Assembly: GCA_027484915.1 (NCBI GenBank)
Contig: JAIXSA010000063.1
Span: 1 to 49,769, forward strand
DNA from: Paracoccaceae bacterium
GTDB lineage: Bacteria > Pseudomonadota > Alphaproteobacteria > Rhodobacterales > Rhodobacteraceae
Direction of reading: 5' to 3'
DNA length: 49,769 nucleotides
Under the pieces are notes generated by a model. It searched no databases, was not told the origin of the DNA, and saw nothing but the letters and a program-made list of their open reading frames with translations. Position numbers and translations under genes: made by a program. The first letter of the stretch is position 1. Each line of letters starts with the position of its first letter. Positions 1 through 49,769 of the stretch are shown in pieces.

Positions 1-431
1 AGGCTTTCGGCCTGCTGCACGCCGACCTTGAAGTTGTCGAAGGTGGCGTAGTAGTCGACCGAGCCGGAGTCACGGATCAGCCGGTCATAGGCGATGATCT
101 TGATGCCAGCCGCAGCGGCATTGTCGAGCGCGTTCGACAGCGTGGTGCCGTCGATGGCAGCGATCACCAACGCCTTGACGCCCGAGGTAATCATGTTCTC
201 GATCTGGCTCAGCTGGGTCGGGATGTCATCCTCGGCGTACTGCAGGTCGGTGGCATAGCCAGCCTCCTGGAACGCCTTCACCATCGAGTCGCCGTCCGAA
301 ATCCAGCGCGATGAGGATTTGGTGGGCATGGCAATGCCGATGGTGCCCTTGTCCTGGGCAAAGAGCGGCATGGCAGAGAGCGCAGCGGTGGCGCCGGTCA
401 GGGCCATGAGGCCGCGGCGAGTCAAGATCAT
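1..431 (-). CDS. chvE: ChvE-type multiple-sugar ABC transporter substrate-binding protein (3' end outside window)
   Basis: This is the N-terminal 143 residues of a periplasmic sugar-binding protein; the gene runs off the left edge of the window. An arginine-containing signal peptide (about residues 1-25) ends near AMPLFAQ. The mature start carries the run [16 protein letters not shown], followed by [19 protein letters not shown], which I recognise as very close to Agrobacterium ChvE. ChvE family proteins bind aldoses such as galactose, arabinose and glucose and pass them to the GguA/GguB importer, whose genes would be expected to the left. The start is the ATG at 431, preceded by a strong GGGAGGAAA ribosome site. 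The divergent LysR gene next door resembles gbpR, the usual partner. Confidence 0.88.
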
Positions 432-596
432 CTTGTTTCCTCCCGATGAATCTTAAGGTGCATCCGCTTTGGGCACGCCTGTGCGGCCCCTGCTTACGGA
501 CGGGGCGCAGATTGCGCGGGGGAGACATATCTGTCAAATAGGGTTTGTGTGCATGAACATAACACTATTGTCATGAATCCATCTGAAACAGGTTTG

Positions 597-1502
597 ATGG
601 CCCAGGTGCGCCGATTGAAGCCCGTGCAGCTAAGGTTGCTGGCGGAGCTTGACCAAGTGGGTGCGCTTGGGCTGGCGGCAGCACGGATTGGCATTGCGCA
701 GCCGGCGGCCTCGCGCCTGCTGGCAGAAATGGAAGGGCTTCTGGGCCTGGCTCTGCATGAACGGCATGGCCGCGGGTTGCAGTTGACCCCGGTGGGGCAG
801 GCCCTGGCCCGACGGGCAGCGCGGATCGAGATCGAACTGGCGGATGCCGCGCGCGACCTGGCCGAGGCGGCGACGGGACGCGCAGGGGTGGTGCGGGTGG
901 GTGCGGTAACGGGCCCGGCGTTAAGCCTGGTGATGCCGACGCTGATCGGCCTGCAGCGAGAGTTGCCGGAGTTTCGGGCAGAGGTGATGGTGTCGACATC
1001 GGTCACTCTCTGCGATCAGTTGCGCGAGGGGCGGCTGGACTTCGCGCTGGCACGGCTGTCGCCGGGTGAAACGCAGCTTGAGGCCAGGGTCATGTCGGCC
1101 GAACCGCTATCGCTGGTGGTGCGGCGGGGTCATCCGCTGCTGGTGCGGCCGATCCTGTCGGTGGATGACCTGCTGGCCTATGACTGGGTGATGGGCGACG
1201 ACGAGACGCTTTTGACGCAGACGGTGGTAAGTCGCCTGACCGAGTTGGGCTTGCCGCAGCCGAAACGGCGGATCTCGACCTCGTCCTTCCTGTTCACGCT
1301 GGCGCTGTTGAACCAGACCGATGCCATCGCGCCGCTGGCCCGGCCGGTGGTCGAAAGCTTTGCCGGGAACCCTTCGGTGCCCTTCGTGTCGCTGCCGGTC
1401 GACCTGGGGCTGGCGGTGGCTCCGTTCAGCCTGGTGACGCGGGCCGGGGCGCAGATGACGCCCTCGGCCCAGCGCCTGATCGAGGCGGTGCTGGCGGCCT
1501 AG
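597..1502 (+). CDS. gbpR: LysR-family regulator, GbpR-like
   Basis: This encodes a transcription factor of 301 residues with an N-terminal winged helix-turn-helix (about residues 5-65, with AAARIGIAQPAASRLL as the recognition region) and a C-terminal periplasmic-binding-like effector domain. In Agrobacterium, GbpR sits next to chvE and controls its induction by sugars. The divergent placement here suggests the same role, which is inference from position and family. The start is uncertain. A GTG at 549 and an ATG at 573 are in frame, but the ATG at 597 has a CAGG-like site and gives the usual LysR length. The sequence CATGAA occurs twice, 20 bp apart (552 and 572), in the divergent promoter region. 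The stop codon shares CTAG with the convergent PanB-like gene. Confidence 0.8.
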   Translation: MAQVRRLKPVQLRLLAELDQVGALGLAAARIGIAQPAASRLLAEMEGLLGLALHERHGRGLQLTPVGQALARRAARIEIELADAARDLAEAATGRAGVVRVGAVTGPALSLVMPTLIGLQRELPEFRAEVMVSTSVTLCDQLREGRLDFALARLSPGETQLEARVMSAEPLSLVVRRGHPLLVRPILSVDDLLAYDWVMGDDETLLTQTVVSRLTELGLPQPKRRISTSSFLFTLALLNQTDAIAPLARPVVESFAGNPSVPFVSLPVDLGLAVAPFSLVTRAGAQMTPSAQRLIEAVLAA

Positions 1503-2296
1503 GCGTTCTGGTCCAGCCAGTCGGCAAAGTCCGCGACGACCTGGGGGTCGCAGTCCACCAGATGCTGCGGCGCGGGGTAGTCGCCGTCGTGGACATCCTT
1601 GGCAAAGCGGGACATCGCGTCGATCCGCAGGGCTTGAAGACGGTCATACTCGGCGGCGAAGTCGGCATAGACCTTGGCATGGCGGGGAATCTTGCCGCGG
1701 TTCTGGCCGAGGACGTCGTCGGTAAAGAGGTACTGTGCGTGGCCACCTGCGCCTGCGCCCATCGAGATGAGAAACAGGTTCGTCTTCTCCGCGATCAGGC
1801 GGGTGATGGAATGGGGGACGACCTCGATTTCCACGGCGAAGGCACCGGCGGCCTCCAGCGCTTTGCACTGGTTCCAGACAAGTTGTGCGGTTTCCAGCGT
1901 CTTGCCCACCGCCTTGAAGCCCCCGGTCCAGGTGCGTTTCGAGGGGATCAGGCCGACATGGCCGCAGACCGGAAGCGCGTGGTCGGTCATGGCGCGGACG
2001 GTGGCCAGCGAGCCGGAGCAGTAGAAGGCATCGGCCCCATGCTTGTACAGCGGGAAGGCCCAGCGCAGGAAATCGTCGGTCCCACCGATTTCGTAGAAGT
2101 TGTCGCCGGGGAAGGCGAAGGCTTCGGGTGCCGCGTCGCGGAAGCGGCGATCCATCACCATTGCGGGCGGAATGGAGAGAAGCTCGACCCCAGCGCGGGC
2201 GGCGGCCTCGGCTTCTTCCAACGTCTCGACCCGCAGCATGGCGAACTGGTGTTTGCCGCGCTGGTCGAGCAGGTCCTTGACGGTGGGCGGTGCCAT
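1499..2296 (-). CDS. Divergent PanB-like (ketopantoate hydroxymethyltransferase family) enzyme in moc-type operon
   Basis: This 265-residue protein has the second half of the PanB fold: LPVCGHVGLIPSK (109-121), EAAGAFAVEIEVVP (148-161) and GAGAGGHAQY (180-189), with E158 where PanB has its general-base glutamate. The N-terminal half lacks PanB landmarks. The GDS motif with the metal aspartate is replaced by LSIPPAM (40-46), and no VKIEGG-type motif is visible. PanB moves a hydroxymethyl group from methylene-tetrahydrofolate to ketoisovalerate. Here the gene is the last of a three-gene operon after a MocD-like oxygenase and a MocE-like ferredoxin, so pantothenate synthesis is unlikely. A role in taking up or transferring the one-carbon unit from O-demethylation is my hypothesis. 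Its ATG overlaps the mocE stop. Confidence 0.75.
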   Translation of the reverse strand: MAPPTVKDLLDQRGKHQFAMLRVETLEEAEAAARAGVELLSIPPAMVMDRRFRDAAPEAFAFPGDNFYEIGGTDDFLRWAFPLYKHGADAFYCSGSLATVRAMTDHALPVCGHVGLIPSKRTWTGGFKAVGKTLETAQLVWNQCKALEAAGAFAVEIEVVPHSITRLIAEKTNLFLISMGAGAGGHAQYLFTDDVLGQNRGKIPRHAKVYADFAAEYDRLQALRIDAMSRFAKDVHDGDYPAPQHLVDCDPQVVADFADWLDQNA

Positions 2297-2607
2297 CACG
2301 CCACCTCGACAAAGACGCGGTCGCCTTCGACCTTCACCGGGAAGGTCTTCAGGTTTACGCAGACGGGCGCGCGCATCGCCTCGCCCGTGCGATAGTCGAA
2401 CTGGCCGTTGTGCTTGGGGCATTCGATCAGATTGCCCATCACCAGGCCGTCGCAAAGATGGACGTTCTCGTGGGTGCAGAGGCCGGCAGTCGCGAAGAAG
2501 TTGCCATCGGGCGAGTGATAGATCGCGAAGGTCTTGCCCGCATGGTCCCAGCGGATCAGGTCTTCTTCGTCGATGTCGGAGGTCGAGCAGGCGTCGATCC
2601 AGGGCAT
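2296..2607 (-). CDS. mocE: MocE-like Rieske [2Fe-2S] ferredoxin
   Basis: This is a 103-residue soluble Rieske-type ferredoxin. The cluster ligands are visible as C44-T-H46 (in GLCTHENVHL) and C63-P-K-H66 (in ECPKHNGQFD). Such proteins carry electrons to an oxygenase. In the rhizobial rhizopine model, MocE passes electrons to MocD, and a reductase, MocF, reloads it. No ferredoxin reductase is present nearby, so a reductase from elsewhere in the genome would have to serve. The gene starts 10 bp after mocD, and its TGA overlaps the ATG of the PanB-like gene, which indicates one transcript with translational coupling. Confidence 0.85.
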   Translation of the reverse strand: MPWIDACSTSDIDEEDLIRWDHAGKTFAIYHSPDGNFFATAGLCTHENVHLCDGLVMGNLIECPKHNGQFDYRTGEAMRAPVCVNLKTFPVKVEGDRVFVEVA

Positions 2608-2617
2608 GTCTTTGTCC

Positions 2618-3709
2618 TTATTCTGCGGCGGCGGGGGGCATCATGCCCGGGACGTATTGGTGGAAATCCTCGCGGTAAGGTTTCGCGGTTGGCGGGAGGT
2701 CGCGCCTCAGGAAGTAGTCCTCGTTCATCACCTGGCGTTTGATCGCGGGCCACATCTCGGCGAACGCCTCGGCGATGGATCGGTTGGGTGGCGGCAGGTC
2801 GCCCTTGATGACCTCATGCAGCCGCGGCAGCGCGTGATAGGGGACCATCGGGAACATGTGATGTTCGACATGGTAGTTCATGTTCCAGTAGATGAAGCGG
2901 CTGACGGGGTTCATGTAGACAGTGCGGCTGTTCAGCCGATGGTCGATGACATTGTCGGCGAGACCCCCGTGTTGCAGAAGGCCGGTCATCACATGGTGCC
3001 ATGCGCCGTACAACCGGGGCAGGCCGATCACCATCAGCGGCAGGAACGAGCCCATCCCCAGCGCCAATGCGATGGTTGCGACGTAGATCGACACATGGAC
3101 GATGGCGACGCGCTGCACCTTGCCCCATTCGCTTTGCGGGACATAGGTGCGCTCTGCCGGCGTCGGGCCGGAGATGGCGTTTCGCAGGATGCGAGGCACG
3201 AAGGCGATGACGTCCAGGATGCCGAAGAAGTTCAGGATCAGCTTCGCCACCTCGGGCGGGCGCATGACGGCGATTTCCGGGTCGCGGCCGACGAAGTAGG
3301 TTTCGGAATGGTGGCGCGCGTGGCTCCAGCGCCAGGTGGCCGAGTTGCGCATGATCATGAAGCTGGCGATTTCGTAGACGACGTTGTTCATCCAGGGTGT
3401 CTTGAAGGCAGTGCCGTGGCCGCATTCGTGCCAGCGCGAGTCCGAGGCAGAACCATAAAGGACACCGTAGGCCAGCCAGAACGGGATCGACCAAATCGAG
3501 GGCCAGAGCGCGATACCGATTCCGGCAAGGACGATCATGCTGCCGTACAGGACTATGGTATCGCGGATCGCCGGGACGTCGCTGCGCGCCATCAGGTCCT
3601 TCATCACCTTGCGCGGCACTTCGGTGTGATACCACTCCGCCGCCGTCAGACCGCTGTCCACCGCACGTTGGGCGTCGGGCCCGAAAAGGCTGTATTCGCG
3701 TTTGCTCAT
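2618..3709 (-). CDS. mocD: MocD-like membrane di-iron oxygenase (fatty-acid-desaturase fold)
   Basis: This encodes a 363-residue integral membrane oxygenase. Three histidine boxes that bind the di-iron centre are plain: HECGH (94-98), HARHH (130-134) and HVEHH (280-284). Hydrophobic segments lie near residues 50-85 and 203-232. The family includes desaturases, alkane hydroxylases and MocD, which is proposed to demethylate 3-O-methyl-scyllo-inosamine. Pairing with a MocE-type ferredoxin and a divergent inositol-type importer supports that assignment over lipid desaturation. The start is the ATG at 3709 with GAGGCAGG upstream; a longer in-frame extension to 3787 lacks a good ribosome site. The gene is the first of the leftward operon. 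Confidence 0.82.
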   Translation of the reverse strand: MSKREYSLFGPDAQRAVDSGLTAAEWYHTEVPRKVMKDLMARSDVPAIRDTIVLYGSMIVLAGIGIALWPSIWSIPFWLAYGVLYGSASDSRWHECGHGTAFKTPWMNNVVYEIASFMIMRNSATWRWSHARHHSETYFVGRDPEIAVMRPPEVAKLILNFFGILDVIAFVPRILRNAISGPTPAERTYVPQSEWGKVQRVAIVHVSIYVATIALALGMGSFLPLMVIGLPRLYGAWHHVMTGLLQHGGLADNVIDHRLNSRTVYMNPVSRFIYWNMNYHVEHHMFPMVPYHALPRLHEVIKGDLPPPNRSIAEAFAEMWPAIKRQVMNEDYFLRRDLPPTAKPYREDFHQYVPGMMPPAAAE

Positions 3710-3803
3710 GTCCTGCCTCGCTCTGGGCCGCCAAAGGGACCGCCGTTCCGTGAGACGTGGATAAGTCCGGTTCGTCGCAATCGCCAATAGCCGTGCTTGC
3801 AGG

Positions 3804-3853
3804 TTTCGTCATGATCCATCATCATCCGGCACAGCCTTGATGGAATTTCGTCA
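3804..3853. promoter_or_regulatory. Paired TTTCGTCA motifs in the mocD/lacI divergent promoter
   Basis: Two copies of TTTCGTCA lie in the 149-bp intergenic region, at 3804-3811 and 3846-3853. They are 42 bp apart, close to four helical turns, so both would face the same side of the DNA. Two further copies in inverted orientation flank the end of the lacI gene. The recurrence only around this regulator suggests binding sites of the LacI-family protein. This is inferred from position and repetition, and no matching experiment is known to me. Confidence 0.4.
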
Positions 3854-3858
3854 GAACC

Positions 3859-4890
3859 GTGGCACACCGGCCTACCATCCATGATGTCGCCCGCGAGGCT
3901 GGCGTGTCTTCGGCAACCGTCGACCGGGTGCTGAACGGGCGCGAGAAAGTGCGCGAGGAAACCGCGCGCAAGGTCTATGAGGCGGCGCGGCTGATCGGCT
4001 ACCACGCCGCCCCACTGATCGGGCAGCGGGTCCATGCCGACTTGCCTCGCCTGCGGCTTGGGCTTGTGCTGCACAAGGAACGGCAGGCCTTCTATCAGGC
4101 GTTCAAGGCCGAGGCCGAGCGTGCGGTGACCCAGGCGACGGGGGTTCGGGCGTCATTGCAGGTTGCCTTCGCGGCGTCGCAGTCGCCCAAGGATTTCACC
4201 GAACTGATGGAAGGGATGGCGGGCCGCGTCGATGCGATTGCGGCGACGGCGGTGACCCATCCCGAGGTGACCGAGGCCGTGATGCGGCTGAACGCCAAGG
4301 GCATCCCCTGCTTTTCGCTCTTGAACGATTTTGGGCAGGGAGTGCGGCAAAACTATCTGGGTCTCAATAACTTGAGGGTCGGACGGATCGCGGCTCACAT
4401 GATCGCGACGGCCTCGCGCCATGCCGGCAAGATCGCGGTCTTCGTGGGCGGCTATCGATGGCATGGACATGAGCTGCGGGAAACCGGGGTGCGCAGCTAT
4501 TTCCGTGAACACGCGCCGCAGTTTCAGGTGCTGGACACACTGATCAACCTGGAAACCCGACAGCTGACTTATGAGGCGACGCTGGATCTTCTGTCCCGCC
4601 ATCCGGACTTACGCGGCATCTACTGTGCGGGCGGCGGGATGGAGGGTGCCATTGCAGCCGTGCGCGAGGCGCGCGAGCCCGGAGAGGTGGCGCTGGTGGT
4701 GAACGAGCTTACCCCGGAAAGCCGGGCGGCGCTGATCGGTCGGCATGTGACGATGGTGATCGCCACCCCGCTTCAGCGGCTGTGCGATGATCTTGTGCGT
4801 CTGGCGGCCGAAGCGGTGAACGGGGGAATGGTTCCGGTGCAGGGCCAGCACTTCCTGCCGCCAGACCTGTACCTTCCCGAGTCGGTCTGA
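3859..4890 (+). CDS. LacI-family transcriptional regulator of the moc-like locus
   Basis: This 343-residue regulator has an N-terminal LacI helix-turn-helix (residues 4-50: TIHDVAREAGVSSATVDRVLNG) and a sugar-binding-type effector domain from about residue 60. The helix carries ATVDRVLN in place of the common HxTVSRVLN, a variant seen in regulators of sugar ABC operons. It is likely to repress the divergent mocDE operon and the downstream transport operon until an inositol-like ligand binds. The start is the GTG at 3859. The stop codon TGA lies within one of the TTTCGTCA-type motifs, in inverted orientation. Known rhizobial moc loci use a different type of regulator (MocR), so control here has been replaced. 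Confidence 0.85.
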   Translation: MAHRPTIHDVAREAGVSSATVDRVLNGREKVREETARKVYEAARLIGYHAAPLIGQRVHADLPRLRLGLVLHKERQAFYQAFKAEAERAVTQATGVRASLQVAFAASQSPKDFTELMEGMAGRVDAIAATAVTHPEVTEAVMRLNAKGIPCFSLLNDFGQGVRQNYLGLNNLRVGRIAAHMIATASRHAGKIAVFVGGYRWHGHELRETGVRSYFREHAPQFQVLDTLINLETRQLTYEATLDLLSRHPDLRGIYCAGGGMEGAIAAVREAREPGEVALVVNELTPESRAALIGRHVTMVIATPLQRLCDDLVRLAAEAVNGGMVPVQGQHFLPPDLYLPESV

Positions 4891-4927
4891 CGAAAAACAA
4901 TCATCCTTTTGACCGACGTTTCGTCAG
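4887..4927. promoter_or_regulatory. Inverted repeat CTGACGAAA / TTTCGTCAG, candidate LacI operator
   Basis: CTGACGAAA (4887-4895) and TTTCGTCAG (4919-4927) form a perfect 9-bp inverted repeat with a 23-bp spacer, and the centres are 32 bp apart (about three turns). It lies between the regulator gene and the MocC-like gene, 93 bp before the latter's start. Together with the copies at 3804 and 3846, it makes four sites around the regulator. Confidence 0.45.
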
Positions 4928-5019
4928 GAATGACGGGATCGGCCCGCGGCGCATTGACGCGATGGCAGAGTCTCGCGGATGGTCCGGCCCAAGAATTCGC
5001 CACGGTTGGGAGGCCGGGA

Positions 5020-5826
5020 ATGATCCACTTCGCTTTGAACCACATGACGGTGGCGCGCCTCTCGTTCCGCGAGCTTGTCGATCTGTCCAAGACGCTGGGT
5101 TGCGTCGGGATCGAGGTCCGGAATGACCTGCCCCAGCCGCTGTTCGACGGCATGGACCCAGCCGAGGCCGGGGCGCATGTCCGCGCCAATGGGCTGCGTC
5201 TTCTCGCGGTGGCCGAGGTGAAGCGGTTCAACGACTGGTCGTCAGACAAGGAAGCCGAGGCGCTGGCGCTGATGAAGATCGCAAAGGCGGCGGGCGCGGA
5301 AGCGGTGAGCCTGATCCCGCGCAACGACAACCTGGGCATGGGCAACGGCGAGCGGCAGGCGAACCTGCGCGTCGCGCTGAAGGCGCTGAAGCCGATGCTG
5401 GAGGATCACAACCTCGTCGGCATGGTGGAACCGCTGGGCTTCGAGATCTGCGCGCTGCGCTACAAGGCGGAGGCCGTCGAGGGGATCGAAGCCGTTGGTG
5501 GCAAGGGGCGGTTCAAGTTGGTCCACGATACCTTCCACCACACGCTGGCGCACGGCGGCCCACTGTTCCCCGAGCATACCGGGATCGTCCACGTCTCGGG
5601 CGTGGTGGACCAGGAGGTCGGGATTGCGGACATGCGCGATCCGCATCGGGTTCTGGTGACGCCGGGCGACCGTCTGGGCAACGTTGAGCAGATTGCAGCG
5701 CTGCAGGCGGCCGGCTGGAACGGCCCGGTCAGCTTTGAAGCGTTCTCGCCAGACGTCCATGCGCTGACCGACCCGGAAGCGGCCCTGCGCGCCAGCATGG
5801 ACTACATGGCGCGGATAGAGGCGTGA
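5020..5826 (+). CDS. mocC: MocC/IolI-like TIM-barrel sugar isomerase/epimerase
   Basis: This 268-residue protein is of the xylose-isomerase-like TIM-barrel family that includes IolI (inosose isomerase), IolE and MocC. Likely metal ligands are E137 (in MVEPLG), D170 (in LVHDTFHH), H191 (in VHVSG) and E240 (in SFEAF), which matches the E-D-H-E pattern of IolI. MocC is required for rhizopine use in rhizobia, and the gene is placed between regulator and transporter as expected for that role. I cannot tell IolI from MocC activity by sequence alone. The start is the ATG at 5020 with GGGAGG upstream; the reading frame is open back to 4909, but that stretch holds the putative operator. Confidence 0.78.
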   Translation: MIHFALNHMTVARLSFRELVDLSKTLGCVGIEVRNDLPQPLFDGMDPAEAGAHVRANGLRLLAVAEVKRFNDWSSDKEAEALALMKIAKAAGAEAVSLIPRNDNLGMGNGERQANLRVALKALKPMLEDHNLVGMVEPLGFEICALRYKAEAVEGIEAVGGKGRFKLVHDTFHHTLAHGGPLFPEHTGIVHVSGVVDQEVGIADMRDPHRVLVTPGDRLGNVEQIAALQAAGWNGPVSFEAFSPDVHALTDPEAALRASMDYMARIEA

Positions 5827-5832
5827 AGAGTT

Positions 5833-5848
5833 TTGCAACCGGTTGCAA
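5833..5848. promoter_or_regulatory. Perfect 16-bp palindrome, LacI-type operator candidate
   Basis: TTGCAACCGGTTGCAA is a perfect palindrome with a central CG, the typical form of LacI/GalR family operators. It starts six bases after the MocC-like stop codon and 142 bp before the binding-protein gene. A TTGACG hexamer (5856-5861) follows, but no convincing -10 element could be matched to it. It differs from the TTTCGTCA motif, so it may serve a second LacI-family protein. Confidence 0.5.
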
Positions 5849-5989
5849 GAATCGGTTGACGGAGGGAAGGCGACTGCTCAGTCTGCGGTCTTGGACTGAA
5901 GCGTATTGCCGCGGCTCGCTGGGAAGCATGGCCGCATTCAGAATTGAACCGCTGTGATGGACAGCGGACATAACCGGGAGGAATGACCC

Positions 5990-6931
5990 ATGAAGAAGAC
6001 CCTTATCGCTGCAGGCTTCGCCTCGCTGCTTGGCACCACCGCGATGGCCGATGGGATCGGCGTTTCGATGGCGCTGTTCGACGACAACTTCCTGACCGTC
6101 CTGCGCAACGGGATCCAGGAACAGGCCGACGCGGCTGGCCTGTCGGTGCAGATCGAGGATGCGCAGAACGACGTGGCCAAGCAGCTGGACCAAATCAACA
6201 ACTTCATTGCCTCGGGCGTTGACGCGATCATCGTGAACCCGGTCGACACCTCGGCCACGCAGGCGATGTCGGACGCCGCTGCCGCTGCGGGCGTGCCGCT
6301 TGTCTATGTGAACCGCCAGCCGATCAACGTCGACAGCCTGCCCGACAACCAGGCCTTCGTTGCGTCGAACGAGTCGGAATCGTCGCGCCAGGGCTTCATC
6401 GAGCAGTGCAACCAGTGGAAAGCCGCTGGCAAGGAAGAAGTCAGCGTCTACGTGATGCAGGGGGAACTGTCGAACCAGGCCGCCGTGCAGCGCACGCAGA
6501 ACTATTATGACGTGATGGAAGCCGGCGAATGCGCGGTGAAAGTCAACGTGATCGACCAGCAGACCGCCAACTGGTCGCGGGATCAGGCGCAATCGCTGAT
6601 GACCAACTGGCTGTCGACCGGTGCAGCCTTCGACGGCGTGCTGGCCAACAACGACGAGATGGCGCTGGGCGCGATCCAGGCGATGAAGGCTGCGGGCATC
6701 GACATGGCGTCGGTCATCGTTTCGGGCGTCGATGCGACCCAGGATGCGCTGGCTTCGATGCAGGCTGGCGAGCTGGACATCACCGTGTTCCAGAACGCGG
6801 CGGCCCAGGGCGGCGGCGCGCTGGACGCGGCGGTCAAGCTGGCCAAGGGTGAGGCGGTGGACCAGAAGGTCTACATCCCGTTCGAACTGGTGACCCCGGC
6901 GAACATCGACGGCTATCTGTCGAAGAACTGA
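5990..6931 (+). CDS. mocB: Inositol/rhizopine-type ABC transporter substrate-binding protein (MocB-like)
   Basis: This is a 313-residue periplasmic binding protein of the RbsB/ribose class (Peripla_BP_4). The signal peptide is residues 1-20, with predicted cleavage after TAMA. The mature start GIGVSMALFDDNFLTVLRNG resembles inositol- and rhizopine-binding proteins. Ligand-contact regions typical of the fold are seen at NPVDTSATQ and VNRQPIN. It would capture the substrate and deliver it to the permease and ATPase encoded just downstream. The start is well defined by GGGAGG before the ATG. A hairpin with a T-run follows the gene, which would give more binding protein than membrane components. 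Confidence 0.85.
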   Translation: MKKTLIAAGFASLLGTTAMADGIGVSMALFDDNFLTVLRNGIQEQADAAGLSVQIEDAQNDVAKQLDQINNFIASGVDAIIVNPVDTSATQAMSDAAAAAGVPLVYVNRQPINVDSLPDNQAFVASNESESSRQGFIEQCNQWKAAGKEEVSVYVMQGELSNQAAVQRTQNYYDVMEAGECAVKVNVIDQQTANWSRDQAQSLMTNWLSTGAAFDGVLANNDEMALGAIQAMKAAGIDMASVIVSGVDATQDALASMQAGELDITVFQNAAAQGGGALDAAVKLAKGEAVDQKVYIPFELVTPANIDGYLSKN

Positions 6932-6950
6932 GCCCCTTCCGGGCATCTAT

Positions 6951-6980
6951 GGGGCGGCCGGTGACGGTCGCCCCGTTTTT
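6951..6980 (+). terminator. Intrinsic terminator/attenuator between binding protein and permease
   Basis: A 10-bp stem, GGGGCGGCCG paired with CGGTCGCCCC (one G-U pair), closes a GTGA tetraloop (6961-6964) and is followed by GTTTTT. It sits between the binding-protein stop (6931) and the permease start (7044). Partial termination here is the common way to make a binding protein in excess of its transporter. Confidence 0.75.
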
Positions 6981-7043
6981 CTGGTGCAGATGGGGTAGCA
7001 TCGGCCAGAGTCGTTGAACGCGCATTCAGGGGAGGAGGGCGAC

Positions 7044-8156
7044 GTGGCAGAAGCAACGCATGGACTGGGCGGCTTGAAATACGACCCGGCAAAACGCACC
7101 CGCGCGCCGGAGTGGAACGTGTTCGGCGCACTGGTCCTGATTGTCCTGGTCTTCGAGATCCTGAACCGCATGCAGGGGGCCTCGTTCCTCTTCAACATGC
7201 GCGACAATGTCGACGCGATCTTCAACCAGCAGCGGCTGGACATCATGATCCTGCAGGTTGCGATCATCGGGATCATCGCGCTGGGGGTGACGCAGGTCAT
7301 TATCATCGGCGGGATCGACCTGTCGTCGGGGTCCGTGGTGGGCGCCACGGCGATGATCGTGATGAGCTTTGCGCAAACCGCGATGGTCAACGGCAACCCG
7401 AACCCAAAGGCGATCTTCGGCGAATGGGCGATGGACCTGCCGGTGATCGTGCCGATTGTCGTAGGACTTGCCTGCGGGTTGTTTGCTGGCCTGATCAATG
7501 GCTTGCTGATCGCCTACACCAAGATTCCGCCCTTCATCGCGACGCTGGGCGTGATGGTTTCCGCGCGCGGTGCGGCGCGCTGGTGGTCGAATGGCCAGCC
7601 TGTAAGCTTTCCGACCGAGACCTACGGCAGCCTTGCCAACGGCGACCTTCTGGGGGGAATGACCTTCGGCCTTCTGTCCTGGCAAGGCCAGAATCCCGCC
7701 GTGGTCTTCGTGCTGCTTGCGATCCTGTTCCACGTCATCATGACGTACACGCTTTACGGAAAGCGGTCCTACGCCATCGGATCCAACGAAGCGGCGGCGC
7801 GGATGTCGGGGATCAACGTCGACCGTCACAAGGTGCTGGTCTATGCAATCGCCGGACTACTGGCGGCAGTAGCGGCGATCCTCTTGACCTCGAAGAACCT
7901 GACGGCGCAGGCCGGCATGGGGGTGATGTACGAACTCGACGCCATCGCGATGGCCGTCATCGGGGGCGTGTCGCTGGCGGGGGGTCGAGGGTCGATCATC
8001 GGCACGGTGCTGGGTGCCGCGATCTTTTCGGTGATCATCTCGGGCTTCACCTCGATCAAGCTGGACGCCTACTATCAGGAGATGGTCAAGGGCGCGATCA
8101 TCGTGGGCGCGGTTGTGCTGGACCAGTGGCGTCAACGCAAACGGACCCGGGGGTAA
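7044..8156 (+). CDS. Sugar/inositol ABC transporter permease (RbsC family)
   Basis: This is a 370-residue inner-membrane permease with many hydrophobic helices, including FGALVLIVLVFEIL near the N terminus and the conserved block GMGVMYELDAIAMAVIGG followed by SLAGGRGSIIGTVLGA. These are hallmarks of the BPD_transp_2 (RbsC/XylH) family. It forms the channel for the substrate bound by the upstream binding protein. The start is taken as the GTG at 7044, behind a strong GGGGAGGAGGG; an in-frame ATG at 7014 would place that ribosome site inside the gene. The stop is four bases before the ATPase start. Confidence 0.85.
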   Translation: MAEATHGLGGLKYDPAKRTRAPEWNVFGALVLIVLVFEILNRMQGASFLFNMRDNVDAIFNQQRLDIMILQVAIIGIIALGVTQVIIIGGIDLSSGSVVGATAMIVMSFAQTAMVNGNPNPKAIFGEWAMDLPVIVPIVVGLACGLFAGLINGLLIAYTKIPPFIATLGVMVSARGAARWWSNGQPVSFPTETYGSLANGDLLGGMTFGLLSWQGQNPAVVFVLLAILFHVIMTYTLYGKRSYAIGSNEAAARMSGINVDRHKVLVYAIAGLLAAVAAILLTSKNLTAQAGMGVMYELDAIAMAVIGGVSLAGGRGSIIGTVLGAAIFSVIISGFTSIKLDAYYQEMVKGAIIVGAVVLDQWRQRKRTRG

Positions 8157-8160
8157 GTCC

Positions 8161-8928
8161 ATGTCCAAGATCATTCTGGAAACCCGTGGCCTGACAAAGC
8201 ATTACGGCGGTGTGCATGCGCTGGACGATGCGAACTTCATTCTGCACGAGGGCGAGCATGTCGCCGTCGTGGGCGACAACGGGGCTGGAAAATCCACTTT
8301 CGTCCGGCAGGTGACGGCGGTCGAGCAGCGGACCTCGGGCGAGATCGTTTTCGACGGCCAGCCGGTCAGTTTCTCTGGCCCGCTAGAGGCGAGACAGGCC
8401 GGGATCGAGACGGTGTTCCAGACGCTGGCGCTGGCCGACGACCTGGACGTGCCGTCGAACTTGTTCCTGGGGCGCGAGCTGTTCAAGTTCAAGCTCGGGC
8501 CGTTCTCCTGGCTGGACCGCAAGACGATGCGTGACCGGACGATGGAGGCTTTGGCGACCACTGCGGTCAAGATCCCCAACGTCGACAACCCGATCCGCAA
8601 CATGTCGGGCGGGCAGCGGCAATGCGTGTCCATCGCTCGGACGGCGGCTTTTGCATCGAAACTGGTGATCATGGACGAACCCACAGCGGCGCTGGGGGTG
8701 CAGGAGACGGCTCAGGTCGAAAACATCATCCGCGGATTGAAGGATCGCGGCATTCCGATGATCCTGATCAGCCACAATCTGCGGCAGGTGTTCGATCTGG
8801 TGGACCGGATCGTGGTTTTTCGTCGGGGCCGGATCGTCGCCTCCTTGCGGAAGGACGAGACCGACGGCAATGACATCGTGAGCTACATCACGGGCGTGAA
8901 GGGCGGCAGTGACGCCGCTTACGCCTGA
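8161..8928 (+). CDS. Sugar/inositol ABC transporter ATP-binding protein (single-domain)
   Basis: This 255-residue ATPase has Walker A GDNGAGKST (38-46), signature MSGGQRQ (148-154), Walker B LVIMDEP (168-174) and the switch histidine H205 in ISHNL. It carries one nucleotide-binding domain, unlike the two-domain RbsA type, so it must work as a homodimer. It powers import through the upstream permease. The ATG at 8161 starts four bases after the permease stop, with GGGGTAAG as ribosome site. Confidence 0.87.
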   Translation: MSKIILETRGLTKHYGGVHALDDANFILHEGEHVAVVGDNGAGKSTFVRQVTAVEQRTSGEIVFDGQPVSFSGPLEARQAGIETVFQTLALADDLDVPSNLFLGRELFKFKLGPFSWLDRKTMRDRTMEALATTAVKIPNVDNPIRNMSGGQRQCVSIARTAAFASKLVIMDEPTAALGVQETAQVENIIRGLKDRGIPMILISHNLRQVFDLVDRIVVFRRGRIVASLRKDETDGNDIVSYITGVKGGSDAAYA

Positions 8929-8967
8929 CGTTTGAAAGCCGGGGACAGCCCGGGGCTAGGAGAGACT

Positions 8968-9969
8968 ATGACGATCAGGTTCGGGCTTTTGGGTGCGGGG
9001 CGCATCGGGAAGGTTCATGCGAAGGCGGTGACGGGCAACCCGGCTGCCAAGCTGGTGGCGGTGTCGGATGCAATGCCCGCGGCGGCTCAGGCGATTGCGG
9101 ATCAGTATGGCTGCGACGTGCGGACCATCGACGCGATTGCGGCGGCGAAGGACATCGACGCGGTGGTGATCTGCACGCCGACCGATACCCACGCCGACCT
9201 GATCGAGCAGTTCGTGAAGGCCGGGAAGGCTGTGTTCTGCGAAAAGCCCATCGACCTGTCGCTGGCCCGCGTCAAGCAGTGCCTGGACGTCGTCCGCGCC
9301 CACAAGGGCACGCTGATGGTCGGCTTCAACCGCCGCTTTGATCCGCATTTCCAGGCGGTGCGGGGCGAGATCGACAAGGGGACCATCGGGGACGTGGAGA
9401 TGGTGACGATCACCAGCCGCGATCCGGGGGCGCCTCCCGTCGACTATATCAAGCGGTCGGGCGGGATCTTCCGGGACATGACGATCCATGACTTCGACAT
9501 GGCGCGGTTCCTGTTGGGGGAAGAGGTCTCCGAGGTCTCGGCGATGGCGGCGGTTCTTGTGGACCCAGCGATTGGGAAGGCGGGGGACAGTGACAGCGTC
9601 CAGGTGATGCTGAAGACGGCGTCGGGGAAGATGGCGGTGATCTCGAACTCGCGCAGGGCGACCTATGGGTACGACCAGCGGATCGAGGTGCACGGGTCGG
9701 GCGGGTCGGTCGCGGCCGAGAACCAGCGGCCGGTTTCGATCGAGGTTGCGACCGGGGCGGGGTATACCCGGCCGCCGCTGCATGACTTCTTCATGACCCG
9801 GTATACCGAGGCCTACGCGGCCGAGATCGCGGCTTTCATCGATGCGATGGGGGGCAAGGCCAAGGCTTCGCCGTCGGGAGAGGATGGGCTGCTGGCCCTG
9901 GCCCTGGCCGAAGCCGCGCTGAAGTCGGTCGCCGAGGGGCGGGTCGTGAAGATGAGCGAGATCCTGTGA
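8968..9969 (+). CDS. iolG: Gfo/Idh/MocA dehydrogenase, inositol 2-dehydrogenase type (MocA/IolG)
   Basis: This 333-residue NAD(P)-dependent oxidoreductase has an N-terminal Rossmann fold, GLLGAGRIGKVHA (6-18). Catalytic residues are K93 in CEKP and D170/H174 in GIFRDMTIHDFDM, the standard inositol dehydrogenase set. It should oxidise an inositol or inosamine ring hydroxyl to the keto form. MocA of rhizopine catabolism and IolG of inositol breakdown belong to the same subfamily, and I cannot separate them here. It is the last gene of the transport operon; AGGAGA precedes the ATG. A terminator hairpin lies 80 bp downstream. Confidence 0.85.
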   Translation: MTIRFGLLGAGRIGKVHAKAVTGNPAAKLVAVSDAMPAAAQAIADQYGCDVRTIDAIAAAKDIDAVVICTPTDTHADLIEQFVKAGKAVFCEKPIDLSLARVKQCLDVVRAHKGTLMVGFNRRFDPHFQAVRGEIDKGTIGDVEMVTITSRDPGAPPVDYIKRSGGIFRDMTIHDFDMARFLLGEEVSEVSAMAAVLVDPAIGKAGDSDSVQVMLKTASGKMAVISNSRRATYGYDQRIEVHGSGGSVAAENQRPVSIEVATGAGYTRPPLHDFFMTRYTEAYAAEIAAFIDAMGGKAKASPSGEDGLLALALAEAALKSVAEGRVVKMSEIL

Positions 9970-10047
9970 GGGCGCGCCGCGCGTGGACAGCTTCTCGGAT
10001 TGAGTGAAATCAACGGCTTGCCTGCGGGCATTCAGGAAGCGTTAAGG

Positions 10048-10080
10048 AATGGCCGGCCCGGTGTGGCCGGCCATTTCGTT
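10048..10080 (+). terminator. Intrinsic terminator after iolG
   Basis: A perfect 11-bp stem, AATGGCCGGCC (10048-10058) with GGCCGGCCATT (10065-10075), has a six-base loop and is followed by T-rich sequence. It closes the moc-like operon before secB. Confidence 0.75.
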
Positions 10081-10154
10081 TCGCCGCAAGCACAGCATTG
10101 AGAGCGGCCCCCCGACCTGATAGAAGGCCGCAAATCCGTTTGGGAGACCCGGAA

Positions 10155-10673
10155 ATGGCAGACGATACCCAGGCAGGCAACGGCGCAGCCGCCGCCGCGC
10201 TGCAGATCAAGATGCAGGTGCTGGCGCAGTATGTGCGCGACCTGTCCTTTGAAAATGTGGTGGTCCAGAAAGGACTTTCGGCAGGCGAGGTCCAGCCGGA
10301 CATCCAGGTGGCGGTCAGCCTTGACGCGCGCAAGCGCCCGGTGCCCAGCCAGTACGAAGTGATCACCAAGTTCAAGGTGACCTCGAAGAACAAGGTCAAC
10401 GGCGACGTGCTGTTCCTGCTGGAACTGGAATACGGCGGCACCTTCCTGATCGAAGGCGTGGCGGACGAACAGATCCACCCGTTCCTTCTGATCGAGTGCC
10501 CGCGGCTTCTGTTCCCCTTCGTGCGGCGGATCATCTCGGACGTCACGCGCGACGGGGGCTTCCCGCCCCTGAACGTCGATACGGTCGACTTCATGGCGCT
10601 GTATCGTCAGGAACTGGCGCGGCGGGCGCAGGCGCAGGCAGCGGCTGCGACTCCGGCCTCGCAGGTCAACTAA
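10155..10673 (+). CDS. secB: Protein-export chaperone SecB
   Basis: This encodes a 172-residue cytosolic chaperone that keeps secretory proteins unfolded and hands them to SecA. Family marks are KMQVLAQYVRDLSFENV (about 20-36), ELEYGGTFLIEGV and the C-terminal CPRLLFPFVRRIISDVTRDGGFPPL block. The length matches alphaproteobacterial SecB, with an alanine/glutamine-rich tail. The start is the ATG at 10155 behind GGGAG. It stands alone with its own terminator and is convergent to dnaQ. Confidence 0.96.
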   Translation: MADDTQAGNGAAAAALQIKMQVLAQYVRDLSFENVVVQKGLSAGEVQPDIQVAVSLDARKRPVPSQYEVITKFKVTSKNKVNGDVLFLLELEYGGTFLIEGVADEQIHPFLLIECPRLLFPFVRRIISDVTRDGGFPPLNVDTVDFMALYRQELARRAQAQAAAATPASQVN

Positions 10674-10699
10674 GCCACAAGGCTGCCAAGGAAACATGC

Positions 10700-10726
10700 G
10701 CCCCGGGCTTTGTCCCGGGGCTTTTT
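10700..10726 (+). terminator. Terminator of secB (possibly shared with convergent dnaQ)
   Basis: GCCCCGGG (10700-10707) pairs with CCCGGGGC (10714-10721) over a six-base loop, followed by TTTTT. It lies between the convergent secB and dnaQ stop codons. Confidence 0.85.
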
Positions 10727-10757
10727 CGTTCCTGGAAGGAACGTCCGGAACGGGGCC

Positions 10758-11498
10758 TTAGGTGATGTCTTTCTTCCAGATTGCAGCATCGCCCAGCTTG
10801 GCAAGCATCGCGGCGTGGGCGGCAAGCTCTGCCTCGGTAATCCGGGGCGGGAGCGGTTCCGGACGGGGGCGCGGGCGCCACGTGATCGCTTCGCCCGAGG
10901 CGTTGCGGCCAGGCGCCGGGGCGACGCTGGCAAGGACAAGGTCGGGCTGGCGGCCGCCGATCAGCTCCAGATAGACCTCGGCCAGGATTTCGCTGTCGAG
11001 AAGCGCGCCGTGTTTTTCGCGCATCGAGTTGTCGATGGCAAAACGGCGGCACAGCGCGTCGAGCGAGGCGGGAGAGCCGGGGAATTTCGTCCGGGCGATC
11101 ATCAGCGTGTCGGTCGCGCGGGAGTATGGCAAGCCGGGAAGGCCACAGCGTTCCAGCTCGTGATTCAGGAATTTCATGTCGAAGGCGGCATTGTGGATCA
11201 CAAGCTGCGCGTCGCCGATGAAATCGAGGAAAGCCTGGCCGATGCGGGCGAAGACCGGCTTATCGCGCAGAGTCACGCCACCGGGAACGGGTTTGCCGGG
11301 GGTTTCCAGGATGTCGTGGCCGATCCCGTGAACCTCGAACGCCGCGACGGGCATGCCGCGCTCGGGGTTGATGTACTGGTGATAGGTGCGGCCGGTGGGC
11401 AGGTGGTTGAACAGCTCTACCGCGCCGATTTCGACGATGCGGTGGCCCTCGGCGGGCTCGAAGCCCGTGGTTTCGGTGTCGAGGACGATTTCACGCAT
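10758..11498 (-). CDS. dnaQ: DNA polymerase III epsilon subunit (proofreading exonuclease)
   Basis: This 246-residue 3'-5' exonuclease removes misincorporated bases during replication. Exo motif I is DTETTG (D7, E9), motif II is in [10 protein letters not shown], and motif III is [14 protein letters not shown] (HxAxxD type). The C-terminal 60 residues are proline- and charge-rich and should hold the region that binds the polymerase alpha subunit. The start is the ATG at 11498, which overlaps the end of coaE by 8 bp. The order maf-aroE-coaE-dnaQ is conserved near the origin in many Alphaproteobacteria. Confidence 0.95.
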
Positions 11499-12087
11499 CT
11501 TTGGCCTGCCGGATGTCTGCAAGCACATCTTTCACGGCTTGCCGGGCAGCTTCAAGGCTGGTCGTGGGAATAACGTAGGTGGCGCGTTTGCGCTTTTCGG
11601 CGTCGGGAAGCTGACGGGCGAGGATGGTCTGAAACTCGGCCTCGGTCATTGCGCCACGGTCGAGGACGCGCTGGCGCTGGATGTCAGCGGGGGCAGAGAC
11701 AACGGCGACGGCGTCGCAGGCTGCGTCAAGGCCGATCTCATAAAGAAGCGGGACGTCAAGGAGGAGGATTTCGGCGCCTTGGTTCGCTGCGATGAAGGCG
11801 GCACGGTCGGCGGCGACAAGGGGATGGACGGCGGCGTTGAGGCGGTCGAGGACGGTCTTGTCGGCCTGGATGAGAGCGCGAAGGGTAGCGCGGTTCACGC
11901 TTCCATCGGGATCTATGGCCGTGGGAAAGAGCTGGCCGATGGCGAGCGCGGCGGGTTGGCCGGTTTGGTACAGGCGGTGGACCGTGGCGTCGGCGTCCCA
12001 GACTGGGATGTCCTCATCGGCGAACATCTGCGAAGTGGTCGATTTGCCCATGCCGATGGAGCCGGTGAGGCCAAGAATGAAGCTCAT
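11491..12087 (-). CDS. coaE: Dephospho-CoA kinase
   Basis: This 198-residue enzyme performs the last step of coenzyme A synthesis, phosphorylating the 3'-hydroxyl of dephospho-CoA. The P-loop [12 protein letters not shown] (6-17), the [10 protein letters not shown] segment and [10 protein letters not shown] are typical of the family. Its start overlaps the aroE stop by 4 bp and its end overlaps dnaQ, so the four genes are translationally coupled. Confidence 0.95.
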
Positions 12088-12923
12088 GCGGAGAGGACGG
12101 CCTGACGGGTGGCTTCGTCGACCTCGGGGCGCTGGCCGAACCAGCGTTCAAAGCCGGGGGCGGCCTGATGGAGGAGCATGCCAAGGCCATCGACGACGGT
12201 TGCGCCGCGGTTCTCGGCCTCGATCAGAAACTGGGTCTTGAGGGGCGTGTAGACGAGGTCGTTGCACAAAGCGCCGGGGTTCAGGCGATGGAGGGGGACG
12301 TGAAACTCTTGCTTCCCCGTCATGCCAAGCGAGGTGGTGTTGATGACCGTCACCGCGTCGTCAAGAAGGTTCGGTGCCTGCGTCCAGTCATGGACATTGA
12401 TCTTGGCCCCGAAGTCCTGGCGGATGGCGTCGGCGCGGACGCGGGTGCGGTTGGCAAGGCGGATTTCCGGGACGCCAACCTCGATCAGCGCGGCGATGAC
12501 CGCGCGGGCGGCCCCCCCGGCGCCAAGGACAACTGCGGGGCCGGAGGCTGGTTTCCAATCCGGGGCGTTCTGGCGGAGATTGGCGATGAAACCGGAACCG
12601 TCGGTGTTGTCAGCGTGGATCTTGCCATCCTTGCGGAAAATCAGCGTGTTGGCGGCCCCGATGAGTGCTGCACGGTCGGTGACCACGTCGGCGATCTGAA
12701 GGATCGCCTCTTTGTGCGGGATGGTGACGTTGCAGCCGACGAAGCCAAGCTCTCGCAGGGTGCGCAGGAGGCGGGAGAGGTCGACGGGGGCGATGTCGAT
12801 CGGGATGTAGTGGCCCTTGATGCCGTAGCGTTTCAGCCAGTAGCCGTGCAGCGCGGGGCTGCGGCTGTGGGCGATGGGGTGGCCAATGACGGCAGCAAGC
12901 GGGATGCGGGGATGATCGGTCAT
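12084..12923 (-). CDS. aroE: Shikimate dehydrogenase
   Basis: This 279-residue NADPH-dependent enzyme reduces 3-dehydroshikimate in the pathway to aromatic amino acids. Substrate-site motifs are [19 protein letters not shown] (catalytic lysine) and DNTDGSGF; the cofactor site is [11 protein letters not shown] followed by LANRT. The C-terminal [19 protein letters not shown] is also typical. The start and stop overlap those of maf and coaE by 4 bp each. Confidence 0.96.
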
Positions 12924-13519
12924 GTGGCGATCATGCCCCGGTTGCCGAGCCAAGCCAACAGCGGCAGGAGCGGTAGGCCAAGAATGGTGAAATGGTCGCC
13001 GGTGATGGCAGAGAAGAGGCGGACGCCTTCCTCTTCGACCTTGTAGCCGCCGACGGAGTGTCGGATCGAGTCCCAGTTCCGCTCGACGTAGTCGTCGAGG
13101 TAGGCGTCGGAGACGTTGTGCATGGTCATGCGGGCCTCGGAGACGTGGCGCCAGACGGGTTCGGCGTTTTGGTAGACGACGGCGGCGGACAGGAGCTTGT
13201 GGGTCTTGCCCCGGAGCTGGCGGAGCTGGGCGCGGGCGTCGTCGGGGGTTTCGGGCTTGGCGAAGGTCTGGCGGTCCAGGGCGAGGACCTGGTCGCAGCC
13301 GAGGACGAGGGCGTCGGGGTGTTTCTCGGCGACCTTGCGGGCCTTCATCTCGGCCAGGGCATCGGCGATGTCGCGGGGGCTCGCGCCCTCGGCGGTGAGA
13401 GCGTCGCGGATGGTGGATTCGTCGACGCGGGAGGCGATGGGGGTGGGGGCAAGGCCGGCGGCGCGGAGCATCTGGAGCCGGGTGGGGGAAGTGGAGGCGA
13501 GGATGAGGGTCGGGGGCAA
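12920..13519 (-). CDS. maf: Maf-family nucleotide pyrophosphatase
   Basis: This 199-residue cytosolic protein of the Maf/YhdE/YceF family hydrolyses non-canonical or modified nucleoside triphosphates. Visible motifs are [14 protein letters not shown], the VDES segment, CDQVL and GYKVEEEG. The start is uncertain. No ATG lies near the family start, and a TTG at 13519 gives the normal length and has GAGG 13 bases upstream. The frame is open to 13651, but the extra 44 residues look non-coding and would run into the candidate origin. Confidence 0.88.
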
Positions 13520-13681
13520 GGCTGTGAATATCCTCGGTTTGTTCTTGGGTGGCGTTTGGCCGGTTCGGGGCCGGGAAGAGCGTCCTGTGGGTTGGTGGGC
13601 AGTCCTGCAGCAATCGGGCCAGAGATATCCCGCTGTGCGCGGGTTTGTCACGCGGCATGGGAGAACGGGTTGTGCCGAGGG

Positions 13682-13900
13682 TGTGGACGGCGGTCGCCTG
13701 TGGATTGAGTGTGGAGGTCTGGAAAACTAACCTATTGATAATTAATGTAATTGCGTGAGGAGTTTCCCTGGCTGCCGGATTTTCCCGGACTTATCCCCAA
13801 GTCCCTCCCTGTGGACTGATCCGGGGACTGGCGGGGAAATCCCGTCCTCCACAGGGCCTACATCATCCACATTCCTTCTTTTCATTCTTTCTTTATAGAA
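13682..13900. other. Candidate chromosomal replication origin (oriC)
   Basis: The 413 bp between maf and hemJ hold no gene. Near-matches to the DnaA box TTATCCACA are TTATCCCCA (13791-13799) and TCATCCACA (13863-13871), each with one mismatch. CAATCCACA (complement of 13699-13707) and TCCTCCACA (13845-13853) have two each. Weaker TGTGGA cores are at 13682, 13710 and 13810. An AT-rich block lies at 13724-13755 and a pyrimidine-rich one at 13871-13898. The location between leftward maf-aroE-coaE-dnaQ and rightward hemJ-rho-mnmEG-rsmG-parAB matches the origin neighbourhood of related bacteria. Assignment is inferred, and no skew calculation was made. Confidence 0.55.
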
Positions 13901-13932
13901 GGAGAGGTGCACGCCAGACTGGGGACAGGGAC

Positions 13933-14394
13933 ATGCTTGAGACGATGACGGGTTTCCTTGCCGACTGGTACCTGGTGACGAAATCGCTGCACGTCGTGTC
14001 GGTGATTTCCTGGATGGCGGGGATCTTCTACCTGCCGAGACTTTTCGTCTACCACGTGGAGCAGGTGCAGGCCGGGACCGCTACAGATACGATGTTCCAG
14101 ACGATGGAGCGGCGGCTTCTGCGGGGGATCATGAACCCGGCGATGGTTGCGACCTGGGTGTTCGGGCTGGCGCTGGTGTTCACGCCAGGGGTCGTGGACT
14201 GGTCCTTCGCCTGGGCCTGGGTCAAGGCGGCCAGTGTGCTGGGGATGACCTGGTTCCACCATTGGCTGGGCCTGCGCCGGAAGGAGTTCCTTGCGGGGAC
14301 CAACACGCGGTCGGGGCGGACCTACCGGATGATGAACGAGGTTCCGACGATCTTGATGCTGGTCATCGTCTTCTCGGTCATCCTGCGCTACTGA
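13933..14394 (+). CDS. hemJ: HemJ, protoporphyrinogen IX oxidase
   Basis: This 153-residue inner-membrane haem protein oxidises protoporphyrinogen IX to protoporphyrin IX. The family signature is clear: KSLHVVSVISWMAGIFYLPR with conserved H20, FVYH, and the C-terminal NEVPTILM segment. Four hydrophobic helices are visible. HemJ is the usual form of this enzyme in Alphaproteobacteria lacking hemG or hemY. The start is the ATG at 13933 after an AGGGAC site, the first gene right of the candidate origin. Confidence 0.93.
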   Translation: MLETMTGFLADWYLVTKSLHVVSVISWMAGIFYLPRLFVYHVEQVQAGTATDTMFQTMERRLLRGIMNPAMVATWVFGLALVFTPGVVDWSFAWAWVKAASVLGMTWFHHWLGLRRKEFLAGTNTRSGRTYRMMNEVPTILMLVIVFSVILRY

Positions 14395-14403
14395 TTGACT
14401 TTC

Positions 14404-14515
14404 GGGCCGTCAGGCCTTACGTCGCGGCTTGCAGGGCCGTCCGGCCCATCGCACCTCCCGTCCCAAATCCGCCGAGACCCCCCGTGATAGGGCGTGGTCT
14501 GCCCAAAGGTATTCC
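14404..14515 (+). promoter_or_regulatory. rho leader with hairpins and a C-rich, G-poor stretch
   Basis: The 121 bp before rho include a hairpin GGGCCG-TC-CGGCCC (14434-14447) and then a stretch of about 37 bases (14447-14483) that is mostly C with few G, the composition of a Rho-utilisation site. rho genes of other bacteria limit their own expression by Rho-dependent termination in the leader. The resemblance is by composition only. Confidence 0.35.
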
Positions 14516-15787
14516 ATGACTGTTGAACGCTTGAACCTCGCCGAACTGAAGGCCAAGACCCCCGCCGACCTCTTGGCGATGGCCGAGGAATGGGAGATCG
14601 AGAACGCGCCCAGCATGCGCAAGGGCGAGATGATGTTCTCGCTGCTGAAGGAGCATGCCGAGGAAGGCTGGGAGATCGGTGGCGACGGCGTGCTGGAAGT
14701 GCTGCAGGACGGGTTCGGGTTCCTCCGCTCGCCCAGTGCCAACTACCTTCCGGGTCCGGATGACATCTACGTCTCACCAGAAATGATCCGCCAATTCTCG
14801 CTGCGGACCGGCGATTCCATCGAGGGCGTGATCAAGGCCCCGCAGGAAAACGAACGCTATTTCAGCCTGACCAAGGCCACGAAGATCAACTTCGACGACC
14901 CCGAGAAGGCCAAGCACAAGGTCCACTTCGACAACCTTACGCCGCTGTACCCCGATGAGCGGCTGAAGATGGAAGTCGAGGACCCGACGATCAAGGACCG
15001 CTCGGCCCGGATCATCGACCTGGTTGCCCCCATCGGCAAAGGCCAGCGCGGGCTGATCGTGGCCCCGCCGCGGACCGGTAAGACTGTGCTGCTGCAGAAT
15101 ATCGCGCATTCCATCGCGACGAACCATCCGGAGTGCTACCTTATCGTCCTTCTGATCGACGAACGTCCCGAGGAAGTCACCGACATGCAGCGCACGGTGA
15201 AGGGGGAGGTTGTCGCCTCGACCTTCGACGAACCGGCGACGCGGCACGTGGCGGTGGCCGAAATGGTCATCGAAAAGGCCAAGCGCCTGGTCGAACACAA
15301 GCGCGACGTGGTGATCCTACTGGACTCGATCACCCGCCTGGGCCGGGCGTTCAACACCGTGGTCCCGTCCTCGGGCAAGGTGCTGACCGGTGGGGTGGAC
15401 GCGAACGCCCTGCAGCGGCCGAAGCGGTTCTTCGGCGCGGCGCGGAACATCGAGGAAGGCGGGTCGCTGACCATCATCGCCACCGCGCTGATCGATACCG
15501 GCAGCCGGATGGACGAAGTGATCTTCGAAGAATTCAAGGGCACCGGTAACAGCGAAATCGTGCTGGATCGGAAAGTGGCCGACAAGCGCGTCTTCCCGGC
15601 GATGGACATCCTGAAGTCCGGCACCCGGAAAGAGGACCTTCTGGTCGACAAGATGGACCTGCAGAAGACCTATGTGTTGCGCCGCATCCTGAACCCGATG
15701 GGCACGACGGATGCGATCGAGTTCCTGATTTCCAAGCTGAAGCAGACGAAATCGAACAGCGAATTCTTCGAGTCGATGAACACCTAA
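14516..15787 (+). CDS. rho: Transcription termination factor Rho
   Basis: This 423-residue hexameric RNA helicase ends transcription of untranslated RNA. It has the N-terminal Rho_N helix bundle (residues 5-48), a cold-shock-like RNA-binding fold (about 53-120) with DGFGFLR, Walker A APPRTGKT (183-190), Walker B VVILLDS and the Q/R-loop region [20 protein letters not shown]. Length and motifs are complete. The start is the ATG at 14516 with AAAGG upstream; the open frame extends to 14429 without a better start. Confidence 0.98.
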
Positions 15788-15800
15788 AGGGCCGCTGGCG

Positions 15801-17084
15801 ATGGACACGATCTATGCCCTCGCCACGGCGCGGGGTCGGTCGGGCCTCGCCGTGGTACGGATCTCGGGACCGGACGCTTTTGCGGCCGGTCTTGCGCTTT
15901 GTGGGTCGCTGCCCTCGCCACGGTTGGCGGGGCTGCGGCGGCTGAGCTGGGGCGGGGAGCTGCTGGACGAGGCGCTGGTGGTGTCGTTCGCCGAGGGCGC
16001 GAGCTTCACCGGCGAGGCGGTGGTTGAGCTGCATTGCCACGGCGGCCCAGCGGTGGTGGGCGCGGTGCTACGTGCCTTGTCTGCGCAGCCCGGTCTGCGG
16101 CTTGCCGAGCCGGGGGAGTTCACACGGCGCGCGCTGGAGAATGGTGTGCTGGACTTGGCGCAAGTCGAGGGGTTGGCGGACCTGATCGACGCCGAGACCG
16201 AGGCGCAACGCAAGCAGGCGGTGCGGGTCTTGTCCGGGTCCGTGGGTCAGAAGGTCGATGGCTGGCGGCGGGACCTGATCCGGTCGGGGGCGCTATTGGA
16301 AGCGACCATCGACTTCGCGGATGAGGACGTGCCGGTGGATGTCTCGCCTGAGGTGCTCGCTCTGATCGACGGGCTGATGGCGGACCTTGGGCGTGAGGCG
16401 GCAGGGGTGACGGCGGCAGAGCGGATTCGGGACGGGTTCGAAGTGGCCATCGTCGGAGCACCCAATGCGGGGAAGTCCACGCTCTTGAACCAGCTGGCGG
16501 GGCGGGAGGCGGCGATCACCTCTGAAATCGCGGGGACGACGCGCGATGTGATCGAGGTCCGGATGGAGATTGCTGGGCTGCCGGTGACCTTTCTTGACAC
16601 GGCGGGCTTGCGCGACACCGAGGATCGGCTGGAACGCGCCGGGATCGAGCGGGCTTTGGCCCGGGCCGAGGCGGCGGATCTGCGGCTGTTCTTGACGGAT
16701 GGCTCTGCTTTGCCGTTGGAGCCTGTGGGCGATGATCTGGTTGTTCTGGGCAAGGCGGATACCAAATCTGGGTATTCGGGACTTGCTGTTTCGGGGATGA
16801 CCGGCGCCGGTGTGCCTGAATTGATGGCGCGGATCGGCGAAATCCTTGGTGAGAGAGTTGGCTCGGCCGGTGCCTTGGTGCGCGAACGGCATCGCGTGGC
16901 TGTTACAACGGCGATTGCCGCTCTGGCCGAGTCACGGGCGGAAGTGGTAAGGGATGACTCGCGCGTCGAGCTGGCGGCGGAGCATCTGCGGCAGGCAGTC
17001 CGGGCACTAGATGCCCTGGTCGGCCGGGTGGATGTGGACGACCTTCTGGGCGAGATTTTCGCCAGCTTCTGCATCGGTAAGTGA
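15801..17084 (+). CDS. mnmE: tRNA uridine-5-carboxymethylaminomethyl(34) synthesis GTPase MnmE
   Basis: This 427-residue GTPase acts with MnmG to modify the wobble uridine of several tRNAs. The N-terminal formyl-tetrahydrofolate-binding domain starts at [12 protein letters not shown]. The G domain has G1 GAPNAGKST (219-227) and G3 DTAGL (266-270), and the protein ends with the conserved FCIGK containing the reactive cysteine. It starts 13 bp after rho, and mnmG follows after nine bases containing a parS site. Confidence 0.97.
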
Positions 17085-17085
17085 G

Positions 17086-17101
17086 GGTTTCACGTGAAAC
17101 A
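17086..17101. promoter_or_regulatory. parS: parS site 1 (ParB binding), overlapping the mnmG start codon
   Basis: GGTTTCACGTGAAACA contains the full 14-bp palindrome GTTTCACGTGAAAC (17087-17100), the known ParB target. The central GTG (17094-17096) is also the mnmG start codon, so ParB bound here would sit directly on the gene start. ParA and ParB are encoded 2.5 kb downstream. Confidence 0.96.
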
Positions 17102-18959
17102 CTACGACGTCATCGTGATCGGCGGCGGCCATGCGGGGGCCGAAGCGGCAGCTGTTGCGGCGCGGATGGGTGTGTCGACTGCGCTGGTGACTTTGCGAGT
17201 GGAAACGCTGGGCGCGATGTCCTGCAACCCGGCGATTGGGGGCTTGGGCAAGGGCCACCTCGTGCGTGAGATCGACGCGCTGGATGGGGTCATGGGCCGG
17301 ATGGCGGACAAGGCGGGCATTCAGTTCCGGTTGCTGAATCGGCGGAAGGGTCCCGCCGTGCAGGGACCGCGCGCGCAGATCGACCGGCGTCTGTACCGCG
17401 AGGCGATGCGGGCCGAACTGCTGGCGACGCCGGGGTTGGATGTGATTGAGGGCGAAGTCGCGGGCCTGCGGCTTGTCGGCGGCGCGGTGGCTGGCGTCGT
17501 GCTGGCCTCGGGTGTGGAGTTGGCGTCGGGTCGGGTTGTGCTGACGGCGGGGACGTTCCTGAACGGTTTGATCCACATCGGCGACCGGCGGATGTCGGGC
17601 GGTCGGATGGGCGATTCGCCGTCGAAGCTGCTGGCTTCGCAACTGGCTGAGTTGGCGCTGCCGGTGGGACGACTGAAGACGGGGACTCCGCCGCGGCTGG
17701 ACGGCCGAACCATCGACTGGGCGCGATTGGAAAGCCAGCCGGGGGATGAGGTTCCGTCGGTGTTTTCCTTCCTGAACCGCGCGCCCGAGGCGCGGCAGAT
17801 CTCCTGCGGGATCACCCATACGTCGGAGGCGACCCACCAGATCGTGCGGGACAACTTGGGCCGATCCGCCATGTATGGTGGTCATATCGAAGGGGTCGGA
17901 CCGCGCTATTGTCCGTCTATCGAGGACAAAGTCGTGCGCTTTGCCGACAAGACCTCCCATCAGGTGTTCCTGGAGCCGGAGGGGCTGGACGACCACACGG
18001 TGTATCCGAACGGCCTGTCGACCTCGTTGCCCGAGGAGGTCCAGCACGCCTACATCCGCACGATCCCTGGCCTGGAGCAGACGATGATTCTGCAGCCGGG
18101 CTACGCCATCGAATATGACTACTTCGACCCGCGCGGGCTGCATCGCACGCTGGAGACCAAGGCTGTCTCTGGCCTGTACTTCGCGGGCCAGATCAACGGC
18201 ACAACGGGATATGAGGAAGCAGGGGCCCAAGGGATTGTGGCAGGGATTAACGCTGCTGCTGCATCTAAGGGCGCTGATCCGGTAGAGTTCAGCCGGACCG
18301 AAAGCTACATCGGCGTGATGATCGATGACCTCACCTCGCGCGGAGTGACAGAGCCTTATCGGATGTTCACGTCGCGGGCCGAGTTCCGTCTGACAGTACG
18401 CGCCGACAATGCAGATCGGCGGCTGACGCCCGTCGGACTTGCCGCCGGGTGTGTGGCGGAACCCCGCCGCCGGGCCTTTGAAGCGAAGCTGGAAGCGCTT
18501 GATTCAGGACGCGCAGCCCTGCAGGCGGAAATGATCGGCCCGAAATCGCTGAACGAAATTGGTATCGCAGTCAGCCGGGACGGGGGCAAAAGGTCGGCCT
18601 ACGACGTTCTCTCCCTGCCGGGTGTTGAGCTTGATTTGGTGAAAGATGCTTTCGCGTCCTACCAGATGTTGAGCCGTGATGTGCTTGAACAGCTGCAGAT
18701 CGATGCAACGTACGATCAGTACTCTGACAGGCAAGCCAAGGAAGTTGCCGATCTGCGGCGCCAGGAGACCCAACGTATCCCCGCCAACTTTGATTATGGT
18801 CGGATTTCCGGACTGTCCAATGAGCTGAAGCAAAAGCTGGGAAGAGCGCAGCCCGATACGATCCTGCAAGCATCCCGAATCGAAGGGGTTACTCCTGCAG
18901 CTTTGCTTTTAGTGCTTTCACACCTGAAAAAGCCGCATGCTGAGCGTATGGCAGGATGA
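17094..18959 (+). CDS. mnmG: tRNA uridine-5-carboxymethylaminomethyl(34) synthesis enzyme MnmG
   Basis: This 621-residue FAD enzyme forms a complex with MnmE. The dinucleotide fold [12 protein letters not shown] is near the N terminus, and the MnmG signatures [13 protein letters not shown] (around 162-175) and the later [17 protein letters not shown] are present. The C-terminal helical domain ends at [11 protein letters not shown]. The start is the GTG at 17094, inside parS site 1; no ribosome site other than GTGAGGG lies upstream. The stop overlaps the rsmG ATG by 4 bp. Confidence 0.97.
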
Positions 18960-19582
18960 CCGAGGCAGCCGAACTCGCCGGCCTGGATGTTTCACGTGAA
19001 ACATTGGACTCGCTTCACAGCTACGAAAAGCTTGTGCAGCGCTGGACGCCCGCGATCAACCTTGTCAGCAAAGCAACTTTGGCAACGTTCTGGACTCGTC
19101 ACATTGTTGATTCCGCCCAAGTTTTCGCATTCTGCCCCCCGGATGCGGGTCACTGGGCGGACTTTGGGTCGGGTGCGGGACTTCCGGGCCTTGTTGTTGC
19201 GATCCTTGCAAAGGACCTGCGGCCTGAGTTGCGAATCACGCTTGTCGAGTCGGATCTTCGCAAAGCAACGTTCCTGCGCCAGGCCGCACAGACGCTAGGC
19301 TTGAAGGTTGTCGTACTAAGCCAACGAATCGAAGCTGTTGCCGCTCTGAATGCGGATGTTGTCTCGGCGCGCGCGCTCGCACCACTTAGCGACCTTATGC
19401 AGTTCTGTGCGCTGCATCTTGCACTGGGCGGCGTCGCGATCTTTCCAAAAGGTGCGCGGTACGAAAACGAGATTGCCGAGGCCCGCAAAGCGTGGTCATT
19501 CGACGTCACGCCGCAGCCCAGTATGTCCGACAGTGAAGCTGCAATTCTTGTGATCAGGAACATCCACCGTGCCCAAGACTGA
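18956..19582 (+). CDS. rsmG: 16S rRNA (guanine(527)-N7)-methyltransferase RsmG
   Basis: This 208-residue SAM-dependent enzyme methylates G527 of 16S rRNA. The methyltransferase motif I is [13 protein letters not shown], and the family segment [10 protein letters not shown] precedes it. Residues DVSRETL (about 11-17) are encoded by the second parS site, so the protein sequence is constrained by that DNA element. It overlaps mnmG by 4 bp and parA by 14 bp. Its codon use is less GC-rich at third positions than that of its neighbours. Confidence 0.96.
18988..19003. promoter_or_regulatory. parS: parS site 2 (ParB binding), inside rsmG
   Basis: TGTTTCACGTGAAACA is a perfect 16-bp parS consensus within the rsmG coding sequence, 1.9 kb from site 1. 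Two sites within 2 kb next to parAB are consistent with a centromere-like region near the origin. Confidence 0.97.
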
Positions 19583-20378
19583 CCAGACCCACATCCTTGC
19601 TCTGGCAAACCAGAAAGGCGGAGTCGGCAAGACGACGACAGCAATCAACTTGGCTGCCGGGCTGGCGGAGCTTGGAAGACGAGTGCTGCTCGTGGACATC
19701 GATCCGCAGGGCAACTCGTCCACTGGCCTTGGCATTCGGCCAGACGCACGGAAGAAGACCAGCTACGATTTGATCGTAGACGGTGCGGACCTACAGGATG
19801 TTGTGATCGCGACCAACCTTCCAGACGTCATGATCATTCCTGCCAACGCGGATCTGTCCTCGGCAGACTTAGATATCGTTTCAAACGAAAAGCGCAGCTA
19901 CTTGCTGCACGATGCTCTGCGTCGCCCCGAGATGGATGCTTACCAGTTCGACTACATCCTGATCGACTGCCCGCCGGCGCTGAGCCTGCTAACAATCAAT
20001 GCACTGGTGGCATGCGATTCGGTGCTTGTCCCACTGCAGTGTGAATTCTTCGCGCTGGAAGGCCTGTCGCAGCTGATGTTGACGATTCGTGATGTGCGCC
20101 GGTCTGCCAACCCAGACCTGCGCATCGAAGGAATTGTGTTGACGATGCATGACCGCCGCAACAGGTTGACAGCGCAGGTTGAAGCGGATGCCCGGGCGAA
20201 CATGGGCGACCTGGTGATGAAGACCACTATTCCACGCAACGTGCGAATCAGCGAGGCGCCATCCTACGCGCTGCCGGTGCTGACTTACGACCCAAGCTCC
20301 AAGGGTGCCGAGGCCTATCGCGCCTTGGCCAAGGAGATTGCAGATCGTCGCAAAACCCCGGAAGTTTCAGAGGCTTGA
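19569..20378 (+). CDS. parA: Chromosome partitioning ATPase ParA
   Basis: This 269-residue Walker-type ATPase moves ParB-parS complexes during chromosome segregation. It has the deviant Walker A KGGVGKTT, then DIDPQGNSSTG and Walker B LIDCPPAL. It lacks the long N-terminal DNA-binding extension of plasmid ParA proteins, so it is the chromosomal type. The start is the GTG at 19569, overlapping rsmG. parB follows after 2 bp. Confidence 0.96.
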   Translation: MPKTDQTHILALANQKGGVGKTTTAINLAAGLAELGRRVLLVDIDPQGNSSTGLGIRPDARKKTSYDLIVDGADLQDVVIATNLPDVMIIPANADLSSADLDIVSNEKRSYLLHDALRRPEMDAYQFDYILIDCPPALSLLTINALVACDSVLVPLQCEFFALEGLSQLMLTIRDVRRSANPDLRIEGIVLTMHDRRNRLTAQVEADARANMGDLVMKTTIPRNVRISEAPSYALPVLTYDPSSKGAEAYRALAKEIADRRKTPEVSEA

Positions 20379-20380
20379 GC

Positions 20381-21277
20381 ATGTCGAAGACAGAGAAAAG
20401 GGGCCTTGGCCGTGGGTTGTCGGCATTGATGGCGGACGTGCATCTGGCAGGGCCAGAGCAGATGGCTGCGCCGCGCAAGGCCGAGCTGTTCGTGGCGGTG
20501 GACAAGCTGGAGCCGAATCCGCAGCAGCCGCGCCTGGATTTCCGCAAGGAAGAGCTGGAGAGCCTGGCCGATTCGATTCGGCAGAAGGGCGTGATCCAGC
20601 CCCTGATCGTCCGTCGCAAGCCGGGCCGCGACACCTATGAAATCGTCGCCGGAGAGCGTCGGTGGCGGGCGGCACAAATGGCGCAGCTGCATGAAGTTCC
20701 TGTTGTCGTTCGGGAGCTTAACGACACTGAAGTGCTTGAAGTCGCGATCATCGAGAACATCCAACGGGCTGACCTGAACGCCATCGAAGAGGCGTTGGGC
20801 TTTCGGCAATTGATGACCCGATTCGGCCACACCCAGGAAAAGCTGGCTGAAGCGCTGAGCAAAAGCCGGAGCCACGTAGCGAATCTGTTGCGGCTTCTGA
20901 CGCTGCCCGACGATGTGCAGGACCTGGTGCGCGACGGGAAGCTGTCGGCGGGTCATGCGCGGGCGTTGATCGGCAGCCCAAGAGCCTCGGATCTTGCAGC
21001 CCAGATCGTGGCCAAGGGGCTTTCGGTGCGTGAGGTCGAGCGGCTGATGAAGGCGCAGGAGGGGGCGAAAGCCGCTGCTTCGAAAGTCGCGCGGGCCCCC
21101 GAGAAGGATGCGGATACGCGGGCGCTGGAGGGGGATCTTTCGGCCAACCTGAAGATGCCAGTGCGGATCGAGCACGGCGCGGGCGGAGAGAGCGGTGAGC
21201 TGGTGATCCGCTATGCTTCGCTGGATGACCTCGACAAGTTGTGCCGGATCCTGACTCAGCTACCAGATGAAGCCTGA
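20381..21277 (+). CDS. parB: Chromosome partitioning protein ParB
   Basis: This 298-residue CTP-dependent clamp loads on parS. The order is an N-terminal RGLGRGLSAL ParA-activating segment, the CTP-binding domain with GERRWRAAQ and ENIQRADLN, a helix-turn-helix (TQEKLAEALSKSRSHVANLLRLL) and a C-terminal dimer domain. The start is the ATG at 20381 with AGAGG upstream; a TTG at 20375 is a less likely option. It is convergent with hemW across a single base. Confidence 0.97.
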   Translation: MSKTEKRGLGRGLSALMADVHLAGPEQMAAPRKAELFVAVDKLEPNPQQPRLDFRKEELESLADSIRQKGVIQPLIVRRKPGRDTYEIVAGERRWRAAQMAQLHEVPVVVRELNDTEVLEVAIIENIQRADLNAIEEALGFRQLMTRFGHTQEKLAEALSKSRSHVANLLRLLTLPDDVQDLVRDGKLSAGHARALIGSPRASDLAAQIVAKGLSVREVERLMKAQEGAKAAASKVARAPEKDADTRALEGDLSANLKMPVRIEHGAGGESGELVIRYASLDDLDKLCRILTQLPDEA

Positions 21278-22450
21278 TCAGCTGGCACTTTGACGACCGG
21301 CTAGAAGTGCACGGAGGATGCCGTTCAGCATCATGACGCCGGTTTCGGTCGTGCGGATGTGGTCGCCGTCATGCGCTAGAAGGCCGAGAGCTTCAACTTC
21401 GTCGAGAGCCTTTGTGGAGAGCGGCCGCCCTGCGAGCGAGGCGAAGCGCTGGAGTGAGGCGCCTTCTTTCAGGCGAAGGGCAAACATCAGGTACTCGCTG
21501 GCACGATCCTCGGGGGCAAGGCGTTCGATGGTTTCGGCAGCGCCGGGTTTGGCGAGGGTGCGATCCAGCCAAGGGGTCGGTTGACGTTCGGCTTCTGTGG
21601 CGAATCGTGCCGAATCGAGGGTGAGTCGACCGTGCGCGCCGGGGCCGATGCCGGCGTAGTCACCCATGCGCCAGTAGATCAGGTTGTGGCGTGATTCGTC
21701 GCCGGGACGGGCGTGATTCGAGACCTCGTAGGCTGGGAGGCCAGCGTCGCGCGTGATCTCTTGCGTCATTTCGAACATGTCGGCGGAGAGGTCTTCCTCG
21801 GGCAGGCCCTTGAGAAGGTTCTTGGCGTGCATCTGGCCGAAGACGGTGCCGTCCTCGATGGTCAGTTGGTAAAGCGAGAGGTGGCTGGTGCCGAAGTCGA
21901 GCGCGCGGTTCAGTTCGTCGCGCCAGGCTTGCAGACTCTGGTTCTGGCGGGCGTAGATCAGGTCGATCGAGACGCGGTCGAAGGTGGATTGGGCGATGGC
22001 GATGGCTTTTGCGGCCTCGTCGACGGAGTGCATCCGGCCGAGGCGGCGGAGGTCTTCAGGGTCAAGGGATTGGATTCCAAGGGAAACCCGGTTGACGCCT
22101 GCTTTAGCGTAGCCTTCGAACCGGGCGGCCTCGACGCTGCCGGGGTTGGCTTCGAGGGTGATTTCCACGTCGTTGGCGAGTGTCCAGGTGGCGCGGATGC
22201 GGTCGAGGATGCCCTGGACGGTGGTGGCCTCCATCAGGGAGGGGGTGCCGCCGCCGAAGAAGATAGTGTTGAGGATGCGGCCTTGGGTGAGCGCGCCGAT
22301 GCGGTCAATTTCGGATTGGAAGGCCCGAAGCCAGCGGGCCTGGTCGACGCGGCCGGCGACGTGGCTGTTGAAGTCGCAGTAGGGGCATTTCGACTGGCAG
22401 AAGGGCCAGTGGAGATAGAGGCCGAAGCCGGCGTGGCGCCAGTCCTCCAT
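21278..22450 (-). CDS. hemW: Radical SAM haem chaperone HemW (HemN-like)
   Basis: This is a 390-residue radical SAM protein. The cluster motif CQSKCPYC gives C18, C22 and C25 (CxxxCxxC), followed by FFGGGTPSL. HemW proteins bind haem and are thought to deliver it to target enzymes, and they lack the features of true coproporphyrinogen dehydrogenase HemN. The start is the ATG at 22450, which overlaps the rdgB stop as TGATG. It belongs to the leftward rph-rdgB-hemW operon. Confidence 0.93.
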   Translation of the reverse strand: MEDWRHAGFGLYLHWPFCQSKCPYCDFNSHVAGRVDQARWLRAFQSEIDRIGALTQGRILNTIFFGGGTPSLMEATTVQGILDRIRATWTLANDVEITLEANPGSVEAARFEGYAKAGVNRVSLGIQSLDPEDLRRLGRMHSVDEAAKAIAIAQSTFDRVSIDLIYARQNQSLQAWRDELNRALDFGTSHLSLYQLTIEDGTVFGQMHAKNLLKGLPEEDLSADMFEMTQEITRDAGLPAYEVSNHARPGDESRHNLIYWRMGDYAGIGPGAHGRLTLDSARFATEAERQPTPWLDRTLAKPGAAETIERLAPEDRASEYLMFALRLKEGASLQRFASLAGRPLSTKALDEVEALGLLAHDGDHIRTTETGVMMLNGILRALLAGRQSAS

Positions 22451-23055
22451 CAGGGGAACAGGGCGGCGACGAGTTTCTGGAAGGCGTCTGCGCGGTGGGA
22501 GAGGCGGTTTTTCTCCCAGCGGTCCATCTCGCCGAAGGTCTGGGTGTAGCCGTCGGGCAGGAAGATGGGGTCGAAGCCATGTCCCTGTTCGCCACGGCCG
22601 GGCCAGACAAGGCGGCCGCAAGATTTGCCTTCGAAGACAAGGTCTTGTCCGTCTGGAGCGGCAAGGACGAGGGTGCAGCAGAATTGGGCGGTGCGGGGTT
22701 CGGGGGCTTTTGCGGCCTCCATCTCGCGCCAGACGCGTTCCATCCCGACCTTGAAGTCGCGGCCTTTTGCGGTGGTGGCCCAGTCGGCGGTGAAGACTCC
22801 CGGTGCGCCGCCAAGGGCGTCTACGGCCAGGCCGGAATCGTCGGCGAGTGCTATGAGGCCAGATGCTTTGGCTGCGGCATGAGCCTTGAGGCGAGCATTA
22901 CCGACGAAGGTGGTCTCGGTTTCCTCGGGCTCGGGCAGGCCAAGCTCCCCGGCACCGACGACGGTCACGTCGAAAGGGGCCAGGAGATCGGCGATCTCTT
23001 CCAGCTTGCCACGGTTGTGTGTGGCGACCAGCAGGCGATCCCCGCGCTTCAGCAT
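22450..23055 (-). CDS. rdgB: RdgB/HAM1 family XTP/dITP pyrophosphatase
   Basis: This 201-residue enzyme hydrolyses ITP, XTP and dITP to keep deaminated purines out of DNA and RNA. Motifs are LVATHNRGKLEEI at the N terminus, ALADDSGLAVDALGG, GFDPIFLPDG and NRLSHRADA near the end, all standard for the family. The start is the ATG at 23055. It is 1 bp from rph and overlaps hemW. Confidence 0.95.
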   Translation of the reverse strand: MLKRGDRLLVATHNRGKLEEIADLLAPFDVTVVGAGELGLPEPEETETTFVGNARLKAHAAAKASGLIALADDSGLAVDALGGAPGVFTADWATTAKGRDFKVGMERVWREMEAAKAPEPRTAQFCCTLVLAAPDGQDLVFEGKSCGRLVWPGRGEQGHGFDPIFLPDGYTQTFGEMDRWEKNRLSHRADAFQKLVAALFP

Positions 23056-23056
23056 C

Positions 23057-23773
23057 CTAGAGACCCAGTGCTGCCCGTTGTGCCGCCACCAGTGACGCGT
23101 TTCCGGCGCGGGCCAGGTCGAGAAGCTGCAGGAGCTCATCTTGGCTGAAGGCGGAGCCCTCGGCGGACATCTGGACTTCGATCAGCTTGCCGGCGCCGGT
23201 CATCACGAAGTTGCCATCGGTTCCGGCGGCCGAGTCCTCGGGGTAGTCTAGGTCAAGCACGGGCTGACCGGCGTAGATTCCGCATGACACGGCAGAGACG
23301 TGGTCCATGATGGGATCGCTGACGATCACGCCCGAGGTGAGAAGCTTGTTCACCGCCAGCCGCAACGCTACCCAGCCCCCGGTGATCGAGGCGCAGCGCG
23401 TTCCGCCGTCGGCCTGGATCACGTCGCAGTCGACGACGATCTGGCGTTCGCCCAGGGCCTGACGGTCCACTCCCGCGCGCAGGGAGCGGCCGATAAGCCG
23501 TTGAATTTCCTGTGTGCGGCCAGACTGCTTGCCCGCCGCCGCTTCACGCCGCGTCCGCGAATTCGTCGCACGGGGCAGCATGCCGTATTCGGCTGTGACC
23601 CAGCCCTGCCCGGTGTTCTTCAGAAACGGGGGTGCCTTGTCCTCGATCGTGGCCGAGCAGAGGACATGCGTGTCACCCATCTTGATCAGGCAAGAGCCCT
23701 CGGCGTGCCGCATCACGTTGGTTTCGATTGAAACCGCCCGAAGATCGCTTAATTTTCTGCCTGAGGGGCGCAT
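23057..23773 (-). CDS. rph: Ribonuclease PH
   Basis: This 238-residue phosphorolytic 3'-exoribonuclease trims tRNA 3' ends. [14 protein letters not shown] at the start, the [20 protein letters not shown]-type phosphate-binding run and [11 protein letters not shown] are classic. The start is the ATG at 23773. It is transcribed divergently from hrcA across 73 bp, an arrangement common in Alphaproteobacteria, and heads the operon with rdgB and hemW. Confidence 0.97.
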
Positions 23774-23846
23774 TGCTGGACCTTTCACTGGAATGCGGCC
23801 ACATATGCAACCACGGGCACCGGATGCAAGGCCGATTGCTGAACCG

Positions 23847-24917
23847 ATGACAAGCGCGCAACCCATTCTTGGCGACATGAACGACCGGACGCGCGAGGTT
23901 TTCCGGCGCGTGGTCGAAGGCTATCTGACCTCCGGGGAGCCGGTCGGCTCGCGCACGTTGACGCGGACGCTGTCCGAAAAGGTTTCGGCGGCGACGGTCC
24001 GAAACGTGATGCAGGACTTGGAATATCTGGGTCTTCTGGACAGCCCGCATGTCTCGGCGGGCCGAATCCCGACGCAGATGGGCTTGCGGATGTTCGTCGA
24101 CAGCCTTCTGGAAGTGGGTCAGGTCGCGCCCGAGGATCAGGAGAAGATCGACGCGACACTGGGAGTGAACGACCAGGACGTGACGACCCTGCTGGACGAG
24201 GTGGGCGCTGCGCTGTCCGTGATCACTCGGGGGGCAAGCGTGGTGCTGGCCCCGAAGCGGGAAGCGGCGATCCGGCATATCGAGTTTGTCAGCCTTGCCC
24301 CGGATCGGGCGCTGGTCGTGCTGGTCTTTGCCGATGGTCAGGTGGAAAACCGCGTCTTCGTGCCGCCGCCAGGGCAGACGCCATCCTCGATGCGGGAGGC
24401 GGCGAATTTTCTGAACGCCTTGGCCGAGGGGCGGACGCTGTCCGAGCTGCGGGCCAACATCGTGTCGGAAATTGGCAAGCGTCGCCAGGAAATCGATTCG
24501 CTGGCGCGCGAGATGGTCGAAAGCGGCTTTGCCCTGTGGGAGAACGCGGGCGAGCCTTCAGAGCGGCTGATCGTGCGCGGTCGGTCGAACCTGATCGGCG
24601 AAGCGGTGGATCAGGCGGAAATCGACCGGATCCGCGTGCTTTTCGATGATCTGGAGCGCAAGCGGGACATTGCCGAATTCCTGAACCTGACCGAGGCCGG
24701 CGAAGGCGTGCGCATTTTTATCGGTTCGGAGAACAAGCTTTTCTCACTTTCCGGTTCAAGTCTGGTGGTTTCTCCCTATATGAACGCTGATCGGAAGATC
24801 ATCGGCGCGGTGGGCGTCATCGGACCGACCAGGCTGAATTATGGCCGCATCGTCCCGATCGTTGACTACACCGCCCAGCTGGTGGGCCGCTTGGTCAGTG
24901 ACCGCGGCAAGGGCTGA
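23847..24917 (+). CDS. hrcA: Heat-shock repressor HrcA
   Basis: This 356-residue repressor of class I heat-shock genes binds CIRCE elements and is tuned by GroEL. The N-terminal winged helix contains [10 protein letters not shown] and [13 protein letters not shown], and the C-terminal part contains [19 protein letters not shown]. The start is the ATG at 23847; a possible second ATG is at the internal MNDR. No CIRCE inverted repeat was seen in the 73-bp upstream region, so autoregulation is not indicated here. grpE follows 13 bp after the stop. Confidence 0.95.
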
Positions 24918-24930
24918 AAAGGACGGACGC

Positions 24931-25461
24931 ATGTCGCAGGAAGAGACCACCTCGCCGCAGGTGGAGTTGGAAGAGTTTGAAACACCCGAAGATGCAGAGC
25001 TTGAGGCCCTGCGGGCCGAGCGCGATGAATTGCGCGACAAGTTCATGCGGGTGCTGGCCGACGCAGAGAACAGCCGCAAGCGGGCTGAGCGGGATCGGAA
25101 AGAGGCCGAGATGTATGGCGGGACGCGCCTGGCGCGCGATCTGCTGCCGGTGTACGACAACCTGAATCGCGCGATCCAGGCCATCCCGGAAGAAACGCGT
25201 GCGGCTTCGGCAGCGCTGATTGAAGGGGTCGAGCTGACCCTACGCGAGCTCACAAATGTGATGACGAAGCACGGCATCACGATGATCTCGCCTGCGGTCG
25301 GGGATCAGTTCGACCCGCAGCTGCACCAGGCGATGTTCGAGGCTCCGCTGCCGGGGACGAAGGCCGGGCAGATCATCCAGGTGGCGACGGAGGGGTTCCT
25401 GTTGCACGACCGTCTGCTGCGCCCCGCGCAGGTTGGGGTCTCGTCGAACACGGCTGGGTAA
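24931..25461 (+). CDS. grpE: Nucleotide exchange factor GrpE
   Basis: This 176-residue co-chaperone exchanges ADP for ATP on DnaK. It has the long N-terminal coiled coil (ELEALRAERDELRDKFMRVL onward) and the C-terminal beta domain with the GrpE signature around GDQFDPQLHQAMFE and GFLLHDRLLRPAQV. It is co-directional with hrcA. The start is the ATG at 24931 with AAAAGG upstream; it is convergent with mutS. Confidence 0.96.
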   Translation: MSQEETTSPQVELEEFETPEDAELEALRAERDELRDKFMRVLADAENSRKRAERDRKEAEMYGGTRLARDLLPVYDNLNRAIQAIPEETRAASAALIEGVELTLRELTNVMTKHGITMISPAVGDQFDPQLHQAMFEAPLPGTKAGQIIQVATEGFLLHDRLLRPAQVGVSSNTAG

Positions 25462-25465
25462 GGGC

Positions 25466-25487
25466 GGTGGGCGGATCGCCCACCCTA
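25466..25487. terminator. Hairpin between grpE and mutS, containing the mutS stop region
   Basis: GGTGGGCG (25466-25473), loop GAT and CGCCCACC (25477-25484) form a perfect 8-bp stem, followed by CTA. Read leftward, this is the mutS TAG stop (25485-25487) followed at once by the hairpin. There is no T-run on either strand. A similar stop-plus-hairpin ends hslU. It could act on both convergent transcripts as an RNA 3' end. Confidence 0.6.
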
Positions 25488-28100
25488 CGCCAGCCCTTTG
25501 ATTTCATAGATGAGTTTCAGGGCTTCCATCGGGGTGAGTTCATCCGGGTGGATGTCCTTCAGCCTTTCCTCTACCGCTGAGGCCTTCTGCTTTTGCGGCG
25601 GGGGCGCGGGTGGGGCGGCGCGGAAGAGGGGGAGGTCGTCGATCAGGGTGGCCTGCTTGCCGCCTTCGCGGTCGCCCTTCTCTAGTGCGTCGAGGACGAC
25701 TTTTGCGCGTTCGATGACGCTGGCGGGGAGGCCCGCCAGCCGAGCGACTTGGACGCCATAGCTGCGGTCGGCGGCGCCTTCGCGGACTTCGTGGAGGAAG
25801 ATGACCTCGCCTTCCCATTCCTTGACGGTGACGGTGGCGTTCTTGACGCCGGGCAGCTTGCCCGCGAGGGCCGTCATCTCGTGGTAATGCGTGGCGAACA
25901 GGGCGCGGGAGCGGTTGACTACGTGCAGGTGTTCGAGGGTCGCCCAGGCGATGCTTAGGCCGTCATAGGTGGCGGTGCCGCGCCCGATTTCGTCCAGGAT
26001 CACCAGCGCGCGGTCGTCGGCCTGGTTCAGGATCGCGGCGGTTTCGACCATCTCGACCATGAAGGTGGAGCGGCCTCTTGCGAGGTCGTCGGAGGCGCCG
26101 ACTCGGCTGAAGAGTTGGGAGACGAGGCCGATACGGGCTTCGGTGGCGGGGACGTGACTGCCCGCTTGGGCGAGAAGGGCGATAAGGGCGTTCTGGCGGA
26201 GGAACGTGGATTTGCCGGCCATGTTCGGGCCGGTCAGAAGCCAGATGGCGGGGGTGTTCTTGTCGGTAAGGGCGCAGTCGTTGGCGACGAAGGGTTGGCC
26301 TTCGCGGCGGAGCGCGCGCTCGACGACGGGGTGGCGGCCTGCGGTGATCTGGAAGGCGCGGGATTCGTCGACCTCGGGGCGGCACCAGTTTTCTTCGGCG
26401 GAAAGGTCGGCGAAGGCGGCGGCGAGGTCGATCTCGGCCAGGGCGCGGGCGGCTTGGGCAATGGGGGCGGAGTGGTCGAGGACTTCGGCCTTCAGGGCCG
26501 TGTAGTGGCGCTTTTCGATCTCCAGGGCGTGGTTGGCGGAGTTGAGGATGCGGGTTTCGAGGTCGGAGAGGGCGAGGGTGGTGAAGCGGACCTGACCGGC
26601 GGTGGTCTGGCGGTGGATGAAAAGCTCCGGCATGGCGCGCATGCGGTCTTCGTGGGTGGTCGTCGTCTCGATGAAGTAGCCGAGGACGTTGTTATGCTTG
26701 ATCTTCAGCGAGGCGACGCCGGTGGCTTCGACGTAGTCGGCCTGCATCCGGGCGATCACGCCGCGGCCTTCGTCACGAAGCGCGCGGGTTTCATCGAGTT
26801 CGGGGTCGTAGCTGGGGGCGATGTAGCCGCCGTCGCGGGTCAGGAGCGGGGGTTCGGCGACGAGGGCGCGGGTGAGGTGAGCGACGAGAGCGTCGTGGCC
26901 GACGAGCGCTTGCGCGGCCACGGTCAGGAGGGGTGGGGCGTCAGTCAGGAGTTGGGCGATGCGGCCCACCTGTTCGAGGCCCGCGCGAATGGCGGACATG
27001 TCGCGGGGGCCATCGCGGTCCAGCCCGAGGCGGGAGAGGGCGCGGTCGATGTCGGGGACGCGGCGAAGGGATTCGCGGAGTTGGTCGCGGAGGGAGGGGG
27101 CTTCGAGGAGGTGGTCGAGGGCGGCCTGGCGGGCGTGGATGGTGTGGAGATCGAGGGAGGGGGAGGAGAGGCGGCGTTCGAGGAGGCGGGCACCCCCGGC
27201 GGTGACGGTGCGGTCGATTGCGGCGAGGAGCGAGCCTTCGCGGCCGCCGGAGAGGGCCTGGGTGAGTTCGAGGTTGCGGCGCGTAGCGGCGTCGATCTGC
27301 ATCGTGCCGCCTAGGGGTTCCTTTACCGGGGGACGCAGGAGAGGCATCCGTCCGCGCTGGGTGAGGTGGAGGTAGTCGACCAGGGCGCCCATGGCGGAGA
27401 TCTCGGCGCGGTCAAAGTTTCCGAAGGCGTCGAGGGAGGCGACGTGGAAGAGGTCGCAGAGGCGACGCTCGGCGTTGGTGGAGTCGAAGCTGACGCGGCT
27501 GAGGGGGGTGACGGCCGTGCTGTCGAGGAGAGGGATGATATCGCGTTCGCGGGCTTCGGAGAGGAGAAGCTCGCGGGGGGCGATGCGGGCGATGTCGGGG
27601 CCAAGGCGGGTGAGGGAGGAGGGCATCACCCGGAACTCGCCGGTGGAGATGTCGGCCCAGGCGAGGGCGGCCTGGTCGCGGACCTCGGCGAAGGCGGCGA
27701 GGAAGTTGTGGCGGCGGGCTTCGAGGAGGGAATCCTCGGTCAGCGTGCCGGGAGTGACCAGGCGGACGACGTCGCGTTTGACCACGGATTTGGAGCCGCG
27801 CTTCTTCGCCTCGGCCGGGTCTTCCAGCTGTTCGGCGATAGCGACGCGGAAGCCCTTGCGGATCAGGGTGAGGAGGTAGCCTTCGGCCGAGTGGACCGGG
27901 ACGCCACACATGGCGATGGGCTCGCCGAGGTGGAAGCCGCGCTTGGTGAGCGCGATGTCGAGGGCTGCGCTTGCGGCGACGGCGTCGTCGAAGAACATCT
28001 CGTAGAAGTCGCCCATCCGATAGAAGAGGAGGGCGCCGGGGTTCTGGGCCTTGATCTCCAGATACTGCGCCATCATCGGCGTGACGGTGTCTTCGGTCAC
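25485..28100 (-). CDS. mutS: DNA mismatch repair protein MutS
   Basis: This 871-residue protein recognises mismatches and starts repair with MutL. Domain I begins at [28 protein letters not shown] with the mismatch-contacting FYE motif. The ATPase domain has Walker [12 protein letters not shown], then [22 protein letters not shown] and ATHYHEMT. The length is full. The start is the ATG at 28100. Its coding strand is very C-rich, so the plus strand here is G-rich despite the leftward direction. Confidence 0.98.
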
Positions 28101-28330
28101 TTGGGTCCCCCTTGAGTGGGCGGAGAGTATCGGCTGGGGGGCCGTCGGGGAAGGGGGGTGCCCACGCGTGGGCGGTTTTGGAGGGCTTTTGATTTCAAGG
28201 GGTTGGCTGTGGGCGTTTACCGAGCGTTAGGATTTTGGATTGGTGGTCGCCCCCCACCCCCGGCCCCTCCCCACGGAGGGGGAGGGGAGGCGCTTCTTCT
28301 GTGGCGTCGCGTGGGGGGTTGATGGCGGAT

Positions 28331-28369
28331 GCCTCCGGCGGGGATATTTGGGCCAGTATGAAAGGCTGG
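28331..28369 (+). repeat. Dispersed repeat, copy A
   Basis: The block starts GCCTCCGGCGGGGATATTTG and ends in GGCCAGTATGAAAGGCTGG. It matches copy B at nearly every position over 39 bp and shares the GGGATATTT...ATGAAAGG core with copies C and D. Confidence 0.75.
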
Positions 28370-28389
28370 TGCCTGGAGTTGGGGTGGGA

Positions 28390-28428
28390 GCCTCCGGCAG
28401 GGATATTTGGGCAAAGATGAAAGGTTGG
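28390..28428 (+). repeat. Dispersed repeat, copy B
   Basis: It starts 59 bp after copy A, begins GCCTCCGGCAGGGATATTTG and ends GGCAAAGATGAAAGGTTGG. The ATG lies at 28417-28419 and opens a frame of only seven codons. Confidence 0.75.
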
Positions 28429-28512
28429 ACCTGCGGGTGAGGCAAGCCGACAGGGTGACGCCTGAGCAGCGGCATAGGGTCAGGGCGGAGTGATTGGTGG
28501 TGGAACGGGAGA

Positions 28513-28533
28513 GTCGGGGAGAACCCCGACCTA
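28513..28533 (-). terminator. Hairpin directly after the hslU stop codon
   Basis: GTCGGGG (28513-28519), loop AGAA and CCCCGAC (28524-28530) form a perfect 7-bp stem that abuts the hslU TAG (28531-28533). There is no T-run. It has the same layout as the hairpin at the mutS end: TAG followed at once by a GC-rich palindrome. Confidence 0.55.
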
Positions 28534-29829
28534 CAGCACGTATCTGGAGATGTCGGCGGAGCGGGCGAGGGCGCCGAGGTTGGTTTCGACGAATTGGGCG
28601 TCGACGGTGACGGACTGGCCCGAGCGGTCGGGGGCGTGGAAGCTGAGCTCTTCGAAGACACGCTCCATCACCGTGTAGAGGCGACGCGCGCCGATGTTTT
28701 CGACGCTCCGGTTCACCTCGGCGGCGATGCGGGCCAGGGCGGCGATGCCATCGGGGGTGAAGGTGACCTGCACGTCCTCGGTCGCCATCAGGGCCTTGTA
28801 TTGACGGGTGAGGGCGTTGTCGGTCTCGGTCAGGATGGAGACGAAATCCTCTTCCGTCAGGGGGGCGAGTTCGACGCGGATGGGGAGGCGGCCCTGCAGT
28901 TCGGGGAGGAGGTCCGAGGGCTTGGCGATGTGGAAAGCGCCCGAGGCGATGAAGAGGATGTGGTCGGTCTTCACCGGGCCGTGCTTGGTGGAGACGGTTG
29001 TACCCTCGATCAGCGGCAGGAGGTCGCGCTGGACGCCTTCGCGGGAGACATCGGCCCCGCGCGCGTCACTGCGAGCGCAGATCTTGTCGATTTCATCGAG
29101 GAAGACGATGCCGTTTTCCTGCACGGCCTCCAGTGCGGCGGCGCGGACGGCTTCGTCGTCGAGAAGCTTGTCGGCTTCCTGACCGATCAGGATTTCGTAA
29201 CTTTGCGCCACGGTCATGCGCTTGCGGCTGGTGCGGCCGCCGAAGGTCTTGAACAAGTCCTGCAGGCCCTGCATCTGCTGTTCCATGCCCGGCATGCCGA
29301 AGCCGAGCGGCACGGGCGCGGCGGCATCGGCCACGTCGATCTCGATCATCGTGTCGTCGAGTTCGCCGCGCTTCAGCTTGCCCCGGAACATCTCACGCGT
29401 CTGGTCGCGGGCGTCCTTGCCGGCGAGGGCCTCGATCACGCGATCCTCGGCGGCCTTATGGGCGCGGGCTTTCACCTCTTCCCGCATCGCGGCGCGGGTG
29501 TCGTTGATCGCAACATCGACAAGATCGCGCACGATGGAATCCACGTCGCGGCCGACGTAGCCGACTTCGGTGAACTTGGTGGCCTCGACCTTCAGGAAGG
29601 GGGCCTTGGCCAGTTTGGCGAGGCGGCGGCTGATCTCGGTCTTTCCGACGCCGGTGGGGCCGATCATCAGGATGTTCTTTGGATAGACCTCATCCCGCAG
29701 GTCATCGCCGAGGCGTTTGCGGCGCCAGCGGTTGCGCAAGGCCACGGCCACGGCGCGCTTCGCTTCCTTCTGGCCGATGATGAAGCGGTCAAGTTCCGAG
29801 ACGATTTCGCGGGGGGTCAGGTCGGTCAT
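28531..29829 (-). CDS. hslU: HslU, ATPase subunit of the HslVU protease
   Basis: This 432-residue AAA+ unfoldase feeds substrates into the HslV peptidase. [16 protein letters not shown] at the N terminus, Walker A GPTGVGKT (57-64), the pore motif GYVGRD, Walker [11 protein letters not shown] and the C-terminal RYVL tail that docks into HslV are all present. The start is the ATG at 29829, overlapping the DUF2157 stop by 3 bp. hslV is not adjacent but lies 2.8 kb away beyond three genes. Confidence 0.97.
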
Positions 29830-30887
29830 TCGGTCGATCCATAGGGCGGCAGGCGGGACTTGCCGGGGAAATTCGGGAGAAGGTCCATGACGCGGGCGCG
29901 GAGCTGGACCCACCAGGTGCCGATGGCGGTGATGAAGCCGCCGAGGACAAGGAGGACGAAGATCCAGCTGGTGCCGCCGTCACCCCCCATGACCCAGCCG
30001 ATCACGAGCGCAATGTAGACGATGGCAGCGGTAAGGAAGCTGCGGCGGTCGATGACGAGCGCCAGGAGGGTGATGAGGACGAGGGCGATGGCGAGAAAGC
30101 CCATACCGCCGCCGTTCAGCAGCGTGACTGCGACGGTGTTCACCAACGCCGGTGCGGCAAGGAGATGGCACCAGAACGCGGTTGCGGCATGGCGGCCAAG
30201 GCGGTGCGGGTCGCGGGTATCGAACCACATGCCGGTCAGGAAGGCGCCGATCCCAAACAGGAGCGTGGCCGTGGCGAAGGCCGGACTTTCGGTCAGGTCG
30301 AAGAGTGCGGAATATCCGCTGCCCGCTCCGGCAAGTGCATAAAGGCTCGAGGCTGAAGCGGTGACGGAGTATATTGCGGCCAGTACCGCACCGCCAGTCA
30401 GAAAGGCGGCGAAGGGCAGTCGGAAGTGGCGGTACCAAGCGACCATGCCAAGGGCAGAGGCCGACGAGCCGAGGATGGCAATCATGCGCTGGTCCAAGTC
30501 GGTTTGCGCCAGAACCGTAAAGACGAAGATGGCGATGCCGGTGCCATAGGCGGTGGCAAGGACCATGGAGGGCAGTGTCATCCGGCGCTTGAGGGTGAAG
30601 TAGCCGGCCCACCACCAGGCGATCCCGGCAGTGGCCAGGGGCACCAGGGTCAGCATCGCGAAGCCGCCGATGACAGTCAGGAGTGCCGTGGCCCCGACCA
30701 GCAGGATGACCAGGCCGATGGAGATGAAGATCTCGGAAAAGCCGCGGAAGAATTCGAAGGGTTCATCCTCTTGCGGCAGGCTGGCCCGCTTGCCGGCGCG
30801 GTCGTTGGCCAGTGCCTGTAGCGAGGCTGCCTGCGCTTCGGTCAAGATGCCCGCCGCAACGGCAGCGCGAAGGTCTTCGGGGGTCAT
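29826..30887 (-). CDS. DUF2157 domain membrane protein
   Basis: This is a 353-residue protein of unknown function. The first 55 residues are soluble and begin with a helix-turn segment typical of DUF2157 ([20 protein letters not shown]). About ten hydrophobic helices follow, from [19 protein letters not shown] to the last near [21 protein letters not shown]. Membership of DUF2157 is by recall of the N-terminal pattern. The start is the ATG at 30887. It overlaps hslU and probably shares its transcript. A role with the protease is not shown by anything in the sequence. Confidence 0.7.
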
Positions 30888-30976
30888 TCGGGGCCATCCT
30901 CGGCGGGAAACTGTCTGAGCACAGATAAGGGGTTTGTCCCGCCAAACCAAGTGAGGTAAATTGTACCTTGCAGGCG

Positions 30977-31018
30977 GTATATACATGGCGTAGTTGAATA
31001 TATACAAATCGTATATAT
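30977..31018. promoter_or_regulatory. Repeated GTATATAC-type boxes upstream of the BrnA-like gene
   Basis: GTATATAC (30977-30984), ATATATAC (30998-31005) and GTATATAT (31011-31018) lie in an AT-rich island 78-119 bp before the BrnA-like start, in otherwise GC-rich DNA. BrnA proteins are ribbon-helix-helix autorepressors, so these may be its operators. They could also act on the divergent DUF2157-hslU promoter. Confidence 0.4.
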
Positions 31019-31095
31019 AGACTCGGCCTGCAAGTGACTGAATAAAAACAAGAACACCGCAGCGTCAACGCTGGCCACTTGAGAGGGACGAGTGA

Positions 31096-31380
31096 ATGGT
31101 CGATGAGGCTCCGAAACGCTTGAGCATCGCCGAGAAGCGGGCCTTGGCGAGCCCTCTGGTGTTGAACCCGAGCAGCCGGGTGGAAGAGCCTGCCGCCGAG
31201 GAGATGGAGGGCTGGACCGACACCGTCCAGCCGGAACAGAGCCGGAAGAAGCTGATCTCGCTGCGGGTGGACCCCGAGGTGCTGGAGTTCTTCAAGGCGC
31301 AGGGGCCGGGATATCAGACGCGGATGAACGCCGTGCTGACGGCCTACATGCAGGTGAAGAAAGAGTACGGGCAGTCGTGA
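31096..31380 (+). CDS. BrnA-type antitoxin homologue (orphan)
   Basis: This 94-residue protein has a C-terminal ribbon-helix-helix of BrnA type: KLISLRVDPEVLEFFKAQGP, then GYQTRMNAVLTAYM. In BrnT-BrnA modules the RNase toxin BrnT is encoded just upstream of brnA. No BrnT reading frame is present in the 208 bp upstream or elsewhere nearby. It may therefore be a stand-alone DNA-binding regulator, or an antitoxin left after toxin loss. The start is the ATG at 31096 with GAGAGGGA upstream. The glycosyltransferase gene follows after 19 bp. Confidence 0.75.
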   Translation: MVDEAPKRLSIAEKRALASPLVLNPSSRVEEPAAEEMEGWTDTVQPEQSRKKLISLRVDPEVLEFFKAQGPGYQTRMNAVLTAYMQVKKEYGQS

Positions 31381-31399
31381 CTGTGCCGGTGCGCGGCAG

Positions 31400-32614
31400 A
31401 TGACATCCCGGGCCATCGTGCTGGGGATCACGACTGACCTGGCCTTTGCGGCGGGGGTTGTGCTGGCGTCGATCCGGGCGGGTGATCCGGAGTGCGACGC
31501 GACGATTGTGATCCTGCATGACGGGCTGGAGGCGGACCAGCAGGAGGCGTTCCGGCGGTTGTGGCCGGGGTGCCGGCTGGAGGTCTTCCGCACCGATGAG
31601 GCGATGGCGCGGCTGGGACCGAGCTTGGACCAGGTTCAGGGGTTCTTGCGGCAGTACAGCCCGATGGTGCTGGCGAAGCTGGGCCTGACGGATCTTCTGG
31701 CCGAGTTCGAGCAGGTTGTCTGGCTGGATGCGGATATCCTGGTGAAAGGGCGGCTCGACGGGCTTTGGGCGTTCGACTGCCTGGCCTGGCGCGGCCTGCC
31801 TGAGGGTGCGTTCAAGCGGCGGGAAAGGGCGCTGGGGGTCTTTCCCGAGCTTCGGCTGGATCCGGCGGTTCCGCTGCCGAACGGGGGTGTCATCGGGGTG
31901 TCGCGCCGGTTTCTGGAACTGGGCGGGTCGTCCGAGATGTTGTACGGCTTTGCCCTGCGGCTGGCGCAGGACGCTCCCGCGGCGCAGATCGACGAGTTGC
32001 CGTGGTATCTGGCCGCGGCGAGCCTGGGGACGCCAGTGACGGCACTGCCGTTGGCGCTGAATCATCCGGTGGCCGCCAAGGGGGCCGAGAGGGCGGTCGT
32101 GGTGCATGCGATCGGGGCGCACAAGTTCTGGAACGCCACGCCGCTGCTGCAGCTCTATCCCGATTGGTCCCGGCACCAGGAGACCTGGGTGGCGGTGGGT
32201 GGGCGACCCTATGCCGGTGCGGTGGAGTTGGGCGAGGTGCACCCGCAGGAGGTGCACGAGGTTCTGCGCGCGGCACAGGCGCGGGCGCATTGGCTGGGGG
32301 TGTTCAAGGCGCTGTGGCCGGTTTTGCCGCAGGGCATGGTGGTGGACCTGCAGCACGACCGAAAGCATCTGCCGATCCTGCTGCAGGGTCGTCCCGAGGG
32401 CGAGCATCTGCGGCTTCATCGCCATGCGAACGAAAAACGGATCGGGATCGAGATGGTGCTGCCACCCGATGCGCAGGCGCGGGTGGAGGCGGCGATCAGC
32501 GGGGTGAAATGGGCGCGCCATGAAAAGGCTGCGTTGGTGAGCGTCCCGCTGACCGGGCTTGCGGCGGCATTGCGGGCGGCGGCTGCAGCACTTGCAGAGC
32601 CGGTCAGCCCTTGA
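31400..32614 (+). CDS. GT8-like glycosyltransferase
   Basis: This 404-residue putative GT-A glycosyltransferase has a DxD metal and nucleotide-sugar motif at 110-112 ([10 protein letters not shown]) and a GT8-like [10 protein letters not shown] segment near residue 162. The first ~260 residues form the catalytic part. The C-terminal ~130 residues do not resemble anything I recognise. Such enzymes add sugars to lipopolysaccharide or capsule, but no other envelope-sugar genes are nearby, so the acceptor is unknown. The 3' end overlaps convergent hslV by 11 bp. Confidence 0.68.
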
Positions 32615-33161
32615 TCCGTTCCACCGTCAGGTTGCCGTTGGTGTAGACGCAGATGTCGGCGGCGATGGCCATTGCCTTGCGGGCGATGTCCTCGGCGGGA
32701 AGGTCGGTCGCCATCAGGCCGCGGGCGGCCGCAAGCGCGAAGTTTCCGCCCGAGCCGATTGCGGCGATGTCATGCTCTGGCTCCAGCACGTCGCCAGCGC
32801 CGGTGATGACGAAAAGCGAGGTGCCGTCGGTCACGATCAGCATGGCTTCGAGGTTGCGCAGGTACTTGTCCATGCGCCAGTCCTTGGCGAGGTCGACGCA
32901 GGCGCGGGCCAATTGGCCGGGGGCAGATTCCAGCTTTTTCTCCAGCCGTTCCAACAGGGTGAAAGCGTCGGCGGTCGACCCGGCAAAGCCGCAGACGACG
33001 TCATGGCCGCCCGGCGACAGGCGGCGGACCTTGCGGGCGGTGCCCTTGATCACGGTCTGGCCCAGCGAGACCTGACCGTCGCCGGCCACCACAACCTCGC
33101 CGCCGCGGCGGACCGCAAGAATGGTGGTGCCGTGCCAGCCGGGGAACTTGTCGTCAGCCAT
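32604..33161 (-). CDS. hslV: HslV, peptidase subunit of the HslVU protease
   Basis: This 185-residue threonine peptidase is of the proteasome family. The propeptide ends at HG, exposing T12 (mature start TTILAVRR), and GDGQVSLG is the conserved core. ATP-dependent proteolysis requires HslU, encoded 2.8 kb further on the same strand. The start is the ATG at 33161 with GGAGGGC upstream. In most bacteria the two genes are adjacent, and here three genes lie between them, two of them on the opposite strand. Confidence 0.97.
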
Positions 33162-33207
33162 GATGCCCTCCGTTTGGGTCTATATAGTCGCGCAGGGCGC
33201 GCAACGC

Positions 33208-33240
33208 AAAACGCCCGCACCTTGCGGCACGGGCGTCAGC
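33208..33240 (-). terminator. Terminator of rpsO
   Basis: Read leftward, ACGCCCG and CGGGCGT form a 7-bp stem around a 12-base loop and are followed by TTTTGCGTT. It lies 20 bp after the rpsO stop and before hslV. Confidence 0.65.
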
Positions 33241-33257
33241 GAAACCTTTGGCCGGTC

Positions 33258-33527
33258 TTAGCGGCGCAGGCCGAGGCGGGTGATCAGCGAGGAATACCGC
33301 GCTTCGTCCGTCTTCTTGAGGTAGTCCAGCAGCTTGCGGCGCTTGGCGACCATCATCAGAAGGCCACGACGGGAGTGGTTGTCCTTCTTGTGGCCCTTGA
33401 AGTGCTCGGTCAGCGTGGCGATGCGCGACGACAGGACGGCAACCTGGACTTCCGGCGAGCCGGTGTCGTTTTCCTTGGTCGCGTATTCCTTGATCAGGCG
33501 GGCTTTTTCTTCGACAGTAATCGACAT
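33258..33527 (-). CDS. rpsO: 30S ribosomal protein S15
   Basis: This 89-residue primary 16S rRNA-binding protein of the small-subunit platform shows the canonical [49 protein letters not shown] and C-terminal LGLRR. The start is the ATG at 33527 behind AAGGAGA. pnp, its frequent downstream partner, is absent here; hslV lies downstream instead. Confidence 0.98.
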
Positions 33528-33608
33528 CGGGGTCTCCTTGGCTAAAGTGATGGCACAAGCCGGGATGTCGTCCAGCAGGGCCCTTGGAGGGTCCGCCTTT
33601 CGGGCGGA
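33528..33608 (-). promoter_or_regulatory. rpsO leader with a hairpin
   Basis: Upstream of rpsO, TCCGCC (33592-33597) and GGCGGA (33603-33608) form a 6-bp stem with a five-base loop, about 65-81 nt before the start codon. S15 represses its own mRNA in several bacterial groups through leader structures of different designs. Whether this hairpin is such an element is not established by the sequence. Confidence 0.25.
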
Positions 33609-33808
33609 TGCGGGCGTATAGGCGGATTCCCCCGGCAAGGAAAGTGGATTCGCGCAAGGACCGGGTAGGAGGTCCTTAACCAAGAGTCACCTCAATGCTT
33701 TGGAAGACTGGCGCCAAGTGATAGCTTGACCAAAGTTTTCCTGCGTTCCGAAATGGTTAACGCGATCTTGGTCCGCCCGTGGGGTCTGTGCAGTAGGGGG
33801 TTTCCAGC

Positions 33809-34738
33809 GTGCTTGCGTTGCTAAGTGTGTTCGGCGTGCTGACGGCCGGCCTTGCGGCCGATGCGCTGTTTTCCAAGCGGTCGGACGAAGACCAGCAGGA
33901 TCGCCACCCCGATGAGGATGAGGGCCACGATCAGGGCAACCTGCTGGATGAGCTTGAAGGCGACCCGACCATTCCCACATTGGGCGACTTGCCGGATGAG
34001 GTTGACCAACCAATTGAGGTCGAAGGCGGGGATCAGATCAACGCACGTGGGGGCGACGACCGGATCGACGCCGATGATGGCAACGACATGGTCTGGTCGG
34101 GGGCGGGCGACGACGACGTTCAGGGTGGCGACGGCAACGACACGCTGTCTGGCGACGCCGGTGCGGATACGCTGCTGGGGGGAGCGGGGGCAGACTCGCT
34201 GGCTGGCTGCGAAGACGATGACAGCCTGTCTGGCGGAACCGGCAACGATACGCTTGTCGGAGGCGAGGGCGAGGACTGGCTGGACAGCGGTGAGGATGCC
34301 GATTGGCTGGCCGGTGGTGTGGGTGACGATACGCTGCTGGGCGGCGCCGGGTCCGACGTCCTGGATGGCGGGGCAGGCCACGATGTCGTCTCTGGTGTCG
34401 AAGAGGGTCGGCAGGAAGGTGACTTCCTGAACGGGCAGGATGGCAACGACACGCTGTTCGTCGGGGCCGGAGACTATGCCATCGGCGGCGAGGGTGCGGA
34501 TGAGTTCGTCCTGCAGGAGTGGATGTCAGAAAGCTCGGTCGCACACATCCTGGATTACGATCCCAGCCAGGACCAGCTGGTCGTGGTCTATGATGCCGGT
34601 GTCCATAACGACCCGGTCCTGACGGTCGAGCCCAATCCGGGCGGAAGCGGACAAAGCATCCTGATCGACGGGGCGCAAGTCGCGGTGGTGAACGGTGCCC
34701 CGGTCAGTGTGGCGGATATCCGTCTGGTTCCGGGCTGA
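33809..34738 (+). CDS. RTX-type calcium-binding repeat protein
   Basis: This is a 309-residue acidic protein. Residues 1-21 (MLALLSVFGVLTAGLAADAL) form a single hydrophobic helix or uncleaved signal. Residues 25-70 are rich in D and E. About a dozen GGxGxDxL-type nonapeptides follow (roughly 75-200), for example GGDGNDTLSG and GGAGADTLLG. Each pair binds calcium to form a beta roll. The last ~80 residues (DEFVLQEWMSESS onward) resemble C-terminal domains attached to such repeats in marine Rhodobacterales. No type I secretion genes are near, and the N-terminal helix is unusual for RTX exports, which are normally secreted by a C-terminal signal. The start is the GTG at 33809. Confidence 0.82.
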   Translation: MLALLSVFGVLTAGLAADALFSKRSDEDQQDRHPDEDEGHDQGNLLDELEGDPTIPTLGDLPDEVDQPIEVEGGDQINARGGDDRIDADDGNDMVWSGAGDDDVQGGDGNDTLSGDAGADTLLGGAGADSLAGCEDDDSLSGGTGNDTLVGGEGEDWLDSGEDADWLAGGVGDDTLLGGAGSDVLDGGAGHDVVSGVEEGRQEGDFLNGQDGNDTLFVGAGDYAIGGEGADEFVLQEWMSESSVAHILDYDPSQDQLVVVYDAGVHNDPVLTVEPNPGGSGQSILIDGAQVAVVNGAPVSVADIRLVPG

Positions 34739-34744
34739 TCCGGA

Positions 34745-35245
34745 TTACCAGGGCTGCGGTTGCTGGTCGTAACCCACGTACAGCGGGTGGCGCGGCTGGC
34801 CCTGGCCAGTGAGGCCCAGGTGAAGAAGCGGTGCGCCCGCCTTGCGCAACAGACTTGCGACCTGGTTGCCCCGGTCGAGGTGAAGACCGTGATTGCCCCA
34901 GGCGCAGACGATGCTGTCGGCCCAGCCGACACTGTCCAGGATTGCGGCGTCGTTGTCCGGCCCGACCGGGTCGGCCACGGCGCGCATGACTTTCGGGTCC
35001 GTAGCGCGGTAGGCGAAGATGTTGGTCACCCGGAATGCCCCGAAGCCCAGCGCCCGCGCCCGCCGTTCGCAGCGTTCGACGGTTGGGTCGTTCTGCACCT
35101 CGGTCGCGGTCGAGGGATTGAGCATGACGAACAGCGCCTTGGGTCCAGGCCCCCAGACTCGGGTCAAGAGATAGCGGTAGTCCTCGCAGTCCGAGTAGAC
35201 CGCCTCGGACAGGGCGTCGCCTTTGGTGAAATTGCGTGTGATCAT
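34745..35245 (-). CDS. DUF1643 domain protein
   Basis: This 166-residue protein of unknown biochemical function has the DUF1643 features YLLTRVWG, LFVMLNPSTATEVQNDPTVERC, FGAFRVTNIFAYRATDP and VCAWGNHG. Its ATG overlaps the stop of the tetR-like gene, so the two are co-transcribed and under the same operator. The start is the ATG at 35245. The conserved polar residues look enzymatic, but no reaction is assigned. Confidence 0.85.
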   Translation of the reverse strand: MITRNFTKGDALSEAVYSDCEDYRYLLTRVWGPGPKALFVMLNPSTATEVQNDPTVERCERRARALGFGAFRVTNIFAYRATDPKVMRAVADPVGPDNDAAILDSVGWADSIVCAWGNHGLHLDRGNQVASLLRKAGAPLLHLGLTGQGQPRHPLYVGYDQQPQPW

Positions 35246-35811
35246 CTGACGAGCCCCTTGATAAGACGGTGCAAGGCGGACTTCCAAACCTCGCGCGGGG
35301 CGCCCTGGTCGATGGCGAGGGCAGTACGGTCGAAGGCGGCGGACAGGAGGGCGGAGAGCGGTCCAGCTTGATCGACGCCTGCGGCCCGCAGCCCGTCTTC
35401 CAGCGTGCGTCCGCCGGTGGCGGCATCGATCTCGGCCAGTCTTTCGGGTGGCAGGATGGCCGGCGCCTCGACGAGGAGGAGCCGCGTCCGGCCGGGGGCG
35501 CGCATTGCGGTCAGGAAGGCCTCTCCTCCCTTCAAAAGAGCGGCCTCTGGTGACAGACCTATAGTGTCGACGGCTTCGATCTCGGCCGCGACAGCCTCGG
35601 CTTCGGCGAGGATGACGGCGGCGAAAAGGTCGTCCTTGCCGTCGAAGTGGTGGTAGAGCGCCCCGCGCGTGACGCCGGCCTGCGCGACAATGTCGGGCGT
35701 CGCGGTTGCGGCAAATCCATCGCGGACGAACAGATCGCGTGCGGCCCGGATCAGGGCGGCGCGCATGCTGTCGCTGCGTTGCTTTTGCGATCGGCGCTGG
35801 ACATCTTGCAT
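35242..35811 (-). CDS. TetR-family transcriptional regulator
   Basis: This 189-residue repressor has an N-terminal helix-turn-helix (about residues 15-60, with [21 protein letters not shown]) and a C-terminal ligand-binding domain rich in alanine and leucine. The divergent VOC-family gene and its own promoter share a 62-bp intergenic region with two palindromes. The ATG at 35811 is preferred, with AGGA 8 bases upstream inside the first palindrome. A GTG at 35841 would lie inside the second. Confidence 0.88.
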
Positions 35812-35847
35812 ACATACATCCTGTATGTTACTTACGTACACAGTGTA
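35812..35847. promoter_or_regulatory. Two palindromes, TetR operator candidates
   Basis: ACATACA-TCC-TGTATGT (35812-35828) is a perfect 7-3-7 inverted repeat, and TACACAGTGTA (35837-35847) is a perfect 11-bp one. They lie between the divergent tetR-like and VOC genes. The first covers the tetR ribosome site, so binding would block the regulator's own expression. Confidence 0.65.
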
Positions 35848-35873
35848 TCAAACCTCAACGGAGCCGACCAGTC

Positions 35874-36299
35874 ATGCAGACGACCAGCTTTTACCCGGTG
35901 ATCCTGTCGCAAGATGTGCCCGCTGCCAGCGCCTTCTTCCAGCGCCATTTCGGGTTCCGGCCGATGTATGAGGCCGATTGGTATGTCCATCTGCAGTCCC
36001 GGACGGACCCGGGCGTCAACATGGCGTTTGTCGCGCAGGACCATCCGACAATCCCGGCACCGGGGCGCGGGAGGATGGGCGGGGTGATCCTGAACTTCGA
36101 GGTGGAGGACGTCGAAGCCGAGTACGAACGCTTGGCCTCGGCCGGCCTGGACGTCGCACTGGCGCTGCGGGACGAAGACTTCGGCCAGCGCCATTTCATC
36201 CTGGCGGGACCGGATGGGGTTCTGATCGACGTGATCCGGCCAATTCCGCCAAGCCCGGACGAGGTGGCGCTGTATGCGCCGGAGGCGCTTCCGCGGTAA
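35874..36299 (+). CDS. VOC (glyoxalase/bleomycin-resistance) superfamily protein
   Basis: This 141-residue protein has two beta-alpha-beta-beta-beta units typical of the VOC fold: [23 protein letters not shown] at the start and [18 protein letters not shown] then [19 protein letters not shown]. The family includes glyoxalases, dioxygenases and drug-binding proteins. Divergence from a TetR regulator suggests induction by a small toxic compound. The substrate cannot be read from the sequence. The start is the ATG at 35874. Confidence 0.85.
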
Positions 36300-36398
36300 G
36301 ACCGGGTGGGCATTGACGTGGCCAAGCGATTCCGCTTGTTGCCGATTTGCTGTCGCGCCTAGATTGTCGCCCAGAATGCCGCGCTGGTGGAGCCCTAC

Positions 36399-36917
36399 GT
36401 GTCCGACCTGATCCTTGCCGTCTATGGCAGCCAGACTGCGGCTTTCGTCGCCGGCGAAAGCCTGGCCGCGCTGCAGCAGGAGGCGGGTGTCGAGCCGGAG
36501 GACATCGTGGTGGTGACCCGATCCGCCTCGGGGCGGGTGACGCTCAACCAGTCGATCGATCTGGCGACCGGCCAGCCGCTGGGGGGCGGGCGCTGGGCGG
36601 CGATGATCGGGATGCTGTTCCTGGACGAACGAAAACCAACAGGACGGGGACAGGGATTGGCCGAACAGCTGCGGAGCGCGGGCCTGGATGCGGACTTCGT
36701 GCACCACGCCTCACTGGCGCTGACTAGGGATGGCGCGGCGGTGGGGATCCATGTCCGACTTCTGGGTGTTGACCGGGTGCTGAACCGGTTGCATGCGCTG
36801 AAGGGCAACCCCAGGATCCTTCACGCCCGGCTGGACGCCGAGACGGAAGAGGCGCTGCACGATCTGCAGGCGCAGATTCCCCAGTCGGTTCTGAACCAGC
36901 CGGACGGGTTGATCTGA
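36399..36917 (+). CDS. DUF1269-like conserved protein
   Basis: This is a 172-residue protein of unknown function. The opening SDLILAVYGSQTAAFVAGESLAALQQE and the central IDLATGQPLGGGRWAAMIGMLF fit the DUF1269 group, whose members carry a short glycine-rich amphipathic stretch that may contact membranes. The start is probably the GTG at 36399, with GGAG 8 bases upstream; a GTG at 36387 is the alternative. It precedes mtgA by 22 bp and could be co-transcribed. Confidence 0.6.
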   Translation: MSDLILAVYGSQTAAFVAGESLAALQQEAGVEPEDIVVVTRSASGRVTLNQSIDLATGQPLGGGRWAAMIGMLFLDERKPTGRGQGLAEQLRSAGLDADFVHHASLALTRDGAAVGIHVRLLGVDRVLNRLHALKGNPRILHARLDAETEEALHDLQAQIPQSVLNQPDGLI

Positions 36918-36939
36918 TGATCAGGCCTGCTCCCAAGCG

Positions 36940-37692
36940 ATGAGCGAAAAAGCCACCGACACTGGCGAGACGCCCGCCCCGCGCAAGCGCAAGGCGAAGG
37001 TGATCCCACCAGCCCGCCGCCCCTTGTGGCGCGTCGGGTTCAAATGGCTGGCCCGTGGTCTGGGTGCGGTCGCAGCGTTCTATGCGGTCCTCGTGCTGGT
37101 GTTCAGTGTCGTGCCGCCCCCGATCAACTTCTACCAGTTGGGCGAGATCTGGCGCCTTGGCGGGATCGACAAGGACTGGGTCAGCTACGAGGAGATGGCC
37201 CCCGTGATGGGCCGGTCGGCCGTGGCGGCCGAGGATGCGAACTTCTGCAACCACTGGGGCTTCGACATGGCCGCGATCCGCCAGGCGATCGAGGAGGGCG
37301 GCAACCGAGGGGCCAGCACGATCAGCCAGCAGGTGGTGAAGAATGTGTTCCTCTGGCATGGCCGCAGCTATCTGCGCAAGGCGATGGAGGCGGTGCTGAC
37401 CCCGGTGGTGGAGCTTGTCTGGTCCAAGCAGCGGATTCTGGAGGTCTATCTGAACGTGACCGAATTCGATGAAGGGGTGTTCGGGGTGCAGGCGGCGGCG
37501 CAGCACCATTTCGGCGTGGATGCAAAGGATTTGACCCCGTTGCAGGCGGCGCGGCTGGCAGCGGTTCTTCCCGACCCGAAGGAGCGGAGTGCGTCGGAGC
37601 CGTCGAGCTTTGTCCGCAGCCGGACCCGCAGTATCATAGCGGGCGCCGAGACCATCGCGGCAGACGGACGATCCGCCTGTTTCGAAGACTGA
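36940..37692 (+). CDS. mtgA: Monofunctional biosynthetic peptidoglycan transglycosylase
   Basis: This 250-residue GT51 enzyme polymerises lipid II into glycan strands. It has a basic cytoplasmic tail (1-37) and a single membrane anchor (about 38-58). The catalytic site is AAEDANFCNHWGFD with E98, followed by GASTISQQVVKNVFLW and the RILEVYLNVTEF motif. There is no transpeptidase domain, which separates it from bifunctional penicillin-binding proteins. The start is the ATG at 36940. Confidence 0.95.
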   Translation: MSEKATDTGETPAPRKRKAKVIPPARRPLWRVGFKWLARGLGAVAAFYAVLVLVFSVVPPPINFYQLGEIWRLGGIDKDWVSYEEMAPVMGRSAVAAEDANFCNHWGFDMAAIRQAIEEGGNRGASTISQQVVKNVFLWHGRSYLRKAMEAVLTPVVELVWSKQRILEVYLNVTEFDEGVFGVQAAAQHHFGVDAKDLTPLQAARLAAVLPDPKERSASEPSSFVRSRTRSIIAGAETIAADGRSACFED

Positions 37693-37760
37693 CGGGCGCG
37701 AGGGATTGAAATCCGGCCCCCGGCGCGGCAAGAGGAAGCAATATTGGAGGCCGCCGTCCG

Positions 37761-38426
37761 ATGAACCGCCTTTACCACGTTCCGCTTTCCCCCTTCTGCC
37801 GCAAGGTGCGGCTGACGCTTGCGGAGAAGAAGATCGAGGTGGAACTGGTCGAGGAGCGGTACTGGGAGCCCTCGCCCGATTTCCTGCGCCGCAATCCGGC
37901 AGGGAAGGTGCCGATCCTGAAGATGGGCAACCGGACGATGAGCGAAAGCCAGGCGATCTGCGAATTCATCGAGGAGACCGCGCCAGAGCCTCCGCTGATG
38001 CCGCGGGGGGCTGAGGGACGGTACGAGGTGCGCCGGCTGTGTGCCTGGTTCGACGACAAGTTCCACAACGAGGTGACGTCGAAGCTGCTGTATGAGCGGG
38101 TGAACAAGAAGGTCACCGGCCAGGGCTATCCGGATTCGAAGAACGTCAAACTGGGGTCGACGCGGATCAAGTATCACCTGGACTACATGGCCTGGCTTCT
38201 GGACCAGCGGCGCTGGCTGGCCGGGGACGTGATGACTCTGGCCGATTTCACCGCGGCGGCGCATCTGAGCTGCCTTGATTACATCAGCGACGTGGATTGG
38301 AACCGGCATGCGGTGCTGAAGGACTGGTACGCGAAGATCAAGTCGCGGCCCAGCTTCCGGCCCTTGCTGGCGGACCAGATCTCGGGCTTTCCGCCCTCGG
38401 CGCATTATGCCGACCTGGATTTCTGA
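37761..38426 (+). CDS. Glutathione-S-transferase-fold protein, probable FzlA
   Basis: This 221-residue protein has an N-terminal thioredoxin-like domain (LYHVPLSPFCRKVRLTLAEK) and a C-terminal helical domain. The conserved tail PSFRPLLADQ...HYADLDF resembles FzlA, the GST-fold protein that binds FtsZ and is needed for division in Caulobacter. Position near mtgA fits an envelope role, but this is weak evidence. An ordinary glutathione transferase remains possible. The start is the ATG at 37761. A dispersed repeat follows the stop and leads into queG. Confidence 0.7.
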   Translation: MNRLYHVPLSPFCRKVRLTLAEKKIEVELVEERYWEPSPDFLRRNPAGKVPILKMGNRTMSESQAICEFIEETAPEPPLMPRGAEGRYEVRRLCAWFDDKFHNEVTSKLLYERVNKKVTGQGYPDSKNVKLGSTRIKYHLDYMAWLLDQRRWLAGDVMTLADFTAAAHLSCLDYISDVDWNRHAVLKDWYAKIKSRPSFRPLLADQISGFPPSAHYADLDF

Positions 38427-38431
38427 GGCCC

Positions 38432-38489
38432 ACCCCCGGGGGCGCTGCCCCAGGACCCCCGGGATATTTGTGCAAAGATGAAAGGGCTG
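38432..38489 (+). repeat. Dispersed repeat, copy C, overlapping the queG start
   Basis: A long form of the repeat: a GC-rich palindromic part (CCCCCGGGGGCGCTGCCCC) followed by GGACCCCCGGGATATTTG and GCAAAGATGAAAGGGCTG. Its ATG (38478-38480) is the start codon of queG. Copy D shares the same palindromic left half. Confidence 0.75.
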
Positions 38490-39505
38490 ACGAAGGAGCA
38501 GCTTGTGGCGCGGGCCCTGGAGGAGGGGTTCGTGAAAGTCGGGGTCTGTCGGCCTGACGCGGTGCCGGAGGCGGCGGGGCGGCTTAGGGCTTTTCTGGCC
38601 GAGGAACGGCACGGGCAGATGGGCTGGATGGCCGAGCGGGAGGAGTGGCGCGGGTCGGCGGCGGCGCTGTGGCCCGAAGCGCGGTCGGTGATCATGCTGG
38701 CGGAGGCGTATACTCCCGAGGTCGATCCGATGGCGGGGCTGGCAGAGCGCGACCGGGGAGTGATTTCCGTCTATGCGCAGGGGAAGGACTATCACGACCT
38801 GGTGAAGCGGCGGTTGAAGCGGCTGGGGCGGTGGCTGGTCGAAGCAACGGGTTGCGAGATCAAGGTGTTCGTCGATACGGCCCCGGTGATGGAAAAGCCG
38901 TTGGCTCAAGCGGCCGGGCTGGGGTGGCAGGGGAAGCATACCAACCTTCTGGCGCGCGATCTGGGGAACTGGGTGTTTCTGGGTGCGATCTTCACCACGC
39001 TGGAGCTGGAGCCGGATGCGCCCGAGGTCAGCCATTGCGGAAGCTGCACGGCCTGTCTGGACATCTGCCCGACCAAGGCTTTTCCCGCACCGTATCAACT
39101 GGATGCGCGGCGGTGCATTTCCTATCTGACCATCGAACATCGTGGGACCGTGGACACTAAGCTGCGGGCGCTGATGGGCAACCGCATCTACGGCTGCGAT
39201 GACTGCCTGGCTGTCTGCCCGTGGAACAAATTCGCGGTGGCGGCGCGCGAGATCGGGTATCAGCCGAAGCATGGGTTGCCGGAATTGGCCGAGTTGGCGG
39301 CGCTGGATGACGCGGGGTTCCGGGCGCGGTTCGCGGGGTCGCCCATCAAGCGGATCGGGCGCGACAGATTCGTGCGGAACGTGCTTTATGCGATTGGAAA
39401 CTCGGGCCTGCCGGAGCTGGTGCCGGTGGCTGCGGGGTTGGTGGAAGATGGCGATCCGGCGGTTGCGGACGCGGCGCGCTGGGCGGTGGAACGGCTGAAG
39501 GGGGA

Positions 39506-39509
<4 letters not shown>
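38478..39509 (+). CDS. queG: Epoxyqueuosine reductase QueG
   Basis: This 343-residue cobalamin- and iron-sulphur-dependent enzyme reduces epoxyqueuosine to queuosine in tRNA. Two [4Fe-4S] sites are clear: C187, C190, C193, C197 and C213, C240, C243, C247. [10 protein letters not shown] holds the catalytic aspartate D133. The C-terminal HEAT-like part is shorter than in some homologues. The start ATG at 38478 lies in a dispersed repeat and has no clear ribosome site; no better start exists in frame. The stop overlaps the following SDR start. Confidence 0.93.
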
Positions 39510-41894
<2,385 letters not shown>

Positions 41895-41908
41895 GGCAGG
41901 TCCTTTGC

Positions 41909-42643
41909 TTAGATCGTGACGCCGCCGTCGACCAGGCAGGCCTGGCCCGAGACGAAGCGGCTTTCGTCGGAGAGGAGGAAGACGACCATCGGGGTGATGT
42001 CGTCGGTGGTGGCAAGGCGGCCCATCGGTTGGCGGGCGATGAAGTCCTTTTCGGCCTGCACGGGGTCGGCTGCCGAAGCGATACGTCCGCGCAACGAGGG
42101 TGTGTCGACGGTGCCGGGGCAAAGGGCATTGCAGCGCAGGCCCGTCTTGACGAAATCGGCGGCGATGGCCTTGGTCAGGCCGATCACGGCGGCCTTGGTG
42201 GCCCCATAGGCGGTGCGGTTCTGGAAGCCTTTGATCGAGGAGGCCATCGAGGCCATGTTCAGGACCGAGGCGGTGCCGGTTGTCTTCGCCCGCTCCAGCA
42301 TCCCGGGGATGAAGGCGCGGCAGGTGTGGTACATCGACTTGATGTTCAACTCGAACGAAAAGTCCCAGTCGCGGTCGGTGACGTCGAGGATGGTGCCGTT
42401 GGCCACGTAGCCCGCGCAGTTGAAAAGGCCGTCAAGCGGCGGAAGCTTGTCTCGAAGGGCAGTGATGGCAGCAGGATCGGTGACGTCGAGCGGGTGGGTC
42501 TGCATGTCGAGGCCCGCAAGAAGTGCCGCGTCGCGGTCGGTGGCGATCACCGTGGCGCCTTCGCGGGCGCAGGCGATGGCGCTGGCGCGTCCGATGCCCT
42601 GGCCTGCGGCCGTGATCAGGATGGTCTTGCCTTGCAGTCGCAT
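41909..42643 (-). CDS. SDR-family dehydrogenase (2-keto-3-deoxy-L-fuconate dehydrogenase-like)
   Basis: This 244-residue short-chain dehydrogenase has TAAGQGIGRASA at the cofactor site, NCAG, and a catalytic NMASMASSIKGFQNRTAYGATKAA. Its compact length and FNCAGYVANGTILD segment resemble 2-keto-3-deoxy-L-fuconate dehydrogenases and the related hydroxybutyrate dehydrogenase type 2. With the FAH gene it would complete oxidation and cleavage of a deoxy-sugar acid. The expected dehydratase and transporter are not in the window. It is the first gene of the leftward operon; the start is the ATG at 42643. Confidence 0.82.
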   Translation of the reverse strand: MRLQGKTILITAAGQGIGRASAIACAREGATVIATDRDAALLAGLDMQTHPLDVTDPAAITALRDKLPPLDGLFNCAGYVANGTILDVTDRDWDFSFELNIKSMYHTCRAFIPGMLERAKTTGTASVLNMASMASSIKGFQNRTAYGATKAAVIGLTKAIAADFVKTGLRCNALCPGTVDTPSLRGRIASAADPVQAEKDFIARQPMGRLATTDDITPMVVFLLSDESRFVSGQACLVDGGVTI

Positions 42644-42800
42644 CGTCCTTCCCCCGTCTTTGGCGGGCAGACTAGTCGCGTGGCGCGAGGAAGGGCAAGC
42701 GGTTCTCGGCCGGTTTTGGCGCGCCTTGCGGGCCAAGAGGGTTGGCGGAGGGACGATTCGGGTGCAGGATTGACGACCTGCATCAACCTGGGAGGAAAGC

Positions 42801-42968
42801 ATGAGCCGTCATCTTGCCGATCATCGCAGCCGGTCCACCGGGGGGCGGGTGAAACATTTCCTGCGGTTGGCGCGCACCCCGCGCGAAACCTGGCAGCGCC
42901 CGCGGGGTAAGGCAGGGGCAAGTCGTCTGATCCAGTTCTTGCGGATTGAACGCGGTCGGACGACCTGA
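42801..42968 (+). CDS. Small basic protein, unknown
   Basis: A 55-residue frame starts at an ATG with an excellent GGGAGG ribosome site five bases before it. The product is very basic: it starts MSRHLADHRSRSTGG and contains LARTPRETWQRPRGKAG and a C-terminal LRIERGRTT, with many arginines and one tryptophan. It lies alone between the SDR operon and ohrR, both leftward. I do not recognise a family. The strong start region argues for translation, but the short length means chance cannot be excluded. Confidence 0.45.
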   Translation: MSRHLADHRSRSTGGRVKHFLRLARTPRETWQRPRGKAGASRLIQFLRIERGRTT

Positions 42969-42989
42969 CGGAAACCCGACCTGGTTGTA

Positions 42990-43421
42990 TCAGGTCTTGG
43001 CCGGCTTCAGACGATCCCGTAGCGCGGCCAGAATGTCGCGAAGATCCGCAAGGTCGGACTGTGGGAGGCCCGTCCTTTCGGCAAAGGCGCGCGGCACGGA
43101 TGCGGCCCGTCCCGCAAGGGCGCGGCCATCCTCGGTCAGCGACAGGCGCACCTGGCGTTCGTCCTTGCCGTCGCGGTTGCGACGAAGCCAACCTGCCGCC
43201 TCCATCCGTTTGAGGAGCGGGGTCAATGTGTTCGATTCCAGCCGAAGCTCGGACCCAAGCGTGCCAACGGTCTGCGCATCCCGATTGTTGAGCGACGAGA
43301 GCACCAGATATTGCGGGTATGTGAGCCCCAATGGCTGCAGCAGTGGCGCATAGGCCGAATGGACCGCGTGGGCGGTTGAGTGCAGCGCAAAGCAGAGCAT
43401 ATCGGTCGGGGCAAGAGTCAT
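42990..43421 (-). CDS. ohrR: OhrR-type MarR regulator of organic peroxide resistance
   Basis: This 143-residue winged-helix repressor has the reactive cysteine C10 in MLCFALHST, the OhrR sensor position. The DNA-binding helix contains TVGTLGSELRLESNTLTPLLKRME, and the wing RNRDGKDERQVRLSLTEDG follows. Organic peroxides oxidise the cysteine and release the repressor from DNA. The divergent ohr gene is the standard target. The start is the ATG at 43421. Confidence 0.93.
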   Translation of the reverse strand: MTLAPTDMLCFALHSTAHAVHSAYAPLLQPLGLTYPQYLVLSSLNNRDAQTVGTLGSELRLESNTLTPLLKRMEAAGWLRRNRDGKDERQVRLSLTEDGRALAGRAASVPRAFAERTGLPQSDLADLRDILAALRDRLKPAKT

Positions 43422-43433
43422 GCGACGACAATA

Positions 43434-43503
43434 TATCGTCCACGATGCAATTGCAAGCGATTGACACAGAGATGATTCTACCCCATTTATATCGTGCACG
43501 ATA
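43434..43503. promoter_or_regulatory. Two OhrR operators and ohr promoter
   Basis: TATCGTGCACGATA (43490-43503) is a perfect palindrome, and TATCGTCCACGATG (43434-43447) is a close copy 56 bp away next to ohrR. A TTGACA (43461-43466) and TTTATA (43486-43491, 19-bp spacer) could be the ohr promoter; the second hexamer overlaps the palindrome. This gives one site for each divergent gene. Confidence 0.75.
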
Positions 43504-43523
43504 CCATTGCGCAGGAGATAAAA

Positions 43524-43952
43524 ATGTCAGTAGATACAAAGTATTGGACCGAAGCGAAGGCGACCGGCGGCGGACGCAACGGCACTTCGGGCTTGGTAAA
43601 CGGCCAGTTGACGGTGACAATGACCAGCCCGAAAGAGCTTGGCGGCTCGGGTCTGGGACACAATCCGGAAGAGCTGTTCGCGGTGGGATACGCCGCCTGC
43701 TATCTGGGTGCGATGCGCTTTGCTGCCACCAGCGAGAAGCTGGGGTCGGTGCCGGACAATGCCACAGTAAATGCGCATGTCGGGATCGGGCCCCGTGCGG
43801 ACGGCGGGTTCGGATTGAAGGTGCGGCTTGTGGTGACGATGCCCGGCGTAGACCGCGCCGTGGCCGAAAAGATCGCCGAACGCGGCCACTTCATCTGCCC
43901 GTATTCGAACGCGACCAAGGGCAACATCGAGGTGGTGACCGAAGTCGCCTGA
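43524..43952 (+). CDS. ohr: Organic hydroperoxide resistance protein (Ohr family)
   Basis: This 142-residue thiol peroxidase of the Ohr/OsmC family reduces organic hydroperoxides. The catalytic pair is C59 (in GYAACYLGAM) and C125 (in HFICPYSNAT). GGRNGTSG near residue 16 is also typical. The subfamily is Ohr, given the paired OhrR regulator. The start is the ATG at 43524 with GCAGGAG upstream. Confidence 0.95.
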   Translation: MSVDTKYWTEAKATGGGRNGTSGLVNGQLTVTMTSPKELGGSGLGHNPEELFAVGYAACYLGAMRFAATSEKLGSVPDNATVNAHVGIGPRADGGFGLKVRLVVTMPGVDRAVAEKIAERGHFICPYSNATKGNIEVVTEVA

Positions 43953-43964
43953 AACTGCGATCTG

Positions 43965-44726
43965 TCAGCCTGACGATTTCGACTGCGCCGCCGGTACCCA
44001 CGCGGGCGGCGCAAGCGTCAGGGCTGTCGCTGCGCTTGCGACAAGCATCTCTCCCCCGTCCTCGAGCATGGCGAAGGCGTGCTTCAGAATCGAAAGCGCG
44101 GGCATGTCATCGGTGATGTAGACGATGGCCTGATGTATGAAGTCCACACCCACCCCGAAGAACCCCAGGCCGAAGATGATCAGGGCGTAATTCGTGCTGA
44201 GCCGCCGCGACTGGGCACCAGCCGAGGTGAAGCTGAAGGCAGTAAGCACCACCACTGAAAGACCCATCAATCCGAAGACCGCCACTTCGCCAAGATCGCT
44301 TGGCTCGACCATGTAGCTGGCCTGGAGGTTGATGGTTTCGGCTATGATCCTGCCGAAGGTCTCATGAAATTGAAGTGAATCGTCGGCCAGGATCAGCAGG
44401 AAGACCAGCGCCCAGGCGAACGGGGTCCACCATCGGTCGCGCAGGGCCACCCTGGTCAGGGCCACTACGATGACGATCCACTTCAGGTAGTTGAATTCCT
44501 CGGGTAGCGCCCAGTCTGTCGATACGCGGAGCATGTACGGAACTTCGCCCGTGAACCCGGCGCGGTAGAGCGTGAACCAGCCCAAGTGGATCAGGATGAA
44601 CAGAAGATCGACCGCCAGCAAGGCGATGAGCACAGTTCGGAATGACGCGGTCAAAGAACGAAACGGACGGTCCAACAAATCCTCGTGCCGCGGATTACCC
44701 ACGCTACGAATGGATTTTCGCATCAT
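43965..44726 (-). CDS. Six-helix membrane protein of unknown function
   Basis: This is a 253-residue protein with about six hydrophobic helices (31-52, 80-95, 102-115, 147-166, 179-198, 227-240). Charged and histidine residues sit at helix ends: D115 D116 and H121 E122 in LADDSLQFHE, D195 and H198 in GVDFIHQ, H216, and E222, D223, E226 in MLEDGGEML. Such a pattern may mark a metal or catalytic site in the membrane. I do not recognise the family. The start may be the ATG at 44726 or 44723. It ends 12 bp from the convergent ohr gene, and the ilvE terminator lies before it. Confidence 0.6.
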   Translation of the reverse strand: MMRKSIRSVGNPRHEDLLDRPFRSLTASFRTVLIALLAVDLLFILIHLGWFTLYRAGFTGEVPYMLRVSTDWALPEEFNYLKWIVIVVALTRVALRDRWWTPFAWALVFLLILADDSLQFHETFGRIIAETINLQASYMVEPSDLGEVAVFGLMGLSVVVLTAFSFTSAGAQSRRLSTNYALIIFGLGFFGVGVDFIHQAIVYITDDMPALSILKHAFAMLEDGGEMLVASAATALTLAPPAWVPAAQSKSSG

Positions 44727-44743
44727 TGGGGTCTGAAGACAAG

Positions 44744-44774
44744 CAGGGCACCTGGCCCGAAGGCAGGTGCCCTG
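44744..44774. terminator. Hairpin after ilvE
   Basis: CAGGGCACCTG (44744-44754) and CAGGTGCCCTG (44764-44774) form a perfect 11-bp stem with a nine-base loop, between the ilvE stop and the membrane-protein start. There is no long T-run on the leftward strand (CTTGTCTTC follows), so termination may be partial. Confidence 0.6.
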
Positions 44775-44819
44775 AAACAGCGCAGATTTCGCGCGGCGCG
44801 GCAGAGCCGCACCACAAGG

Positions 44820-45686
44820 TCAGGCGCGGACAAGCCGTTCGTATTCGGTCGCGACGCGGCGGGTCAACTCGCCCACCTCAAAGTTGTAGTCGCCGATCTG
44901 GCCCACGGGGGTGACTTCGGCGGCGGTGCCGGTCAGCCAGCACTGTTCGAAGCTTTCCAGTTCCTCGGGCAGGATGTGGCGTTCATGGACCTTGATCTGC
45001 ATGTCTTTCAGCATGCCGATGACGGTCTGCCGGGTCAGGCCGTTCAGGAAGCAGTCGGCCTTGGGGGTGTGAACCTCGCCGTCCTTGACGAAGAAGATGT
45101 TGGCGCCGGTCGCTTCGGCCACGTAGCCGCGATAGTCGAACATCATCGCGTCCGAGCAGCCCTTGGCTTGGGCGGCGTGCTTGGACATGGTGCAGATCAT
45201 GTAGAGACCGGCGGCTTTCGCCTCCGAGGGGATCGTCTCGGGCGAAGGCCGCTTCCACTTGGCGATATCGAGCTTCGCGCCCTTGAACTTGGCGTCGCCG
45301 TAGTAGCTGCCCCAGGTCCAGCAGGCGACGGCAAGGCGGACGGGGTTCTGCAGCGAGGCGACGCCCATGTCGGGACCCGCGCCGCGCCAGGCGATGGCCC
45401 GGATGTAGGCGTCGGTCAGGCCGTTCGCCTTGAGGGTCGCTTCCTTGGCGGCGTCGATTTCCTCGGCCGTGTAGGGGATCGGCATGTCGAGCAGGTTGCC
45501 GGAATTCAGCAGGCGCAGCGAATGTTCGTGGCCCTTGAAGATCTTGCCGTTGTAGCACCGCTCACCCTCGAAGACGGCGGAGGCATAGTGGAGGGCATGG
45601 GTCAGGATGTGGACGTTCGCCGAACGCCATTCCACCAGCTTGCCATCCATCCAGATGAACCCGTCGCGATCGTCGTAGCCTGACAT
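44820..45686 (-). CDS. ilvE: Branched-chain amino acid aminotransferase
   Basis: This 288-residue PLP fold-type IV enzyme transfers amino groups between glutamate and branched-chain keto acids. The PLP lysine is K157 in IPSEAKAAGLY, aligned with the AKAGGNY motif of E. coli IlvE. HALHYASAVFEGERCY and the phosphate-binding LTGTAAEVTPV near the end are typical. The start is the ATG at 45686; the frame is open further to 45839 without a better start. It is divergent from petP. Confidence 0.95.
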   Translation of the reverse strand: MSGYDDRDGFIWMDGKLVEWRSANVHILTHALHYASAVFEGERCYNGKIFKGHEHSLRLLNSGNLLDMPIPYTAEEIDAAKEATLKANGLTDAYIRAIAWRGAGPDMGVASLQNPVRLAVACWTWGSYYGDAKFKGAKLDIAKWKRPSPETIPSEAKAAGLYMICTMSKHAAQAKGCSDAMMFDYRGYVAEATGANIFFVKDGEVHTPKADCFLNGLTRQTVIGMLKDMQIKVHERHILPEELESFEQCWLTGTAAEVTPVGQIGDYNFEVGELTRRVATEYERLVRA

Positions 45687-45826
45687 TTCCGTCCTCCGCT
45701 TTGCGAATGTTGCGCTGGATAAGTCCGCTTCGGACAGATTCTTGCGCGAAATCGGGGGAGAGTTACGGGTTCGTGCTTGGAAAGTCAACAAGGCTGACGT
45801 AAATTCGCGGGGAAGGAGTTCGGCGC

Positions 45827-46321
45827 ATGGCAGAGACACCTGGCGGAGAGAACCTGCTGTTCCTGACGGACGAGCAGTTGCGCAAGGGCATCGAGGCGAT
45901 GTTCTTCGCCTATCGCGGCTTTACGGCCGATCCCGACCGTATCCTGGAGGGGATGGATTATGGCCGCGCGCATCACCGGGCGATCCATTTCATCCACCGA
46001 TCTCCGGGGACGACGGTTTCTAACCTGCTGGCGATCCTGGGTGTTACAAAGCAGTCGTTGAATCGTGTGTTGCGCACCCTGATCGAGGATGGCCTTGTTC
46101 GCAGCGAAAAGGGCAAGGTGGATGCGCGGGAACGGCATCTGCATTTGACGGACAAGGGACAGATGCTGGAACGGGAATTGTCAGACGCGCAGCGGGCGCG
46201 GATGCGGGCGGCGTACCGCGCGGCGGGACCGCAGGCGGTGGCGGGCTTCCGGCAGGTGCTGGAGGCGATGATGGACCCGGAGATGCGGCGTCAGTACAAC
46301 CGCCTGAAGGAGGGTGGCTGA
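45827..46321 (+). CDS. petP: MarR-family regulator PetP
   Basis: This 164-residue winged-helix protein has the DNA-binding segment VSNLLAILGVTKQSLNRVLRTLIEDGLV and wing DARERHLHLTDKG. In Rhodobacter capsulatus, petP lies directly upstream of petR, and the pair is needed for growth and cytochrome bc1 expression. The same arrangement is seen here, with TGATG overlap to the response-regulator gene. The start is the ATG at 45827 with AAGGAG upstream. Confidence 0.85.
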   Translation: MAETPGGENLLFLTDEQLRKGIEAMFFAYRGFTADPDRILEGMDYGRAHHRAIHFIHRSPGTTVSNLLAILGVTKQSLNRVLRTLIEDGLVRSEKGKVDARERHLHLTDKGQMLERELSDAQRARMRAAYRAAGPQAVAGFRQVLEAMMDPEMRRQYNRLKEGG

Positions 46322-47016
46322 TGGTTCCGGACGCCCATCTGCTGATCGTCGACGATGACGAGCGTATCCGGGGGCTTCTTCAGAAGTTCCTGATCCGGAA
46401 CGGGTTTCTGGTATCGGTCGCGCGCGATGCATCGCAGGCGCGGAAGATCCTCGGCGGGCTGGAGTTCGACCTGATCGTCATGGATGTGATGATGCCGGGC
46501 GAGGATGGGGTGACCCTGACGCGCGATCTGCGGAAGAGACTGGCTACTCCGATCCTGTTGCTGACCGCTCGGGGGGAAACGGCGAACCGGATCGAGGGGC
46601 TGGAGGCGGGGGCGGATGACTACCTCGTCAAGCCGTTCGAGCCGAAGGAGCTTCTTCTGCGGATCAACGCGATCCTGCGGCGGGTGCCTGTGGTGAAACC
46701 GGCGGAACCTGTGCGCCAGATCCTGCACCTTGGGGCGGTGCGCTACGACTTGGACCGGGGCGAAATGTGGCGGGGTGATGTGCCGGTGCGGCTGACGGCG
46801 ACCGAGGCCCAGCTGATGCGCGTCTTTGCGGCCCAACCCGGCATGGCGCTGAGCCGCGAGAGGCTGGTGGCCGAGACCGGGGGCGAGGACGCGGCGCAGG
46901 AGCGGGCGGTGGATGTGCAGATCACGCGCCTGCGGCGGAAGATCGAGGACGATCCCAAGGTGCCGCGCTATCTGCAGACGGTGCGGGGCGAGGGCTATAT
47001 GCTGCAGCCGGACTGA
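46321..47016 (+). CDS. petR: OmpR-type response regulator PetR
   Basis: This 231-residue two-component regulator has a receiver domain with acidic pocket D11/D12, phosphoacceptor D55 (DLIVMDVMMPG) and the lysine in YLVKPF. The C-terminal winged helix contains LTATEAQLMRVFAAQPG and VDVQITRLRRKIEDDP. No histidine kinase gene is adjacent, as is also the case for petR of Rhodobacter. It is translationally coupled to petP. Confidence 0.88.
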   Translation: MVPDAHLLIVDDDERIRGLLQKFLIRNGFLVSVARDASQARKILGGLEFDLIVMDVMMPGEDGVTLTRDLRKRLATPILLLTARGETANRIEGLEAGADDYLVKPFEPKELLLRINAILRRVPVVKPAEPVRQILHLGAVRYDLDRGEMWRGDVPVRLTATEAQLMRVFAAQPGMALSRERLVAETGGEDAAQERAVDVQITRLRRKIEDDPKVPRYLQTVRGEGYMLQPD

Positions 47017-47028
47017 GCTGTGGCCTGA

Positions 47029-47080
47029 CCCCGGGGCGCTGCCCCGGACCCCGGGATATTTCTTCCAGTATGAAAGGGCT
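47029..47080 (+). repeat. Dispersed repeat, copy D
   Basis: CCCCGGGGCGCTGCCCCGG is followed by ACCCCGGGATATTTC and TTCCAGTATGAAAGGGCT. The ATG (47070-47072) opens a frame of 11 codons that overlaps, out of frame, the start of the deacetylase-family gene at 47086. Confidence 0.75.
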
Positions 47081-47085
47081 TTGTC

Positions 47086-47994
47086 GTGCTTGTCTTCACG
47101 CATGAGGCATTTCGCGGCCATGTGACCCCTCCCGGACACCCGGAGCGGGTAGAGCGATTGGGGGCGGTGGAGCGGGGGCTTCGCGGGATTCCGGTCGAGC
47201 GGCGGGACTGTCCCTTGGGCGAGGAAGCGGAGGTGCTGCGCTGTCATCCTGCGGGGTATCTGGCGCGGGTGAAGTCTGCCGTGCCCGCCGAGGGATGGTC
47301 GCAGCTGGATGGGGATACCTTTCTGTCTCCGGGGTCTTTCGACGCGGCGATGCGGGCCGTCGGCGGCATTTGCGCGGCCGTGGATGCGGTAGTCTCGGGC
47401 GAGACGAAGACGGCTTTCGTCGCGGGGCGGCCCCCAGGGCACCATGCGGAGCGCGAGACGGCGATGGGGTTCTGTCTGTTCGGAACGGTGGCAATCGGGG
47501 CGAAGCGGGCGCTGGATCATCATGGGTTGAAGCGCGTGGCGGTGGTGGATTTCGACGTGCACCACGGCAACGGGACGCAGGATCTTCTGTGGGACGAAGG
47601 GCGGTGTCTGTTCGTCTCCTCCCACCAGATGCCCTTGTACCCCTGCACCGGGCGGCCCGAGGAGCGCGGGGCGCATGGGCAGATACTGAACGTGCCTTTG
47701 CGCGCGGGCTCGGGCGGTCGGGCAATGCGGGAGGTGTATGTGGGCGTTGTGTTCCCGGCGCTGGCGAACTGGGAACCTGAGTTGCTGCTCATCTCGGCAG
47801 GGTTCGATGCACATGCCGACGATCCATTGGCGGGGTTGGAGTGGCAGGCAGAGGATTACCGGTGGTTGACGGAACGGCTGTGCGATTTTGCAGGCGGGCG
47901 GGTGGTGTCCTCCTTGGAGGGTGGCTATGATCTGGATGCGCTGGCGGCATCCGTGGCCGCGCATGTTGGGGTGCTGGAGGAGCGGGGCCGATGA
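47086..47994 (+). CDS. Histone-deacetylase-family hydrolase (acetylpolyamine amidohydrolase-like)
   Basis: This 302-residue zinc amidohydrolase of the HDAC superfamily has catalytic motifs RPPGHHAERETAMGFC (paired histidines), VAVVDFDVHHGNGTQD (zinc ligands D and H), SAGFDAHADDPL (second zinc aspartate) and EGGYDLDAL (tyrosine). Bacterial members deacetylate polyamines, acetoin-pathway proteins or other amides; the substrate here is unknown. The start is the GTG at 47086, just after a dispersed repeat. Its stop overlaps xseB by 4 bp. Confidence 0.92.
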   Translation: MLVFTHEAFRGHVTPPGHPERVERLGAVERGLRGIPVERRDCPLGEEAEVLRCHPAGYLARVKSAVPAEGWSQLDGDTFLSPGSFDAAMRAVGGICAAVDAVVSGETKTAFVAGRPPGHHAERETAMGFCLFGTVAIGAKRALDHHGLKRVAVVDFDVHHGNGTQDLLWDEGRCLFVSSHQMPLYPCTGRPEERGAHGQILNVPLRAGSGGRAMREVYVGVVFPALANWEPELLLISAGFDAHADDPLAGLEWQAEDYRWLTERLCDFAGGRVVSSLEGGYDLDALAASVAAHVGVLEERGR

Positions 47995-48230
47995 GCGACA
48001 AGCCGGTTGATGCGATGAGTTTCGAGGAGGCGATGGCCGCTTTGGAGCAGGTCGTGGGCGCGCTGGAGCGTGGGGAAGTCCCGCTGGAACAGTCGATTGC
48101 GCTTTACGAGCGGGGGGCTGCGCTGAAAGCGCACTGTGCGAAGAAGCTGGCCGAGGCCGAGGAGAAGGTGGAGCTGATCCGGGCGCAAGAGGGGCGCGCG
48201 GTCGGGACGACTCCGGCGGAGGGGATGTGA
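47991..48230 (+). CDS. xseB: Exodeoxyribonuclease VII small subunit
   Basis: This 79-residue small subunit pairs with XseA to degrade single-stranded DNA. The family core SFEEAMAALEQVVGALERGEVPLEQSIALYERG is present, followed by a charged helix. It overlaps the upstream hydrolase gene and ispA by 4 bp each, in the common xseB-ispA-dxs order. Confidence 0.96.
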   Translation: MSDKPVDAMSFEEAMAALEQVVGALERGEVPLEQSIALYERGAALKAHCAKKLAEAEEKVELIRAQEGRAVGTTPAEGM

Positions 48231-49096
48231 GATTTCCGGAACGTTTGACGGCGGATGCAGGGCTTTGTGAGGCCCGGCTTCTGGCTGCCTTGGCGGGGCG
48301 GGCTGACCAGCCGGTGACCGAGGCGATGCGCTATGCCGTGCGCGGCGGCAAGCGGTTGCGCGGCTTCCTGGTGCTGGAAGGCGGGCGGATGCTGGGGGTT
48401 GCCGAAGAGCGGGCGGTGAGTGCGGCGGCGGCGATTGAGGCGCTGCATGCCTATTCCCTCGTGCACGATGATTTGCCTTGCATGGACGATGACGACCTGC
48501 GGCGGGGGCAGCCGACCGTTCACAAGAAGTGGGACGAGGGGACTGCCGTGCTGGCGGGGGATGCCTTGCAAACGCTGGCGTTCGAGTTGCTGTGTGATCC
48601 GGCTTTGGGGTCCTCGGATGTTAGGATGGAGCTGGTTAGCGGCCTTGCGCGCGCGTCGGGAATCGACGGAATGGTGCTGGGCCAGGCGCTGGACATCGCG
48701 GCGGAGACGGCGGGGAGGTCGTTGACGCTGGACGAGATCACGGCGCTACAGGCGGGCAAGACCGGGGCGCTGATCGGTTTTGCGGCCGAGGCGGGGGCGC
48801 TGATTGCGGGGGCGGACCGCGCGCCCCTGCGGCGTTATGCGGCGGCTTTGGGGCTGGCTTTTCAGATCGCGGACGACATCCTTGATGTGACGGGTGACGA
48901 GGCCAAGACAGGGAAGCGCCTGCACAAGGATGCCGAGGCGGGGAAGGCGACGTTCGTCTCGCTGCTGGGTCTGGAGGGAGCCAGGGCGCGGGCGGCGGAG
49001 TTGGTGCAGGAGGCCGAGGCGGCGCTGGCCGGGTATGGAAATGCGGCGGCCAACTTGATCGCCGCGGCGCGCTTCGTTATCGCGCGGGACAGTTGA
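48227..49096 (+). CDS. ispA: Polyprenyl synthetase (farnesyl diphosphate synthase)
   Basis: This 289-residue cytosolic enzyme joins isopentenyl diphosphate units to make farnesyl diphosphate. The first aspartate-rich motif is in [11 protein letters not shown] (80-90), preceded by [10 protein letters not shown], and the second is [12 protein letters not shown]. It feeds quinones, undecaprenyl carrier and carotenoids. The start is the GTG at 48227 within the xseB end. dxs follows after 16 bp. Confidence 0.95.
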
Positions 49097-49112
49097 CCCC
49101 GCAAAGGCAGGC

Positions 49113-49769
49113 ATGATGACCGACCGACCCGCTACCCCGCTGCTTGATCGCGTCCGCTTGCCTTCGGATTTGAAGGGGTTGAGCGACCGGGAACTGCACC
49201 AGCTGGCAGGGGAGCTGCGGGCCGAGACGATCAGTGCGGTGTCCGAGACGGGCGGGCATCTTGGGGCAGGCCTTGGGGTCGTCGAGCTGACGGTGGCAAT
49301 CCATGCGGTGTTCGATACGCCGCGGGATAAGCTGATCTGGGATGTCGGGCACCAGTGCTATCCGCACAAGATCCTGACGGGGCGGCGGGACCGGATCCGG
49401 ACGCTGCGGATGGAGGGGGGCCTGAGCGGGTTCACCAAGCGGTCGGAATCGCCTTACGATCCCTTCGGGGCGGCTCATTCGTCGACCTCGATCTCGGCGG
49501 CGCTGGGCTTTGCGATGGCGGCGGAGCTGGGGGGCGACCCCGGTGATGCGATTGCGGTCATCGGCGACGGGTCAATGTCGGCAGGCATGGCCTTCGAGGC
49601 GATGAACAACGCGGGGCATCTGAAGAAGCGCCTGTTTGTGATCCTGAACGACAACGAGATGTCGATTGCTCCGCCCGTTGGGGCCCTGTCGTCCTACTTG
49701 AGCGGGATTTATGCCGCCGCGCCGATGCAGGACTTGAAGCAGGTTGCGAAGGGGATTGTGGGGCTGCTG
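49113..49769 (+). CDS. dxs: 1-deoxy-D-xylulose-5-phosphate synthase (3' end outside window)
   Basis: These are the first 219 residues of Dxs, the thiamine-diphosphate enzyme that starts the MEP isoprenoid pathway from pyruvate and glyceraldehyde 3-phosphate. [34 protein letters not shown] and the cofactor motif [18 protein letters not shown] ending in ILNDN (177-181) are diagnostic. The gene is cut by the right edge. ATGs at 49113 and 49116 are both possible starts. It follows ispA, so two isoprenoid steps are co-expressed. Confidence 0.96.

Follow-up and report, generated by a model that had tools for sequence, protein, structure and literature searches.

Hydroxylation of methyl ethers by oxygenases releases formaldehyde, which can react with tetrahydrofolate (THF) unaided. 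The step carried out by the rhizopine mocDEF system is reportedly an O-demethylation. PanB joins a folate one-carbon unit to a keto acid that is held by a metal. In the available portions of PMC10107442 and PMC5132102, which cite Bahar 1998, mocDEF is described as taking part in rhizopine catabolism. The formaldehyde-activating enzymes Fae and Gfa act with tetrahydromethanopterin and glutathione, respectively, and for THF and formaldehyde only the spontaneous condensation is given in the accessible part of the same source (PMC8879981). In the judgement of He et al. 2020, formaldehyde reacts too slowly with THF when unaided, and PanB was one catalyst that they thought might act promiscuously; deletion of panB made no growth difference in their E. 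coli test (excerpts of PMC7073904). A folate-cleaving side reaction of PanB is discussed in the accessible part of PMC4814558. Among the matches listed in the open-licence literature, no title or abstract opening described PanB-like proteins in demethylase operons.

The PanB-like protein considered here (PanBL) is encoded in a stretch of 49,769 nucleotides (the window), as the last gene of a minus-strand set with the order mocD, mocE, PanBL (Table 1). The mocE gene ends with GCG TGA, and the ATG of PanBL shares its A (TGATG), so that the frames overlap by one base. The preliminary description had proposed translational coupling to MocE and MocD homologues, and this is borne out by the overlap, by the upstream position of mocD, and by profile scores over the cut-offs. 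The translation of the mocD gene contains the His boxes HECGH, HARHH and HVEHH. Since the IolG protein scores over the TIGR04380 cut-off, a cyclitol substrate is indicated. At the window edge, a truncated frame (3-431) resembles, by eye, a sugar substrate-binding protein. A LysR regulator gene (549-1502) is convergent with PanBL; its best model is PcaQ, with a score under the cut-off of that model.

Table 1. The mocD-mocE-PanBL set and neighbouring genes in the window.
Feature	Position	Strand	Evidence and remarks
PanB-like protein (PanBL), 265 aa, complete	1499..2296	-	KPHMT-fold barrel without metal ligands; predicted one-carbon (formaldehyde) transferase
MocE-family Rieske [2Fe-2S] ferredoxin, 103 aa	2296..2607	-	TIGR02377 167.8 bits, cut-off 136.15
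MocD-like membrane di-iron oxygenase (fatty-acid-desaturase family), 363 aa, first gene of set	2618..3709	-	PF00487 125.6 bits
LacI-family regulator, divergent	3859..4890	+	Profile match
Xylose-isomerase-like TIM barrel (AP_endonuc_2)	5020..5826	+	Pfam
Sugar-type ABC substrate-binding protein	5990..6931	+	Profile matches
Sugar-type ABC permease, start uncertain	7014..8156	+	Profile matches
Sugar-type ABC ATPase, start uncertain	8158..8928	+	Profile matches
Inositol 2-dehydrogenase IolG	8968..9969	+	TIGR04380 427.4 bits, cut-off 355

PanBL matches the Pfam model Pantoate_transf (PF02548) over residues 77-242 with 118.5 bits, against a gathering cut-off of 28.7. The scores with the NCBIfam PanB models are far under the cut-offs (89.9 versus 207.55 for TIGR00222, 106.3 versus 272 for NF001452). 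In E. coli PanB, we take Asp45, Asp84 and Glu114 to be the metal ligands, Lys112 to be the active-site lysine, and His136 and Glu181 to be catalytic residues; no paper confirming these residue numbers was found among the matches listed in the open-licence literature. PanBL has H113 and E158 at the positions of His136 and Glu181, and the alignment with the full PanB of the same genome shows that it lacks equivalents of Asp45, Asp84, Glu114 and Lys112. The preliminary description correctly noted both the retention of the C-terminal PanB landmarks and the loss of the N-terminal metal and lysine motifs. HVGL, GGFK, IEVVP and GAG..Q are common to the two proteins, whereas VGDS, DxPF and VKLEGG of the full PanB are replaced in PanBL by SIPP, PGDN and FYCS. 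The N-terminal half of the barrel itself is present, at least in the predicted structure, which is a confident model of a KPHMT barrel. According to this model, PanBL is a diverged barrel of full length and not a truncated protein. A truncated or decayed PanB was ruled out because the model is confident and residues are strictly conserved across relatives.

The family was sampled as 133 genes with profile scores above 180 bits, which form 39 clusters at 75% identity. Altogether, 83 genes came from the closest 80 of 520 matching loci, five from plasmid records (five opened of 644 with a match), 23 and 20 from two surveys of 385 and 398 genomes, and two from the host genome. As the closest 80 of the 520 loci were used, Rhodobacterales are over-represented; the clustering was meant to offset this excess, and the clusters are not fully independent. 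Among these best 80 loci, the closest relatives of the window protein are from Tabrizicola and other Rhodobacteraceae, which makes a host from this family probable. In the tree, the 45 PanBL rows used are separated as a single group from the four rows of PanB type (support 100/100). The equivalents of His136 and Glu181 are kept in all 133 proteins. In contrast, the PanB metal and lysine residues are almost entirely lost (Asp45 kept in 2/133, Asp84 in 1/133, Lys112 and Glu114 in none). Conserved motifs peculiar to the family are YC, WTGG, ExEVVP and PRH, and the most conserved lysine is K132 (130/133), which directly follows the loop predicted with the lowest confidence and is off the barrel strands.

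Some sequences were left out of the family, namely a 114-bit fragment (in L135), a fragment match in one genome (G433, 170.7 bits) and the proteins of eight loci with 138-160 bits (L143-L150). The latter make up a second PanB-like group, in which the GDS motif is kept, Asp84 is replaced by Ser or Cys, and Glu114 by Gln. Three of these eight loci have weak PhyH-like BLAST labels (25-29% identity). An apparent fusion in a 624-aa open frame (L127) was dropped, as its extra N-terminal stretch appears, by eye, to be an out-of-frame read-in.

The preliminary description suggested looking for a separate true panB, and the host genome has one. There are three PF02548 genes, encoding the full PanB (357.7 bits, contig C103), the window PanBL, and a further PanB-like protein (contig C22). 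The frame directly after the full panB is, by eye, panC. The further PanB-like gene belongs to a second set with the order mocD, PanB-like, mocE. Nearby genes encode a sugar transporter of the ABC type, a dehydratase of the enolase type and an aldose epimerase. The two MocE genes detected in the host genome each adjoin a PanB-like gene. Two iolD genes over the cut-off are located away from the window set. A close PurU was not detected in the host genome (best match 33% identity, 51.8 bits).

Oxygenases adjoin PanBL far more often than a distance control would give. In the strict count (same strand, at least 30% identity, less than 3 kb), an oxygenase neighbour was found for 112/133 genes and 31/39 clusters, which leaves 8/39 clusters oxygenase-free, against 2/133 genes and 1/39 clusters in a control ring 4.5-7.5 kb away. 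The ring is weakened by loci that are cut short, as 88/133 extend for 7.5 kb in both directions. Counted loosely (within 4 kb on either strand, at any identity), the numbers rise to 118/133 and 36/39. The labels are from BLAST, some near 30% identity, and the Pfam scan covered part of the neighbours. The partners include MocD, sterol-desaturase/FA_hydroxylase proteins, Rieske oxygenases, and 2-oxoglutarate type enzymes (TauD, PhyH). By parsimony on the tree with the loose labels, the type of partner must have changed at least 11 times, and the presence of purU at least six times.

A mocE neighbour is present by the strict count for 105/133 genes (ring 1/133) in many lineages, and the co-occurrence with mocDE that was expected for other genomes is supported. 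It is not exclusive, since sterol-desaturase, Rieske and 2-oxoglutarate partners occur as well, and since mocE can do without PanBL. Among 385 alphaproteobacterial genomes, 21 have PanBL, 11 have MocE over the cut-off, and seven have both (Fisher 1.4e-7). For 7 of the 13 MocE genes over the cut-off in these genomes, no PanBL was present in the fetched surroundings, and three of the seven are in genomes with PanBL elsewhere. The existence of such mocE modules implies that PanBL is optional or dispensable for oxygenases of this kind.

Several individual loci deserve mention. For one Tabrizicola PanBL of the mocD-bearing clade (L068, 7938-8783), a sterol-desaturase-type gene upstream replaces mocD, with mocE downstream, which amounts to a swap of partners. 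In three alphaproteobacterial genomes of 1.4 Mb (L124, L125, L126), a desaturase-like gene overlaps or adjoins PanBL, and in two of them DUF1800 and DUF1501 genes follow it (by Pfam for L124 and by BLAST label for L126). A genome of 1.6 Mb (G161, loci L128-L130) has four PanBL paralogues, two of them in tandem. One is beside two desaturase-like genes and genes for FA_hydroxylase, SMP30 and IlvD/EDD, and another beside a GH4 glycosidase gene. On a Rhizobium leguminosarum plasmid (L087), an NrtR-type winged-helix gene (9822-10820) lies between PanBL and the genes for nadA, L-aspartate oxidase and nadC.

Genes of folate one-carbon metabolism adjoin a minority of the PanBL genes. By the strict count, purU is a neighbour of 8/133 genes (5/39 clusters) and folD of 2/133 (2/39 clusters), with none in the ring for either. 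Within 4 kb on any strand, the numbers are 9/133 (6/39 clusters) for purU and 2/133 for folD; the other 124/133 genes have no purU label within this distance, although some loci end early. For 6/39 clusters, a rough binomial estimate gives 1e-9, on the assumptions that the clusters are independent and that each 5 Mb carries 1.5 purU copies. The clearest locus is on a Mesorhizobium plasmid, with the order mocD, mocE, ferredoxin reductase, PanBL, purU, folD. Eight genomes with a PanBL-purU pair were searched and contain one or two purU copies over the cut-off. In five of the eight, the PanBL-adjacent purU is the sole such copy, though in two of the five genomes another match scores below the cut-off (274.6 and 218.3 bits). 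At the seven mocE loci without PanBL, no purU or folD label was seen, but seven is too small a number to carry weight. The adjacency of purU and folD shows that the pathway runs through folate, but it does not single out PanBL as the folate enzyme.

Our preferred reading is that the mocD-mocE-PanBL set demethylates a methylated cyclitol or sugar, and that PanBL moves the one-carbon unit to THF. We assign it a probability of roughly 0.45 as a whole. The substrate, the demethylation by the window MocD, the folate binding and the PanBL reaction are all things that we infer. The divergently encoded sugar transporter would import the methylated substrate, a cyclitol or sugar such as an O-methyl-inositol. 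MocD and MocE would then hydroxylate the methyl ether; the O-demethylation is an activity that we presume for MocD, by attribution from the work on rhizopine mocDEF. The resulting hydroxymethyl ether would give inositol, to be burnt via the iol pathway, and formaldehyde. PanBL appears to have lost the half of the PanB site that handles the metal and the keto acid, and to have kept the catalytic His and Glu as an acid-base pair. With these, it may place free formaldehyde or the hydroxymethyl group on THF, to yield 5,10-methylene-THF. FolD, followed by PurU, could carry the one-carbon unit on to formate in some lineages.

The idea of a repurposed PanB with a link to one-carbon metabolism, as originally put forward, fits the sequences, in which His and Glu are kept, the metal ligands are lost, and purU or folD adjoin some copies. 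The acceptor had been left as either a keto acid or folate. Folate is now favoured, because PanBL has lost the half of the site that serves the metal and the keto acid, and because folate genes adjoin some copies. In a more general form, which we advance tentatively and at somewhat less than even odds, PanBL would be an enzyme dedicated to activating formaldehyde specifically with THF. It would descend from PanB, do without a metal, and work with a wide range of unrelated oxygenases that demethylate their substrates.

Alternatively, PanBL could retain PanB chemistry with a new acceptor, and add formaldehyde to a 2-keto acid to form a hydroxymethyl keto acid. The PanB fold and the His and Glu residues are retained, and E. 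coli PanB is described as a metal-dependent aldolase that takes formaldehyde and other aldehydes (PMC7610986, accessible part). We nevertheless consider this unlikely. No recurrent gene for hydroxymethyl keto acid metabolism was seen among the neighbours scanned, which are part of all neighbours. Moreover, on the residue assignments given above, nearly all 133 proteins have lost Lys112 and the ligands of the divalent metal by which the keto acid is activated.

PanBL might also be a metal-free C-C lyase that acts downstream on a sugar-acid or inosose intermediate, in which case the oxygenase link would reflect a shared pathway only. In several PanBL loci there are genes for dehydratases of sugar acids (IlvD/EDD or enolase type), for a lactonase or for an aldose epimerase, and a DHDPS-type aldolase is encoded close to one oxygenase-mocE locus that lacks PanBL. 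Such a role appears improbable, as it explains neither the adjacency of purU and folD, nor the TauD and PhyH loci without a labelled sugar gene. In addition, the family has no class II metal site, and K132 is off the barrel strands in the predicted model.

PanBL could further be an accessory or sensor of the oxygenase that works without folate, for example by splitting the hydroxymethyl hemiacetal or by docking the ferredoxin. It accompanies oxygenases of several folds, and of the 82 genes that have mocE close upstream, 45 show a start that abuts or overlaps the mocE stop in a loose string test. However, the partners are too varied for a specific docking protein, and an accessory role would account neither for the invariant active-site residues nor for purU and folD, which makes it a rather poor candidate. 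Finally, the possibility that PanBL is simply a PanB for pantothenate, ordinary or spare, to which the names of relatives in public annotation and the PF02548 score over the cut-off might point, was rejected as very improbable, in view of the sub-cut-off TIGR00222 and NF001452 scores, the full PanB elsewhere in the genome, and the loss of the metal ligands and lysine.

PanBL is a concrete candidate catalyst for the reaction of formaldehyde with THF, being widespread, located beside oxygenases, and in some genomes located beside FolD and PurU. If the preferred reading is true, PanBL would be the folate counterpart of the formaldehyde-activating enzymes, a proposed new activity. Hundreds of genes now called PanB would have to be re-annotated (520 encoding stretches matched). 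The activity could also account for the ability of bacteria to use methylated sugars and cyclitols while avoiding harm from formaldehyde, and could provide a part for synthetic one-carbon assimilation.

Compared to the PanB proteins of E. coli (1m3u), M. tuberculosis (1oy0) and Burkholderia (3vav), PanBL lacks the metal ligands and Lys112, and has its own YC, WTGG, ExEVVP and PRH motifs and its oxygenase neighbours. Fae and Gfa, which presumably belong to another protein family, are alike in the proposed job of making formaldehyde condense faster with a carrier, as far as the available account of them goes, but the carrier differs. Seven loci with a rhizopine binding protein (NF052284) over the cut-off showed no labels for mocD, mocE or PanBL within the stretches fetched. 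The rhizopine mocDEF system of rhizobia, compared here by description, resembles the window set in combining a MocD-type oxygenase with a MocE ferredoxin in the catabolism of an inositol-type compound, and differs in that no PanB-like gene is named in the available portions of PMC10107442 and PMC5132102. The 6-O-methyl-galactose system (PMC10033563, accessible part), made up of a P450 and alcohol dehydrogenases, differs in its oxygenase and, as the title of the paper suggests, in its formaldehyde sink, but like the pathway proposed here it demethylates a sugar oxidatively and releases formaldehyde.
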